From Haloplanus sp. (GTDB taxonomy: Archaea; Halobacteriota; Halobacteria; Halobacteriales; Haloferacaceae): a stretch of 64,000 nt of DNA. The notes under the pieces were generated by a model that had not been told where the DNA came from, searched no databases, and saw nothing but the letters and a program-made list of their open reading frames with translations. Shown piece by piece: positions 1 through 64,000 of the stretch. Within the stretch, counting starts at the first letter, position 1. Each line of letters opens with the position of its first letter. The translations under genes were made by a program, and so were the position numbers. The stretch is taken from assembly GCF_028275055.1 (NCBI RefSeq), contig NZ_JAQCNJ010000046.1, positions 1 through 64,000 of the forward strand. Reading direction: 5' to 3'.

Positions 1-402
1 TCGCCAACGCGGCAACTGGTCAGACAGGGTGCCGCGCTCCAGCAGGTCGAGATACGCCCCGATTCGAACGATATCGCCGTGACGGTGCGGTTGCCGTACG
101 AAACCGAGATTCGGGAGTACGTCGACACCGTCACCGACGTGCTTGACGGCGCCGAACTGGTCGCCAAACGTCACCGGTCCGTCGACCGGCAGTCGGACTC
201 GACCGTCGCCACGGCCGTCGACGACCGACTGACGGATCGACAGCGCGAGGCGCTCCAAATAGGGTTCCACGCGGGGTACTTCGACTGGCCGCGGAACGCC
301 GACGCGGACACCGTCGCCGCGGAGATGGGTATCGCACAGTCGACGTTCAGCCAGCACCTCCGGGCGGCGGAGCGCAAACTGCTCGAGGAACTGTTCTCGT
401 AG
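1..402 (+). CDS. C-terminal part of a bacterio-opsin activator (Bat)-type HTH regulator, truncated by window start
   Basis: Frame 1 is open from base 1; C-terminus DRLTDRQREALQIGFHAGYFDWPRNADADTVAAEMGIAQSTFSQHLRAAERKLLEELF is a typical HTH_10 (bat) domain. Confidence 0.85.
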   Translation, partial: SPTRQLVRQGAALQQVEIRPDSNDIAVTVRLPYETEIREYVDTVTDVLDGAELVAKRHRSVDRQSDSTVATAVDDRLTDRQREALQIGFHAGYFDWPRNADADTVAAEMGIAQSTFSQHLRAAERKLLEELFS

Positions 403-694
403 GCGCCGACAGCGCTTCCCCCGACGCCGGTCGCTTTGGCTCCGTCCGAGCCCACGCCGTTCCGGTCTCGAGACATCACACGCGGTACACCCCCACGTCC
501 ACGTGGTCGAAACTCCCCCGGCAACGGTGCAGGCCATGTCACACTCGAATACACATCGGGGCCGAGCGGCACGGCCCGATATAGATGCCAGTGAAGGCGT
601 TACGACCACGGACACGCCATGGCGTATGGCAGTGTTCCGCGGTGGACAACGGAGTGACTCCCACGACGACGTCCCGGCAGACGCGGTCGTTTGA

Positions 695-1297
695 CCCACC
701 ACAGGTGACGACGTCCTCGGCCGTTCGGCGTCGGCTCCGGCGGTCGTCATCGCGGGCGAGACCGGTTCGATCACCCGCTGCGCGTCCTGGCTGGCGGACA
801 CATACGAAACGCAGACCGTCCGCCGCGGGGAAACGATACCGCCCCATCCCGGCACGGAGGTGGTGGTCGTCGACCACCGGACGCCAACGATGGCGGGGGA
901 ACGTGCCCGTGGCCCGATCAGCCGGCGGCGTGGTAGCTGCCGGGTGCTTGCACCTGCTACGCTGACCCCGTGTGACGGTTTCATCGACGGGTACATCGCC
1001 GAACCGGTCGGTCGGGACGGACTGCTCGGACGCGTCGAGACGGCCATGCGGATGGCGACGTACGACGCCAGTATCGCGGAACTGGTCTCGTTGACCATGC
1101 GGAGGCGAAGACTCCGGAACCGCGCAGCCACCGGCTGTGCCGACCACGGCTCGGACATCGCCCGCCTTTCCGAGCGGATCGACACGCTCCACCGCCGCAT
1201 CGACGACGAACTGTCGGACGTGGAGTCCCGGTACGCCACGCGACTCGGGCGAGAACGCCGGCAATCGACTCGCCGGACGACGGACGAGAGCGCATGA
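695..1297 (+). pseudogene. HalX-domain response regulator-like protein with degenerate receiver; no ATG/GTG start at the receiver N-terminus
   Basis: Frame reads ...SAPAVVIAGETGSITRCASWLADTYETQTVRRG...TEVVVVDHRTPTMAGE...DGFIDGYIAEPVGRDGLLGRVETAMRMATYDASIAELVSL, parallel to the intact HalX protein at 2095-2721; in-frame TGA at 692 and no ATG/GTG before 860. Confidence 0.6.
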
Positions 1298-1389
1298 GAC
1301 ATGTTTCGGCCGTTCACCACCTGCTGGTCTGGGTGTACGCAATCGCCGTGTTGTTGTTGTCCTTCGGGATGTTGTTCACGCTGCTCTGA
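1294..1389 (+). CDS. Possible 31 aa single-TM peptide MRHVSAVHHLLVWVYAIAVLLLSFGMLFTLL
   Basis: ATG overlaps the TGA of the upstream HalX frame (ATGA); strongly hydrophobic; below the ORF-track cutoff. Confidence 0.45.
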   Translation: MRHVSAVHHLLVWVYAIAVLLLSFGMLFTLL

Positions 1390-1562
1390 CCGACCCACCG
1401 CCGGTACGACACCACGACCACCGGGTGCCGACATCGCACACCACACGAACGGAGCCGAGACGTCGTTCACCGACGTATCCCGACGGAAACGAACCCTCAA
1501 CGGTGAGTGCCCGGCGACCAATGGCACCGTTCTCCCACGGTTGAGACACGCCTATAACCGAT

Positions 1563-1997
1563 ATGGATCGGTATCCATGCTCGGACACCGATGGCGAGAG
1601 GCGAAGACGCTGTACCGCAGTGGGCGGTACCACGGATGTGAGCCGTCAACGGAACCCGAGTGCCGTCTCAGATACGAAACCCCAGGGAGAGACAGACGTA
1701 TGCGGTGTGTCAGGATGGACGACGGAGACGGAACTGGTACGAGGCTTCGACCGCCCGGTCATGGTGGCCGACGCGGTCGGGGTAACGATCCGCGAAGCTA
1801 TCCAGGAGTGGTCGGAACTGTCCGAGACGCCGCCACTGTACCAGTCCGTCGACGTCGAGAACTTAGACGGACTGTTCAGGCCACAAGCCACGGGCGACGG
1901 CGGGTGGCTTCCATCGGTGAAGTTTCAGCACCAGAGCTGTCGGGTGACGGTTCTGTACGGGTCGTCAGTCCGCGTGATCGTCGAGCGTGACCCATGA
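1563..1997 (+). CDS. HalOD1 output domain protein
   Basis: C-terminal PPLYQSVDVENLDGLFRPQATGDGGWLPSVKFQHQSCRVTVLYGSSVRVIV matches the HalOD1 pattern. Confidence 0.7.
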   Translation: MDRYPCSDTDGERRRRCTAVGGTTDVSRQRNPSAVSDTKPQGETDVCGVSGWTTETELVRGFDRPVMVADAVGVTIREAIQEWSELSETPPLYQSVDVENLDGLFRPQATGDGGWLPSVKFQHQSCRVTVLYGSSVRVIVERDP

Positions 1998-2094
1998 GGA
2001 GCATGCACGCCACGCCGGTACCGTCCGGTATCCACCCCCCCGTGGACGGCGGATCAGGGACTCCCCGCCGACCCGTGCGCCCGACACCGGAGAT

Positions 2095-2721
2095 ATGACA
2101 CCAACGGACACCGAACAGCTACGCGTCCTCATCGTCGAAGACGAGCAGAACCTTGCCGATCTCTTCGAGATATGGCTCGCGGACGAGTACGACGTTCAAA
2201 CGACATACTCCGGTGAGGCGGCCCTGGAGGGTGTGGCGGACCACGGAGCGGACGTCGTGCTTCTCGACCGCCGAATGCCGGGGCTTTCCGGCGACGAGGT
2301 CGCGGACCGACTGGACGAGACCGGGTGCGACGCACAGGTGATCATGATCACGGCCGTCTCGCCGTCTCCCGAGATGGCCGCCCTTCCGGTCGACGATTAT
2401 GTCACGAAACCCATCACGAGGGGACAGTTGCGGTCGATGGTGGAAACGGCGGCACTGGTCAGAACGTACAACGACGACATCACGGAGCTACTGGCCCTGA
2501 CGGCACGACGGCAGGCGCTGAAAGAGGAGGTTCCCGCAGACGAGTTGGAAGCGAGCGAGGCGTTCGATCGACTGGTGAGCGACATCGGGGACGCACGGGC
2601 GTCGATAGACAGCACAATCGAGGAACTGCGGTCCCGGTCGGAGACGACCGTGTTTGCGCGGATCGAGAACGAATTGACCGGTGAACAGATCGAGAACGAG
2701 AACACCGATCTGCGCCCGTGA
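2095..2721 (+). CDS. Response regulator, receiver + HalX domain
   Basis: LRVLIVEDEQNLADLFEIWLADEYDVQTTYSGEAALE...VVLLDRRMPGLSGDEVADRL...DDYVTKPI then HalX. Confidence 0.92.
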   Translation: MTPTDTEQLRVLIVEDEQNLADLFEIWLADEYDVQTTYSGEAALEGVADHGADVVLLDRRMPGLSGDEVADRLDETGCDAQVIMITAVSPSPEMAALPVDDYVTKPITRGQLRSMVETAALVRTYNDDITELLALTARRQALKEEVPADELEASEAFDRLVSDIGDARASIDSTIEELRSRSETTVFARIENELTGEQIENENTDLRP

Positions 2722-3064
2722 AACGGATCGGCAAGGTGTCACCGAACGCGCCGTTACCCGGGGTGACAATCCCCGGCCCGGTCCCGCCGCGGAACGAAAC
2801 GGACGACACCGCGGGCGGGCACACGGCGTGTGTACTGCCGTCTATCGCCGCCGATACGGGTCGTCGAATTTGGCTTGACACCCTCCTCGGTCGACGTTCC
2901 CCGAGACGGTCGACGATGCTACGCTCGGTTACGACGACACCGAAGAACCCGTCACCACAGGTCGGCTGTGTGCCTCCGGATCGACCTCACCATCGCGTCC
3001 GACGGCGGAGGCGCTTGGCACGGACACCGAGGGGATCTTCAACCGAGCGGCCCAATCGAATCGT

Positions 3065-3511
3065 ATGGCCGATGAGCCGCGAGCCTCGCGCTCGGTCGAC
3101 GCGAGCCCCGATCCGGACGGCCCGGTCGTTCTGTTCGACGGCGTCTGCAACCTCTGTAACGGGCTCGTCGGGTTCCTGATCCCCCGTGATCCCGAGAAAC
3201 GCCTCCGGTTCGCGCCGCTCCAGTCCGAGGCAGGGCGGGCGCTCCTGAACCGACACGGCTTCCCGACCGACGATCTGGATACGGTCGTTCTCGTCGAGGG
3301 CGACCGGGCGTACACGAAGTCGGACGCCGCGATCCGGATCGGCGAACTGCTGGGTTGGCCCTACCGTCTGGCCCGTCTCGGCCGGTTCTGTCCGACCGCC
3401 GTCCGTGACCGCCTCTACGACGCCGTCGCCAACAGACGCTACGACTGGTTCGGGCGCAGGGATCGGTGTCTCGTCCCCGACGACGATGTCGCCGACCGGT
3501 TTCTCCCGTAG
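3065..3511 (+). CDS. DCC-family thiol-disulfide oxidoreductase (DUF393)
   Basis: PVVLFDGVCNLCNGLVGFLIPRDPEKRLRFAPLQSEAGRALL. Confidence 0.88.
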   Translation: MADEPRASRSVDASPDPDGPVVLFDGVCNLCNGLVGFLIPRDPEKRLRFAPLQSEAGRALLNRHGFPTDDLDTVVLVEGDRAYTKSDAAIRIGELLGWPYRLARLGRFCPTAVRDRLYDAVANRRYDWFGRRDRCLVPDDDVADRFLP

Positions 3512-3730
3512 GCGCCCCCGTGTCAACCGTCCGTATACACGGATCCGTTCCGTTCGCCGACCTACCCTCGCGTCACTCGACATCGCGGCCGCCCGGCACT
3601 CCTCCCGGTCGGTGTTGCCCGTCTGTTCGGTGGGGGTTCAACGCCGTTGTCGCCGGGGTCGTCGCCACTCGCCGACCGACCGCAGTCGATGACGCGAGGT
3701 TTTTTATCGCCCGACCGCTCACCCACGTTT

Positions 3731-4480
3731 GTGCGCATCGAGAACAGTTTCATCCCGATACACGGCGTCGGCGAGACGACCGAACGCCGCCTCTGGGAGG
3801 CCGGCATCACCCACTGGGAGGAGTTCGACGGCTCCGTCGTTGGGCCGACGACCGCCGACCGTATCGGTGAGTTCGTCGATGTGGCGACCGACCACCTCCG
3901 CCGGGGGGACGCCCGCTTTTTCCACGACTCCTTCCCTTCGGGCGAGCGCTGGCGCCTCTACGAGAACTTTCGCGACGACGCGCTCTTTTTCGACATCGAG
4001 ACCACCGGTCTCGACGCCGCCCGCCACGACGTGACGACGGTGAGCGTCCACCGCGGCGGCGACACGGAGACCCTGATCCGGGGCGACGACCTCGATGCTC
4101 CCCGGCTTCGAGAACGCTTCGTGGACGCACCCCTGATCGTCTCGTTCAACGGCGCACGCTTCGACGTGCCCTTTCTCGAGGACACCTTCGACCTCGAGAT
4201 CACCGCACCACATCTCGATCTCATGTACCCGTGTCGCCGCCTCGATCTGACCGGCGGTCTCAAGCGTATCGAGGCGGAGGTTGGTATCGGTCGCGACCGG
4301 CCGGACCTCGCCGGCAAGGACGCTGTTCGCCTCTGGCGCGAGTACGAACGCGGCGACGAGGCCGCACTCGATACGCTCGTTTCGTACAACCGCGAGGACA
4401 CCGAGAACCTCCGGACGCTCGCGGATCTGGTCACCGACCGCCTCCACGAGGCGTGTTGTCCACCCGACGCAACGTTTTAG
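3731..4480 (+). CDS. YprB-type ribonuclease H-like exonuclease
   Basis: FFDIETTGLDAARHDVTTVSVH...LIVSFNGARFDVPFL...YNREDTENL; GTG start about 30 nt after an AT-rich ttttttat promoter element. Confidence 0.85.
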   Translation: MRIENSFIPIHGVGETTERRLWEAGITHWEEFDGSVVGPTTADRIGEFVDVATDHLRRGDARFFHDSFPSGERWRLYENFRDDALFFDIETTGLDAARHDVTTVSVHRGGDTETLIRGDDLDAPRLRERFVDAPLIVSFNGARFDVPFLEDTFDLEITAPHLDLMYPCRRLDLTGGLKRIEAEVGIGRDRPDLAGKDAVRLWREYERGDEAALDTLVSYNREDTENLRTLADLVTDRLHEACCPPDATF

Positions 4481-4522
4481 GCAAACCTAAACGCTCAAGT
4501 GGGACGGCTCGTAGGTGGGGGT

Positions 4523-5251
4523 ATGAGCGAGTACACCTTCGACGACGTGTCCGTCGTGATGGGGACGTACAACGAGGAGGCGGCCATCGGCAGCGTGTTG
4601 GCAGACATCGAACGTGTGACCGACGGACGGGCCGAGGTGGTCTGTGTCGACGGGTCCGACGACCGGACACCGGAGATCGCACGCGGGATGGGCGCCCGGG
4701 TAATCGAACAGGAGCCACGGGGGTACGGCGTCGCCGTCCACGAGGCCGTCCGCACACCCGACCGGCCGGTGGTCGTTACGACCGACTGCGACGACACCTA
4801 CCCGATGGAGCGTCTCCCCGATTTTCTCGACCGGATCAACGAGGGGTACGATGTCGTGAGCGGCGACCGTATCACGCCCAACCCGGAGACGATGCCGGCG
4901 CTCAACCGGCTTGGTAACCGGATTTTCGCGGGGCTCGCCAGCCTCCTGCTCGGCCGGCGCCTCCACGACGTGACCACGGGGATGCGCGCCTACCGCCGTG
5001 ACCTTCTCCACCGGATCGAGTGGACCGAAAACACCGGGCTGTCGGCCGAACTCCTGATGCGGCCGGTCGCTCGCGACTACCGCGTCACGGAGACGACCAT
5101 CGACTACGACGAACGTGCCGGCGAGACGAAACTCGACCCTTTCCGTGGTGGTGCCGCCATCGCGAAGTCCATTCTCCGGGTCGGCATCGAGGAACGGTTC
5201 GGCACGTCGCTCGACTCGGTGTCGACGACCGACGTCGTTGAGCGGACGTAG
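4523..5251 (+). CDS. Glycosyltransferase family 2 (dolichyl-phosphate sugar synthase-like)
   Basis: VSVVMGTYNEEAAIGSVLADIE...VTTDCDDTYPMERLPDFLDRI...LLGRRLHDVTTGMRAYRRD. Confidence 0.88.
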   Translation: MSEYTFDDVSVVMGTYNEEAAIGSVLADIERVTDGRAEVVCVDGSDDRTPEIARGMGARVIEQEPRGYGVAVHEAVRTPDRPVVVTTDCDDTYPMERLPDFLDRINEGYDVVSGDRITPNPETMPALNRLGNRIFAGLASLLLGRRLHDVTTGMRAYRRDLLHRIEWTENTGLSAELLMRPVARDYRVTETTIDYDERAGETKLDPFRGGAAIAKSILRVGIEERFGTSLDSVSTTDVVERT

Positions 5252-5341
5252 CGCCGGTGTTCCCGGCACCGAGAACGGTGCCCGTCCGCCGACCGCCGGC
5301 GGCGTCACCAGGGACAAGAACCGCTCGTGTCACGGCCACAC

Positions 5342-5758
5342 ATGGATATCGTTCCCTTCCCGGCCGACGAGGCCGCCGTCCGTCGCTACGTCGAGAAGTT
5401 CTGGCTCCCGTCTCACCGGGAGCGCAAGGGACTCGTCGACCGGTTTGCGCTTGCAGACGGCGTCGACCTCGTCGCCGAGGAAGTCACACATCGGCCCAAC
5501 CGCCACGAGACGGAGCGGTATCGGGCGTGGATCGCCGACATCGACGGTTCGGTCGCCGGATTCGTCACGACCGACCTCGACGAATCGCCGAGCGTGTTCG
5601 ACCGCCCCGACCGTCCCGTCGTCGTCGACATCTACGTCCGCGACGCCTACCGAGGAGGCGGGCTGGCCCGTGAACTGATCGCCCGCGCCATCGCCTTCGA
5701 CGAGAAACTCGGATTCGAGCGGAGACGACACACCATGACCGCCGACGTTGATCGGTAG
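5342..5758 (+). CDS. GNAT family N-acetyltransferase
   Basis: VVVDIYVRDAYRGGGLARELIARAIAFDEKLGFERRRHTM. Confidence 0.85.
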   Translation: MDIVPFPADEAAVRRYVEKFWLPSHRERKGLVDRFALADGVDLVAEEVTHRPNRHETERYRAWIADIDGSVAGFVTTDLDESPSVFDRPDRPVVVDIYVRDAYRGGGLARELIARAIAFDEKLGFERRRHTMTADVDR

Positions 5759-5868
5759 CGGGCGTCCCGGTCGGCGGGTTCTTCGGACGTCGAGGCCCCA
5801 CGACGCCGGCGCGTTCCGGTCCTGACGGGATCGCTCCGTGTAGCCACCCGAGCGCCGGGGGGACACGC

Positions 5869-6066
5869 CTACCGCAGAATGTCGCCGATCCGTCGTGGTT
5901 CGCCGCCGAGTGCCGGATCCTTCTCGACCATCTGTAACACCTCGTGGTCGGTCACGTCGGGGTAAGACTTCTCTATGGCGTCCTCGATCAGTCCCTTCTC
6001 CAGTCTGAACTCCGTCCCCTCGTACACAACGTCGACGCCGTCCTCATCGAAGGCGAGCGTGGTCAT
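5869..6066 (-). CDS. Short conserved haloarchaeal protein (DUF5800-like)
   Basis: MTTLAFDEDGVDVVYEGTEFRLEKGLIEDAIEKSYPDVTDHEVLQMVEKDPALGGEPRRIGDILR. Confidence 0.7.
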   Translation of the reverse strand: MTTLAFDEDGVDVVYEGTEFRLEKGLIEDAIEKSYPDVTDHEVLQMVEKDPALGGEPRRIGDILR

Positions 6067-6167
6067 GCGCGGCCGTTGTCGGCCGTCGGTGAAAACCCCT
6101 CCCTTCGAGCCGTTGTCGGACGGCTGTCTGACGGCCGTTTTAATAATAGCGGCGTCTACGAACGCGC

Positions 6168-7019
6168 GTGGCACTCGGAAGGGATCCGCTCGATTCGCTG
6201 GAGATCCCCGACGGGACGACCGTCGAGGAACACGACCTCGTGACCGACGGCGACGTGATCGTCGGCGGACAGAGCACCGTCGAGTTCGGCGTCCGTGGCC
6301 GGAACGTCATCGCGGGCGAGCGTGTCCGGTTCGGCGGCGACATCGAGGCCGAGAGCGACTGCCGGTTGGACGTGTGGTGTGACGTGGCGGGCAACGTTCT
6401 TGTCGGTGACGACGCGTATCTCGGCGAACGCGTCCACGTGGGCGGTCAGTTGATGGTCTCGGGCGACCTCGACATCGGCGACGACGTGGAGATCGACGAG
6501 GGGTTCGAGGCCAACGGCTGGATCGTGATCCGAAACCCCGTCCCGACGCTCGTGTTCTATTTTATCGTCCTTTCGCAACTGCTCCGGGTCGGCGAGACCG
6601 ACGCTGCCGAGAGCATCGCCGAGGCGCTCGGCGGCGAGGCCCCGGACGATCCGCTGGTGATCCCCCGCGGGAGCGACGTTTCCGACGACTCCTGGCGGGT
6701 TTCGACGGCCGCGGAGGTGGGCGACGACTGCCGCCTCCACGGCAACGTCCGCGCCGAGTCCATCGAGATGGGCGCGGACGACAACGTCTTCGGGAGCCTG
6801 CGCGCTCGCGGCGACATCTCCGTCGGTGCGAACACGCGTATCCACGGCGACGTGACCACCCGCGGCGGGACCGTCCGCCTCGACGAGGGCGTGCGCGTTC
6901 TCGGCGACGTTTCGTGCACCGACCTCGAACTTCACGAGGACGCCGTCGTCGACGGCTCGATCAGATCCCGCGGCGAGATGCGGATCCGCCGCCCCGACGC
7001 CGGCCGCGAAATCGAGTGA
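6168..7019 (+). CDS. Bactofilin/polymer-forming cytoskeletal-like protein, two beta-helix-like halves
   Basis: GTG start; repeated short V/G/D-rich turns (GDVIVGGQSTVEFGVRGRNVIAGERVRFGGDIEA..., GNVRAESIEMGADDNVFGSLRARGDISVGANTRIHGDV). Confidence 0.75.
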   Translation: MALGRDPLDSLEIPDGTTVEEHDLVTDGDVIVGGQSTVEFGVRGRNVIAGERVRFGGDIEAESDCRLDVWCDVAGNVLVGDDAYLGERVHVGGQLMVSGDLDIGDDVEIDEGFEANGWIVIRNPVPTLVFYFIVLSQLLRVGETDAAESIAEALGGEAPDDPLVIPRGSDVSDDSWRVSTAAEVGDDCRLHGNVRAESIEMGADDNVFGSLRARGDISVGANTRIHGDVTTRGGTVRLDEGVRVLGDVSCTDLELHEDAVVDGSIRSRGEMRIRRPDAGREIE

Positions 7020-7080
7020 ACGGCCGTCCCCACGGTGGTTCACAGCTTTCATGACGACGGGGACATCATGTTATCGTATG

Positions 7081-8439
7081 TTAGACGGGGAGGACGTCGC
7101 CGCGGCCGACTGCCGGTACGCTGACGTCCGTGCACAGTTCGATGAGTTAGAGCCCGGTGCACACGTCGCACTGTTCTATGACTCCCCCGATCTGCAACTC
7201 CGGGTCGCGGCGGCCTTTGTCGCGAGCGCGCTCCAGCGGGAGTACGAGTGTCTCTACCTGACGGACGACACCGACACCGACGAGGTACACCGGCGGTTCC
7301 GCGACGCCGGTATCGACATCGACGCTCGGATCGACGCCGGGGACCTGCGGATCCGCCCGGCTGCAGAGGTGTATCCCGACGACGGCCACCTCGACGTCGA
7401 CCGGGTCGTCGAGGCGCTCGCGACGGCCGCCGAGGATGTCGGCGCCGGCCGGCAAGGGCTCTGTGCCGTCGGCGAGAACTCGTGGTGTTTCCGCACCGAG
7501 AACGACTTTGACGACGTGGCAACGTTCGAGGCGGCGCTCGACGCCCGGTCTTCCGACCTGCCGACCGTGACCCTTTGTCAGTACGGGTTGGACGAGTTCG
7601 ACGACGAGGCCATCGCCAAGGCCCTCCGGAGCCACGAGTACGTTGTCTATCGGGAGACGCTTTGTCGGAACCCCTACTACGTTCCGCCGGAGGAGTACGT
7701 CGAGACCGATGAACCGGGGCCAAACGCCGCGCTCATGCTCGAACAGACCCACGACATCGCCCGGAGCCGGCGGCGACTCGAACGCCACGAACAGCGTCTC
7801 TCGGTGCTCAACCGAATCCTCAGACACGACATCCGAAACGACCTCAACGTTGTTCTCGGTAACGTCTCCAAGATTCAGGAGAACGAGGCACTCGACGACG
7901 CCGGCTGCGAGTGTCTCGAGACCATCGAGCGTGTCACCACCCGCATCGTCGACCGCGCCGACAAGGCCAGACACGTGCAACGAACGCTCGCCGAATCGAC
8001 GATCGATCGGGTCGACCTCGGCCAGATGATCACCGACGCCGTCGCCGAGGTCCACGACGCACACCCCGAGGTGTTTATCGCGGTCGACACGACCGACGCG
8101 CCGACGGTTCTCGCGGACATCCACCTGCGAACGGCGCTGGTCGAACTGCTCACCAACGCCGTCGTCCACGGCACTGCGGACGCCCGCTCCGCGACGGTCA
8201 CCGTCTCCCGAACCGATGGGCTGGTGACCGTCGAGGTATCGAACCCCGGGGAGCCGGTTCCGGAACGCGACCGACGCGCGCTCCGGCGCGGGATCGAGAC
8301 GCCGTTGTCTCACGGCCACGGACTGGGGCTCTGGCTGGTGAAGTGGATTGTCGAGAACTTCGGCGGCACGCTCCGATTCCCCGACGACGACCCCGAGGAG
8401 TGCCGGATCGCCATCGACCTCCGGCCTGTCGAGGCATAA
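7081..8439 (+). CDS. MEDS-domain sensor histidine kinase
   Basis: N-terminal MEDS-like domain (HVALFYDSPDLQLRVAAAFVASALQREYECLYLTDD); ILRHDIRNDLNVVLGN H-box; GHGLGLWLVKWIVENFGG G-box. Confidence 0.9.
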   Translation, partial: LDGEDVAAADCRYADVRAQFDELEPGAHVALFYDSPDLQLRVAAAFVASALQREYECLYLTDDTDTDEVHRRFRDAGIDIDARIDAGDLRIRPAAEVYPDDGHLDVDRVVEALATAAEDVGAGRQGLCAVGENSWCFRTENDFDDVATFEAALDARSSDLPTVTLCQYGLDEFDDEAIAKALRSHEYVVYRETLCRNPYYVPPEEYVETDEPGPNAALMLEQTHDIARSRRRLERHEQRLSVLNRILRHDIRNDLNVVLGNVSKIQENEALDDAGCECLETIERVTTRIVDRADKARHVQRTLAESTIDRVDLGQMITDAVAEVHDAHPEVFIAVDTTDAPTVLADIHLRTALVELLTNAVVHGTADARSATVTVSRTDGLVTVEVSNPGEPVPERDRRALRRGIETPLSHGHGLGLWLVKWIVENFGGTLRFPDDDPEECRIAIDLRPVEA

Positions 8440-8484
8440 TCCACGGACCGAAAGGCAGTTGCCGCCGACCCGCCCACGTCCAGT

Positions 8485-9666
8485 ATGCTCTCTCTCGCGC
8501 TCGCTGGCAAGCCCAACGCGGGCAAGTCAACGGTTTACCGGGCCGCGACGCGGGCCGACGTGGACGTTGGAAACTACCCGTTTACCACCATCGACGCCAA
8601 CCGCGGGGTGACCCACGCACGGACCGACTGCCCCTGTCTCGCTCGCGACGAGCGGTGTGGCAACGAGCACTGTCACGACGGGAAACGATACGTTCCCGTC
8701 GAACTCCTAGATGTCGCCGGACTCGTCCCCGGCGCACATGAGGGACGGGGTCTCGGCAACCAGTTTCTCGACGAACTCACCAACGCCGACGCCATTCTCA
8801 ACGTCGTCGACGCCTCCGGCGGGACGAACGCCGAGGGCGAACCCGTCGAGGTCGGCGACTACGACCCCCTCGAGGAGGTGGACTTCGTCGAACGCGAGAT
8901 GGATCAGTGGCTCGCGGGCATCGTCGACAGCAACTGGGAGTCGGTCGAGCGCAAGTCCCGGTCGCCGGAGTTCGACATCGACGAGACGCTGACCGACCTA
9001 CTTACGGGCTTTGGCGCGACGGTGGCCGACGTGGCCGCCAGCCTCCGAGCGCTCGATTACCCCGAGGACCCCATCCAGTGGACCGACGAGGACCGCACCG
9101 CGTTGGCCCGCGAGATACGGGCCCGCACCAAACCGCTCGTTGTCCTCGCGAACAAGGTCGATATCGCGCCACCCGAAAACGTTGCCCGCCTCCGGGAAAC
9201 CGACCGCCCCGTGATCCCGACGACGGCGGACGGCGAACTCGCCCTCCGGACCGCGGGCGACGCGGGCGTCGTCGACTACGACCCCGGTGACGAGGCGTTT
9301 GGCATCGTCGGCGACGTGACCGACGCCCAACGCGAGGGGTTGCAGCGAATCGGCGAGGTGATGGCCGACCACGGCGGCACCGGCGTTCAGGCCGCCATCG
9401 ACCACGCCGTCTACGACCTTCTCGACCACGTCACGGTCTACCCGGTCGGAAACGAGACGAGATGGACGGACGGGAGCGGAGCGGTTCTCCCCGACGCCGT
9501 CCTGCTCCCCCGGGGGTCGACGCCGCGTGACCTCGCCTACGCCATTCACTCCGACATCGGCGACGGCTACCTCCACGCCGTCGACGCCCGCTCTGACCGA
9601 CGGATCGGCGAGGACCACGAACTGAGCGAGGGCGACGTGATCAAAATTGTCAGCACGGCGAACTGA
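8485..9666 (+). CDS. ychF: Redox-regulated ATPase YchF/OLA1-type (Obg family)
   Basis: [39 protein letters not shown]-terminal TGS domain. Confidence 0.9.
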
Positions 9667-9824
9667 ACGGGGAAGGGGGGAGGGGGAGGGGGAGGGGCCA
9701 GGGGCCGTCAGCGGGCAAGTAAACTTGCGGCACGTGGATAGTTTAACGTGACGTTCCCCCCACCGAAACCAGTTTATTCACGTTTATCGCCCGTATCACC
9801 GCCACAGCTTGATATGGCCGACGC

Positions 9825-10922
9825 ATGAACGCCCCATCACCGATGACCCCATTCGACGGCGTCGACACGGCGACGCTTCTCTCGGGCCACGCCGACTGGA
9901 TCGGCCGTCAGGGGGCCGCCCGTCTCTCGCGACCGGCGCTCGACTGCCTCGAGACGGAGTTCCCCCACCACGTCGGGCGCGTTGACGGCCCGGACGGCCC
10001 CGAGCGGCCGCGGGAACGGCACCCGGTCTTCTACGGCTGTTACGACTGGCACTCGGCCGTTCACGGCCACTGGACGCTGGTGCGTGGGCTCCGCCTGTTC
10101 GACGACCACCCCGCCCGTGCCGAGGCCGTCGACCGGATCGACGCTCGCCTCACCGCCGACGGCGTCGCCCGCGAGGTCGAACGGTTCGAGGTGGAACCGA
10201 CCTTCGAGCGACCGTACGGCTGGGGGTGGTTTCTCCGACTCGCGGCCGAACTGTCCCTCTGGGACGACGCCCGGGCCGCCGAATGGCGGGCGATCCTTGA
10301 TCGGCTGGAACGTCGGATCGTCACCCTCGTCGAGTCGGACCTCCGTTCCCCGTCACGGCCCAACAGGGTCGGCACGCACGGCAACACCGCATTCGCGTTG
10401 TGTTGTGTTCTCGACTACGCCCGAACCACTGGAGCCGACGAACTGGCTGCGGCCGTCGTTGAGGCGGCGACCGACCACTTCGCGACGGATCGGGACGCCC
10501 CCGCGGCGTATGAACCGTTCGGGCTCGACTTTCTGTCGCCGTCGCTGACCGAGGCGGACCTGTTGCGCCGCGTTTTCGATCCGAGTCGGTTCGCGGCGTG
10601 GCTCGACGACTTCCTGCCCGGCCTCGACGCGGACGGCCTTTCGCTCGACCCCGTCGAGGTTCCCGCGGACCCCACGGACGGGACCGCACTCCACCTGCTC
10701 GGTCTCAACCTCTCGCGGGCGTGGTGTTTGGCGGGCGTGGCCGAGACGCTTGACGGCCATCGCGACGGCGCGGCCGAGGCGGCCAGGCGCTGTGGGGCGC
10801 GACACGCCGAACGCGGTGTGTCACGGGCGTTCACCGACGCGTATGCCGGGTCACACTGGCTCCAGTCGTTCGTGCTGTACCTCCTCACGCGCAACGAGGG
10901 CGGAGTCACGCCGGACGCGTGA
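9825..10922 (+). CDS. DUF2891 family protein
   Basis: HPVFYGCYDWHSAVHGHWTLVR ... GTHGNTAFAL ... SHWLQSFVLYLLT. Confidence 0.88.
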   Translation: MNAPSPMTPFDGVDTATLLSGHADWIGRQGAARLSRPALDCLETEFPHHVGRVDGPDGPERPRERHPVFYGCYDWHSAVHGHWTLVRGLRLFDDHPARAEAVDRIDARLTADGVAREVERFEVEPTFERPYGWGWFLRLAAELSLWDDARAAEWRAILDRLERRIVTLVESDLRSPSRPNRVGTHGNTAFALCCVLDYARTTGADELAAAVVEAATDHFATDRDAPAAYEPFGLDFLSPSLTEADLLRRVFDPSRFAAWLDDFLPGLDADGLSLDPVEVPADPTDGTALHLLGLNLSRAWCLAGVAETLDGHRDGAAEAARRCGARHAERGVSRAFTDAYAGSHWLQSFVLYLLTRNEGGVTPDA

Positions 10923-12044
10923 TCAGCCGAGGTCCACCACTACCCCGGCCATCACGTCCAATGCTTCTTCGAGCGTCGCCGTGTCGGTCGCATAGGAGAG
11001 CCGCGCGTGGCCCGCGCCCGCGTCGCCGAACGCCTCGCCGGGGACGACGATCACGCCCCGGTCGAGGCAGGCGTCGACGAAGCCGTCCGGCACCTCCGGC
11101 ATCGCGTAGAACGCGCCTTCGGGCGTAGGCACGTCGAGTCCCATTTCCTCCAGTCGGTCGAGAACGAGATCACGGCGCTTCTCGAACGTGTCGGCCATCT
11201 CGTCGACGTGGTCCTGTGGCCCGGTGAGCGCCGCCTCGGCGGCGTACTGTGCGGGGGCCGAAGCACACGCCTGCACGTACTGGTGGACACGGAGCATCCG
11301 TTCGATCCGGGGAGTCGAGGCGGTCACCCAGCCCAGCCGCCATCCCGTCATCGAGTACGTCTTCGAACAACCGTTGACGACGACGACGTTGTCGGTGTCG
11401 GCGTATGTGAGCGGCGAGTGGTGATCGCCGTCGAAGACGAACCGCTCGTACACCTCATCGGAGATACAAACCACGTCGTGGTCGTCCGCGATGCGGGCGA
11501 ACTCGCGAACGTCTTCCTGTGGCGACACCGCGCCGGTCGGGTTGCCGGGGCTGTTGACGACAAAGGCGGCGGTGTCGTCGGTGATGGCGGCCTCGACGGC
11601 CGCAGGATCAAGCGTCAGGTCGTCCCGGAGCGGAACCGGCACGGCCGTCCCACCGGTGAGTTTCGTCAACGCGTCGTATGAGACAAACCCCGGATCGGGG
11701 ATCAGTACCTCGTCGCCGGCGTCGACATGGGCCTCCAAGGCGAGGTGGAGCGCCTCGCTCCCGCCCGCGGTGGCGATGACGTCGCCGGCGTCGACATCGA
11801 CGCCCTGTTCTCGGGCGTGTCTCTCTGCGATGGCCGCCCGAAGGGGTTCGATCCCTTTGTTCTCGGTGTAGGCGTCGGCGTCACCCGCCTCGATGGCGTC
11901 GACGGCCGCCCGTCGGGCGTGGCCCGGCGCGGGGAAATCCGGTTGGCCGAGGCCGAGGTTGATGGCGTTCTCGCCGGCCGCCTCGAACACCTCGCGGATG
12001 CCGCTGATGGATATCGACTCGACGCGCGTGGAGAACTCGGTCAT
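10923..12044 (-). CDS. Pyridoxal phosphate-dependent aminotransferase, class I/II
   Basis: INLGLGQPDFPAPGHARRAA...VNSPGNPTGAV...NGCSKTYSMTGWRLGWV. Confidence 0.92.
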   Translation of the reverse strand: MTEFSTRVESISISGIREVFEAAGENAINLGLGQPDFPAPGHARRAAVDAIEAGDADAYTENKGIEPLRAAIAERHAREQGVDVDAGDVIATAGGSEALHLALEAHVDAGDEVLIPDPGFVSYDALTKLTGGTAVPVPLRDDLTLDPAAVEAAITDDTAAFVVNSPGNPTGAVSPQEDVREFARIADDHDVVCISDEVYERFVFDGDHHSPLTYADTDNVVVVNGCSKTYSMTGWRLGWVTASTPRIERMLRVHQYVQACASAPAQYAAEAALTGPQDHVDEMADTFEKRRDLVLDRLEEMGLDVPTPEGAFYAMPEVPDGFVDACLDRGVIVVPGEAFGDAGAGHARLSYATDTATLEEALDVMAGVVVDLG

Positions 12045-12117
12045 ATTCCCGTTCCGGGTCCGGGTCGTGATAGGTGTTCCCGTTTCTGACCCGACGCCAG
12101 CGACGAACTGAACGGGA

Positions 12118-12312
12118 TTACCGGAGCTTTCGGGCAAGCCGAAGAAACACCGAAACGGCCACTCCGAGTCCGGGGACGCGCGACGAGAGCGCGGCCGCCC
12201 CGAGGAGGAGGACCCCGCTCTTTCGCCGGCCGCGGGCGAACGCCACCGCGGCGTCGACGAGCGTTGAAACTGTGCTGACTCCGTGTATCGATCCGGCCGA
12301 AATGTTAGCCAT
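12118..12312 (-). CDS. Small hypothetical protein
   Basis: 64 aa MANISAGSIHGVSTVSTLVDAAVAFARGRRKSGVLLLGAAALSSRVPGLGVAVSVFLRLARKLR. Confidence 0.5.
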   Translation of the reverse strand: MANISAGSIHGVSTVSTLVDAAVAFARGRRKSGVLLLGAAALSSRVPGLGVAVSVFLRLARKLR

Positions 12313-12392
12313 AAGACAGTACCAGCTTCAAGACCCAGAGTCAAAAAGGTGCGCTTCGTGGGGGTGAGCGTGGCGGAGCGGGCATCGCCCGC

Positions 12393-12563
12393 CTACTCGG
12401 CGTCGTCCTCGTGGGCGTCCCGGAGCGTCGAGACGTGGTCGCCCAACTGTGACAACGCGGTGTCGGCGTCGATATACCCGTCGTCGTACTCGTCGTAGAC
12501 GCCTTCGGCGGCGGCGAGAAACGCTTCCACCTCGGTGTCGAGGTTCCCGGAGTCGGAGCCCAT
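12393..12563 (-). CDS. Small acidic hypothetical protein
   Basis: MGSDSGNLDTEVEAFLAAAEGVYDEYDDGYIDADTALSQLGDHVSTLRDAHEDDAE; divergent from the helicase. Confidence 0.65.
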   Translation of the reverse strand: MGSDSGNLDTEVEAFLAAAEGVYDEYDDGYIDADTALSQLGDHVSTLRDAHEDDAE

Positions 12564-12614
12564 GGTCGACCCCGCGGGCGGAGCGCATTTAGTTCCACCC
12601 CTCCAATCCTGACT

Positions 12615-13964
12615 GTGACCCGCCGTGTCCGGTACGACGACGGGACGATCACTCTCGACGGCGAGATTCCCGACCCGCCGGGCGTCGCTGGCCTCCCGGT
12701 CACCGAAGACGACCGTAGTCTGACGTTCCGTGCGCCCGGCCACCGGTACGCCGACCTCGTTGCGGCGCTTGAGAACGCCGGTGTCGACCACGAGGACACC
12801 GTCTTCGATCTTCCCGACCTCGGTCTCTCGACGACGTACGACCTCCGGGCGTACCAGACCGCAGCCCTCGACGCGTGGCGTGACAACGACCGCCGGGGCG
12901 TTCTCGAACTCCCCACGGGAAGCGGTAAGACCGTTATCGCGGTCGGCGCGATGGCGGCGTTGTCGACGCCGACGCTCGTCGTCGTCCCGACCGTCGACCT
13001 TCTCCACCAGTGGCGGCGCGAACTCGAAACGGAGTTCGAGGTTCCGGTGGGCCAACTCGGCGGCGGCGAAGGGTCGATAGAAGCGCTCACCGTCGCGACC
13101 TACGACTCGGCGTATCTTCGCGCCGACGAACTCGGCGACCGCTTCGGGTTCGTCGTCTTCGACGAGGTTCACCACCTCGGCGGCGAGAACTACCGCGACA
13201 TCGCGCGCTTGCTTCCCGCGCCCGCCCGCCTCGGCCTGACGGCGACGTTCGAGCGCCCGGACGGCGCACACACGGCCGTCGCGGACCTCGTCGGACCCGT
13301 CGTCTACGACCTCGACGTGGACGACCTGGCCGGCGACCACCTCGCGGACTACGAACTCCGGCGGGTCGAGGTGGAACTCACGCCTGCGGAGCGCGAGGCC
13401 TACGACGAGGCTCAGGGGACCTTCGTCGACTACCTCCGGCGGTCGGGGCTCTCGATGGAGCGCGGAAGCGACTACCGCGAACTCGTCATGCGGTCGGGCT
13501 CCGATCCGGAGGCCCGGGAGGCACTCCTCGCCAAACAGGAGGCCCGTGAGGTGATGATGAACTCCGACGCGAAGGTGGCGGCTCTGGAACGGATCCTCGA
13601 ACGTCACCGCGGCGAGCGAACCATCGTTTTCACCGCCCACACCGACCTCGTCTACCGGCTCTCCGAGCGGTTCCTGCTCCCGGCCATCACGAGCGAGACG
13701 GGGGCAAGCGAGCGCCGGTCGATACTCGATCGGTTCCGCGAGGGAACGTACACCCGCGTCGTCGCCGCGAACGTTCTCGATGAGGGGGTGGACGTGCCCG
13801 ACGCCGCCGTCGGTGTCATTCTCTCGGGCAGCGGGAGCGAACGCGAGTTCACCCAGCGTCTCGGGCGACTCCTCCGGCCGAAGGCGGACGGCCGAGGAGC
13901 GATTCTCTACGAGGTGGTCAGCGCCGAGACGGCCGAGGAGCGGGTCGCGGAACGCCGGCGGTAG
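12615..13964 (+). CDS. XPB/Rad25-type DEAD/DEAH superfamily 2 helicase
   Basis: LRAYQTAALDAWRDNDRRGVLELPTGSGKTVIAV...VFDEVHHLGG...TATFERPDG...ILSGSGSEREFTQRLGRLLRP. Confidence 0.92.
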   Translation: MTRRVRYDDGTITLDGEIPDPPGVAGLPVTEDDRSLTFRAPGHRYADLVAALENAGVDHEDTVFDLPDLGLSTTYDLRAYQTAALDAWRDNDRRGVLELPTGSGKTVIAVGAMAALSTPTLVVVPTVDLLHQWRRELETEFEVPVGQLGGGEGSIEALTVATYDSAYLRADELGDRFGFVVFDEVHHLGGENYRDIARLLPAPARLGLTATFERPDGAHTAVADLVGPVVYDLDVDDLAGDHLADYELRRVEVELTPAEREAYDEAQGTFVDYLRRSGLSMERGSDYRELVMRSGSDPEAREALLAKQEAREVMMNSDAKVAALERILERHRGERTIVFTAHTDLVYRLSERFLLPAITSETGASERRSILDRFREGTYTRVVAANVLDEGVDVPDAAVGVILSGSGSEREFTQRLGRLLRPKADGRGAILYEVVSAETAEERVAERRR

Positions 13965-14018
13965 ACCGTGGACCGAGCGGAACCCCCCTTCTTTATCCTC
14001 GCGCCGTGTAGGCAACAC

Positions 14019-15452
14019 ATGGTTTTAGCGTCACGGCCGATCCGCGTCGTTCTCGTCGCCGTTGTCGTCGTTCTCGCGGGGTGTGGCGGCGCCGGCCCCG
14101 TCGACGGAGGTGGCGGGGTCGACGAACCGTCGGAGCCGACGGCGACGGCGGCCGTGGACCAGGCAAACGCCCCGAACGGGACGGTGGAGGTCCACTTCAT
14201 CAACGTCGGCCAGTCGGTGAGCACGCTCGTCGTCGGGCCGACGGGCGAGACGATGCTGATCGACACCGGTCACTACAACGACGACGGCGCGTACGTGTTG
14301 GCGTATCTGGAGCGCCACGACATCGAACGCGTCGACCACCTCGTCGTCTCGCATAACGACGCCGACCACATCGGCGGCAACGCGGCGGTCATCGAACGGT
14401 TCGAGACGGAAGGCGACGGGATCGGAGCCGTCTACGACCCGGGTATCGCCGCGAGTACGGGCACGTACGGCGAGTATCTCGATGCGGTCGAGGCCCACGA
14501 CGTGACGCTGTACGAGACGCGCGAGGGCGACACGGTGCCGATGGAGGGAGTCGATGTCGACGTTCTCGGTCCCCCGGACCCGTACCTCGAAAACGAGGCT
14601 CGAAACGAGAACAGCATCGTTCTCAAACTCACACACGGCGAGACCGGGATCCTGTTCTCCGGCGACGCGGAGGACGATCAGGAGGCCTACCTCACCGAGA
14701 CCTACGGCGATGAGCTCCGGTCGACCGTGTTGAAGGCTGGCCACCACGGCTCGTCGAGTTCCTCGACGGAACCGTTTCTCGACGCAGTTCGGCCGGAGGC
14801 GGTCGTCGTCTCCAGCGCCCACGACTCCCGGTACGGTCACCCGACCGACGAGACCCTCCGGCGGTTCGCCGACCGATCGGTGCCGACCTACTGGACGGCG
14901 ACCCACGGCGATGTCGTTCTGATCAGCGACGGACGCGGTGTCGCCGTCCGAACCCAGGCCGCGGCACCGACGGCACCGCTTGACCTCCGGGCTGGTGACC
15001 CCATCGACCCCGGGAATCAGAGCGTTGTCGCCGGCCGCGCCCGCCTCGGTGGCGGGTCGGACACGGCCCCGCCTCCGACCCCAACCGCGACCGACGGCGG
15101 GACCGACGCTCCGGCCAGCGGCGAGATGGTCGTTGCCGGGGTGCAGCCGGACGCCGAAGGGGACGACCGCGAGAACCTCGACGACGAGTACGTCGTTTTC
15201 GAGAACGCGGGCGACGCCACGCTTGATCTCACGGACTGGCGTGTCGAGGACGAGGCCGGCCGGACGTACGCGTTCCCCGACGGCTACACGCTCGACCCCG
15301 GCGAGACGGTGACGGTGCGAACCGGCACCGGAGCCGACGGCGACGGTAACCTGTACTGGGGATCGGAGTCGCCGGTCTGGAACAACGACGGCGACACGGT
15401 AATCGTGCACAACAGTGACAACGACACGGTTCTTCGAGAGACGTATGACTGA
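14019..15452 (+). CDS. Lipoprotein, ComEC-type metallo-beta-lactamase domain plus C-terminal lamin-tail domain
   Basis: Lipobox VVVLAGCGG; VHFINVGQSVSTLVVGPTGETMLIDTGHYN, VVSHNDADHIGG, LKAGHHGSSSSS; C-term VVFENAGDATLDLTDWRVEDEAGRTYAFPDGYTLDPGETVTV. Confidence 0.88.
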   Translation: MVLASRPIRVVLVAVVVVLAGCGGAGPVDGGGGVDEPSEPTATAAVDQANAPNGTVEVHFINVGQSVSTLVVGPTGETMLIDTGHYNDDGAYVLAYLERHDIERVDHLVVSHNDADHIGGNAAVIERFETEGDGIGAVYDPGIAASTGTYGEYLDAVEAHDVTLYETREGDTVPMEGVDVDVLGPPDPYLENEARNENSIVLKLTHGETGILFSGDAEDDQEAYLTETYGDELRSTVLKAGHHGSSSSSTEPFLDAVRPEAVVVSSAHDSRYGHPTDETLRRFADRSVPTYWTATHGDVVLISDGRGVAVRTQAAAPTAPLDLRAGDPIDPGNQSVVAGRARLGGGSDTAPPPTPTATDGGTDAPASGEMVVAGVQPDAEGDDRENLDDEYVVFENAGDATLDLTDWRVEDEAGRTYAFPDGYTLDPGETVTVRTGTGADGDGNLYWGSESPVWNNDGDTVIVHNSDNDTVLRETYD

Positions 15453-15738
15453 CATCGAGGCGCTGGACGACGGCCGGTACACGGCGGTCGTCGACGCCGT
15501 CGAGGACAGGTTCGCGACGGTCTTTGTCGAGCGAGACGGCGAGGAGATCGGTAACGCGGTGCTGGAGACCGACGCCCTCCCCGAAAAGGCTCGACGCAAC
15601 GACGCGGTCCTGCGGATCACCGTCGCCGACGGGACGCTACTCGAAACCGAATACGATGCCGACCGGACCGACGACCGGGCGGCGCGGGCACAGAACCGGT
15701 TCGACCGCCTCTCCGAGCGCCCGCCGGACGACTCGTAA
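15445..15738 (+). CDS. DUF3006 domain protein
   Basis: RYTAVVDAVEDRFATVFVERDGEEIGNAVLETDALPEKARRNDAVLRITV; overlaps the MBL gene end. Confidence 0.8.
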   Translation: MTDIEALDDGRYTAVVDAVEDRFATVFVERDGEEIGNAVLETDALPEKARRNDAVLRITVADGTLLETEYDADRTDDRAARAQNRFDRLSERPPDDS

Positions 15739-15744
15739 CCGGGC

Positions 15745-16446
15745 TCAGGTCTCCGCGACGACGGAGACGTACCCCACGTCGCCGGTCTCGACCGCCCGCT
15801 CGACGTTTTCGATGGCGTCCAGTGCCCGCCGACCCCGTTCACCCATGAGACCGAGCAGGCTTTCGTAGTCGACCTGCTCGGTCACCCGATCCCGCATCGC
15901 AAGAAGGTCGTCGCGGTGGTCCCGTGTCGCTCTCGGGTCGAAGCCTGCGTCCACGAGGTAGGCCATCAGCGTCTCGGAACTCCGTGCGCCATCGAGACAA
16001 AGCGCCTCGGCGACCGGATCGGGGACCGTGGGCCGGTCGCCCTCGACGACGACGTCGGAGACGGCGAGGCGTCCGCCGTCGGTGAGAACCCGTTTCGCCT
16101 CGGAGAGCGCGGTCGGGAGATCGGTGAGACAAAGCACGCACTCGGCGAGCACGACGTCGGTACAGCCGTCCCGCAGGGGGAGGGCCGTCGCGTCGGCCCG
16201 GAGCGCCCGGCTGGCCGACGGAGACGGGTCGACGCCGACGGTCTCGGCTCCACGTTCGCGGGCGACCGTCAGCGCCTCGCCCGCGCCACAGCCCACGTCC
16301 ACCAGGCGTGTCCCCGCCCCGACGCAGGCCCGGTCGAGTAGTTCGGCGGTCGCCTCGGTGCCGCCCGGGTGGAGCGGGCCATCGAGCACGGTGTCGAGTG
16401 TGCCCCACGGGTTCGCGAGCGCCGCATCGAGCAGTCCGTCCATCAC
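15745..16446 (-). CDS. Class I SAM-dependent methyltransferase
   Basis: GTRLVDVGCGAGEALTVARERGAETVGVDPS...VLAECVLCL; start overlaps upstream radical SAM stop. Confidence 0.88.
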   Translation of the reverse strand: MMDGLLDAALANPWGTLDTVLDGPLHPGGTEATAELLDRACVGAGTRLVDVGCGAGEALTVARERGAETVGVDPSPSASRALRADATALPLRDGCTDVVLAECVLCLTDLPTALSEAKRVLTDGGRLAVSDVVVEGDRPTVPDPVAEALCLDGARSSETLMAYLVDAGFDPRATRDHRDDLLAMRDRVTEQVDYESLLGLMGERGRRALDAIENVERAVETGDVGYVSVVAET

Positions 16447-17900
16447 TCACACCCACCCCCGTGGTCGCCCGGTCCACAGCCACCGTCGGTGGCGGTCCCG
16501 TCGTACCCGGATCCGGTCGCCCCGTCGTCCTCGTCCTCGCCCGCCAGTGGCTCGTCGACCGCTGCCCGGCCACCCCACCCGTTGCGGGTTCGGAGGGCGT
16601 ACTCGCCGCTCTCGGTCGTCATGTTGTAGCCACAGAAGGGGGCGAGGTCGCCGTCCGGCGTCGGGACCGAGAGACAACAGTTGCTCAGTCGGTTCACGTC
16701 GGCCGCGTCGGCGTCCATAAAGCCGGTGAAGGAGACGGGAACCACCTCGTCGAACAGCCCCTCAACGCCGCCGGGCACGTCGACGCCACAGCAGCCGGCG
16801 GTCTTACACGCCCACTCCTCGCCCGCGGCGGTGCCGGCGAGCAGTTCCATGTAGTCGCTCTCGTCGACCAGCCCAGAGAGCGTGTCCCAGAGGCCGTCGT
16901 CGACGTACTGTGTCAACGGAATGAACGCGTCGCCGTCGTCGCCGTCGCCGCCGGCCGGCCCCGCGTCCTGCGGGACGAACGCCGTCCCGATCTGACAGTA
17001 GGCCGAACAACAGGGCGCGGGGAGCATGTCCCGCGGATCGAGCGTCTCGATCTGGTCGGCGAGCAGTCGGGTGGCGTCGTCGATGGCGAACCGGCCGTCG
17101 TTCGCCTCGTACCGACCGAAATGCGCCACGGGCTGGAAGTTGACCGAGCGGACCACGTCCCGGTTGTCGAGCGCGAACCGGACGATATCGCCCATCTCGT
17201 CGTCGTTGACGCCGGGGACGACCGTCGGAACGAGAACAACCGGCAGGTCGGCCGCCCGACAAGCCTCGATGGCGTCGTGTTTCTCCGCGACGAGATCAAC
17301 CTCGCGGATCCGTTCGTATGTCTCGCTCGTCAGGCCGTCGAACTGCAGGTAGACGGCGGTGACGCCGGCGTCGGCGAGTGCCGCGGCGTACCCGTTCTCG
17401 GTCGCCAGCCGGATCCCGTTCGTGTTCACCTCGACGTGGTCGATGCCGCGGCTCCGTGCGCGGTCCACGAGGTCGGGCAGGTCGTCTCTGACGGTGGGTT
17501 CGCCCCCGGAGAACTGGATCGGGCGCCCGCCCGCCTCCGCGACGGTGTCGAGCAGCGACTCGATCTCCTCGGTCGAGCGGTGTGGGCCGCCCGGGCCGGA
17601 ACTCGCGAAACAGTACGAACACGAGAGGTTGCAGTCGTCGGTCACCTCGACGATAGCCAGACAGGCGTGGTCGTCGTCGACGGTCAGGTCGCCGCCGTCG
17701 TGTTCCGGACTCGGGCCGAACTCGGCGGCCCACTCCCAGTGGTCGATCGACCCCCAGACGCGACGGGACGTCTCGCCGTGGTCCGGACACTCGCGGCTGA
17801 GGAACACGCCGCCGTCCCGTTGTTCATAGCACCCCGGAACCTGTTCCAGACAGTCGGGGCAGAGACTCGTCGTCGTCGAGAGCACGTCACCGCTTGCCAT
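16443..17900 (-). CDS. Radical SAM protein of the MJ0619/tetraether lipid synthase (Tes)-like type
   Basis: N-term CPDCLEQVPGCYEQRDGGVFLSRECPDHG, CNLSCSYCF (CxxxCxxC), C-terminal clusters CCSAYCQIG, CKTAGCCG, NCCLSVPTPDGDLAPFCGYN. Confidence 0.75.
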   Translation of the reverse strand: MASGDVLSTTTSLCPDCLEQVPGCYEQRDGGVFLSRECPDHGETSRRVWGSIDHWEWAAEFGPSPEHDGGDLTVDDDHACLAIVEVTDDCNLSCSYCFASSGPGGPHRSTEEIESLLDTVAEAGGRPIQFSGGEPTVRDDLPDLVDRARSRGIDHVEVNTNGIRLATENGYAAALADAGVTAVYLQFDGLTSETYERIREVDLVAEKHDAIEACRAADLPVVLVPTVVPGVNDDEMGDIVRFALDNRDVVRSVNFQPVAHFGRYEANDGRFAIDDATRLLADQIETLDPRDMLPAPCCSAYCQIGTAFVPQDAGPAGGDGDDGDAFIPLTQYVDDGLWDTLSGLVDESDYMELLAGTAAGEEWACKTAGCCGVDVPGGVEGLFDEVVPVSFTGFMDADAADVNRLSNCCLSVPTPDGDLAPFCGYNMTTESGEYALRTRNGWGGRAAVDEPLAGEDEDDGATGSGYDGTATDGGCGPGDHGGGCE

Positions 17901-18033
17901 GGGAGTGGGGAGGACTCCCGGTGAATAAACGTATCGCAGGTGTGTGACGCCTGCTCCCACGCCCGTCCCGCACTCTGACGCTACCGACGCCAGCCCGCAC
18001 AACCCTTTTTCGACGCCGTGACCCACATATCAC

Positions 18034-18777
18034 ATGCCATCACCGGCACTGGCCACGCACCCGCCGGAATCCGACGACTCACCGACGGCGCTCGCCCGAG
18101 CGTTGCTCGTCGCGTGCAAACGCAACGACCCGACCGACCGGTATCGGGACGCCATCGCCGCGGCGACCGACGCCGACCTCCACGACGTTCGGACGGACCG
18201 ACGGACTGCGCTTGCCTTCTGGCTCAACTGTTACAACGCGGGCACGCAACTCCTTCTCGGCGACCGACCCGAGCGCTACGATAGCCCGTTGCGGATCGTG
18301 CGGTTCTTTCGTGCGCCCGCGCTGACCGTCGCCGGCACCCCGCTCTCGCTCGACCGCATCGAGAACGGGCTGCTCCGGGGCGGACGCTCGAAGTACGGAC
18401 TGGGCTACCTCCCGAAACTCCTCGTGACGACCTTCGAGTCCCGCCACCGTCTCGACGGCTGTGATCCGCGAATCCACTTCGCGTTGAACTGTGGAGCCGA
18501 GAGCTGTCCGGCGATCCGAGCCTACGAACCCGCCCGCGTCGACGACCAACTCGATCTGGCGACCCGTCACCACCTCGACCGGACCGTCGAGTACGACCCC
18601 AGTGCGGGTGTCGTCCGTGTCCCCCGCGTCTGCCTGTGGTTCCGCGGCGACTTCGGCGGGTCGTCGGGACTCCGGTCGCTGCTCCGGACCCACGATGTCA
18701 TCCCCGCCGACGCGACGCCGACGGTCCGGTATCTGTCGTGGGACTGGTCACGGGCCGCCGGGGCGTTCGTGGAGTAA
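18034..18777 (+). CDS. DUF547 domain protein
   Basis: TALAFWLNCYNAGTQLLL...DPRIHFALNCGAESCPAIRAYEP. Confidence 0.88.
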   Translation: MPSPALATHPPESDDSPTALARALLVACKRNDPTDRYRDAIAAATDADLHDVRTDRRTALAFWLNCYNAGTQLLLGDRPERYDSPLRIVRFFRAPALTVAGTPLSLDRIENGLLRGGRSKYGLGYLPKLLVTTFESRHRLDGCDPRIHFALNCGAESCPAIRAYEPARVDDQLDLATRHHLDRTVEYDPSAGVVRVPRVCLWFRGDFGGSSGLRSLLRTHDVIPADATPTVRYLSWDWSRAAGAFVE

Positions 18778-18818
18778 CTGCCGGTGGCGTTTTGGGTTCG
18801 AGGCCACAACCAGTCGTT

Positions 18819-19310
18819 ATGACAACCCAGGGACAGTCGTTCTCGCTCCCGAACGTGGCGGCCGGCCCGGATCCGTTCTCGCTGGGGTCGCTCCCCGACG
18901 ACGTCGACTTCGCCGTTCTCTTCTTTCAGCGCGATCATTACTGTACGAACTGCCGGTCGCAGGTCCAGTCCCTCGCCGACCGGATCGACGAGTTCCGTGA
19001 CCGCGGCGCGGAAGTCGTCTCCATCGTCCCCGAGCCGGTCGATCGGGTCGAATCGTGGCAGGCACAGTACGATCTCCCCTACCCGCTGTTGGCGGATCCG
19101 GAAACCGAGGCGGGAGACGCCTACGATCAGCCCGTCCGATTCGGGGTTCTGGGCCGGTTTTCCGACCTCTTCGGCCGAATGCCCGAGGTGGTTATCGTCG
19201 ACAGACGCGGGGCAGAGCCAGCCATCGCGTACGTCCACCGCGGCTCCTCGACGTTCGACCGTCCCGAGATCGACGACCTGCTCGCGGAACTCGACGACCT
19301 CCGGGAGTGA
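18819..19310 (+). CDS. AhpC/TSA-type peroxiredoxin-like protein
   Basis: FAVLFFQRDHYCTNCRSQVQSLADRIDEFRDRGAEVVSIVPEPVDRVESWQAQYDLPYPLLADPE. Confidence 0.85.
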   Translation: MTTQGQSFSLPNVAAGPDPFSLGSLPDDVDFAVLFFQRDHYCTNCRSQVQSLADRIDEFRDRGAEVVSIVPEPVDRVESWQAQYDLPYPLLADPETEAGDAYDQPVRFGVLGRFSDLFGRMPEVVIVDRRGAEPAIAYVHRGSSTFDRPEIDDLLAELDDLRE

Positions 19311-19462
19311 GATCGGGGGCGGCGGCGCGGGCGGCGCGTCCGGGAACGAGGGAGCAACACCGCCGCCGACCCGGCGATGCCGATGCGGTGACGCCGACCC
19401 ACCTCTGGAACCTCAACCGTATCCTCATCGACACCGCCCGCCACGACCGGCCCGACCGCGCG

Positions 19463-19864
19463 TTACTCCACCCGCGAGCGGAGCGACCCGCCACCGGAGA
19501 AGTCATCGAAGGCGACCCCCTCGAAGCCGACCACGACCTCGCGCTCGCCGTCCCCGGAGACGCTCACCTCGCGGCGTCGCTCCGTTGTCGACCCCTCGAC
19601 CGAGACCGTGACGACGAGCGTGCCCGCCCGTTCGGCCCCGCCCCGGTTCGTCACCGTCACCAGCACCCTGAGATGTCCGTCGTCCGCGGGTTCGACGCCC
19701 TGATCGGTGACACGAAGCGACGACCCGGACGATCCGGACGACCCGGACGACGTCGGCTCGCCGGGCGTCGGCGGGGTCCGTGGTCCGCTGGCTCGTGGCG
19801 GGTTCGACGAACAGCCCGCGGTCAGCGTGAGTCCGGCGAGGCAGAGGAGGGCGCGCCTGTCCAT
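19463..19864 (-). CDS. Small lipoprotein
   Basis: Lipobox LTAGCSS, Ser/Gly linker encoded by a gacgacccg-type repeat, beta-sandwich-like domain. Confidence 0.65.
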   Translation of the reverse strand: MDRRALLCLAGLTLTAGCSSNPPRASGPRTPPTPGEPTSSGSSGSSGSSLRVTDQGVEPADDGHLRVLVTVTNRGGAERAGTLVVTVSVEGSTTERRREVSVSGDGEREVVVGFEGVAFDDFSGGGSLRSRVE

Positions 19865-19944
19865 ACGGTGGGCACCGCCGCGACCGAAAAGAGCGTTGCC
19901 CTCGACGGCGGCGGGATTTTACCCTGCCCGCCACAAGCTCACCC

Positions 19945-21450
19945 GTGCTCCGAAAGGATCTGCTCCGGGTGTCGCGAGCGGGCGGGGGCTACCACCCGCA
20001 GTTCGCCGACCGTGCCCACCGGCCACTCGCGGCGCGTGTCCTCGGCGCGTTCGCGGACCACGTCGGCCGCCCCCGGGCGGCGCTCGACGACGCCCTCGAC
20101 ACGCTGGAGTCGGAGGCCGACGACTTCAAACTCGTTCGCGGCTTCGCCGCGTTGTGTGAACGCGATGCGATTTTCGAAACGCAGGCGTCGGTCCCGCCGG
20201 AGCGCGTGCGCCGCGTCGTCTTCGAGGCCGCCGAAGCCGTCGGCGTCGTCTCCGAGGGGGACCGCGACCGGGCACTCGACCGCGCGGCCGACCGCCTCGG
20301 CGTCGACGCCGGCACCGCCGAGTCGTCGTTGTACGCCGACCGCGGCGTTCGGCAGGTGCTGGTCGACTTCGATCCCCGGTGGACGCCGGACACACTCCTC
20401 GATCGGTACGACCTCTCGCTGGCACAGACGGCGTTGTTCGACGCCGTCGAGGTCCGGGTCCGGAGTTCGGATCCCCGGGCCGTGATCTCCGCGGTGAAAC
20501 GTCTCGGCCTCATGTACGAGGTACGCCGGACCGACACGGGCCGCGAGGTGGTCGTCACGGGACCCGACCACCTTTTCCGACGAAGCCGTCGGTACGGAAC
20601 GGCCTTCGCCCGCCTGTTGCGCTCGGTCGCCAAAACCGCCGAGTGGCGGCTCGACGCGACGATCGATGACCGGGGGACCGAGCGGGAACTCTCGCTCGAC
20701 GGCGACGACATCGGCGTCCCGGGGGTCGACCCAATCGCCGAACCAACCTACGACAGCGGCGTCGAGGCCGACTTCGCCGCCCGCTTCTCGGCGCTCGATC
20801 TGGACTGGAGACTGGCCCGCGAACCCGAACCGCTTGCGGTCGGCTCCCAGGTGATGATCCCCGACTTCGCCTTCGACTACCGGTTTGCCGACTTCCGGGT
20901 GTTTTTCGAGATCATGGGCTTTTGGACCCCGGAGTACGTTTCGAAAAAGCTCGGCCAACTCGCCGACCTCGAGGACGTCGAAATGCTCGTCGCCGTCGAC
21001 GAGAGCCTTGGCGTGGCCGAGGACATCGAAGCTCGGGATCATCGGGCGATCCCTTACACCGGAACCGTTCGCGTCAAGGACGTGGTCGACGTTCTCCGGC
21101 GCTACGAGGAGCGACTCGTCGCCGAGACGCGGGCGGAGTTGCCCGACACGCTCCACCCGGGGGCCGACGCTGTCGCGCTGTCGACGGTCGCCGAGCGCCA
21201 CGGCGTGAGCGTGGACACGATTGAGGATGTTGCCTTCCCCGATCACGAGCGCGTGGGTGGATGGCTGTTCCGGCCGTCGCTGTTGTCGGCGCTTGCCGCC
21301 GACCTCGACCCCGGTATGTCGTTCGACGCGGTCGAGGAGCGTCTCGCGGCGTCTGGCGTCACCGAGACGAGCGCGGTGCTGTCGCGTCTCGGCTACGAGG
21401 TCGTGTGGGACGGGTTGAGCGGGGGCACACTCCGGGAGAAAAGTCGATGA
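19945..21450 (+). CDS. bax1: DUF790 nuclease, XPB-associated Bax1
   Basis: MLRKDLLRVSRAGGGYHPQFADRAHRPLAARVLGAF...VKRLGLMYEV...DFAFDYRFADFRVFFEIMGFWTPEYVSKKL. Confidence 0.88.
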   Translation: MLRKDLLRVSRAGGGYHPQFADRAHRPLAARVLGAFADHVGRPRAALDDALDTLESEADDFKLVRGFAALCERDAIFETQASVPPERVRRVVFEAAEAVGVVSEGDRDRALDRAADRLGVDAGTAESSLYADRGVRQVLVDFDPRWTPDTLLDRYDLSLAQTALFDAVEVRVRSSDPRAVISAVKRLGLMYEVRRTDTGREVVVTGPDHLFRRSRRYGTAFARLLRSVAKTAEWRLDATIDDRGTERELSLDGDDIGVPGVDPIAEPTYDSGVEADFAARFSALDLDWRLAREPEPLAVGSQVMIPDFAFDYRFADFRVFFEIMGFWTPEYVSKKLGQLADLEDVEMLVAVDESLGVAEDIEARDHRAIPYTGTVRVKDVVDVLRRYEERLVAETRAELPDTLHPGADAVALSTVAERHGVSVDTIEDVAFPDHERVGGWLFRPSLLSALAADLDPGMSFDAVEERLAASGVTETSAVLSRLGYEVVWDGLSGGTLREKSR

Positions 21451-21548
21451 ATCCAATGTCGCGATACGAAATCGTTCGGGTCCGGGTTCCGTGGCTGGGA
21501 CCACCGGGGGCAACACGGAGCCAACGGAACGCACCGCCGCTTTCTCCC

Positions 21549-22972
21549 CTACTGTGACATCTCGAACTCGAATTCGAACCGTGCTCCGCCATCTGACCCC
21601 TCCGTTACGCTCACCGTCCACCCGTGGGCCTCTACGATCCGTTTTACGATGGTCAGCCCGAAGCCGGTGCCGCCACTCGTGGACGAATGACCCGGTTCGA
21701 AGACCTCGTCGCGCCGGTCTACAGGAATTCCGGGCCCGTCGTCCTCGACGTAGATGGTGTCCGGACCGACACAGCCGACACGAACCGTTACGCCCGGACC
21801 GCCGTGTTCGACGGCGTTTCGGAACAGGTTTTCGAACACGTGTTGCAACCGGTCGCGGTCACCGTCGAACACCAACTCGTCTGCTATCTCGAGGGTCGCC
21901 TCGTCCGTGTCCACCACCCCCCAGCACTGTCCAACGAGGTCGGTCAGCCTGACCGACTCCGCCTCCTCTATCGTGTCCCCCTGCCGAGCGAGCGTTAGCG
22001 TGTCCATGATGATGGCCTCCATCCGGTCGAGCGCCCGGACGAGCGGCCCCGTGTGTTCGCTCTCGATTTGCTCATCCAGAAGCGTTGCGCGGCCCTGTGC
22101 GACGTTGAGCGGATTGCGAAGGTCGTGTGAGATGACACTCGCAAACTCGTCGAGGCGCTCGTTCTGACGACGGAGCCGTCGCTCCTGCTTGACGCTGTCG
22201 GTGACGTTCCGAGTGATTCCCACGAGACCGGATATCTCACCGCCGGTGGTAACCGGCGCGAGTCTCGTCTGCCAGACGCGTGCCTCCCCGCCGATCCGCA
22301 GTTCCTCTTGATACGAGATCGGCTCTCCGGCCTTGACACAGCGGTGATAGTTCGCTTCCAGCCTCGCACCCCGCTCCTCACCGAACACCTCACGCGGCGT
22401 CTGGCCACGAACCTGTTCGGTCGTGAGTCCGGTCTGTCGCTCGTACGCCGGACTGAGGCGGTCGAACCGGAACGTGATCTCCCTCGACGTGTCGACATCG
22501 ATAAAAAGATGACGTCGGCCGCGTTGTTCAGAAGCGCCTTGTACTCTTTGGCGAGCGTTTCGCGTTCGCGTTCCTGTCTTTTCCGCTCGGTGATATCACG
22601 GCCGTTGAGTAGAATCCCGTCGATAACGTCGTCCTGAAGCCGGTTCCGCATCGTTGCCTCGATCCAGCACCAGGTGCCATCGGCGTGTTTGAACCGGACC
22701 TCGACGACCTGTGGCTCCTCCGGAGTTTCGATAACGGCCTCGATGGCGTCGGCGTTTCGCTCCCGGTCGTCGGGGTGGACGTACTCGTATCCGGTGTTCC
22801 CGATCAACTCCTCCGGGTCGTAGCCGAGAACACGGGTAACCGCGGGGCTGACGTACGTTATCGTTCCGTCCGTGTCGATGATCGTGGCGATATCGTTGGA
22901 CTCTTGAACGAGCTTCCGGTACCGGCCTGCCCGATTCTGGCTCCGGTTGTTCGAAGTCTCAGCGTCTCCCAT
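21549..22972 (-). pseudogene. PAS-PAS sensor histidine kinase split by a -1 frame disruption at an A5/T5 run (22503-22507)
   Basis: N-terminal frame ends ...ALLNNAADVIFL|SMSTRRG; adding one T restores ...VIFFIDVDTSREITFRFDR...VFGEERGARLEANYHRC...VISHDLRNPLNVAQG...GTGFGLTIVKRIVEAHG. Confidence 0.88.
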
Positions 22973-23583
22973 TGGTCTTGACTGACGCGGTGGGTATAAT
23001 AATACCTACCGTCCGTTGCCGGGGGCATCCACCTGCGTGGTGTCAAACCATCCTGCTGTGTGACCATCGGGCCGGAATCGCACCGATGTCGTGGTGTCGG
23101 TCCCACCTCGATCCATCCGGCGGTCGGGGGTGATCGAGCGGCGTGACACACCGGGCTTGTGGAGGGAGGAATCGACGGACGAATAAGATGGCCCCGGTAC
23201 GACATCTGCTCCACGCGGTGAGTCGTTCCCGAGTGTGACCTCGCCCCCGAACCTGTACGGCCGGACCGGGCTCCGAACACCGGGTTCACCGGGTTCGTGT
23301 GTCCGACCGTCCCCTTTGTGTCGGTGATGATGGCGGCGACCCGTTCGCCGGCACAGCCGACGGCCTCCGAACCGCTTGCCACCTTCACGCTCGAGCGCCA
23401 CCCTTGTCGGCGTACATCGGTCACTGCGGCCCCTCCCGATCCGTCGTGACTCCCGATACAGCACGAGTCTCACAGCCGAGACCCAGCGGCAACGCCATCC
23501 GTTCTTTTCACGGACTACGCCTCGAACGGCATGCCGTTATCTAGATGTGGGAGTTATGTCGCCGTTCACTCTACGCACCTGTT

Positions 23584-25344
23584 ATGGCCGATTCGCCACA
23601 GTTTGGCCGCGACGACTTCGGACAGGGCGGTCTCAACGACCAGTTGGACGTTGACTCGCTGGTCGACGCCATCGGCCTCGACGAGTCCGAAATCCGGTGG
23701 CGAAAGGAGTTCGTCGGGTTCACCGACGACGATGTCCGCCGCCTCCGGACGTATCAGGATGACTTCGCCGCCAACGCCGAACAGGTGGCGGACGACTTCT
23801 ATGATAACCTGACCGACCACGACGAGACGGTCTCCGTTATCGAGCGCTCGCCGAAGGATCTCGAACAACTCAAGCGGACGCAATCGGCGTATCTCGTGAC
23901 GCTTGCCGAGGGTGAGTACGGCACGGAGTATTTCCGCGACCGGGCCCGTATCGGCAAACTTCACGACCTGCTGGAGATGCCGATGAAGCAGTATCTCGGC
24001 CAGTACGGTGTCTACTACGACCTCATCCTCCCGCTGGTCGGCGACCGCCTCGTCGAATCGCTCACCGACCGACTGACCGACGCCGCCACAGACGGCGGGG
24101 CCGAACCTGTGTCCGGCGAGCGAACGGACGAACCGGGACCACACGCCGGGGTCTCGCGTCGCGGGATCGAAGCGGCGATCGAGGAGGAGGTCGACGACGC
24201 CGTGCAGGATCTCCTCGCGATTCTCCGACTGATCGATCTCGATATGCAGGTGGTCACCGACACCTACATTCATTCCTACAGCCAGCAACTCGAAGAGGAG
24301 ACCGAGCGCAACCGGCAACTGATGGCCGATGTCGAGGCGGACGTGAAACAACCGGTGAGTGACCTCCAAACGAGCGCCGAGGACGTCGCCGAGAGCGCCA
24401 CTGCAATCAGCGATGCGGCGGCCCACCAGTCGGAACGGGTCGACGACATCTCGTCCGAGGTAGCGGATCTTTCGGCGACGGTCGAGGAGGTCGCCTCGAC
24501 AGCCGACCAGGTCGAGAACGCGAGCGAGCGGGCGGAAACGCTCGCGGTGGACGGCAAGGAGGCTGCCGACACCGCTGCCGAGGTCATGGACGACATCGGC
24601 GAGGCGGTAACCGACGTCGCGGACGACGTCGCCGCATTACAGGATCGCGTTCAACAGATAGACGAGTTCGTCGACGCCATCGACGGCATCGCCGAGCAGA
24701 CGAACATGCTCGCGCTGAACGCCTCGATCGAGGCCGCCCGTGCCGGGGAGGCGGGTGAGGGATTCGGCGTCGTCGCCGACGAGATCAAATCACTCGCCGA
24801 GGAGTCACAGACCCACGCCAGTGATATCGAGACGATGGTCGATGGAATCCGGGCGGATACCGAGGAGACGGCGGCGAATCTCGCTGCCACGACCGAACAG
24901 GTCGACGAGGGTATCGAACAGGTGCAGAACGCAATGAACAGCTTGACCGAAATCGTCGAGGCTGTCACCGAAACGGGGGACGGGATCAGCGAGGTCGCAG
25001 ACGCGACCGACGACCAGGCGGCTACCGCCGAGGAGATCGCGTCGATGGTCGACGATGTGGTCGGTCGGACCGACCGCGTCGCCAAGGAAACCGAAAGCCT
25101 GGCTGCCGCGAATCAGGAACAGGCGGCGATGGTTTCGGAGGTCGAGGAGTCGGTAACGCGCCTATCGGGTGACCGCTCCGCCACGGACGGCGGGCGAGAC
25201 GCCGTCACCACGACGGCCCCCGACGAGGTGTCGATTCCGGCCGATCTCCCCGACGACATGCCGGACGCCGCGGCGGAACTGCTCTCCGACGAACAACTTC
25301 GAGCGGTGGCTATCGGGACCCTCGACCCGAACGACCTGGCGTGA
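23584..25344 (+). CDS. hemAT: HemAT-type globin-coupled methyl-accepting chemotaxis transducer (soluble)
   Basis: Protoglobin-like N-terminus FVGFTDDDVRRLRTYQDDFAANAEQVADDFYDNL...RIGKLHDLLEMPMKQYLGQYGVYYDLIL; MCP signalling hairpin AIDGIAEQTNMLALNASIEAARAGEAGEGFGVVADEIKSLAEES; no TM segment. Confidence 0.93.
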   Translation: MADSPQFGRDDFGQGGLNDQLDVDSLVDAIGLDESEIRWRKEFVGFTDDDVRRLRTYQDDFAANAEQVADDFYDNLTDHDETVSVIERSPKDLEQLKRTQSAYLVTLAEGEYGTEYFRDRARIGKLHDLLEMPMKQYLGQYGVYYDLILPLVGDRLVESLTDRLTDAATDGGAEPVSGERTDEPGPHAGVSRRGIEAAIEEEVDDAVQDLLAILRLIDLDMQVVTDTYIHSYSQQLEEETERNRQLMADVEADVKQPVSDLQTSAEDVAESATAISDAAAHQSERVDDISSEVADLSATVEEVASTADQVENASERAETLAVDGKEAADTAAEVMDDIGEAVTDVADDVAALQDRVQQIDEFVDAIDGIAEQTNMLALNASIEAARAGEAGEGFGVVADEIKSLAEESQTHASDIETMVDGIRADTEETAANLAATTEQVDEGIEQVQNAMNSLTEIVEAVTETGDGISEVADATDDQAATAEEIASMVDDVVGRTDRVAKETESLAAANQEQAAMVSEVEESVTRLSGDRSATDGGRDAVTTTAPDEVSIPADLPDDMPDAAAELLSDEQLRAVAIGTLDPNDLA

Positions 25345-25420
25345 CCGACGCTTCACACAACGACAGGCTCCAACGGCCGACGATGCCGGACAAGGGGCAC
25401 CGAGGCTGAACACAAAAGAG

Positions 25421-26206
25421 ATGTGTTGGATGGATACGAACGCGGCTCCGTTGACCGATCTGCGGGCCAGTATCGAGTGTGTCAAACACCACGAGAAGGA
25501 ACTCCGTCTGTTCAACGTCGACCCAACCGATGCGATACACGAGGCTCTTAGAACGCAGTTTGCGATGCTGAACGTGCGGATCACCGTCGGACAAACGGCC
25601 TCGAAAGCCCCGGAAGATGTCGCGGTCCTTAGCAACCGGCGTGTCGTACTCGCGGTCGTCGATGGCTCGACTCTCAGGGAGTTACTCGGAGACGTGCCGA
25701 CAAAGGCCGGCCGACTCGGCGTTACCAACGGAAAATACCGGACCATTCTCCGGCATCTCAAGGAGACGACCTTCACGTCCTACGACACGGAACAGTTGCT
25801 CTACGGCTCCCGGGAGATCGAGGATCGCGCCCGACGGATCGGTCAGGGCTCGATTCATGCGGGGTTCCAGCGCTGTTCTGCCATGACAGACCAACGATCT
25901 GTCTACGCCGACCTCGCCAGCCAAGGTGTCTCGGTACACGCCTACGGTATCCCCGACGCCACGCCACCGGACCTCGGTTCCGGCCACGTTCACGCGGTCC
26001 CGGCGGACGAGATCGCCGAAACGTGGTTCGTCGTCTTCGACGGCGGCGGTGATGAGACCCAGAAGACCGCCTTGCTCGCGTGTGAACGCGCCGACAACGA
26101 GTTTTACGGTGTTCTAACGTACGATCCTGGATTCGTCGACCCCCTCCTCGCGTACCTCGATCGAACGTACGACACCTCAACCGACGGCGTGGAACCCGAC
26201 CTCTAA
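25421..26206 (+). CDS. DICT sensory domain protein
   Basis: KTALLACERADNEFYGVLTYDPGFVDPLLAYLDRTY; DICT-like arrangement. Confidence 0.7.
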   Translation: MCWMDTNAAPLTDLRASIECVKHHEKELRLFNVDPTDAIHEALRTQFAMLNVRITVGQTASKAPEDVAVLSNRRVVLAVVDGSTLRELLGDVPTKAGRLGVTNGKYRTILRHLKETTFTSYDTEQLLYGSREIEDRARRIGQGSIHAGFQRCSAMTDQRSVYADLASQGVSVHAYGIPDATPPDLGSGHVHAVPADEIAETWFVVFDGGGDETQKTALLACERADNEFYGVLTYDPGFVDPLLAYLDRTYDTSTDGVEPDL

Positions 26207-26353
26207 TCGCCGCGGATGGGAGTTCGTCCCGAAGCCAGGACCCGCGGCACGGACCGCCGACAAGTGTCCACGTGGACGGGCCAGCGCGTGCGTTCTCAAA
26301 ATATAAAATCGGTATGAGGGTGTTAAGACGTGGGGGGATGACTCCGAGGTAGC

Positions 26354-28783
26354 ATGAACGAACAGGATCGCCACGAGACGATCAAAGACGGCGACCGCCC
26401 GAACCGCGTCGAATCCGCTGCTCACGGTTCTGTTGCGTGGCGCGACCGTTTCGGGACCGAAGGATCCGCGCCGGAACGGGGGACGGCCGGCGAGGACCGC
26501 GGTTCCGGAACGAGCGGCGAGAACGCACACGACGAACCGACGAACGCGCTGGGCGCAGTCACGCGGGCGAGTGAACTCTTTCCCGGCTTGCCCGACGATC
26601 TCGACGACGGACTCCGGACCTACGTCTCCGAGCTCCCTCGGTGGTTTCGACGCCCGCGAACGATCGAGACCGAGATACGTGTGGACGGCGATGTGTTCGA
26701 AACCGACGGCTTTCACCCGACCACCGACCGCCTGACAGCGGAGGCACACACACGTACCGGAACGGATCTCTCGGTGACGGTCGCCTGCACGGATCGGCGA
26801 ACATGGCTCGCCAGCGAACGGGAACTGGTCGAGGCGGTCGTCTCGGTTCTCAGGGATGGACTCGACCGGTTGGAGACGGACAGTCTGGAGCGTGTGCCGG
26901 ATGGTGTCGTCGTACTCGACGGTGATCTCAGATGCACACACGTGAACAGACAGGCCGAACGGTTTCTCGGACGGGACCGGCAAAAGCTGCGTGGCGAACA
27001 CGTCCGGGGCGTTCTTTCCGGGGTAGCGGACACCAGCGCCGAAGACGAGTTCCGAACGGCCCTCGACACACGGTCGCCCACGTCATTCGAGCGATATGAC
27101 GCACACCACGAGCGGTGGGTCGGAGTCGAAATCCATCCGGCTGGAAACAGCGTTATCGCCGTATTTACCGAGAGCACCGATTCAAACGTGGCCCGGCGGG
27201 AGCCGAACCACGTTCTGGAAACGGCCCCCGTCGGTATCGTCCTCCTGGATGCCGGCGGAGATGTCACCCACGCGAACTCCCGTGCCGAGGAGTTGCTCGG
27301 GTTGTCCAGACACGACATGGCTCAACAGGAGTCCGACGACTCCGACTGGGACATCTGGGACGAGACGGGTGCTCCGATTCCACACGGGGACCACCCGGTC
27401 ACGCGTGCCCGCAGAACCGGCGAGGTCGTGCAAGGATTCACCCACGGAATCACACTCCCGGACGGCTCCGAACGGTGGTTATCGAGCAATGTTACCCCGG
27501 TCAGAAACCGTGACGGATCGGTCAGACGGATCATCGTTGCGCTGGAAGATATCACCGGGCCAAAACGTCTCGAACAACTCGTCCGGACGATCCAGCCGGT
27601 TAACGAGGCTCTCAACGGCGCAACACCGACCGATGAGACTGAACAGACGCTCTGTGAGCTGTTGACGGAGACGCGGGCGTACCAGCGCGCACGGCTCATC
27701 GAACACACGCCGGGCACGCCGCTGACCGAACGGGCCGTTTCGGACCATCAGAACGGCTGCGGTGACGACGAGTCGGTGTCCGTCTCGACACAGTCGCGGA
27801 CGGAGGTCGGTCCGGCAGAGGCCGCCGTTGAAACGGGCGAGATACAGGTCGTCACGGGGAGTCAGCGAAACTCACGGTTCGGACGGTGGCGAGCACACAC
27901 ACTGAATCAGGGGTTCCAAGGCGGAGCCATCGTTCCGCTCGAACACAGGGGTCGGACCCACGGTCTGCTCGTCCTGTACACCGACCGTGGAGAAGCGTTC
28001 GGGGGCTACGAGCGGACACTCTTGACGACGCTCGGTGAGAGAACCGGGCAGGTTCTCCACTCGCTTGCGATGGAGCGTGTGCTCCATACGGACAGCGTGG
28101 CCGAACTCACGTTCAACAGTACCGACACCGGGTCATTTTTTATCTTCGCTTCCAAACAGCTTGGGTGTACGGTCGAAATCACGGGGACCATTCCGACCGC
28201 AAACGAGACGTTCGTTCACTATGTGTCCGTTCGGAATGCCTCGTTGGATTCTCTCGCCGACATTGCGGAGCACGCGGACTGTGACGCCGAGTTGCGACGG
28301 GTCCGGCGGACGGAAGACCCCCCGGGTGGAGACGTCGAAATCGAACTGCAGCGTCGGTCCTTGGTGCAAACACTCGTTACAGCGGGTGCAGTCGTCACGA
28401 CTGATCTTGTAGCCGACGGTCAGGCCGAGGTTGTCTGTGAGGTGCCGCTTGGGACGGATATTAGCTCGCTCGTGACGCGTGTCCAGCAATCGTTCCCGGA
28501 CACGACGTTTGTCTCAAAACGTGAGTACACGGGCTCTTCGGGGGTGAGTGTGCGTGAAACCGGCCGGGTGCTCCGAGACACCTTCGATGATGAACTCACG
28601 GATCGGCAACAGCAGGTTCTGCGAGCCGCGATACACGGTGGCTACTTCGAATCACCGCGACGGAGTACAGCCACCGAAATCGCCGACGCTCTCTGTCTCA
28701 CACAGTCGACCGTCTCCTATCATCTACGAAAGGCACAACAGACGCTCTTCGAACGGCTGTTCGACCGGTCGCAACGGCAATGA
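26354..28783 (+). CDS. PAS/GAF/bacterio-opsin activator multidomain regulator with C-terminal HTH_10
   Basis: Two PAS domains, GAF-like segment, Bat domain (AELTFNSTDTGSFFIFASKQLGCTVEITG), HTH DDELTDRQQQVLRAAIHGGYFESPRRSTATEIADALCLTQSTVSYHLRKAQQTLFERLF. Confidence 0.9.
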   Translation: MNEQDRHETIKDGDRPNRVESAAHGSVAWRDRFGTEGSAPERGTAGEDRGSGTSGENAHDEPTNALGAVTRASELFPGLPDDLDDGLRTYVSELPRWFRRPRTIETEIRVDGDVFETDGFHPTTDRLTAEAHTRTGTDLSVTVACTDRRTWLASERELVEAVVSVLRDGLDRLETDSLERVPDGVVVLDGDLRCTHVNRQAERFLGRDRQKLRGEHVRGVLSGVADTSAEDEFRTALDTRSPTSFERYDAHHERWVGVEIHPAGNSVIAVFTESTDSNVARREPNHVLETAPVGIVLLDAGGDVTHANSRAEELLGLSRHDMAQQESDDSDWDIWDETGAPIPHGDHPVTRARRTGEVVQGFTHGITLPDGSERWLSSNVTPVRNRDGSVRRIIVALEDITGPKRLEQLVRTIQPVNEALNGATPTDETEQTLCELLTETRAYQRARLIEHTPGTPLTERAVSDHQNGCGDDESVSVSTQSRTEVGPAEAAVETGEIQVVTGSQRNSRFGRWRAHTLNQGFQGGAIVPLEHRGRTHGLLVLYTDRGEAFGGYERTLLTTLGERTGQVLHSLAMERVLHTDSVAELTFNSTDTGSFFIFASKQLGCTVEITGTIPTANETFVHYVSVRNASLDSLADIAEHADCDAELRRVRRTEDPPGGDVEIELQRRSLVQTLVTAGAVVTTDLVADGQAEVVCEVPLGTDISSLVTRVQQSFPDTTFVSKREYTGSSGVSVRETGRVLRDTFDDELTDRQQQVLRAAIHGGYFESPRRSTATEIADALCLTQSTVSYHLRKAQQTLFERLFDRSQRQ

Positions 28784-29059
28784 TCATCGGCCCGCCGGAG
28801 CGTACACCTCCTCGCGGGAGGCACACGCTCCGTGTTCTCGGCGAGGACTAGCCGTCCCCCGAGTCCGTCCGACCGAGCCAACGCCTCCCGTCTCCACTCA
28901 CACCGATTTCAACGGATACGGATGCAGGACCCGTCCACCGGTCCGTTGGCACCCACCACGGTCCGGACGACACCATTCCGAGTTCGGCCTCGCGCCAGGT
29001 ATAGCCCTCGCTTCGCCTGTAACGTGCATCCTGAAGTGGCCGCGTCGTCGAAGAAAGGC

Positions 29060-29539
29060 ATGAGCAACCGAGAGGTCGACGACGTGGACAGGGCAATCCT
29101 GTACGCGTTACAGAAGGACGCCAGAAACACCTCGTCGGGCGACATCGCCGAGCGGACCGGTACCTCGGACAGCACCGTCCGCAAGCGGATCCAGCGACTC
29201 GAGACCAACGACATCATCAAGGGGTACAGCGCCGACGTCGACTACCAGGCTTCGGGCTACCCGCTCAGAATGTTGTTGTTCTGCACCGCGTCCATCGCCG
29301 ACCGGGGTGAACTCATCCCCGAGATACTCCGTATCGACGGGGTCGTCTCGGTCCAAGAACTGGTCACCGGCGACCGAAACCTCCTCGTGACGGCCGTCGG
29401 CGAGACGGACAACGACATCACACCCGTCGCCCAGGACCTCATCGACATGGGACTGACGGTCGCCGACGAGGTGTTGGTCCGGAGCCACGAGACGACGCCC
29501 TTTGGGGAGTTCGACCCCGAGACCGATCCGGACGACTAG
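29060..29539 (+). CDS. Lrp/AsnC family transcriptional regulator
   Basis: DVDRAILYALQKDARNTSSGDIAERTGTSDSTVRKRIQRLETNDIIKGY. Confidence 0.93.
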   Translation: MSNREVDDVDRAILYALQKDARNTSSGDIAERTGTSDSTVRKRIQRLETNDIIKGYSADVDYQASGYPLRMLLFCTASIADRGELIPEILRIDGVVSVQELVTGDRNLLVTAVGETDNDITPVAQDLIDMGLTVADEVLVRSHETTPFGEFDPETDPDD

Positions 29540-30552
29540 GTGATGACCCGGTCGACGTCCAGAGCGGTCGCACGCCGAACGACCGCCCGCACCGGATCGG
29601 CCGTGCCGGCCAGATTGTCCGAGTCGCCGTCGAGAACCAGGAGCGCGGCCCGTCGCCCGGGTTCGATCAGGCCGCAGTCGAGCCCAACGATTTCGGCCCC
29701 AGCACGCGTCGCCATCCCCAGCACCTCCCGGGCGGTCACGTCGAATCGTTTTGCCGTGTACGCCATCTCCCGAAACATCGACGGCGGGTTCAACATCACG
29801 TTATCGGTCCCCAACGCGACGGTCGTGTGATCGAGAAGGTCACGGATCGGTGGCCGGCCGACGCCGAGTACCGTGTTCGCGCGCGGGCAGACAGCGACCG
29901 GCACCGCCTCGTCGGCGACGCGGTCGAGATGGTCGGGTCCCGCGTGGATCATGTGGACGAGCAGATCCGGAGCCAGGTCGAGTGCGGGGTGGACGTCCGT
30001 CGGATCCGGTTCGCCGGCGTGGATGGCGAAGGGGACGCCCCGTTCCTCGGCGGCGGCGCGCTGCTCGGTGAAGTCGTCGTCGTTCGCGCCGCTCGCCCCG
30101 TAGCCGTCCGCGACGTCGAGAACGGATCGATCCCCGCTGCCGAACACGAACGGCTCCACGTCGACCGGGCGGGCCGCATCGCGGAGCGCACGGACGCCCT
30201 CGACGCCCGACTCGCGGAAATCCAGACAGGACGCCGTCCCCGTCTTTCGCATAAACCGGAGCGTCCGCCGTATCGCCGTCACGAGGTCGGATCTGTCGGC
30301 GGTCGACAGCCGCCGGTGTTTCAGGCTGTCCGGCGGGGCCACCGCCTCGTCGAGCGACAGGCCCACGCCCGCCTCCTTCGCGACGGAGTCCCCGAGATGC
30401 GTGTGGGCGTTGACAAACGCCGGCGCGACGATGTCGGTTGAGTCCGTCTCCGCCTCCTCGACGGCCTCGATCCGGCCGCCCTTGACGGCGACTCGTCCCC
30501 GAATCGGGTCGAACGACTCCCCGCGTAGCACGGTCCCCTCGATCAGCTTCAT
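29536..30552 (-). CDS. Amidohydrolase family protein
   Basis: DIVAPAFVNAHTHLGDSV...FAIHAGEPDPTDVHPALDL...VAVCPRANTVLG...ALGTDNVMLN. Confidence 0.92.
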   Translation of the reverse strand: MKLIEGTVLRGESFDPIRGRVAVKGGRIEAVEEAETDSTDIVAPAFVNAHTHLGDSVAKEAGVGLSLDEAVAPPDSLKHRRLSTADRSDLVTAIRRTLRFMRKTGTASCLDFRESGVEGVRALRDAARPVDVEPFVFGSGDRSVLDVADGYGASGANDDDFTEQRAAAEERGVPFAIHAGEPDPTDVHPALDLAPDLLVHMIHAGPDHLDRVADEAVPVAVCPRANTVLGVGRPPIRDLLDHTTVALGTDNVMLNPPSMFREMAYTAKRFDVTAREVLGMATRAGAEIVGLDCGLIEPGRRAALLVLDGDSDNLAGTADPVRAVVRRATALDVDRVIT

Positions 30553-30877
30553 ACTACCACTCCCGACTTCGTACCGATATGTGTTACTGCGATGGCCGCT
30601 CGAACGGGTCGTGATCGCCGCCCGCTACCCGTGGGCATCTGTCGTTCGCCGGGCAACACCCCGAATCGACGTGTCCGGCCCCGTGTGACCCGGACACGAC
30701 CGTCCGACGAACACGTTCGCCGCCCGCGAGCGAGAAACATAATGTTCTATGATACGAAATTTTGGAACGATTTGTGAATATAGATAGATTTAATAACCGA
30801 TTCGTTCGTATATCTGGTAACGACGACCGGCGTGCGTGGTCGTGGGCGGCGGCCCGCCCGGTCGTTGCCGGACAACG

Positions 30878-32362
30878 ATGGCAGGAGATCAACGGACGAC
30901 AACGGTTGGGGAGCTTCCGACGCCGGAACCGGACGGGACGCGTCTCCCGGCGGTGGTGACGACGGTGGTATGGCTTCTGTGGGCCGTGAGTTGTGTCGCC
31001 CTCGGCGTCCAGTCCCGGACCGGCGCCTGGGACCTCGCCGGCGTCGTGCGCGTGGACGGCCTGACGGCCGTGATGTGGACGACAGTGACCTTCTTCAGCG
31101 GGATCGTCCACAGTTACTCGCGGCGGTATATGACCGGCGATCGGACGATCGACCGCTTTTTCGCCCGCGTGTTCGCGTTCACGCTGGTCGTGATGCTTCT
31201 GGTTGCGGCCGACAGCCTCGCGCTGTTCTGGGTGGCGTGGCTCGTGATGGGGCTTCTGATGGCCGGGTTGATCGGTCACGTCGGGGACTGGCAGCAGGCG
31301 CGGGCGGCGTCGTCGCTCGCGCGGCGGTACTTTGTGGCCGGTAGCGCGTCGCTCGCAGTCGGGTTCGTGAGCCTCTGGTGGGTTACCGGTGCAACGACCG
31401 TTTCCGGCGTCGCATCCGCCCTCGGAGCCGACGCTCCGGCGGCCGTTCTTCTCGCCGCCGGCGCACTCCTGCTTGCGGCGTCGATCCAATCGGCGCTGGT
31501 TCCGTTTCACGCCTGGCTGCTCTCGTCGATGACGGCCCCGACGCCGGCCTCCACGCTGATGCACGCCGGCTTCGTCAACGCCGGCGGGGTTCTTCTCGTG
31601 CGCTTTGCTCCCGTCGTCACCGCCGATTCGGCGGTCATGCTCGGTATCGTTCTCGTCGGCGCGGCGAGCGCCCTCGGTGGGAAGCTCCTGAAGACCGTCC
31701 GGACGGATATCAAGGGCCAACTCGGCTGCTCGACGGTCGGCCAGATGGGCTTTATGATCATGCAGGCCGGTCTCGGCTTCTTTGCCGCCGCCATCGCCCA
31801 TCTGATTCTCCACGGGTTCTACAAGGCCTACCGGTTTCTCTCCTCGGGGAGTCACGTCGGCCACGAACACCCCGACCCCTCGACTCCGGCCGAATCGATG
31901 GGCCCGCTCGGTGCCGCCGTCGTCGTCGGCACCGCGCTCGCGGGCGGTGGTCTGTTCGCCGTTCTCACCGGAAAGGGAACGGGCGTCGACAGCGGCCTTC
32001 TGCTCACGCTTGTGGTCGTTCTGACCGTCGTCCATGCGGCCCGTGACGTGGTCACACACGCCGCGTTGCCGCCGGCGATCCGGTACGGCGCCGTTCCGCT
32101 CGTCGCGCTGCCGGCGCTCGCCGCCTATGCCGCCATCTACCGCGTTCTCGACGGGCTTTTGACCGGCCTGCCGGCGACCGGTCAGCCCGTGGCACTGACA
32201 CCGATCCACGGGTTCGTCGCCGCCGCGTTCGTCGTCGTCTACCTCGCCGTCGAGCGCGGTGCCTACACGCGCAGTCGGCGGCTGTACGTGGCGTTGCTGA
32301 ACGCGGGCCGCCCGCCGACCGACACCCTGCTGACAAACACGGAGGAGTACGATGAGCACTGA
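30878..32362 (+). CDS. dabB: NuoL/MrpA-like proton-conducting membrane subunit, DabB-type
   Basis: ALVPFHAWLLSSMTAPTPASTLMHAGFVNAGGVLLVRFAPV...GQLGCSTVGQMGFMIMQAGLGFFAAAIAHLILHGFYKAYRFLSSG; overlaps dabA. Confidence 0.9.
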   Translation: MAGDQRTTTVGELPTPEPDGTRLPAVVTTVVWLLWAVSCVALGVQSRTGAWDLAGVVRVDGLTAVMWTTVTFFSGIVHSYSRRYMTGDRTIDRFFARVFAFTLVVMLLVAADSLALFWVAWLVMGLLMAGLIGHVGDWQQARAASSLARRYFVAGSASLAVGFVSLWWVTGATTVSGVASALGADAPAAVLLAAGALLLAASIQSALVPFHAWLLSSMTAPTPASTLMHAGFVNAGGVLLVRFAPVVTADSAVMLGIVLVGAASALGGKLLKTVRTDIKGQLGCSTVGQMGFMIMQAGLGFFAAAIAHLILHGFYKAYRFLSSGSHVGHEHPDPSTPAESMGPLGAAVVVGTALAGGGLFAVLTGKGTGVDSGLLLTLVVVLTVVHAARDVVTHAALPPAIRYGAVPLVALPALAAYAAIYRVLDGLLTGLPATGQPVALTPIHGFVAAAFVVVYLAVERGAYTRSRRLYVALLNAGRPPTDTLLTNTEEYDEH

Positions 32363-34802
32363 CACTTCGATCCACGGAGGTATCGACGCGGCGGCCGATG
32401 CGGTCGGCTCCGTCTGGCCGCTCCATTCGTTCGTGACGGCAAACCCACTGGCTGGGTTCGAGGACCGACCGTTTCACGAGGCCGTCGCGGACGCCGAACG
32501 TGTTCTCGGCGGCGACGGGTACCCCAGCGCCGACGTGTTTCGTCGGGCGTGGGAGGCCGGCCGGATCGATCCCGGTGAACTTCGCTCCAGACTGACAGCC
32601 CACGGGTACGACGCCGACCCGGCGGCGTCGCTCGACCGCATGGCCGAGCGGACGGTCGCCGGCCGCGAGACGGTAGCAGAGACCGACCGGGTCGACGCGG
32701 TCCTGACGAAGTGGCTCTCGGCCTTTCTCGATCAGGGGCAGGCGACGTGGCCGATGCCGAACCGCGAACAGGGGTTCTACCGCGCGTTTTGCGCCGTCGC
32801 TCCCTACGACGGCGAGATTCCGGATGGCGACGTTCTCGCCGACCTCCCCGATGACCCGGCCGATGCCATCCGAGACCGCCTCTCCAACTACCCCGTCGAC
32901 CGGTGGCCGGATATCTTCGAGTTCCAGTTGGCGGCGCTCCCGGGCTGGACGGGCCTTCTCAAGCAACGGGCCGCTGCCGGGGGCGACTGGCAGTCGGCGT
33001 TCCCGATCACGCTAGCGGGGTACCTGGCTGTCCGGCTGACGCTCACGGCCCAGTTCGACGCGCCCATCGCGCCGGCGGAGGCCCCCGGCGACGTCGACGA
33101 CGCCGCGACGGACGGCGACCGTGTCCCACTTCCCGAGGTCTGGTTGTCCGCGTGGGAGGCGACATACCGCGCGGAACTGGTCGAGTCGGTCGCCGACGCG
33201 ACCGACTCGGTCGCGGACACCGGCGAGGGGGACGGCGACGCCGACCGGCCGGTCGCCCAACTGGTCTTTTGTATCGACACCCGATCGGAGATCATCCGGC
33301 GCCACGTCGAGGCGGCGGGAAACTACGAAACCCACGGCTACGCCGGCTTCTTCGGCATCCCGATGCGCCACGACGGCTACGAGTCGGACGTGGCCACCGA
33401 CGCCTGTCCGCCGATCCTCGACCCCGAACACCGGATCAGGGACCGGCCGGCCGACGGCGCGGCCGACGAACGCGACGACTACGATCGGTGGGACACCGTT
33501 CTCGACGCGGCGAAGTCGGCGGTCCACGGCCTCGAGTCAAACGCCGCGACGGCGTTCAGTTTCGTTGAGAGCGCCGGCTTTGGATACGGGGCGGCGCTGG
33601 CCGCTCGGACCCTCCTCCCGGGTCGTGTGGCCGACCTGCTCGCCGCCGCCGACGGACGCGTCCCCGACCGACACGAGTTCTGTGAGCCCTCGGTCGACCA
33701 CGACCCGGATACAGAGGGCGACCTCCCCGAGGGACTCACGCTCGAAGAACGGGTCGAGTACGCCGCGACGGCGTTCGAACTGATGGGCTGGGAGGAGTTT
33801 TCCCGGCTCGTCGTCTTCACCGGCCACGGCAGTCGGACGGCGAACAACCCGTTCGACTCCAGTCTCGACTGCGGTGCCTGTGCGGGCAACCCCGGCGGGC
33901 CAAACGCCCGTGTTCTTGCGGCCATCTGCAACGACGATGCGGTCAGGGCGGCACTCCGCGACCGCGGCATCGACGTACCGGAGGACACCGTCTTTCTCGC
34001 CGGCGAACACAACACGACGACCGACGAGGTGGAACTGTACGCGTCGACCGTTCCCGAGAGCCACGAGGCGGCTCTTGATCGCCTCCGCGCCGACCTCGAC
34101 ACCGCCCGTGCCGGTGCGGCCGCCGAACGCGCCGGCGACATGGGGGCCGACCCCGACTCCGGGCTCCGCGACACACGCCGCCGCGCCGTCGACTGGGCGG
34201 AGACGCGGCCGGAGTGGGGACTGGCCGGAAACGCCGGATTCGTCATCGGCCCCCGCGCCCTGACTGACGGCCTTGACCTGGACGGCCGCGCGTTTCTCCA
34301 CTCCTACGACTGGACGACCGATCCGGACGGCGACGGCCTCGAGGCGATCCTAACCGGACCGCTGGTCGTCACCCAGTGGATCAACACGCAGTACTACTTC
34401 GCGACGGTCGACAACGCGGCGTATGGAAGCGGATCGAAGGTAACACACAACCCCGTTGGCAACGTCGGCGTCTACCAGGGCAACGGCGGCGACCTGATGA
34501 CCGGGCTCCCCCTCCAGTCGCTGATGAGCGGCGACGACGAGCCGTACCACCAGCCGCTCCGTCTCTCGACGGTCGTCCACGCGCCGACCGACCGCGTAAC
34601 CGAGATTCTGGCCGACAACGAGCAGATCGCCGGGCTTCTGGACAACGGGTGGTTGTCCCTGACCGTCGTCGATCCGACACAGAACGGCCGTGCGTTCCAC
34701 TACGACGGTGACCTCGCTTGGACGCCGGTCGCCGAGCGCCGGACGGTCGGCGCGGCCACCACTGACCCGGAACCGGCCACACCCTCGGCCGCAGGCGACT
34801 GA
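32352..34802 (+). CDS. dabA: DUF2309/UPF0753 protein, DabA-type inorganic carbon transporter subunit
   Basis: VFCIDTRSEIIRRHVEAAG (Cys-x-Asp), VFTGHGSRTANNPFDSSLDCGACAGNPGGPNARVLA (His...Cys). Confidence 0.93.
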   Translation: MSTDTSIHGGIDAAADAVGSVWPLHSFVTANPLAGFEDRPFHEAVADAERVLGGDGYPSADVFRRAWEAGRIDPGELRSRLTAHGYDADPAASLDRMAERTVAGRETVAETDRVDAVLTKWLSAFLDQGQATWPMPNREQGFYRAFCAVAPYDGEIPDGDVLADLPDDPADAIRDRLSNYPVDRWPDIFEFQLAALPGWTGLLKQRAAAGGDWQSAFPITLAGYLAVRLTLTAQFDAPIAPAEAPGDVDDAATDGDRVPLPEVWLSAWEATYRAELVESVADATDSVADTGEGDGDADRPVAQLVFCIDTRSEIIRRHVEAAGNYETHGYAGFFGIPMRHDGYESDVATDACPPILDPEHRIRDRPADGAADERDDYDRWDTVLDAAKSAVHGLESNAATAFSFVESAGFGYGAALAARTLLPGRVADLLAAADGRVPDRHEFCEPSVDHDPDTEGDLPEGLTLEERVEYAATAFELMGWEEFSRLVVFTGHGSRTANNPFDSSLDCGACAGNPGGPNARVLAAICNDDAVRAALRDRGIDVPEDTVFLAGEHNTTTDEVELYASTVPESHEAALDRLRADLDTARAGAAAERAGDMGADPDSGLRDTRRRAVDWAETRPEWGLAGNAGFVIGPRALTDGLDLDGRAFLHSYDWTTDPDGDGLEAILTGPLVVTQWINTQYYFATVDNAAYGSGSKVTHNPVGNVGVYQGNGGDLMTGLPLQSLMSGDDEPYHQPLRLSTVVHAPTDRVTEILADNEQIAGLLDNGWLSLTVVDPTQNGRAFHYDGDLAWTPVAERRTVGAATTDPEPATPSAAGD

Positions 34803-34909
34803 GCCCGGTCGATCCCACGTTGACGCCGTTTTAGGCTCGCCCGGCGTCTACGTGAGGTCACCGCCGCGTCCACCCGCGGAATTTTGTACGATGCGCCGCT
34901 ACACCGATC

Positions 34910-35821
34910 GTGTCTCTCCGTGCGCCCTCCCCGGAGATTCTCCGACCGATCGGTGCCGAGCTGGGGCTTATCACCGGCGTGTTCGTCGTTCTGTATCTCT
35001 GGCAACGCCTCCTCCGTGCCGCCCCGTTGGCCGCCGTCCAGCCTTCGGTCGGTGGACCCCCGGCCGCCGGTGCCGTCAACGGCGGACTCCTGCTTTGTGG
35101 TATCGTGGCCGTCGTCGGCGCGTACGCCGCGGTTCGGGACGTCGATGCCGGCGTGATCCGTCCCTCGGCCGCCGATCTGTGGTGGGCCGGACCGGCGACG
35201 CTGACGCCGCCAGCCCTCGTCACGCTCACCGCGCTCGTCGGCTCGGCAACCGGCGTCCGGTACGGCTCGTTGACCGGCACCGCCGTCGCCGCCGATCCGC
35301 CGCTTGGTCCGGTGGTGCTCGTCGCCGGGCTTGGCCTCCTCATCGGCGTTCCATCGCTCGTCGCGGTGTGTCAGGTGGTCGTTCAGGGAAGCTTCGCACA
35401 CGTCGTCGATGGTGATACCGCGGCGCTCCTGACGACGGCCCTGACCGGGTTCGTTGCGGTGAGCAACACCGGTGGTCTGACCCCGATCCCCGATACCGGG
35501 CGTCTCATCGGCGTCGTTGGCCTCGCGGGCCTCCTCGGTGTCGGCGTGTTCGTGGACGAACGGACCGACCGCCGTCCGGCCCGACTCCTCGGTTATCTTC
35601 CCGCCGCGGCGCTCGGACTGCTCGTCGTCGGTTCGGGGCTGGCAGGCGTCGGCTCCGCCGCCGCCGGGTTGTTCGCGGCGACGCGGCTCGCCACCCTCGG
35701 GATCGCCGCGTGGTCGTACGACCGAACGGGGTCGCTTCTCGTTCCGGCGCTCGCGTACGCGTCCGTGCTGTTGGCCGATCAGGTCGTCGTGGTAGTTTTC
35801 GAGGCGGGAGCAGGGCTGTGA
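34910..35821 (+). CDS. Polytopic membrane protein, degenerate CPBP (Abi)-like
   Basis: GTG start after aattttgtacg; C-term GIAAWSYDRTGSLLVPALAYASVLLADQ resembles CPBP motif 4 but EExxxR and His residues absent. Confidence 0.6.
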   Translation: MSLRAPSPEILRPIGAELGLITGVFVVLYLWQRLLRAAPLAAVQPSVGGPPAAGAVNGGLLLCGIVAVVGAYAAVRDVDAGVIRPSAADLWWAGPATLTPPALVTLTALVGSATGVRYGSLTGTAVAADPPLGPVVLVAGLGLLIGVPSLVAVCQVVVQGSFAHVVDGDTAALLTTALTGFVAVSNTGGLTPIPDTGRLIGVVGLAGLLGVGVFVDERTDRRPARLLGYLPAAALGLLVVGSGLAGVGSAAAGLFAATRLATLGIAAWSYDRTGSLLVPALAYASVLLADQVVVVVFEAGAGL

Positions 35822-35978
35822 GTGTCTCGCCGCTACCGACCGGTGGTACGGCCGACACGGACCCGCACCTGCTAAGGATCACCGTCGAACCGGTCGGGTC
35901 CCGAGGAGCGGACGCTCGGCCGGTTCCGCGCGACGGTTCCGAATGCCGTGGCCGATACACCGACCGGGCGGGCCGGTC

Positions 35979-36425
35979 TCACTCGGCCCGCGCCGGATCC
36001 CGGCTCCCCTCCATGGAGAGGGCGTCGCCGCTCCAGTCGATGTCGAGTCGGTGACGCGAGAGGTACGGGGCGAGGTCGTCTCGGACGACGAGGCCGACGT
36101 ATCTCCCGTCGTCGACGACCGGGAGCCGGTTCACGCCGGCGTCGCGCATCCGGTCTGCCGCGAGTCCGACCGGCCGCGACGGGGATGTGGTCACCACCGG
36201 TGTGGACATGAACGATCCGACTGACGGATCGGTGCCGCCCTCTGCAACGACCGCGACGATGTCGGACTCGGTCACGATCCCGACGACCGACCCTGCCGCG
36301 TCGGTCACGACGACGGCCGCCACCTCCGACCGCCGGAGGCGGTCGGCCGCCTCGACGGTCCGGGTGTCCGGCGCGACGGTCGCCGCCGCGCCGGTCATCG
36401 CCGCGGAGACAGGCACGTCAATCAT
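35979..36425 (-). CDS. Two-CBS-domain protein
   Basis: VSAAMTGAAATVAPDTRTVEAADRLRRSEVAAVVVTDAAGSVVGIVTESDIV...GVNRLPVVDDGRYVGLVVRDDL. Confidence 0.92.
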   Translation of the reverse strand: MIDVPVSAAMTGAAATVAPDTRTVEAADRLRRSEVAAVVVTDAAGSVVGIVTESDIVAVVAEGGTDPSVGSFMSTPVVTTSPSRPVGLAADRMRDAGVNRLPVVDDGRYVGLVVRDDLAPYLSRHRLDIDWSGDALSMEGSRDPARAE

Positions 36426-36889
36426 AACACAAAATTAGACTAAATATATTTAAAAATTTTGGCTAAGAGAAATATTACTGGCCATAGCAGTAGCAATTCT
36501 ATTTATAATCGTATCTACAGACAGATAATTTTCGATTAGCCGGAAGAACAGCAGATATCGTGCAACGATCGATGTGGCACGACCTGGGCTGGTCACTCCG
36601 CCGCAGGCCGCGGCGACGGTGTCGCCCATCCGGTAGCGCACGCGTCGGCGCGGAACCAGTTGTCACAGAACCGGATCGTCGGGATGGAACCGACGCTTCC
36701 ACAACAACCGACCATCGGGCGAGGTAGCCGACAACGAGCGTCTCCGTGCCGGCGAGAACGGCCGCCACCCGGTGGCAGTTGTCGACGCGACGGCCGCTTA
36801 CCAGCACCGACCACATGTCGAGAACGGAGGCGTAGGGAAAGAACGCGTGTGCCATTCCCTCCGCGATTCAACTCAACAGAGCGGCCGGT

Positions 36890-39160
36890 TCAGTGGAAGG
36901 TCCGGCTCGAGTCGGTGCCACTCGCCGGGCCGGTCCGATCGGTGCTGAACCGTTGTTCGATTTCGCGGTAGCGCTCGCGGGTCTCCTCGGTCACGCTCGC
37001 GACAACCTCGTTGAGCGCCTGTTCGAAGTGGTTCATCGTGATCCGAACGTTTCCCAGCGACTCGTCGATATCGTCTGTGGAAACGCTGTTGATGAACTCC
37101 CGGGAGGCGGCCATCGAGGCTTCGCGGCAGACCGCCTCGATATCCGCTCCCACGTAGTTCTCCGTCCGCCGTGCGAGGCGGTCAAGGTCGACATCGTCCG
37201 CGAGCGGTTTGTCGCGGGTGTGGACCTCGAAGATGGCTCGGCGCGCCGTCTCGTCGGGCACGGGCACGTGGACGTGTCGGTCCAGCCGGCCCGGGCGCAG
37301 GAGCGCTGAATCGATGAGGTCCGGCCGGTTCGAGGTGGCGATCACGACCACGTCCTCCAGCGTCTCCAGCCCGTCGAGTTCGGTCAGGAGCTGCGAGACG
37401 ACGCGTTCGGAGACGCCGGAGTCGCCGGTGTTCTGTCCCCGCTCGGTCGCGATGGCGTCGATCTCGTCGAAAAAGATCACTGTCGGGGCGTTCTCGCGAG
37501 CCTTGCTGAAGATCTCGCGGACGCCCTTCTCGCTCTCCCCGACGTACTTATCGAGCAGTTCCGGTCCCTTCACCGAGATGAAGTTGGACTCGGCCTCGTT
37601 GGCGACGGCCTTCGCAAGCAGGGTCTTCCCCGTGCCCGGCGGGCCGTACATGAGCACGCCCTTTGCCGACTCCATGTCCATGGTCTCGAACACCTCGGGG
37701 TAGTCGAGGGGCCACTGGATCGTCTCGCGGAGGCGTTCTTTGGTGTCCTCGAGACCGCCGACGTCCGCCCACGTGACGTCGGGCACCTCGACGAACACCT
37801 CCCGGAGCGCCGAGGGTTCGATGCCTTTCATCGCCTCCCCGAAGTCGTCCTGATCGACCTCGAGCGATTCGAGGACCCCGGCGTCGATCTCCTCTTCTTC
37901 GAGGTCGATCTGTGGGCGAATGCGCCGGAGTGCGCTCATCGCGGCCTCCTTTGCGAGACTTTCCAGATCCGCCCCGACGTAGCCGTGGGTGGAATCGGCG
38001 AACCCTTCGATGTCGACGTCATCCGCGAGGGGCATGTTGCGGGTGTGGACCTGCAGGATCTCGCGGCGACCGTCGCGGTCCGGCACACCGATCTCGATCT
38101 CACGGTCGAACCGACCGCCACGCCGGAGCGCGGGGTCGATGGCGTCGACCCGGTTGGTCGCGCCGATCACGACGACCTCGCCGCGCTCTTCGAGTCCGTC
38201 CATGAGGCTCAACAGCTGTGCGACGACCCGTCGTTCGACGTCGCCGCCCGCCTCGCTCCGCTCGGGGGCGATGGAGTCGATCTCGTCGATAAAGACGATG
38301 GCGGGTGCCTCCTCCTCGGCCTCCTCGAAGACCTCGCGGAGTTGCTCCTCGCTCTCGCCGTAGTATTTCGACATGATCTCCGGGCCGCTGATGTTGTGGA
38401 ACGCGGCGTCGATCTCGTTGGCGACGGCCTTCGCGATCAGCGTCTTCCCCGTGCCCGGCGGGCCGTGGAGGAGCACGCCCTTCGGCGGGTCGATCCCCAA
38501 CCGTCGGAACAGCTCCGGGTGGCGCATCGGGAGTTCGATCATCTCGCGAACCTGTTCGAGTTCGCGGTCGAGGCCGCCGATGTCCTCGTAGGTCACGTCG
38601 GGCGTGTCGCCGTGGGCCTCGCCGCTGGCCTCCTCCCGAATCTGCTCGGCCGGTTTCTCGCTGACGGCAATCTCCGTCGAATCGGTGACGACGACCGTCC
38701 CCGACGGCTCGGTGTCGGCGACTTTCATCGGGAGTGCCTTGCTCTGCCGGCCGCCGATAAACCCGAACCCGAAGGGAACCCGCAGGGTCTGGCCCGTCGT
38801 GATCGGCTTGTCCGTGAGTTTGTCACGAAGGTAGTGGCCGATGTCGCCCCGGATGCCGATCTGTTGGGGAAGCGCGACCGTCACGCGCTCGGCGGCGCTC
38901 ACCTCGGCTTTCTCGACTTCCACGCGGTCGTCGATGCCGACATCCGCCTGCTGGCGGAGTTGGCCGTCGATGCGGATCACGCCCGTGCCCTGATCCTCGG
39001 GGAGACCGGGCCAGACGCGAGCGATAGCGGTGCCGTCCCGCCCCTCGATCCGGACGTAGTCACCGACCTCCAGACCCATCTCGCTCGCAGCCGCGCGGTC
39101 GATGGCGGCCAGTCCCCGGCCGGCGTCCTTCTGTTTCAGGGGCTTAACGGTGAGTTTCAT
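36890..39160 (-). CDS. cdc48: Cdc48/VCP-like AAA+ ATPase
   Basis: Two AAA cassettes [17 protein letters not shown] and [17 protein letters not shown] with Walker B FIDEID/FFDEID. Confidence 0.97.
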
Positions 39161-39393
39161 GCTCCACGAACCTCCAGCACACCGTTGTTCGTGTCGACGC
39201 CGTCGACCGATCCGGGGAGATCGAGTTCGACTTCGGTCTCCCCGTCGACGACCACGATGGCCGTGTCGTCGACGACGTCGACATCCAGGTGGTCACCGCC
39301 GACACCGACGTCGGCCGCGATCACCCACTCGTCGTTGTAGTCGTACCGACGCACAAACGTCTCGGACTCTCCGGCGTGTTGTTGATCGTTCAT
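39157..39393 (-). CDS. Small Hsp20-like haloarchaeal protein (DUF7127-like), overlaps cdc48 start
   Basis: [78 protein letters not shown]. Confidence 0.75.
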
Positions 39394-39402
39394 GGTACTT
39401 CT

Positions 39403-39433
39403 TAACTCCAAGTTAGTTAGCCACGTATATAAA
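39403..39433 (-). promoter_or_regulatory. Promoter of the Hsp20-like/cdc48 operon: TATA box plus TAACT-CCA-AGTTA inverted repeat
   Basis: Minus strand reads TTTATATA...CTAACTAACTTGGAGTTAAGAAGTACC-ATG. Confidence 0.6.
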
Positions 39434-39548
39434 TGTTTTGTGTAGCAATCGCAGTACAACGGCGGGGTGAAAAATTTGAGTGTACTTGCGGTTCACGAAC
39501 TCTTTCCACCGGAAGCGGGTTTATCAGCCTGCCCCGGTAATCGGTCGT

Positions 39549-40334
39549 ATGGAGACAGTCACACACCACGGTCGAGAAACAGCCTACCGGCGACTCAACC
39601 GGGGTGGCGACGGGGAGCCGCTTCTCTTTGTCCACGGGAGCGGCGGTTCCCACGCTGTCTGGAGCGCACAGACCCGCCTCGCCGACGACCGCCCGGTGAT
39701 CGTACCGGATCTGAGCGGCCACGGCGAAAGCGAGAACGTGGACGCCGGTCCTGGCTACGAGACGCTGTCGGCGTACGTCGACGACACGCTTGCCGTCGCC
39801 CGGGCGACCGACGCGCGCGTTCTGTGTGGCCACTCGATGGGCGGTGCGGTCGTTCTCTCGTTGTCGATCAACCGTGGCGCCGAGTTGTCCCCCGACGGGG
39901 TGATCCTCGCCGGAACGGGCGCGCGCTTGGTCGTTCTCGATGACCTCCTCCGGTGGCTCCGCTCGGACTTCGAACGGGCCGTCGAGTTTCTCAACGGTCC
40001 CGACCGACTCTTTCACGACCCCACCGACCGGCTCCTGTCGGCCGCCAGCGAGGCGCTCCGCGATGCGGGACAGGCCGTCACCGACCGCGACTTCCGGACC
40101 TGCCACACGTTCGACGTGCGTGGACGACTGGACGAGGTGGACGCCCCTGCGCTCGCGCTCGTGGGCGAACACGACGCGCTCACCCCGCCGTGGTACCACG
40201 AGGCCCTCGCAGAGGGCATCCCGGACGCGAGATGGACGACCATCGACGGCGCGGCCCACCTCGCCATGCTCGAACAGCCCGAGGCGTTCAACGAGGCGGT
40301 GTCCGCGTTTCTCGGCCGGACCGCCACCCATTAG
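39549..40334 (+). CDS. Alpha/beta hydrolase
   Basis: LLFVHGSGGSHAVWSAQ...VLCGHSMGGAVVLSL...GAAHLAMLEQPEAFN. Confidence 0.92.
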   Translation: METVTHHGRETAYRRLNRGGDGEPLLFVHGSGGSHAVWSAQTRLADDRPVIVPDLSGHGESENVDAGPGYETLSAYVDDTLAVARATDARVLCGHSMGGAVVLSLSINRGAELSPDGVILAGTGARLVVLDDLLRWLRSDFERAVEFLNGPDRLFHDPTDRLLSAASEALRDAGQAVTDRDFRTCHTFDVRGRLDEVDAPALALVGEHDALTPPWYHEALAEGIPDARWTTIDGAAHLAMLEQPEAFNEAVSAFLGRTATH

Positions 40335-40358
40335 CGCGTCGCCCCGCAATCGGGATAC

Positions 40359-40613
40359 GTGCCACAGCCCGTCGAACGGACGGACCCAGAGGGCGTCGAC
40401 TTCGGGTGGGTGATGCAGGTGACGTTCGTCGCGACCATCGTCGTCGGCGCGCCGCTGGTGGCGGCCCTGTCGACGACGACGGCGCTCCCGACGTGGAGTG
40501 CGCGGGCGGTCTTCGCCGCCCGCGTGGGAGCGCTCGTCTGGTTCGTCACCGCACTTTTTACCTACGCGTACGCCCGGCGCACGACCGATTCCGCGGATCC
40601 GGACGCCGACTGA
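40359..40613 (+). CDS. Small two-TM membrane protein (DUF5822-like)
   Basis: GVDFGWVMQVTFVATIVVGAPLVAALSTTTALPTWSARAVFAARVGALVWFVTALFTYAY. Confidence 0.65.
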   Translation: MPQPVERTDPEGVDFGWVMQVTFVATIVVGAPLVAALSTTTALPTWSARAVFAARVGALVWFVTALFTYAYARRTTDSADPDAD

Positions 40614-40683
40614 CCCCGACGCGGGCCCGTGGTCCCGCCGCCGAGGCCGGAACCTCTTTGCCTCGGACACGACACCACACGGT

Positions 40684-41532
40684 ATGATCGACGAGACCAT
40701 CGAGGAAATCCGTCGGATGCAGACACACAGCTCGTCGGTGGTCGCTGTCAAGGCCACGGTCGCACTGGGCGAACTGCTCGACCGCGAGTACCGGAACGTG
40801 GAAGAGTACGAGCGTGACCTCGAACGCAACGCCGGCGCACTCCGGCGAGCCAACCCCTCTCACGCCTCGCTACACAAAGCGATGCGAGGGGTCGTCGACA
40901 CCGTTCTCGGGGCGGCCGATACGGTCAGGGAAGCCAAATCCCTCACCGAAGCCGAAATCGACCGCATCACCGAGGAGATTGAGACGGGCAAGCGGCGGGC
41001 GGCCGACCGGGCGGCCGACACGTTCGACGACGGCGAGACGTTTCTCACACACGACTTCTCCTCGACCGTTCTGGAGGCCATCGAGACGGCGGCGGCCGAC
41101 GGCCGACATCTCACCGCCTACGTCACAGAGGCACGACCCCGTTATCTCGGCCGCAAGACCGCTCGAACCCTCGCCGAGATCGACCGGGTCGAGCCACATC
41201 TCCTCGTCGACAGCGCCGCCGGCTACGTCCTCGACCGCTGCGATCGGATGGTCGTCGGCATGGACTGCATCGTCGGGGACACCCTCTACAACCGGGTCGG
41301 GACGTTCCCCCTCGCAGCCGCCGCCGACGTGGTGGATGTCCCGGTAACCGTCGTCGGATCGGAGTCGAAGGTGATCACCGACGATTTCGTTTTCGAGAAC
41401 GAAACCCGACTCCCGGCAGAGGTGGCCCGCGAACCGATCGAAGGTGTCACCATCGAGAACCCGGCGTACGATGCGACGCCGGTGTCGCTGGTCGACCACG
41501 TGGTGACGGATAAAGAACGGTACGAACCCTAA
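40684..41532 (+). CDS. Translation initiation factor eIF-2B alpha/beta/delta-like protein
   Basis: LTAYVTEARPRYLGRKTARTLAEI...VVGMDCIVGDTLYNRVGTFPLAAAADVVDVPVTVV. Confidence 0.9.
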   Translation: MIDETIEEIRRMQTHSSSVVAVKATVALGELLDREYRNVEEYERDLERNAGALRRANPSHASLHKAMRGVVDTVLGAADTVREAKSLTEAEIDRITEEIETGKRRAADRAADTFDDGETFLTHDFSSTVLEAIETAAADGRHLTAYVTEARPRYLGRKTARTLAEIDRVEPHLLVDSAAGYVLDRCDRMVVGMDCIVGDTLYNRVGTFPLAAAADVVDVPVTVVGSESKVITDDFVFENETRLPAEVAREPIEGVTIENPAYDATPVSLVDHVVTDKERYEP

Positions 41533-42032
41533 CGCCGGATCAACTCGGAGAGCCGGTCGCGGAGGCGCTCGTTGGAGCCGAGCCGGAGGTAGTAGGCGTC
41601 GCCGTCGTCCTCGTAGTAGCCGTCGATGCGGCGCTTGATCTCGAACCCGATCGACTCATAAAACGAGAGCGCCCCCTCGTTTGTCGCTCGCGCGTGACAG
41701 GTCACGGTCCGGTGGTCCTCGGCCACCTCGGCGATGAGGCGTCGGCCGAACCCCTCGTCACGGTGTTCGGGGGCGACGGCGAGAAAAAGGATGTAGCCGT
41801 CGCGCCGTGTCGTCGCAAACCCTACCAGGTCGTCGCCGAGATACAGCAGGTGGGTCGTTGACCGTCGGTACGCGTCCATAAAAAAGCGTTTCCGTTGTTT
41901 CAGGACGTTTTCGGTCCGCCGGATGCACTCTTTGAGTTCCCACGCCTCATCGGCGTGGTCGGTCGCTCCGGGCCCATCCACTCGCTTCTCGACGGTGACG
42001 CTCACTACCAAAACGCTAGTGTCGGCGTCCAT
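41529..42032 (-). CDS. GNAT family N-acetyltransferase
   Basis: LFLAVAPEHRDEGFGRRLIAEVAEDHRTVTCHARATNEGALSFYESIGFEIKRRIDGYY. Confidence 0.9.
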   Translation of the reverse strand: MDADTSVLVVSVTVEKRVDGPGATDHADEAWELKECIRRTENVLKQRKRFFMDAYRRSTTHLLYLGDDLVGFATTRRDGYILFLAVAPEHRDEGFGRRLIAEVAEDHRTVTCHARATNEGALSFYESIGFEIKRRIDGYYEDDGDAYYLRLGSNERLRDRLSELIRR

Positions 42033-42140
42033 TATAACTGCATCGTCCCCGTCCCTCGTTGCCGCCGTTCCGTCGAATGGATAAGGAACCGTTTTCAGGA
42101 TGCCCGTTCTGTCTCCGACGACCGACCCGGCCAACAGATC

Positions 42141-42557
42141 ATGACCTTCGAACTCCGCTCTCACACGGCCGACGTGGCCGTTTCGGCGACCGGAGCTACC
42201 CTCGGCGAGGCGTTCGCCGCCGCCGCCGACGGCCTCGCGGCCGCCACCTGCGACGATATCCCTGACGCCGGCGGGCGGTTTTCGCTCACCGTCCGCGCCG
42301 AGGGTCCGGAGGCACTCCTCTTTGACTACCTCGACCGACTCATCTACGAACGCGACGTTCGAGGCGTCCTCCCCGCCGACAACGAGGCGACGATCCACGA
42401 GAACGAGAACGCCGACGGGTGGGTGATCGAAGCGACCGCCCGCGGCGTGCCCCTCGGCGCCGTCGACGCCCGCGAGGTGAAGGCGGTGACGTACTCCGAG
42501 ATGCGGATCGACCGCGTCGACGACGGCTGGGAAGCGTACGTCGTTCTCGACGTGTAG
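42141..42557 (+). CDS. Archease (RtcB cofactor)
   Basis: MTFELRSHTADVAVSATGATLGEAFAAAADGL...VKAVTYSEMRI. Confidence 0.92.
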   Translation: MTFELRSHTADVAVSATGATLGEAFAAAADGLAAATCDDIPDAGGRFSLTVRAEGPEALLFDYLDRLIYERDVRGVLPADNEATIHENENADGWVIEATARGVPLGAVDAREVKAVTYSEMRIDRVDDGWEAYVVLDV

Positions 42558-42592
42558 TAACGTATTCCTGCGTCGGTCACGTCGGCACGCAC

Positions 42593-44053
42593 ATGACCAC
42601 ACGCGAGTTCGATGGGGTCCAACTCGAACGGGTTCGGGAGTTCGTTTGGGAGATCCCACAGGAGAACGGCATGGGCGTCCCCGCGCGGGTGCTCGCCAGC
42701 GAGGCGTTGTTGGAGCAGATCGGCGACGACAAAACGCTTCGGCAACTGAAGAATGCGGCACATCTTCCGGGGATGACCGGCCACGCCATCTGTATGCCGG
42801 ATGGCCACCAGGGGTACGGCTTCCCGGTCGGCGGCGTCGGCGCGACCGACGCCGAAACCGGCTGTATCTCGCCGGGGGCGGTCGGCTATGATATTAACTG
42901 TGGCGTGAGAATGATGACCACAAGTCTCACCTACGACGACGTTCGCGGCCGCGAGGAGGAACTCGTGGAGGCGCTCTTTGCGAACGTCGCGTCGGGACTC
43001 GGCGGCGGTGGGGTCATCGACGGCGACATGGACACCGTCGAGGCGATTCTCGAACGTGGCGTCGACTGGGCCGTCGAGGCCGGGTGGGCCGTTCACGACG
43101 ACCTCGAACACTGCGAGGACGAGGGTCGACGACCGGACGCCGACCCAGGCGCCGTCTCACAGAAGGCCAAAGACCGCGGCAAGAACCAACTCGGCAGTCT
43201 CGGGAGCGGCAACCACTTTCTCGAAATCCAGCGCGTGACGGACGTTTACCGCGACGATGTGGCCGACGCGTACGGGCTGGAACCCGACCGGATCGTCGTT
43301 CTGATTCACTGTGGCAGTCGGGGACTCGGCCACCAGACCTGCACCGACTACCTCAGAAAGATCGAGAAGCGCCACGGCGATGTGCTCGCGGACCTGCCCG
43401 ACAAGGAACTGGCGGCCGCCCCCGCAGGCTCCGAACTCGCAAAGGACTACTACGGCGCGATGTGTGCCTGCATCAACTTCGCGTGGGTGAACCGTCAGTT
43501 GATCATGCACCGGACCAGACAGGTGTTCGAGCGGGTGTTCGACCGGTCCTGGGAGGAGATGGGGATGAGCCTGTTGTACGACGTAGCTCACAACATCGTC
43601 AAAAAGGAGCGCCACCGGGTGGACAACGAGAAGCGCGAACTCTACGTCCACCGAAAAGGGGCGACGCGGGCGTTTCCCGCCGGTCACCCCGAGGTGCCCG
43701 CCGCCTACCGCGACGTGGGCCAACCGATCATCATCCCTGGGAGCATGGGTGCGGGGAGCTACGTCCTGCGGGGCGGCGACGAGTCGATGGAGCGTACGTT
43801 CGGGTCGACCGCCCACGGCGCCGGTCGACTCATGAGTCGGACACAGGCCAAACAGGAGTTCTGGGGCGAGACGGTGCAGGACGAACTCCGCGATCAGAAC
43901 CACGTCTACGTCAAGGCCCAGAGCGGGGCGACGGTCGCCGAGGAGGCCCCCGGCGTCTACAAGGATGTCGACGAGGTGGTGCGGGTGTCGGACGCCCTCG
44001 GTATTGGCGACCGGGTGGCACGGACGTACCCGGTGTGCAACATCAAGGGGTAG
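42593..44053 (+). CDS. rtcB: RNA-splicing ligase RtcB
   Basis: GYGFPVGGVGATDAETGCISPGAVGYDINCGVRMMTT...LGSGNHFLEIQ...HGAGRLMSR. Confidence 0.97.
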   Translation: MTTREFDGVQLERVREFVWEIPQENGMGVPARVLASEALLEQIGDDKTLRQLKNAAHLPGMTGHAICMPDGHQGYGFPVGGVGATDAETGCISPGAVGYDINCGVRMMTTSLTYDDVRGREEELVEALFANVASGLGGGGVIDGDMDTVEAILERGVDWAVEAGWAVHDDLEHCEDEGRRPDADPGAVSQKAKDRGKNQLGSLGSGNHFLEIQRVTDVYRDDVADAYGLEPDRIVVLIHCGSRGLGHQTCTDYLRKIEKRHGDVLADLPDKELAAAPAGSELAKDYYGAMCACINFAWVNRQLIMHRTRQVFERVFDRSWEEMGMSLLYDVAHNIVKKERHRVDNEKRELYVHRKGATRAFPAGHPEVPAAYRDVGQPIIIPGSMGAGSYVLRGGDESMERTFGSTAHGAGRLMSRTQAKQEFWGETVQDELRDQNHVYVKAQSGATVAEEAPGVYKDVDEVVRVSDALGIGDRVARTYPVCNIKG

Positions 44054-44059
44054 TCGAAC

Positions 44060-44416
44060 TCACGGACCGGGATCGAACCCCGGCCCCGACGACGCCGGCC
44101 CGTCCGTCCCGCTTCCCAGTTCGACGAACTCGCTTTCCGGGACCGGTTCGACCGCCTCGCCGTCCTCGTATCGGAGGTAACTCAGGTAGAACGTCTCGCC
44201 ACAGCCCTCGGCGTCGTCGTCGCGGAGCGTCCCGTCCTCGCCACAGACGAAGCGAACGCCGTCCTCGGATTCGATGTCGTCGTCGCCGCCAGCGTCGACG
44301 TACGTCCACCCCGCCAGCGGGTACGGCGTCACCGACTTGTCTTCGAGATACCCTTTACGTTCGAGTTCGACGATGGCCTCGCAGTTCGGACAGTGGTAGG
44401 TGACGGGATACCCCAT
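44060..44416 (-). CDS. Conserved zinc-ribbon-like protein
   Basis: MGYPVTYHCPNCEAIVELERKGYLEDKSVTPYPLAGWTYVDAGG...CGEDGTLRDDDAEGCGETFYL. Confidence 0.75.
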   Translation of the reverse strand: MGYPVTYHCPNCEAIVELERKGYLEDKSVTPYPLAGWTYVDAGGDDDIESEDGVRFVCGEDGTLRDDDAEGCGETFYLSYLRYEDGEAVEPVPESEFVELGSGTDGPASSGPGFDPGP

Positions 44417-44560
44417 GCCCACGGTAGGGACGAGACGGACTTATAACGTGTCGTGTGTCATCGTCGCGTTGGTTGGCCGCTCCGCGACGGTGGCCGGCCC
44501 GGGCGCCCACCGAGTCCGCTTTGATACCGGGACCGTACACCTACTCGTGCGCATCCGACG

Positions 44561-45652
44561 CTACCCGACCGCCTGAACAGCCATGTTCAGCGCTTGGGGC
44601 AACAGGACGCTGATGATGATTTGAGACCACATCGTAAATGTCGCCGGATACACCCGGGTGTCACTGATCTCCTGTCGTCGCCGGTCGATGTCCTTCAGTC
44701 GCTCTTCGTCGGTAACCTCCGACTTATTGATGTCGTACGGGTTCCGAATAATGTCCTCTATGTCTGCCTCTAGTTCGTTGATCCGTTGTTCTTTTTTGCT
44801 GGCCATCACGCGGTGCAATGTCATCATAGAGTACGCAATAGAGGCGACACCAATGGTCCATGCCGCGGAAAAAAACACGGCCTCGACAACCCCCGGTTTC
44901 GTCGGGACTGTTCCACCGAACGAGAATAACACTGAGCCATACGTCAGAACGAAATACAGCAGTAGACCGGCGGTATAGAGGTAATATGAGTGCTTGAGGA
45001 GTTGGCCAACCGAGGCGAATCCTCCCATGTTGCGTGGGTCATAAAAGAACATCGTGACGTCTGCGTTCGCTATGCGCCGCGGTAGCAACACGTGAACGCC
45101 AAAATACATGAGTCCGAACTCCACGACAAACGGGATGTAGCCTACTTCCCAGACGAACAACCAGTTGATGAGGCCAGCCGCCCCCTCGGTGGCAACGATG
45201 TTTCCCAGTCCGACGTTCACGATACCATTCACATATACGCCAACAACGGCGATACCGTACACCACGAGTTTGACTCGGAACGGTACGATGCGCTCGAATA
45301 CCGCGATATCATCTCGATCAAGGCTGTCGAGGGGTAGTCCTTCGACCGCACTGGCATAATTGCTGAAGAGGTAACTGATGCCGACAGCCGCGAGAAGTAA
45401 CCCCAGTGGGCCGACAACGACGTACGGCGAGTCAAGGAGAACGTAGGTCGCATCGCCAGTAACATGACTGTACGTGTTGACGATGCCGAAATCGATGACG
45501 AGAAACGCCGCTAAATAGAGGTATGGCGGATAGATGTCTCCAGGGAGTAACTCAGCAAGCCGGTCGACCCGAAGCACTTCCGCGAAACGTTCTACGAGAA
45601 GGGGTTCCTCAACCACGATTGGAGACTCACCCATGAGTCCGAGTAGTGCCAA
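44561..45652 (-). CDS. Polytopic membrane protein of unknown family
   Basis: 363 aa, multiple hydrophobic helices, cytosolic segment SKKEQRINELEADIEDIIRNPYDINKSEVTDEERLKDIDRRRQE; visibly lower GC than neighbours. Confidence 0.75.
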   Translation of the reverse strand: MALLGLMGESPIVVEEPLLVERFAEVLRVDRLAELLPGDIYPPYLYLAAFLVIDFGIVNTYSHVTGDATYVLLDSPYVVVGPLGLLLAAVGISYLFSNYASAVEGLPLDSLDRDDIAVFERIVPFRVKLVVYGIAVVGVYVNGIVNVGLGNIVATEGAAGLINWLFVWEVGYIPFVVEFGLMYFGVHVLLPRRIANADVTMFFYDPRNMGGFASVGQLLKHSYYLYTAGLLLYFVLTYGSVLFSFGGTVPTKPGVVEAVFFSAAWTIGVASIAYSMMTLHRVMASKKEQRINELEADIEDIIRNPYDINKSEVTDEERLKDIDRRRQEISDTRVYPATFTMWSQIIISVLLPQALNMAVQAVG

Positions 45653-45799
45653 GTATAATAATAAGTGACAGGGTATCCCACTCCGGCGAACTCCGTCGTC
45701 CTACGGTGGTGCTTTTCAACGACCGATTCGGTCACTCGGAGCATACGTCACGCCGATGCCAGGCATGGGGGTTCACGCACCCGGACAGCCGCGGTGGAG

Positions 45800-46219
45800 T
45801 CACTGCACGACTGTCACCGGGACCGGCGACCCTCGGACGACCGTCTCGGCGACGTTGCCGACGAACAGCCGATCCATCAATCCGCCGCTGTGGCTCCCGA
45901 GCACAACGCCGTCGAACGCTTCCGCACGGTCAAGGATGGTCCGGGCCGGATGGCCAACCCGCACCTCGGTTTGTATCTCGGCGTCGCACTCGGAAGCGAC
46001 CGCCCGCGCCCGGTCCAGGGCATCCTCGGCGTGGTCGTCTGCGACCCCCTCAGGGTCGTCCGAGAGGGCGATTTCGGTCGCCTCACCCATCATCGGCGAC
46101 GGGCCGCCGCTGACGTGGAGCACGGTGACCTTGGCGCCGGGAAAGACCTCGAGCGCGTACCGAAGCGCACGACCGGCCATCTCGGAGTCGTCCATCGGCA
46201 CGAGGACGCGGGCTATCAT
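45800..46219 (-). CDS. Universal stress protein (UspA family)
   Basis: MIARVLVPMDDSEMAGRALRYALEVFPGAKVTVLHVSG...DGVVLGSHSGGLMDRLFVGNVAETVVRGSPVPVTVV. Confidence 0.95.
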   Translation of the reverse strand: MIARVLVPMDDSEMAGRALRYALEVFPGAKVTVLHVSGGPSPMMGEATEIALSDDPEGVADDHAEDALDRARAVASECDAEIQTEVRVGHPARTILDRAEAFDGVVLGSHSGGLMDRLFVGNVAETVVRGSPVPVTVVQ

Positions 46220-46313
46220 ACACAGGATACGGCCGACCGACTGATAAGGACCCGCCCGTCGAGCGGCGTTACCTTCGGTACGTTTATTATTCCAACCCAT
46301 AGCCTTTGTTGGC

Positions 46314-46556
46314 ATGAGCGGACGACCCCTCGACGTGCTGGAGGCTTCACTCGACGAGGACGTGACGGTACACCTCAAAGACGGCCGGGCGTTCCACGGC
46401 GTGCTCGGCGGCTACGACCAGCACATGAACGTCGTGATCGAACCGACCGACGATGTCGGTGACATCGACGAGGGCCTTCTCGGCGACCCGGACCTCAAAC
46501 GGATCGACAACACAACCATTATACGCGGAGACAACGTCATGACAATAACAACATGA
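46314..46556 (+). CDS. LSM/Sm-like RNA-binding protein
   Basis: [44 protein letters not shown]...[10 protein letters not shown]. Confidence 0.95.
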
Positions 46557-46726
46557 CGGGAGCAGGAACGCCGAGCCAAGGAAAGAAAAACAAGACCACC
46601 CACGTCAAATGTCGACGCTGTGGTGAGAAGTCGTACCACGTCCGAAAGAAGGTCTGCTCGTCGTGTGGCTTTGGCAAGTCGGCCAAGCGCCGCGACTACG
46701 AGTGGCAGAGCAAGGCCGGCGAGTAG
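46553..46726 (+). CDS. rpl37e: 50S ribosomal protein L37e (absent from ORF track)
   Basis: [61 protein letters not shown] overlap with the Lsm gene. Confidence 0.97.
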
Positions 46727-46877
46727 CCACGCCGCTCCGCCCCGCGCTCGTGCCCCGAGATGTGTGTCCCTGTTGACTAGTTCTCTCCTCCGCGCGTCGT
46801 AATAACGTGGATTTTTACACTCCCGCACAGTACGGTCGCTCATGGCACACCGGCGGGATCACCGTTCCCCGGACGGG

Positions 46878-48320
46878 ATGACGGAGAAATGTGGCGTCGT
46901 CGGCGTCTCCCTCGCCGGTCGCGACGCCGCGCGACCCCTGTACTACTCGTTGTACGCGCTCCAACACCGGGGCCAGGAGTCGGCAGGAATCGTCACGCAC
47001 GACGGGTTCCAGCAACACAGCCGCGTCGAGATGGGGCTCGTCGGCGACGTTTTCGACGCCGACGACCTCGATCAGTTGAACGGGCCGACCGGCATCGGCC
47101 ACGTCCGCTACCCGACGTCGGGCGGCGTCAACACCTGTTGTGCACAGCCGTTTTCGGTTTCGTTCAAATCCGGATCGCTCGGCCTCGCACACAACGGCAA
47201 CCTGGTCAACGCCGCCGAGATCCGGTCGGAACTGGAGGCGCTCGGACACGCCTTCACATCAAACGGTGACACCGAGGTGATCGCCCACGACCTCGCACGG
47301 AACCTCCTGGAGGAGGATCTGGTCCGTGCGGTCAAGCGGACCATGGGCCGCATCCACGGGTCGTACGCGCTGACGATCATGCACGACGACGCCGTTCTCG
47401 GGGTACGCGACCCGCAGGGGAACCGCCCCCTGTGCATCGGCGAACTCGACGACGGCTACGTGTTGGCCTCCGAGTCGGCCGCCATCGACACGCTCGATGG
47501 CACTCTCGTCCGCGACGTTCGTCCGGGCGAGTTGATCGTTCTCGCGCCCGACGGCTCCGGTTTCGACTCGTATCAACTGCTCGACCGCGACGACACCGCC
47601 CACTGCTTTTTCGAACACGTCTACTTCGCCCGCCCGGACTCGGTCATCGACGACAGCCTCGTATACGACGTGCGCCGAGATCTCGGTGGGGAACTGTGGG
47701 CCGAGACCGGCATCGAGACGGACGTGGTAATGCCCGTTCCGGACTCCGGACGCTCGTTTGCCTCGGGGTACGCCGAAGCCGCAAACGCCGACGGCGCGGA
47801 CGTTGAGTTCGCGGAGGGGTTGATGAAAAACCGGTACGTCGGCCGCACGTTCATCATGCCAACACAGGACGAACGCGAACGCGCCGTTCGGCTGAAGCTC
47901 AACCCGATCAAAAGCACCGTGGAGGGCAAAACCGTCACCATCATCGACGACAGCATCGTCCGGGGAACCACCTCGACGCAACTGGTCGATCTGATCCGCG
48001 AGGCAGGCGCCGAGGAGGTCCACGTCCGCATCGGCGCACCGCCGATCGTCGCCCCGTGTTACATGGGCATCGACATGGCGAGCCGGGACGAACTCATCGC
48101 GGCCGACAAAAGTACCGAGGAGATCCGGGAGATGGTTGAGGCCGACAGCCTCGCCTACCTCTCCATCGACGCCATCGCCGACGTTCTCGACCGGTCGCAT
48201 GGCGACCTGTGTCTTGGCTGTGTTACCGGCGAGTACCCGTACGACATCGACGGCGAACGAACCGACCGAGAGGTGTCCCGACCCGCCGTCGGCAGCGGCT
48301 CCGCCCCCGCAGACGACTAA
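46878..48320 (+). CDS. purF: Amidophosphoribosyltransferase
   Basis: CGVVGVSLAGRDAARPLYYSLYALQHRGQESAGI...VTIIDDSIVRGTTSTQLVDLIREAGAEEVHVRIGAPP. Confidence 0.97.
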   Translation: MTEKCGVVGVSLAGRDAARPLYYSLYALQHRGQESAGIVTHDGFQQHSRVEMGLVGDVFDADDLDQLNGPTGIGHVRYPTSGGVNTCCAQPFSVSFKSGSLGLAHNGNLVNAAEIRSELEALGHAFTSNGDTEVIAHDLARNLLEEDLVRAVKRTMGRIHGSYALTIMHDDAVLGVRDPQGNRPLCIGELDDGYVLASESAAIDTLDGTLVRDVRPGELIVLAPDGSGFDSYQLLDRDDTAHCFFEHVYFARPDSVIDDSLVYDVRRDLGGELWAETGIETDVVMPVPDSGRSFASGYAEAANADGADVEFAEGLMKNRYVGRTFIMPTQDERERAVRLKLNPIKSTVEGKTVTIIDDSIVRGTTSTQLVDLIREAGAEEVHVRIGAPPIVAPCYMGIDMASRDELIAADKSTEEIREMVEADSLAYLSIDAIADVLDRSHGDLCLGCVTGEYPYDIDGERTDREVSRPAVGSGSAPADD

Positions 48321-48405
48321 CCCAACCTGTCAGGGGTGTGAAAGCGGCAATCACAGGCGAAACCGGCAATATTTTTCAATGGGTCGTGTGTATCCGTATC
48401 TGACA

Positions 48406-49128
48406 ATGACCGAGGAACGCGACGCTTGGCTGGGACGGCGACGGTTGTTGCGGGCGGGTGCCGGTGCCGTCGGGGCTGGTCTCGTGGGTGCTGGAACGAC
48501 CGGGACCGCAGCCGCGCAGTCCGACCCGTTCGACGGGTGGTTGAGTAGCGTGGGCAACTACGAGGGACTCGTCGACGAGACGGGAACCGACGAGGTAACC
48601 GTCGAGGTCGGCGTCGAACAGGGCAGCGGTGCCTTCGGCTTCGGGCCGGCCGCGGTCCAGGTCGACCCCGGGACGACCGTCGTCTGGGAGTGGACCGGCG
48701 AAGGCGGCGTTCACAACGTCGCCGCCGAGGCGGGGGCCGACTTCGCCAGTGAAACCCTCCAGGAGGAGGGCGCCACGTTCGAGCAGACGTTCGAGGAGGA
48801 GGGCGTCGTCAAGTACTTCTGCCAGCCACACCGGGCGCTGGAGATGAAAGGTGTCGTTGTCGTCGGCGACGTCGACACCGGCGCGGAGGTGATCGGTGGT
48901 GGCGACGGTGGCGGTGGTGGTGGCGGTGATGGCGGTAGCGGCGACGGCGGTGGCGGTGGCGGCGACGGGAGCGGTGACGGCAGTGGCTTCGTCATGTCGC
49001 TGACGGTCGGTGGTGCCATCGTCGCGGCGTTTCTCTCGCCGATCATCTTCGGTCTCGTCTTGATGTTGCGCGACGCGTCGGACAACACGGCCGAAGAGCC
49101 CGCGGAACACGGCGAGTCGGGCCACTAG
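48406..49128 (+). CDS. Halocyanin-like blue copper protein, Tat signal, Gly/Asp linker, C-terminal TM anchor
   Basis: RRRLLRAGAGAVGAG; VQVDPGTTVVWEWTGEGGVHNV...VKYFCQPHRALEMKGVVVV copper-site pattern; FVMSLTVGGAIVAAFLSPIIFGLVLML. Confidence 0.9.
   Translation: MTEERDAWLGRRRLLRAGAGAVGAGLVGAGTTGTAAAQSDPFDGWLSSVGNYEGLVDETGTDEVTVEVGVEQGSGAFGFGPAAVQVDPGTTVVWEWTGEGGVHNVAAEAGADFASETLQEEGATFEQTFEEEGVVKYFCQPHRALEMKGVVVVGDVDTGAEVIGGGDGGGGGGGDGGSGDGGGGGGDGSGDGSGFVMSLTVGGAIVAAFLSPIIFGLVLMLRDASDNTAEEPAEHGESGH
48893..48990 (+). repeat. Low-complexity Gly/Asp/Ser linker repeat (ggtggcgac-type)
   Basis: Encodes GGGDGGGGGGGDGGSGDGGGGGGDGSGDGSG. Confidence 0.85.
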
Positions 49129-49781
49129 AACTCGGTGTCGTCGGCGAACGCGCGGATGATCGCGCCCTCGGCACGGTGGAGTCGTTCACTCGCGGTCGAT
49201 TTCGCGATACCGAGGTGGTCCGCGAGTTCCGTCAGCGTACACTCCCGTGGCGTGTCGTAGTACCCGCGTTCGAGCGCCGTCTCGATCAGCCGTCGCTGTT
49301 CCTCGCTCACGACCGAGTCGTCGTCGGCCGACGTGTGGATCGACCGCACGTCGAACTCCAGTCCGAACGTCCGGAGTTGCTCCCCCAGCGACGACAGGCG
49401 GTCCCGCGAGGCGGTGATGTTGAGCGTTGCGACGCCGTCCCGGACGGTCACCGGCGGTTCGAACGGGGCACGGGAGTTTCGCATCGACAACAACACGAGC
49501 GGTTCGTCCGTCTCGAACTGGACGAGCGCCCGGTTCTCGCCCCGGTGGAGTACCTCGAAGATACGGACGCCGCCCGTGTCGTCGAGTTGCGAGAGTACGG
49601 TCGCGATGTTCTCGGCGGTTATCTCAACCAACCCGACACCCGTCTCACCGTCGGGGAGCGCCGCGAGAACGCGCCAGGTCGCCTCGGGAAACCGCGTCGA
49701 GAGCTCCGCGATCCAGACCGACTCGGGGATGGTCACCGCGAGTGTCGCAGTCGGCATGCCCCAACTCTCGGGGTCCGACAT
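49125..49781 (-). CDS. HTH_10 regulator (NarO/DmsR-like)
   Basis: SEEQRRLIETALERGYYDTPRECTLTELADHLGIAKSTASERLHRAEGAIIRAFA; next to nirK. Confidence 0.85.
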   Translation of the reverse strand: MSDPESWGMPTATLAVTIPESVWIAELSTRFPEATWRVLAALPDGETGVGLVEITAENIATVLSQLDDTGGVRIFEVLHRGENRALVQFETDEPLVLLSMRNSRAPFEPPVTVRDGVATLNITASRDRLSSLGEQLRTFGLEFDVRSIHTSADDDSVVSEEQRRLIETALERGYYDTPRECTLTELADHLGIAKSTASERLHRAEGAIIRAFADDTEF

Positions 49782-49889
49782 CAAATACCCTGCCGGACCC
49801 TCGTCGCTTGAAAAGTGGCGTGACCTCGTGTGGTATGACCCGCCGCGAGTCGGCGTCACGGGACCGGTCGCGACGCCGACGCGATCAGG

Positions 49890-50987
49890 TCAGGCGGGCG
49901 TGGTTTTGCCACCTCCCTCCCGTGGGTCGGGGTCGAAGATCTCCGGACGCTCCTCGCCCTCGGCGGTGACGATCGCCAGACAGCCCCGGCGGGCGACCCG
50001 GCTGAGCGCGTGGTCAACGAGTTTGAAGTTCCCCGGGACTGGGAACTCCATCGTCGCGATACAGGTGCTCCCGGGCGCGACCGGCGAGGTCTGGATGTGG
50101 GTCTGTGGCTCCGTCGTGAGCGAGCCCTGTGGCCAGAACTCCTCCCAGACGTTGCCGATGGGGTGGAAACTACTGGTGAGGTTGGGACCGCCGGTGACGA
50201 AGTACACCCGCGCGGTGTTCCCGGTGGACACCGTCGCCGCCGAGCCGTGGACGTCCGGGGTCATAGCGTACTTCTCCCCGTTCATGACGACGTAGGTCGG
50301 GTCCTCCGCCTTCATCGCCGCCATGTCGAAGCTGTGGTTGCCCTCCTGGCCCACCTGGCCGTCGGTGTAGAGTTCGTGCTGTCCGAGGTAGAGTTCCTGA
50401 TCGACCTCAGGGAGGCCTGCCTCGGGTTCGACGAGGATGACCCCGAACATGCCGGCGCTGATGTGCATGTCCATGTTCGGGACGGCACAGTGGTAGATGT
50501 ACGCGCCGGGGTATCTCGCCGCGAACCGCAGGTGTGCCGTCTCGCCGGGCGCGGTCATCGTCGCCTCGGCGCCGCCACCGGGTCCCGCGGCGGCGTGGAA
50601 GTCCACGTTGTGTGGCAGGGCGTTCTCCGAGGGGTTCTCGAAGGTGAGGTTCACCGTGTCGCCACGCCGGACCCGGACCATCGGTCCGGGAACCTGTCCG
50701 TTGTACGTCATATAGTCGAAGGTGACGCCGGGTTCGACCTCGGCGGTCACCTCCTCGGGGCGGAGGGTCACGTCCACCTCCGCCGGTTCGTCCCGGTCGA
50801 TCGGTTCCGGGATATCTGTCGGATCGGCCGCGACCCGGTCGACGCTGGGCGTCGGCGCCTGCTCAACGCGGTCGCGCTGTTTCTGTGCCGCCTCCGTTGA
50901 GGGGGCCTGAACGCTGCATCCCGCGGCCGCCGCCGCACCACCGACCCCGAGCGCTTGGAGCGCTCGACGCCGGGTTGTTTCGAACAT
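49890..50987 (-). CDS. nirK: Copper-containing nitrite reductase
   Basis: MTYNGQVPGPMVRVRRGDTVNLTFENPSENALPHNVDFHAAAGPGGGAEAT...GAYIYHCAVPNMDMHISAGMFGVILVEP...SSFHPIGNVWEEFW. Confidence 0.95.
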   Translation of the reverse strand: MFETTRRRALQALGVGGAAAAAGCSVQAPSTEAAQKQRDRVEQAPTPSVDRVAADPTDIPEPIDRDEPAEVDVTLRPEEVTAEVEPGVTFDYMTYNGQVPGPMVRVRRGDTVNLTFENPSENALPHNVDFHAAAGPGGGAEATMTAPGETAHLRFAARYPGAYIYHCAVPNMDMHISAGMFGVILVEPEAGLPEVDQELYLGQHELYTDGQVGQEGNHSFDMAAMKAEDPTYVVMNGEKYAMTPDVHGSAATVSTGNTARVYFVTGGPNLTSSFHPIGNVWEEFWPQGSLTTEPQTHIQTSPVAPGSTCIATMEFPVPGNFKLVDHALSRVARRGCLAIVTAEGEERPEIFDPDPREGGGKTTPA

Positions 50988-51154
50988 TGGTGGTCACCTC
51001 TACACCTCCATCTGTCGGAGCCACACGTATGAACCAGGACGGGGATTCCCTCGGGCCGGGATCCACCCCGAACCAGTTCGGGCCGAGGAGGTGTAGGCGG
51101 GGAACGGCCGCGGCTGGTGGCGGCGTGGCGGCGGGACGACAGGGAGTATCCCCG

Positions 51155-51556
51155 TCAGCAACAGAAGATGAACGGGTAGACGAGGCTCACACGGTCGCCG
51201 TCCTCGATCTCCGTGTCGAATCCGTCTAATACTTCGTTGAACTTCCCGTTGATCAGCACGCGGGCGTATGGTTTGGTCTGTTCGCCCTCGGGATTTTTGT
51301 GCCACCTGCCGGGGAGGTTCTCTGGCGGCTCGGCCCACCCGGTCGTCGTCGCCTCGGCCTCCGTCTCCGCGACCAGCATCTCCGCGAGTTCCGGCCGTTC
51401 GTCGAACAACCTCTCGAGGAGGGCACGCAGTGTCGTCCCCTCGAACGTGAACTCCTGGTGGGGCTGGTCCATCCGCGCACGGACGTGCCCCGTCGCGTGG
51501 AGCGCGACGGTCGTCCCCGGCGTACTCTCGACCTCGGCCTCTGTTGTCGTACTCAT
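51155..51556 (-). CDS. MoaD/ThiS-type beta-grasp protein ending in Cys-Cys
   Basis: FTFEGTTLRALLERLFDERPELAEML...KPYARVLINGKFNEVLDGFDTEIEDGDRVSLVYPFIFCC*. Confidence 0.82.
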   Translation of the reverse strand: MSTTTEAEVESTPGTTVALHATGHVRARMDQPHQEFTFEGTTLRALLERLFDERPELAEMLVAETEAEATTTGWAEPPENLPGRWHKNPEGEQTKPYARVLINGKFNEVLDGFDTEIEDGDRVSLVYPFIFCC

Positions 51557-51674
51557 GACGTATTTGGATACGCAAGGCCCCCCGGAAAAGCTGTGTGCGA
51601 ACATGTTCGAACCGGGTCGAACGGACTCGATCGGCAAACGGCGGGCCTAAGTAACTCCCTCAGCCAAGTGTCGT

Positions 51675-52051
51675 ATGGTGCGTGATCCGCTGTCGGGTGA
51701 CGACTCGCCCGACCTGCAGTCGGTTCTCGATGCGCTCGACGACGCCGACTGCCGGACCATCATCAGGCATCTCGACGAACCGATGACGGCCACCGAGGTG
51801 TCCGGGGAGTGTGATATCCCCATGTCGACGACATACCGAAAGCTCGACCTGCTTACCGACGCCTCGCTGCTCGTCGAGGGAACGGAGATCAGGCCCGACG
51901 GCCACCACGCGACCCGGTACGGACTCGACTTCGAGACGGTCTCCATCGGCGTGACCGAGACCAGAGCGATCGAGGTGTCGATCGACCGGCCGGCACGGAC
52001 CGCCGACGAACGCCTCGCGTCCCTGTGGGGGAGGTTCGGAAGGAGACATGA
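51675..52051 (+). pseudogene. Winged-helix (ArsR-like) regulator with a -1 frame disruption at a G5 run (52027-52031)
   Basis: LQSVLDALDDADCRTIIRHLDEPMTATEVSGECDIPMSTTYRKLDLLTDASLL...DERLASLWG; one extra G gives LWGEVRKET* with TGA overlapping the ATG of the next gene. Confidence 0.85.
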
Positions 52052-52323
52052 GTCACCTCGATATCGCATTGACGGCGGTCAAATCCGGGATGCTCCTGCT
52101 GGGGAGTCTCATCGTCCTCCTCTCGTGGAAGGCCTACCGCCGAACGGGCGCTCCCGCGTTGCGGGCGCTCAGCGTCGGCTTCGGGCTGGTCACGGTGGGC
52201 GCCATCGCCGCCGGCGTTGGCCACCAGTTCACGTCGCTCTCGCTCGCACAGTCGGTCGTCATCGAGAGCACGCTCACGTTCCTTGGCTTCGCGGTCATCA
52301 TCTACTCGCTGTACGCCGAGTGA
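52048..52323 (+). CDS. Small membrane protein (DUF7521-like)
   Basis: LDIALTAVKSGMLLLGSLIVLLSWKAYRRTGAPALRALSVGFGLVTVGAIAAGVGHQF. Confidence 0.8.
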   Translation: MSHLDIALTAVKSGMLLLGSLIVLLSWKAYRRTGAPALRALSVGFGLVTVGAIAAGVGHQFTSLSLAQSVVIESTLTFLGFAVIIYSLYAE

Positions 52324-52884
52324 TCAGTAGACGACGTACAGGAGGGCGTACACGGCGTTTCCGAGAACGAACGACACCAGCCACAGGCTCGCGGCCACCC
52401 GGCCGATACGGGCGTGTGCGGTGTCGACGAGCGCCCGGATGGGGTGGGTCGCCCCGAGCAACAGCACGTAGTACAGCAACGGGATACAGACAACGGCGAG
52501 CAGGATGTGGACCGCGAGCAACGGGAGGTAGAGTAGCCGGTACACCCTCTCGGGCCCTGGGAACTCCGCCGGGCCTTCGAGAGCGACCTTGTAGAGGTAC
52601 AGAATCAGGAAGACGGCGAACAGTCCGGCCGAAAGCGCCATCATCGCGCGGTGGCGGCCGAACTCGCGCCGGCGGGCGAAGGTGACGCCGGCGGCGATGG
52701 TGACGATTGCGACGGTGCTGACAACGGCGTTGATGTGTGGGATGGCCGCGAGAACGTAGCCGGGAGCGCGTGGGAGCGCCGCCCGCGGAATCGCCCCCAA
52801 CGCCGCCGCGAACACGAGTGCCAGCGATGTCAGCGAGAGGGCCACGGTCAGTTCCGGAACCCGGTCGCGTGCGTTCGAGTACAT
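52324..52884 (-). CDS. DUF420 membrane protein
   Basis: IPHINAVVSTVAIVTIAAGVTFARRREFGRHRAMMALSAGLFAVFLILYLYKVA...LLAVHILLAVVCIPLLYYVLLLG...HARIGRVAASLWLVSFVLGNAVYALLY. Confidence 0.9.
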   Translation of the reverse strand: MYSNARDRVPELTVALSLTSLALVFAAALGAIPRAALPRAPGYVLAAIPHINAVVSTVAIVTIAAGVTFARRREFGRHRAMMALSAGLFAVFLILYLYKVALEGPAEFPGPERVYRLLYLPLLAVHILLAVVCIPLLYYVLLLGATHPIRALVDTAHARIGRVAASLWLVSFVLGNAVYALLYVVY

Positions 52885-53046
52885 GTCGGCTTTGAGTGGC
52901 CGATCCACAAAATCCCCGCGGCTTCGTGATCGTAGAACCCCGTGGTGGCGACGGGACACCGGACCGCTGGAGTGGCAAAAGGAAAGCCATTTCAAATACC
53001 CCCGTCAACGGACGTATGCGTCCGACACGACACAGAACTCATGCGA

Positions 53047-53131
53047 GCGTGGGTAGCCAAGCTAGGCCAACGGCGCAGCGTTGAGGGCGCTGTCCCATAG
53101 GGGTCCGCCGGTTCGAATCCGGTCCCACGCA
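53047..53131 (+). tRNA. tRNA-Leu (GAG)
   Basis: Acceptor GCGTGGG/CCCACGC, anticodon loop TTGAGGG between CAGCG/CGCTG, long variable arm, T-loop GGTTCGAATCC. Confidence 0.95.
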
Positions 53132-53293
53132 TCGCACCGGCGGGTCACACGCCCGCCGTCCACCGTACAGGTGGCGATGCAGGTGATTCCCGCTTCGGGA
53201 CATCACCCACGCACAACTTCTCCGGCGCGCCGATCCGACGAGTCAGTGGTCGATCCGAAGCGTTCAGGATCGTTCCGCACAGACGACGAACCG

Positions 53294-53632
53294 ATGGCGC
53301 TTCACGTACACACGATTCCGCTGATCGGCCCGGCGTCGATGGGTCTGGTCACCGTCGTCGCCGTTACCATCGCCGCCCTCGGGGCGGCCACACTGTTCGG
53401 CCTTGCCCTCGCGGCGTTCGTCCGCCGGCGGTCGCGGCCGTACCTTCTCCTCGTCGCCGCCTTCGCGGCACTGCTCGCACGGTCGGCGGTTGCCGCGGCC
53501 ACCCTGTCCGGCTTGCTCTCGCCTACGGCCCACCACGTTCTCGAACACGGACTCGACGCTGTTCTCGTCGCACTCGTCGTCGCGGCCGTCTACTACGCCC
53601 GGACAGTCCGGCGGGAGGTGTCGCCGTCGTGA
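53294..53632 (+). CDS. Small membrane protein (DUF7471-like)
   Basis: Hydrophobic 112 aa protein overlapping the downstream winged-helix gene. Confidence 0.7.
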   Translation: MALHVHTIPLIGPASMGLVTVVAVTIAALGAATLFGLALAAFVRRRSRPYLLLVAAFAALLARSAVAAATLSGLLSPTAHHVLEHGLDAVLVALVVAAVYYARTVRREVSPS

Positions 53633-54138
53633 GCCGACAACGCGACCGAATCCGGCGACACGTCGCGTCCAACCCTGGCGTTCACTTCAACCGACTCGTC
53701 CGTGACCTCGACTTGGCGACCGGGCAGGTCCAGTACCACCTGCGGAAACTCAGGCGGATGGACGACGTGATCGCCGACCCCCGATACGGCCGCACCCACT
53801 ACTACACCCCCGAGTACGAACCGTGGGAGCGCGGTGCGCTCGCGGTGATCCGGCGGGAGACGGCACGTGATGTGCTCGTTCACCTGATCGAGACCGGGCC
53901 GAGCGCCCCCGGATCGGTCGCGTCGGCGCTCGATGTGGCCCGCAGTACACTGGAGTGGCATCTGGACCACCTGACCGAACAGGACCTCGTCGAGAAGCGC
54001 CGCGACGACGGCCGCGTGACGCTCGTTCCCCTTCGACCCGAGGAGACCGCCCGACTCATCCGACTGGTTGAGCCGACCCTCCCGGAGCGCCTGGTCGACC
54101 GGTTCACCCGACTCGTCGACGGACACAGCGACGGGTAG
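53629..54138 (+). CDS. Winged-helix transcriptional regulator (two wHTH units)
   Basis: HVASNPGVHFNRLVRDLDLATGQVQYHLRKLRRMDDV...GSVASALDVARSTLEWHLDHLTEQDLVEKR. Confidence 0.88.
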   Translation: MSRQRDRIRRHVASNPGVHFNRLVRDLDLATGQVQYHLRKLRRMDDVIADPRYGRTHYYTPEYEPWERGALAVIRRETARDVLVHLIETGPSAPGSVASALDVARSTLEWHLDHLTEQDLVEKRRDDGRVTLVPLRPEETARLIRLVEPTLPERLVDRFTRLVDGHSDG

Positions 54139-54201
54139 CGCTCGCCTTCGAGAGCCGAACCACAACCCCGATGCGTGCAAGCCCCCAACCGACGTTACCC
54201 C

Positions 54202-55485
54202 ATGTTCGACGGCGACCTCCCGCGACGGACCGTTATGAAAGCCGCCGTCGCTATCGGCAGCGCCGGTGCGTTGAGCGCCTGTCTCAACCGTGCCGACGGA
54301 GCCGACGCACCGACCGGCGACCCCGACGCCAAGCCATCCAGACAACACGCGTGGCGGGAGCACGTCCGCCACGACGACCACGGTAACACGCAACTCCCCG
54401 CCCACCAGATCCTCATCTACTTCGACATCGACGGCGCCGGCCCGCCGGCCGACGACGACCGGGCCGGTCTCGTCGAGACGCTCGACGGACTGGACCGCGC
54501 ATACGAGTGGAGCAACGACGGCCTCCTCCACTCGGTGGCCTACTCGCCGTCATACTTCGACCGGTTCGACGTCGACCCGGCCGGCGTCTCGCTCCCCGAA
54601 CCGAGCGCGCTCTCGCCGTTCGAGTCACCGACGTTCGACCGGCAGGACGCGGTGCTTCACCTGGCGAGTGACCGTCCGGAGGTGGTTCTCGCCGCCGACC
54701 GTGCCCTCCGGGGTGAACGCGAGACTGCGAACGGGGTCACCGTTCCGTCGCTGACCGACGTGGCGACAATCGACTCCCGGCGGACCGGTTTCGTCGGCGC
54801 GGGCCTCCCCGCCGAGAACCAGGACGCCGCGGGGGTTCCCGACTCCCGGCCCGTCCCCGAGGCTTCGCCGCTGTTTATGGGCTTTACCGCCGGCTTCCGT
54901 GGCAATCAGGCGACCGAGTCCTACGTCACCCTCGACTCCGGCCCCTTCGCCGGCGGGACGACGAAGGTGATCGCCAACATCCGGCAGCGTCTCGACGACT
55001 GGTACGACGAGCAGTCCTACGACGAGCGGGTGACGGAACTGTTCAGCCCGGGCCACGCCGAGAACGACCTGGTTGAGGGGGTCGGCGAGACCCTCGGGGC
55101 CGACAGCGGCATCGACCGATTCGTCGACGACGTCGTGGCCGACGCAAAGGAGTACGGTCGCGTGGGACACGCTCAGAAGGCGGCGCGGGCGAACCGCGAC
55201 CCGGAGGGAAACGTTCGTCTCCTGCGTCGGCATTTCGAATCGACCGACGACATCGGGTCGGAGAAGGCGGTGGCGAGTCTCCACTTCCCGTCGCTGCAAC
55301 GGACCATCGCCGAGTTCGAGACGGTTCGACGGTCGATGAACGGCACCGACGCGACGGCGGCGACGCCGGCGGTGAGACAGCGCGTCAACAACGGCATTCT
55401 GGAGTACATCTTCGCCCGTCGCCGGGGCTACTTTTTGGTCCCACCGCGGCGACACCGGGCACTCCCAACACCCGATCCGGAGTGA
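54202..55485 (+). CDS. DyP-type peroxidase-like exported protein (DUF7405-like)
   Basis: LPRRTVMKAAVAIGSAGALSACLN export signal; GFTAGFRGNQATESYVTL, GHAQKAARANRDPEGNVRLLRRHF, C-term ILEYIFARRRGYFLVPP. Confidence 0.7.
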   Translation: MFDGDLPRRTVMKAAVAIGSAGALSACLNRADGADAPTGDPDAKPSRQHAWREHVRHDDHGNTQLPAHQILIYFDIDGAGPPADDDRAGLVETLDGLDRAYEWSNDGLLHSVAYSPSYFDRFDVDPAGVSLPEPSALSPFESPTFDRQDAVLHLASDRPEVVLAADRALRGERETANGVTVPSLTDVATIDSRRTGFVGAGLPAENQDAAGVPDSRPVPEASPLFMGFTAGFRGNQATESYVTLDSGPFAGGTTKVIANIRQRLDDWYDEQSYDERVTELFSPGHAENDLVEGVGETLGADSGIDRFVDDVVADAKEYGRVGHAQKAARANRDPEGNVRLLRRHFESTDDIGSEKAVASLHFPSLQRTIAEFETVRRSMNGTDATAATPAVRQRVNNGILEYIFARRRGYFLVPPRRHRALPTPDPE

Positions 55486-55533
55486 TCCGTTCGAGGACCG
55501 GACCAGAACGGGTTTTCCCGCTCAGGCCCGAAT

Positions 55534-56607
55534 ATGTGTATGGAGCGTCGAGACCTGCTTCGGGCTGGAGGCGCGTTCGCGGTGGCGTCGATGGCGGGCT
55601 GTTCGAGCCTCGCCGAGACACAGGCCGGGGGCGTGCCGTCGGTCCTCGAAGATCGACCGGACGGCGTCTACCGCCCGACTCACGTCGAAGGGATGGAGAC
55701 CGTCGACACGGCGACGAGCGGCGAGTACGCGGTCGGCCTGTTGTACAGCTACCCCCACCGGTTCTGGAACGTCAACGGCGACGACGTCTCACTCACCGAG
55801 ATCGACCGCGACGACGCCGTTCACCTGATGGCCAGCGTCTGGGACCGAGAAAGCAAGACGGTGCTGCCCGAGACCGGCCTGTCGGCCGAACTCTACCGCG
55901 ACGGCTCGCTCGTCTCCCAGGAGACGATCTATCCGATGCTCTCACAGCCGATGGGCTTTCATTACGGGGCGAACTTCGGACTCGATGGCGACGGAACCTA
56001 CGACGTTCGGCTGAGCGTCGGCGCGATGCAGATCCGCCGAACGGGCGCATTCGAGGGGCGGTTCGGCGACCCGGCGACCGTCGACATTCCTTTCGAGTAC
56101 AGCGAGAACGCGAAAGCGGAGATCGACTTCCGGCAACTCGAGGACGCCGGGACCCCCGGGGCGGTCGATCCGATGTCGATGGGGTCGCTTCCGACGGCCG
56201 TCGCCCCAGCCGAGTCCGCCCTGCCGGGGACGGTTCTCGGATCGGGGACCAGCAACGACGCGCGTCTGGTGGTCACCGTTCTCGACGACCCGCCGTCGGG
56301 CATCGACGAATCGGGCACCTATCTCGCCGTCTCGGCCCGGAGTCGGTACAACCGGATGGTGATCCCGGCGATGGGGCTGTCGGCGACACTCGACCGTGAC
56401 GGTGAGACGATCGCCGACACGGTCCTCGAACGGACGCTCAACCCCGAACTGGGCTACCACTACGGAACGGTCGTTGAGAGCGTTGCCTCGGGCGACGACC
56501 TCACGCTCTCGGTGACCGTCCAGCCCCAGACCGCCCGCCACGAAGGGTACGAAACGGCCTTCGGCGGACTCCTCGGCGGGATGCCGGACCTGACATTGGG
56601 ATTATGA
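55534..56607 (+). CDS. Exported P19/Tp34-like iron-transport protein with two tandem repeats (DUF7350-like)
   Basis: Lipobox VASMAGCSS; MGFHYGANFGLDGDGTYDVRLSVG and LGYHYGTVVESVASGDDLTLSVTV mark two related halves. Confidence 0.72.
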   Translation: MCMERRDLLRAGGAFAVASMAGCSSLAETQAGGVPSVLEDRPDGVYRPTHVEGMETVDTATSGEYAVGLLYSYPHRFWNVNGDDVSLTEIDRDDAVHLMASVWDRESKTVLPETGLSAELYRDGSLVSQETIYPMLSQPMGFHYGANFGLDGDGTYDVRLSVGAMQIRRTGAFEGRFGDPATVDIPFEYSENAKAEIDFRQLEDAGTPGAVDPMSMGSLPTAVAPAESALPGTVLGSGTSNDARLVVTVLDDPPSGIDESGTYLAVSARSRYNRMVIPAMGLSATLDRDGETIADTVLERTLNPELGYHYGTVVESVASGDDLTLSVTVQPQTARHEGYETAFGGLLGGMPDLTLGL

Positions 56608-56646
56608 AGAATAAAGGATTTATCGGTCGGTATCGTCACTCCGGGC

Positions 56647-57591
56647 ATGGCCGGCCCACTCACCGACGCCCTCGCTTGGGTCGTCGTTGGCCTCTTTCTC
56701 ACCGGGACGCTCCTCAGGCGGTTTGATCGTGCCGGTGCACGACCGGCGACGGTCGGTGCGTGGGCCGTTTTCGCCCTCTTTTGGGCGGCACTGGTCCCCC
56801 ATTTCGCGTTCGAACAAAAGAGCTTCGTCGAGGGGATCCTCTCTCTCGCCGCCGTCCCCGCGTCGTTGTACGTCGGTTGGCTTCTCCGCGCCGGCCGTGA
56901 CTCGTTGTTCGTTCTTTCGACGGCCGTCGCCGTTATGGGCGCCGTCTACCTCCCCTTCGAGACGATACCGGCGGTGACACTCGCCGGCCTCTCGCTCCCG
57001 TCGCCGCGGTACGTTCTCATCTCTCATACGACCGCACAGACCCAGTGGGCGATGGAACTTCTGGGCTACTCGCCGACGCTCGTCGAGGGTGACCAAGGCT
57101 ATCTCAACACGTTCAAATTCGTCACCGACGGCGGACACGTCATTCTCTTTTCGATCATCCTCGCGTGTACCGGGCTGGGAAGCATCGCCATCTTTGTCGG
57201 TCTTATCGCCGCTGTCGACGCGCCGTTCTCCCGGAAACTCCGTGCGTTCGCCGTTGCCGTGCCCATCATCTACGTTCTCAACATCATGCGCACGACGTTT
57301 ATCGCTGTGATGTTCGGCAAACAGTATATGCAGTGGTTCGTCGACGAGGTGCTCTTTCTGTTCGGCGGCACCGACCCGTACAAGGTTTCGTTCTATCTCT
57401 CGGATCGGGTCATCAGCCAGGTGCTCGCGGTGGTTGCTCTGGTCGGCATCACCTTTCTCGTGATCCGGGAGCTTCCCGAACTGTTGACGATCGTCGAGGA
57501 CGTTCTCTACATCGTCACGCGGAAGGAGTACGACCTCCGCGAGGCGCTCGACCTGCCCGACGAGAACGAACTCGGCCCCGGTGCGGACTGA
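56647..57591 (+). CDS. artA: Archaeosortase A
   Basis: Polytopic; SIILACTGLGSIAIFVGL (catalytic Cys) and VLNIMRTTFIAVMF (Arg). Confidence 0.92.
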   Translation: MAGPLTDALAWVVVGLFLTGTLLRRFDRAGARPATVGAWAVFALFWAALVPHFAFEQKSFVEGILSLAAVPASLYVGWLLRAGRDSLFVLSTAVAVMGAVYLPFETIPAVTLAGLSLPSPRYVLISHTTAQTQWAMELLGYSPTLVEGDQGYLNTFKFVTDGGHVILFSIILACTGLGSIAIFVGLIAAVDAPFSRKLRAFAVAVPIIYVLNIMRTTFIAVMFGKQYMQWFVDEVLFLFGGTDPYKVSFYLSDRVISQVLAVVALVGITFLVIRELPELLTIVEDVLYIVTRKEYDLREALDLPDENELGPGAD

Positions 57592-57669
57592 TCCGCTCCG
57601 GCCGGACCGGCCGGACCGGCTCGGATTTCGCCGCCGGTCTTACCGGGCTGGCGGGCGTAGCTCCATCGT

Positions 57670-57762
57670 ATGAAGGGAGCGGATCGGTTCATGTTCTGGG
57701 CGTTGCTTCTCGTTTTCGCGGGTATCGCGCTGGGACTGGTGCTTTCGATCGTTGCCCCCTGA
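57670..57762 (+). CDS. Possible 30 aa single-TM peptide MKGADRFMFWALLLVFAGIALGLVLSIVAP
   Basis: Complete ATG-TGA frame in the artA-dph5 gap, one strong TM helix; below ORF-track cutoff. Confidence 0.55.
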   Translation: MKGADRFMFWALLLVFAGIALGLVLSIVAP

Positions 57763-57767
57763 CTCGG

Positions 57768-58562
57768 TCAGTTCTCGGGGAGCGTGTCCGCCGGCGCGCC
57801 GGCGAGTGTCCGTAGCGCGTCGGCCTCGACGTGGTGGACCTCGCCCGGCACCACCAGGAGGTGAAGCGGGTCGCCGAAGGTTCGTGTCGCAAGCACCGAG
57901 AGGCGGTCGGCGGCAACGACGGGGTCGGGACTTCCCGCCCGCGCCACCGCTACCGCCAGCGTGTCCGGCCACTCCGTGGCAAGCAGTTCGGCCGCACGAT
58001 CGGCTGTCATGTACGTCTCGCCCGCGTTCGCGCCGCGGCCGTCGTCGACCTTGATGTCGAGGTAGACGAGCGTATGGAGGCCGCGTTCGCGGTTCGTCTC
58101 GACCGAGTCGGCGACGGACGCCGGCACGTCGTCGCCGCCGTGAGCGCGGGGAAAGGGGAGCGTCACCGCCTTGCCGAAGCGGTAGTTCTGGAGGCCGGTA
58201 AGCCCGCTCGCGGCCGATGCCGCGGAGACGCCGTGGATCACCCGCGTGTCGATGCCGCGGTCGATGGCCCGCAGACGGAGGTCGACGTGTGTCGTCGAGA
58301 TCATCGAGTCGCCGGCGGTCAGAAAAACGACATCCCCGTCGGCGGCGGCGTCGAGGATCGGGGCCGGATCACGCTCGACACCGGCGCGGTCCCGAACCTC
58401 GATATCGACGCCGTGGTGGGCTTCAAGCTCCGCGACGGAGGTGCCGACGAGGCGACTGGTATAAAACTCCGCGAAGGCACGGTCGGCCCGATGGAGGGCG
58501 TCCCGTCCCTTGACCGTTATCGACCGCTCGTCGTAGAGGCCGAGTCCGACAAACGTGAGCAT
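57768..58562 (-). CDS. dph5: Diphthine synthase
   Basis: MLTFVGLGLYDERSITVKGRDALHRADRAFAEFYTS...VVFLTAGDSMISTTHVDLRLRA...YRFGKAVTLPF. Confidence 0.95.
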   Translation of the reverse strand: MLTFVGLGLYDERSITVKGRDALHRADRAFAEFYTSRLVGTSVAELEAHHGVDIEVRDRAGVERDPAPILDAAADGDVVFLTAGDSMISTTHVDLRLRAIDRGIDTRVIHGVSAASAASGLTGLQNYRFGKAVTLPFPRAHGGDDVPASVADSVETNRERGLHTLVYLDIKVDDGRGANAGETYMTADRAAELLATEWPDTLAVAVARAGSPDPVVAADRLSVLATRTFGDPLHLLVVPGEVHHVEADALRTLAGAPADTLPEN

Positions 58563-58627
58563 ACGGGCTGTGGGGGAGCCGAGCGGTTAAGCGTGGGCGC
58601 TTTGGCGCACCGTCACGTCACGTCACG

Positions 58628-58783
58628 TCACTGCCGTCTCGCGCGTGCCTGTCGGATATCGGCACCGTCGCGGACCAGGTCCTCGCAGTTCGGACAGACG
58701 CGCGGTTCGGTCATTCCGGTCGGTGCGAACACTCGGACGTAGTCGTCGGTAACGAACGAACCACAGTTCTGACAGCTCGGCAT
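58628..58783 (-). CDS. Small zinc-binding protein (DUF7563-like; absent from ORF track)
   Basis: MPSCQNCGSFVTDDYVRVFAPTGMTEPRVCPNCEDLVRDGADIRQARARRQ. Confidence 0.8.
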   Translation of the reverse strand: MPSCQNCGSFVTDDYVRVFAPTGMTEPRVCPNCEDLVRDGADIRQARARRQ

Positions 58784-58908
58784 ACGTCCCCATCAGGGAT
58801 ATCGGTCGGTATGTACGTTACGGCCATCGGGCTGTCGAGCCGTGACCGGGGACACCGGCCCGGACGACCGCCCCAAAAACACAAATCCACCGACGCATTA
58901 CCCAATCT

Positions 58909-59901
58909 ATGACGACCTTTCTCGCCGGTGGGACGGGTACGCCGAAACTGCTCGACGGGGTCGGGGCCGCCTTCGACCCCGCGGCGGTGACGGTCGTGGC
59001 CAACACCGGCGACGACGTGGAACTCGGTGGCCACCTCGTTTGTCCCGACCTCGACACCGTCCTTTTCCATGGCGGCGGCGTTCTCGACCGGGAGACGTGG
59101 TGGGGGATCGACGGCGACACGACCGCGACCCACGACGAACTCCGCCGGTTGGCATCGGCCGCCGACCTTCCCGACGGGCCGCACTATTTACCCCCCGACC
59201 GTCAGACCGAGGGTCGACGCCTTGCCCGGTGGCGCCGCTTCTCGGCCGTCGGGGAGTTTATGACGATCGGTGACCGCGACCGGGCGGTCCATCTCACCCG
59301 GACTGGCCTCCTCGACGAGGGACACACACTCACCGAGGTTACCCGACTGCTTGCCGACGCCTTCGGCCTCAAGATGGGGCTTCTGCCGATGAGCGATGAC
59401 CCCGTCGCGACGATCGTCCACACCGAGGCGGGCGCGATGCACTTTCAGGAGTACTGGGTTGCGCGCCGCGCTGCCCCGGTCGTCACCGACGTAGAGTTCC
59501 GGGGCGCGGAAACCGCGGAGCCGACCCCTGAGGTGCTCGACGCCCTCGGCGACCCCGTCGTGATCGGCCCTTCAAACCCCATTACGAGCGTCGGGCCGAT
59601 CCGTGCGCTCCCGGGGATCGACGACGCACTTGACGCCACGCCGGTCGTTGCCGTCTCTCCCTTTGTCGAGGATGAGGTGTTCTCCGGCCCGGCCGCCGAG
59701 TTGATGCGCGGTGTCGGACGGGATGCATCGACCGCCGGCGTCGCCGCGGCATACCCCTTTGTCGACGCGTTCGTTCTCGACACCGACGACGGAACCGATC
59801 TCGACCGCCCGACCGTCCGCACCGACACGCGGATCGACACCGACACCGACGCTCGGCGGGTGATCCGTGCCGTCGCCGAGGCGCTCACGGAGGTGTCGTG
59901 A
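58909..59901 (+). CDS. cofD: 2-phospho-L-lactate transferase
   Basis: [22 protein letters not shown]...[25 protein letters not shown]...[12 protein letters not shown]. Confidence 0.95.
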
Positions 59902-60686
59902 TGCTCGCACTCGCCAGCCTCAGCGGGGCGGCTGACGCGGCGTGGGCGCGGGCCGGAATCCCCCACGCCGACCTCGCCGTTCTCGGGGGGATCGCCATCG
60001 ACGACGCCTCGCGGTCTGCCGCCGAGGGGTTGATCGCCCGCGGGCGCGAGGAGTTTCTTCCCGCAGACCCGCTCGCGTTTGTCGACGACCAACTCGCCGC
60101 CCTCGACGACGCCCCGATCCGAGCGGGGATGAACGTCCGGAGCACGACCCTCGGTCCGGTCCGCAGGGCCGCACAGCTCTGTGCCACCCACGACGCCGTT
60201 CTCGAGATCAACGCCCACTGCCGACAGGACGAACTCCGCGCGGTCGGCTGTGGGGAGACGCTGTTACGCGATACCGACCGACTGGCGCGGTACGTCGCCG
60301 CCGCCAGCGACGCCGACGCGACCGTGAGCGTGAAGATGCGGACGGAGGTCGACGGCGTCGATCTCCCGGCTCTCGCGTCCCGACTCGCCGACGCGGGTGC
60401 CGATGCCCTCCACGTCGACGCGATGGACTCCGAAGCCGTCGTCGCCGAGATCGCCGCCGCCGCGCCCGACCTCTTCCTGCTCGCCAACAACGGCGTCCGC
60501 GACCGGCGGACGGCGTGGGAGTATCTCGGCTACGGCGCCGACGGCGTCAGCGTCGGCCGGGCGAGCGACGATCCGGCGGTCCTCCGACGGGTCGCCCGCG
60601 CCACCGCCGACTGGAAGCGGCGCTCGAAGAACAGCGCGCCCCGGAGTCCCGTCACCCCCGACCGCGGGCCGGAGGTGATCCGGTGA
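59898..60686 (+). CDS. tRNA-dihydrouridine synthase-like protein
   Basis: [24 protein letters not shown]...[35 protein letters not shown]. Confidence 0.82.
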
Positions 60687-61567
60687 CCCGGAGCGACCAC
60701 CCCCGTCCCGACATGACGCCCGTCGACCACGCCCAACTCGCGCTCCATCTCGAGGTCGCGAGCACGCCCAAGCCGGGTAACGTCGACCGACACCGCGAGT
60801 ACGACGACCTCCGGTTTGAGCACTTTCTCGCTGGGGCGGTCGGCGCCAGACCGGGCCTCCGACTGGCCGCCGGCAACGACGGTGGCGACCCCGACTCGAT
60901 CCCCGGTCTCGGCGACGCCTTCGAACGGGGCGTCCGTGGGATGAGCCAACAGGACGGCGACAACACACAGTTCGGTTGTCTGCTCCTCCTCGTTCCGCTG
61001 GTGCGTGCGGCCACGACGGACCGCCTGTCGCAATCGGGCGTCACAAGCGTCACCGCGGCGACCACTGTCGACGACGCGGCGGGGTTCTACCGCGCGTTCG
61101 AGTACGTCGACGTGGCGGTCGACGACCCGCCGCCGGAGGCCGACGCGCTCGACGTGCGACGGGGTGGCGACGCAGTCCCGACGCTCCGGGAACGCGGACT
61201 GACGCTCGCGGACGTGATGGCCCTGAGCGCCGACCGGGACGGCAACGCCAGCGAGTGGACGACCGGCTTCGAGCGCACCTTCCGGGCCGCCGACCGCGTG
61301 CTCGCCGACGACGGACCGATCACCGACCGTCTCGCGCGGGTCTTTCTCGACTGCCTCGCGGAGCGACCGGACACGCTCGTCGCAATCGAACACGGCGAGG
61401 AGCGGGCGCGGGCGGTGAGCCGACGCGCCGCCGACGTTCAGGGGGACCTCGACGCCGCGGCGGATCTGGCCGACGCGTTCCACGAGGAGGGGATCAACCC
61501 CGGGACGACTGCGGATCTGGTCGCGGCGACGGCCTTTGTCGCCCTCGAATGGGGGGTTCGGGTGTGA
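60683..61567 (+). CDS. Triphosphoribosyl-dephospho-CoA synthase (CitG-like)
   Basis: LALHLEVASTPKPGNVDRHREYDDLRFEHFLAGAVG...DNTQFGCLLLLVPLVRA...HEEGINPGTTADLVAATAFVALE. Confidence 0.88.
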   Translation: MTRSDHPRPDMTPVDHAQLALHLEVASTPKPGNVDRHREYDDLRFEHFLAGAVGARPGLRLAAGNDGGDPDSIPGLGDAFERGVRGMSQQDGDNTQFGCLLLLVPLVRAATTDRLSQSGVTSVTAATTVDDAAGFYRAFEYVDVAVDDPPPEADALDVRRGGDAVPTLRERGLTLADVMALSADRDGNASEWTTGFERTFRAADRVLADDGPITDRLARVFLDCLAERPDTLVAIEHGEERARAVSRRAADVQGDLDAAADLADAFHEEGINPGTTADLVAATAFVALEWGVRV

Positions 61568-62178
61568 GCGACGCCGCGGCTCCGGCGGGGTGGCCGGTGG
61601 CGCTTCGCGGCGTCACCGAGTCGGTGGTGGCGACGCTCGGTCCGAACGACCGCTGGAACCAGGCGGCGCTTGGTCTCCACGCCCCGGATACCGAGAACGA
61701 CCCGGTCACCGCGGTGACGTGGGGGCAGACACGGACCCGGGGTAACTTCGAACGCCGTGGCGGCGGTGTCGTCCAGTTCACGACCGATCCTCGCGAGTTC
61801 GTCGACGCCGCCCTCGACATCACCGAAACCGAGGAGCCGGTCCGGGACGGCGCGGCCGCGTGGGTCGAAGTGGACACGGAACGCGTGGCCGAGGGCGACG
61901 AGGACGGGACCGAGTGGGTGCGGTGGGCACTCACACCGACGTCGTCGAACGTCGTCGAGCGGACGGTACCGACGACCAACCGCGGGTTCTACGCCGTCGT
62001 CGACGCGACGGTGGCGGCCTCACGACTCGACGTGCCGGCCTACGACACCGCGACCCTGCTGGATCGGCTCGCGTACTTCGCGGAGACGGTCGAACGGTGT
62101 GGCGGCCCGCGGGAGCGTGCGGCCTTCGACCGGGTCGACGAGTTGACCGACTGGCGCGACCGGAACGAATCGTTTTAG
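61564..62178 (+). CDS. DUF447 family protein
   Basis: GVTESVVATLGPNDRWNQAALGLHAP...TWGQTRTRGNFERRGGGVVQFTTDPREFVDAAL; GTG start overlapping the CitG-like stop. Confidence 0.88.
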   Translation: MSDAAAPAGWPVALRGVTESVVATLGPNDRWNQAALGLHAPDTENDPVTAVTWGQTRTRGNFERRGGGVVQFTTDPREFVDAALDITETEEPVRDGAAAWVEVDTERVAEGDEDGTEWVRWALTPTSSNVVERTVPTTNRGFYAVVDATVAASRLDVPAYDTATLLDRLAYFAETVERCGGPRERAAFDRVDELTDWRDRNESF

Positions 62179-62203
62179 TGGCCCACTCGCCTCAGCTACC
62201 GAT

Positions 62204-62398
62204 ATGGCCATCAAACCCAAATACGTCAAACAGCTCGGCGGGCTCCTTCTCGAGCGCTATCCGGAGGCGTTTAACGCCGACTTCGAGACGAACAAGGAGA
62301 GCGTATCGAAGCTGACAAACGTCGAATCGAAGGGTGTTCGCAACCGGATCGCCGGCTACATCACACGGAAGAACGCCGGCCCGGCGCAGGGTTCCTGA
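62204..62398 (+). CDS. rps17e: 30S ribosomal protein S17e
   Basis: MAIKPKYVKQLGGLLLERYPEAFNADFETNKESVSKLTNVESKGVRNRIAGYITRK. Confidence 0.97.
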   Translation: MAIKPKYVKQLGGLLLERYPEAFNADFETNKESVSKLTNVESKGVRNRIAGYITRKNAGPAQGS

Positions 62399-62443
62399 AC
62401 CGGTTGTTTTTTCAGCGTCTCCGCTCGATCGCCGCACCGCGGG

Positions 62444-62575
62444 TCACGCCCGGCAGAGTTCGACCCAAAAGGCGAGGCCGCTTGGCTTGTCGGCACCGAC
62501 CCACGCCCGGCCGCCGTACGCCCGGACGGGACCGTCGACGATGGACAGTCCGAACCCGTCCCGGTCGCTCGTCCT
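62444..62575 (-). pseudogene. Fragment of histidine kinase HATPase C-terminus
   Basis: RDGFGLSIVDGPVRAYGGRAWVGADKPSGLAFWVELCRA* resembles GLGLSIVxxIVxAHGG...GxxFxVxL; no kinase upstream in the short frame. Confidence 0.6.
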
Positions 62576-62659
62576 CCTCACGGGCCGGTATGACGATCGT
62601 ATACTGGTACTGAAGCCAGGGTCGGCCGACACACGCGTTCGGGCATCGTCCCGAACCGA

Positions 62660-62956
62660 TCAGAGGCGGTCGGCCCGGTCGGCGGCGACCCACCCGTCGG
62701 CCGGCGTCGTGTCGGTGACCCGGACCGACCGTCCGTTGACGACTCGGAGTCGCCCGGCGAAAACCCATCGCCTGCCGGCCCACGCGTCGGCCGTTCGTTC
62801 GGTTTCGGCCGCTGTGGCCGCGGCGAGACGGCTGTCTCGGACGTGTGCACCCACGGCCGCCGCGATGGCCGCGGCCTCCTCGGCGTCGGCGTCGTCCGAG
62901 AGGTCGATGTCGAGTTCGACACCGCGGTCGATGTCGGTATCCGGTGTCTCGACCAT
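62660..62956 (-). CDS. Acyl-CoA carboxylase small (epsilon/PccX-like) subunit
   Basis: 98 aa, C-term [40 protein letters not shown]; overlaps pccB stop. Confidence 0.75.
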
Positions 62957-64000
62957 CAGATCGGGATGTTACCGTGTTTCTTTTCGGGGGGGCTCTCGCG
63001 TTTGGTCTTGAGCATGTGGAGGTCATCGACCAACCGCGTCCGGGTGTTCCGGGGTTCGATCACGTCGTCGATGAACCCCCGGTCGGCGGCGGTGTATGGA
63101 TTGGCGAACTCGTCGCGGTACTCCGCGACCAGAGCCGCCCGACGGGCGTCGGGGTCGTCGGCCTCGGCGAGTTCGTCGCTGTACAGGATATTCACCGCGC
63201 CCTCCGGTCCCATCACCGCGAGTTCCGCGGTGGGCCACGCGTAGTTCACGTCCGCGCCGAGATGTTTCGACGCCATAACGCAGTAGGCCCCGCCGTAGGC
63301 CTTCCGCGTGATCACCGTGAGAAGGGGCACGGTCGCCTCCGAGAAGGCATAGAGGAGTTTCGCGCCGTGGCGGATGATCCCCCGGTGTTCCTGATCGGTG
63401 CCGGGCATGTACCCCGGCACGTCGACAAAGGTGACGATGGGGACGTTGAACGCGTCGCAAAAGCGGACGAACCGCGCCGCCTTCATGCTGGCGTCGACCG
63501 TCAGCGTTCCGGCGTTCGACTGGGGTTGGTTGGCGACGACGCCGACGGCGTGGCCGTCGAGGCGGCCGAAGCCGACGACGACGTTGTTCGCCCAGTCGGC
63601 GTGAATCTCGAAAAACGAGCCCTCGTCGACGGTCCCTCCGACCACGTCCCGCATATCGTAGGGTTTCCGCGGCTCGTCCGGAACGACATCGGTGAGTTCG
63701 TCCGCCGGGCGGTCCGGGTCGTCCCACGGGTCGACCCGTGGGGGATCCTCGACGTTGTTCTGTGGGAGATACGAGAGCAGTCTGCGGATGTTGTTGAGCG
63801 CCGTCTCCTCGTCGTCGAAGGCGCCATGAGCGACGCCCGTTCTCGATGCGTGGGTCGCCGCACCGCCGAGCTCCTCGAACGTCACCTCCTCGCCGGTGAC
63901 CGTTTCGATCACGTCCGGACCGGTAATAAACATGTGGCTGGTGTCGTTGACCATGAACACGAAATCCGTGATCGCGGGGGAGTAGACCGCGCCGCCGGCA
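62956..64000 (-). CDS. pccB: Acyl-CoA (propionyl-CoA) carboxylase carboxyltransferase subunit, truncated by window end
   Basis: [38 protein letters not shown]...[20 protein letters not shown]...[37 protein letters not shown]. Confidence 0.95.

Follow-up and report, generated by a model that had tools for sequence, protein, structure and literature searches.

The window, a stretch of 64,000 nucleotides from a Haloplanus genome (contig NZ_JAQCNJ010000046.1), encodes on its minus strand a 133-residue MoaD/ThiS-like protein of the beta-grasp (ubiquitin-like, Ubl) type (51155..51556), hereafter the CC-tailed protein. Its reading frame ends in VYPFIFCC followed by a TGA stop, as the first-pass annotation had read it. 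The neighbour named in that annotation, the gene nirK for a copper-containing nitrite reductase that bears a twin-arginine signal, does lie beside it: it follows downstream at a distance of 167 bp, on the same strand (49890..50987; TIGR02376, 442 bits). The third gene in the run encodes a Bat-like HTH_10 regulator recognized by Pfam (49125..49859, minus strand). A halocyanin-like open reading frame with an uncertain start codon (48136..49128, plus strand) forms the last part of the cassette between the CC-tailed gene and a purF-like gene (46842..48320, plus strand). On the other side lies a DUF420 gene (52324..52995, minus strand), a neighbour conserved in several Haloferacaceae. The upstream HTH gene (51675-52094) seems frameshifted, as relatives end in ...SLWGEVRKET and the copy here reads SLWGRFGRRHESP, extending to 336 aa. 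One base has apparently been lost from a run of G, through either an assembly error or a recent mutation. Further away, a membrane open reading frame (56647-57591) resembles an archaeosortase by eye alone.

The CC-tailed protein has a ubiquitin (beta-grasp) fold and is kin to MoaD/ThiS, as proposed at first pass. Pfam ThiS scores the protein just above its cut-off (23.1 vs 22.5 bits), and a profile of 31 homologues aligned with the Gly-Gly-ending MoaD family (MoaD-GG) at 95% probability (E=1.8e-8). The AlphaFold model, built on 80 homologues, has a pLDDT of 83, and its top fold matches in the PDB are SAMP1, HVO_2177, MoaD and Urm1. With MoaD, SAMP1 and HVO_2177 the protein shares the fold, the strand order, an NG..G.DT..DGD motif and a tail after a conserved proline. 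It differs from them in lacking Gly-Gly, in carrying a 25-residue insert and in scoring below the cut-offs of the NCBIfam SAMP1 and moaD_arch models (27 vs 49.5 bits for TIGR01687 and 30 vs 60 for NF041918). Well-studied beta-grasp carriers and modifiers have a terminal glycine that is activated by an E1 enzyme. In the model, residues 131-133 have a mean pLDDT of 43, which is consistent with a mobile C-terminal end. The copy in Haloplanus ruber is 82% identical. Two paralogues in the same genome retain Gly-Gly tails (FPPVAGG at L036 and FPAMRGG at L038), thus the CC-tailed protein is not simply replacing them.

In an alignment of 80 homologues, P128, F129 and C132 of the C-terminal motif PFIFCC (51158..51175, minus strand) are invariant. 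The 85 full-length haloarchaeal homologues all share the penultimate C132 (codon at 51161..51163, minus strand), and none of these ends in Gly-Gly. The last two residues are CC at 65 loci, CL at 14, CV at three, CF at two and CY at one. The final residue is hence Cys in 65/85 and Leu, Val, Phe or Tyr in 20/85, with 12 or more switches along the family tree. The conserved unit is a single penultimate Cys, not a Cys-Cys pair. The initial view of a conserved Cys-Cys end in place of Gly-Gly therefore stands for the missing Gly-Gly and for the first Cys, and fails for the second. A strict di-Cys metal site, also suggested early on, is disfavoured by a last Cys that the family can do without. Two further candidates were rejected. 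The persistence of the motif in 85 homologues rules out that a Gly-Gly tail was locally mutated or misread in sequencing, and the repeated changes of the last residue exclude a conserved di-Cys unit. From the conserved proline of the profile matches onwards, the tail has one residue more than P-V-A-G-G. Aligned without a gap, the invariant Cys would occupy the position of the terminal Gly and a free residue would follow, within an uncertainty of one residue in the register.

The insert comprises residues 65-89 (51290..51364, minus strand) and has no MoaD-GG counterpart. It appears as a 25-residue query-only gap in the profile alignment, which corroborates an insert flagged at first pass as about 30 aa long and atypical of MoaD. 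The 80 aligned sequences share 21 invariant positions, distributed over the tail, the insert region and core residues. Those in or beside the insert are G73, W74, N88, P89 and G91, and the insert equals the protein core in its degree of conservation. Directly upstream of the CC-tailed gene, a tandem paralogue occurs in Haloglomus (L032:5457-5858) and in a related MAG (L034:5444-5836), with a tail of EPLTC or EPLTV and no PF-x-F-C motif.

Tail and insert conservation bear on two explanations. A degenerate beta-grasp scaffold stripped of tail chemistry would fit the loss of Gly-Gly, which removes the known chemistry, as well as the tandem paralogue that also lacks the Cys motif. Drift would not preserve C132, P128, F129 and the insert residues in 80 sequences though, and such a scaffold is scarcely probable. 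Alternatively, the protein could be a protein modifier or a membrane-anchored Ubl whose Cys tail is lipidated or covalently linked to partners. Eukaryotic prenylation tails are similar to C-termini that end in CC or in Cys plus a hydrophobic residue, and halophiles are known to contain isoprenoid-linked proteins. However, the Gly-Gly needed for E1-type conjugation is replaced by the Cys tail, and we regard a modifier or anchored Ubl as very unlikely.

Of 294 Halobacteria genomes, 187 carry the family, representing 47 of 77 genera. A phylum-wide sample of 295 genomes contained 35 with a match, all in the order of the window, and no match outside Halobacteria at E<=1e-10. As far as seen, the family is confined to Halobacteria within this sample. 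One haloarchaeal beta-grasp arCOG with a double-cysteine C-terminus, arCOG00539, has been reported (Makarova and Koonin 2010, PMC2948915). The traits ascribed to arCOG00539 in the relevant part of that paper, namely restriction to Halobacteria, the beta-grasp fold and the CC tail, are all shared by the present family (CC in 65/85, first Cys in 85/85). Judged by these traits, the family is almost certainly arCOG00539, thus a CC-tailed Ubl as such is not new. The same part of the paper mentions neither the insert nor the variability of the last residue, and neither a nirK or CGCGG context nor a mechanism. A literature search found no experimental work on the family.

The position of nirK next to the CC-tailed gene seems to be a feature of the Haloplanus lineage. 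An intact nirK adjoins the gene in 10 of 12 Haloplanus genomes; G005 has only a nirK remnant and G011 has no nirK, and both kept the CC-tailed gene. In several related genera, purF and the CC-tailed gene converge directly on each other, with 40-135 bp between them. The spacing in the window is 2.8 kb, filled by nirK, the Bat-like gene and the halocyanin, and in G011 it is 1.5 kb without nirK. The simplest reading is a single insertion in the Haloplanus lineage.

Linkage to nirK also recurs elsewhere. Ten of 84 distinct loci in seven genera (six besides Haloplanus) have nirK within 8.5 kb, with about 0.5 expected if each 3.6-Mb genome holds about one target copy. The proximity test was entered with 11 observed loci, which became 10 after removing the duplicate locus L033, and tblastn "nirK" matches at L091 and L094 are other multicopper oxidases left out of the counts. 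A class-wide scan of the 294 genomes detected CGCGG in 199, TIGR04053 in 124 and nirK in 156. The CC-tailed gene co-occurs with nirK (OR 2.9, p=2e-5) and with CGCGG (OR 4.5, p=1e-8) in Fisher tests that take genomes as independent, so that shared ancestry makes these and the following p values optimistic. Within CGCGG-positive or CGCGG-negative genomes the correlation with nirK is gone (p=0.46 and 0.48), and the correlation with CGCGG persists among nirK-negative genomes (p=2e-4). Furthermore, 70 of the 187 family-bearing genomes lack nirK. The link to nirK is real but secondary, and class-wide co-occurrence rules out an exclusive tie. For the early expectation of linkage to nirK in other genomes the outcome is mixed: close neighbourhood recurs, but co-occurrence does not hold up once CGCGG is taken into account.

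These patterns make copper delivery dedicated to NirK unlikely, and with the Haloplanus cassette explaining the adjacency, delivery to NirK as a general role is disfavoured. One first-pass proposal was that both tail cysteines serve a chaperone of copper or another metal for NirK or halocyanin. The Haloplanus adjacency and the proximity in seven genera would suit such a chaperone, the twin-arginine signal of NirK makes metal loading before export conceivable, and a heavy-metal P-type ATPase lies close by in Haloprofundus. Yet the gene persists in Haloplanus genomes with a remnant of nirK or none, no association with nirK remains given CGCGG, and the last Cys is missing at 20/85 loci. A metal chaperone is therefore a highly improbable explanation. 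As a separate observation, the CGCGG candidate RiPP family (TIGR03995) occurs in 147 of 156 nirK-bearing vs 52 of 138 nirK-less haloarchaeal genomes (OR 27), and it adjoins nirK in some genomes, such as G055 and G015. As an accessory protein to nirK or denitrification, CGCGG seems a stronger candidate than the CC-tailed protein.

The CC-tailed gene lies in a broader setting of anaerobic respiration and radical-SAM genes that is not specific to NirK. Neighbours were clustered over 85 loci using gene calls from a crude script, by which small genes may be missed. A radical-SAM family gene (TIGR04053 or TIGR04347, initially mixed in one cluster and split in part) lies near 26/85 loci and the CGCGG candidate RiPP near 20/85. 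Bat-like HTH genes occur near 22/85 and qNor near 6/85. A locus combining aldehyde ferredoxin oxidoreductase (AOR) with a MoaD-GG and a TBP-like protein ending in Gly-Gly is found at 11/85, and DUF2249 genes are also recurrent. Overall, 49/85 loci are near a denitrification, radical-SAM or Mo/W-enzyme gene, and 35/85 have no denitrification, radical-SAM or AOR marker. The immediate neighbours of these 35 showed nothing recurrent beyond HTH_10, aldo/keto reductase and Usp genes. Annotated loci illustrate the range: nirK, a qNor-like oxidase and a radical SAM gene in Halorussus; TIGR04053, TIGR04347 and Htur_1727 in Halobaculum, with a molybdopterin oxidoreductase operon immediately downstream on the same strand; NrfD/PsrC and CGCGG in Natrononativus; and nirK, three DUF2249 genes and CGCGG in Haloprofundus. 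A nitrate-reductase-type Mo enzyme was considered as a constant partner and found to be a weak one, as a NarG-type enzyme occurs in 24/294 genomes and is linked with the CC-tailed gene at p=0.045. Small TBP-like proteins ending in Gly-Gly (arCOG06308-like) stand beside MoaD-GG at L036 in the genome of the window and at AOR loci (L106, L116 and similar), some of which also contain the CC-tailed gene. A DUF2249 protein found near several loci (L112:4587-4862) has a weak Pfam match to TusA (E=0.0027), a hint that DUF2249 proteins linked to denitrification may be TusA-like.

The frequent radical-SAM genes raise the question of whether the CC-tailed protein is a partner or substrate of a radical-SAM/SPASM modification, carried out by TIGR04053 or TIGR04347 together with CGCGG or Htur_1727 candidate RiPPs. 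The tail PF[MIL][FY]C, rich in aromatic residues, would then be the modified core and the beta-grasp domain its carrier. The genes often adjoin in one operon, and the correlation with CGCGG holds even among nirK-less genomes. Of the 187 gene-bearing genomes, though, 98 lack TIGR04053 and 38 lack CGCGG, and 25 carry the CC-tailed gene without any of the three families covered by the class-wide scan (TIGR04053, CGCGG and nirK). A pure substrate should not outlast its enzyme so frequently. The absence of TIGR04053 from so many genomes weakens an obligate substrate role, and radical-SAM modification in general appears unlikely. The recurrent Bat-like and qNor genes, in turn, could point to a thiol redox or NO-responsive regulator, whose tail Cys would be attacked by NO or oxidants and whose target would be the neighbouring Bat-like HTH protein. 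Denitrification genes generate NO. However, Bat-like genes are numerous in haloarchaea and part of the proximity is thus background, fusions with regulators were not observed, and the conserved insert is left unexplained. We consider a regulatory role decidedly unlikely.

We prefer to view the CC-tailed protein as a possible E1-independent sulfur carrier that bears a persulfide on its penultimate Cys and serves anaerobic metalloenzymes, a reading by analogy with DsrC/TusE that we hold with less than even confidence. Persulfide carriage was also among the roles put forward at first pass. C132 would carry a persulfide in place of the E1-made thiocarboxylate on Gly, sulfur would be handed to, or taken from, enzymes or metal centres of anaerobic respiration, and the insert might act as the docking surface. 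DsrC has a strictly conserved penultimate Cys on its flexible C-terminus, and persulfuration occurs exclusively at this residue (PMC3397948). This precedent for an invariant penultimate Cys at a mobile end is why a persulfide carrier is preferred. The tail matches this expectation, with C132 always kept and the last residue free to change. The nearest folds, SAMP1, MoaD, Urm1 and CysO, are established or presumed sulfur carriers. Genomic context is also compatible with sulfur transfer, as the 11 AOR loci have a separate MoaD-GG, other loci have nitrate-reductase-type and NrfD/PsrC molybdoenzyme genes, and one of the DUF2249 neighbours is weakly TusA-like. Gly-Gly-tailed paralogues being present in the same genome fits as well. 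On the other hand, no sulfur donor or acceptor was found, no sulfurtransferase is a constant neighbour, the marker genes are missing at 35/85 loci and no single Mo enzyme is more than weakly tied to the gene. The likeness to DsrC/TusE is one of working principle, with the penultimate Cys invariant and the C-terminal arm flexible, and concerns the tail position without homology: Foldseek and PDB sequence matches were all beta-grasp proteins, none of them DsrC/TusE.

The family occurs in about two thirds of the sampled haloarchaeal species, and it kept its fold while the Gly chemistry was invariantly replaced by Cys, as first noted in 2010 for the CC tail. The present analysis singles out the penultimate Cys as the key residue and moves the context from NirK to anaerobic respiration and radical-SAM genes. 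By the same analogy, and somewhat unlikely as the full scenario may be, a ubiquitin-fold carrier could have exchanged its Gly-thiocarboxylate for an E1-independent persulfide on the penultimate Cys and been recruited by haloarchaea to anaerobic respiration.
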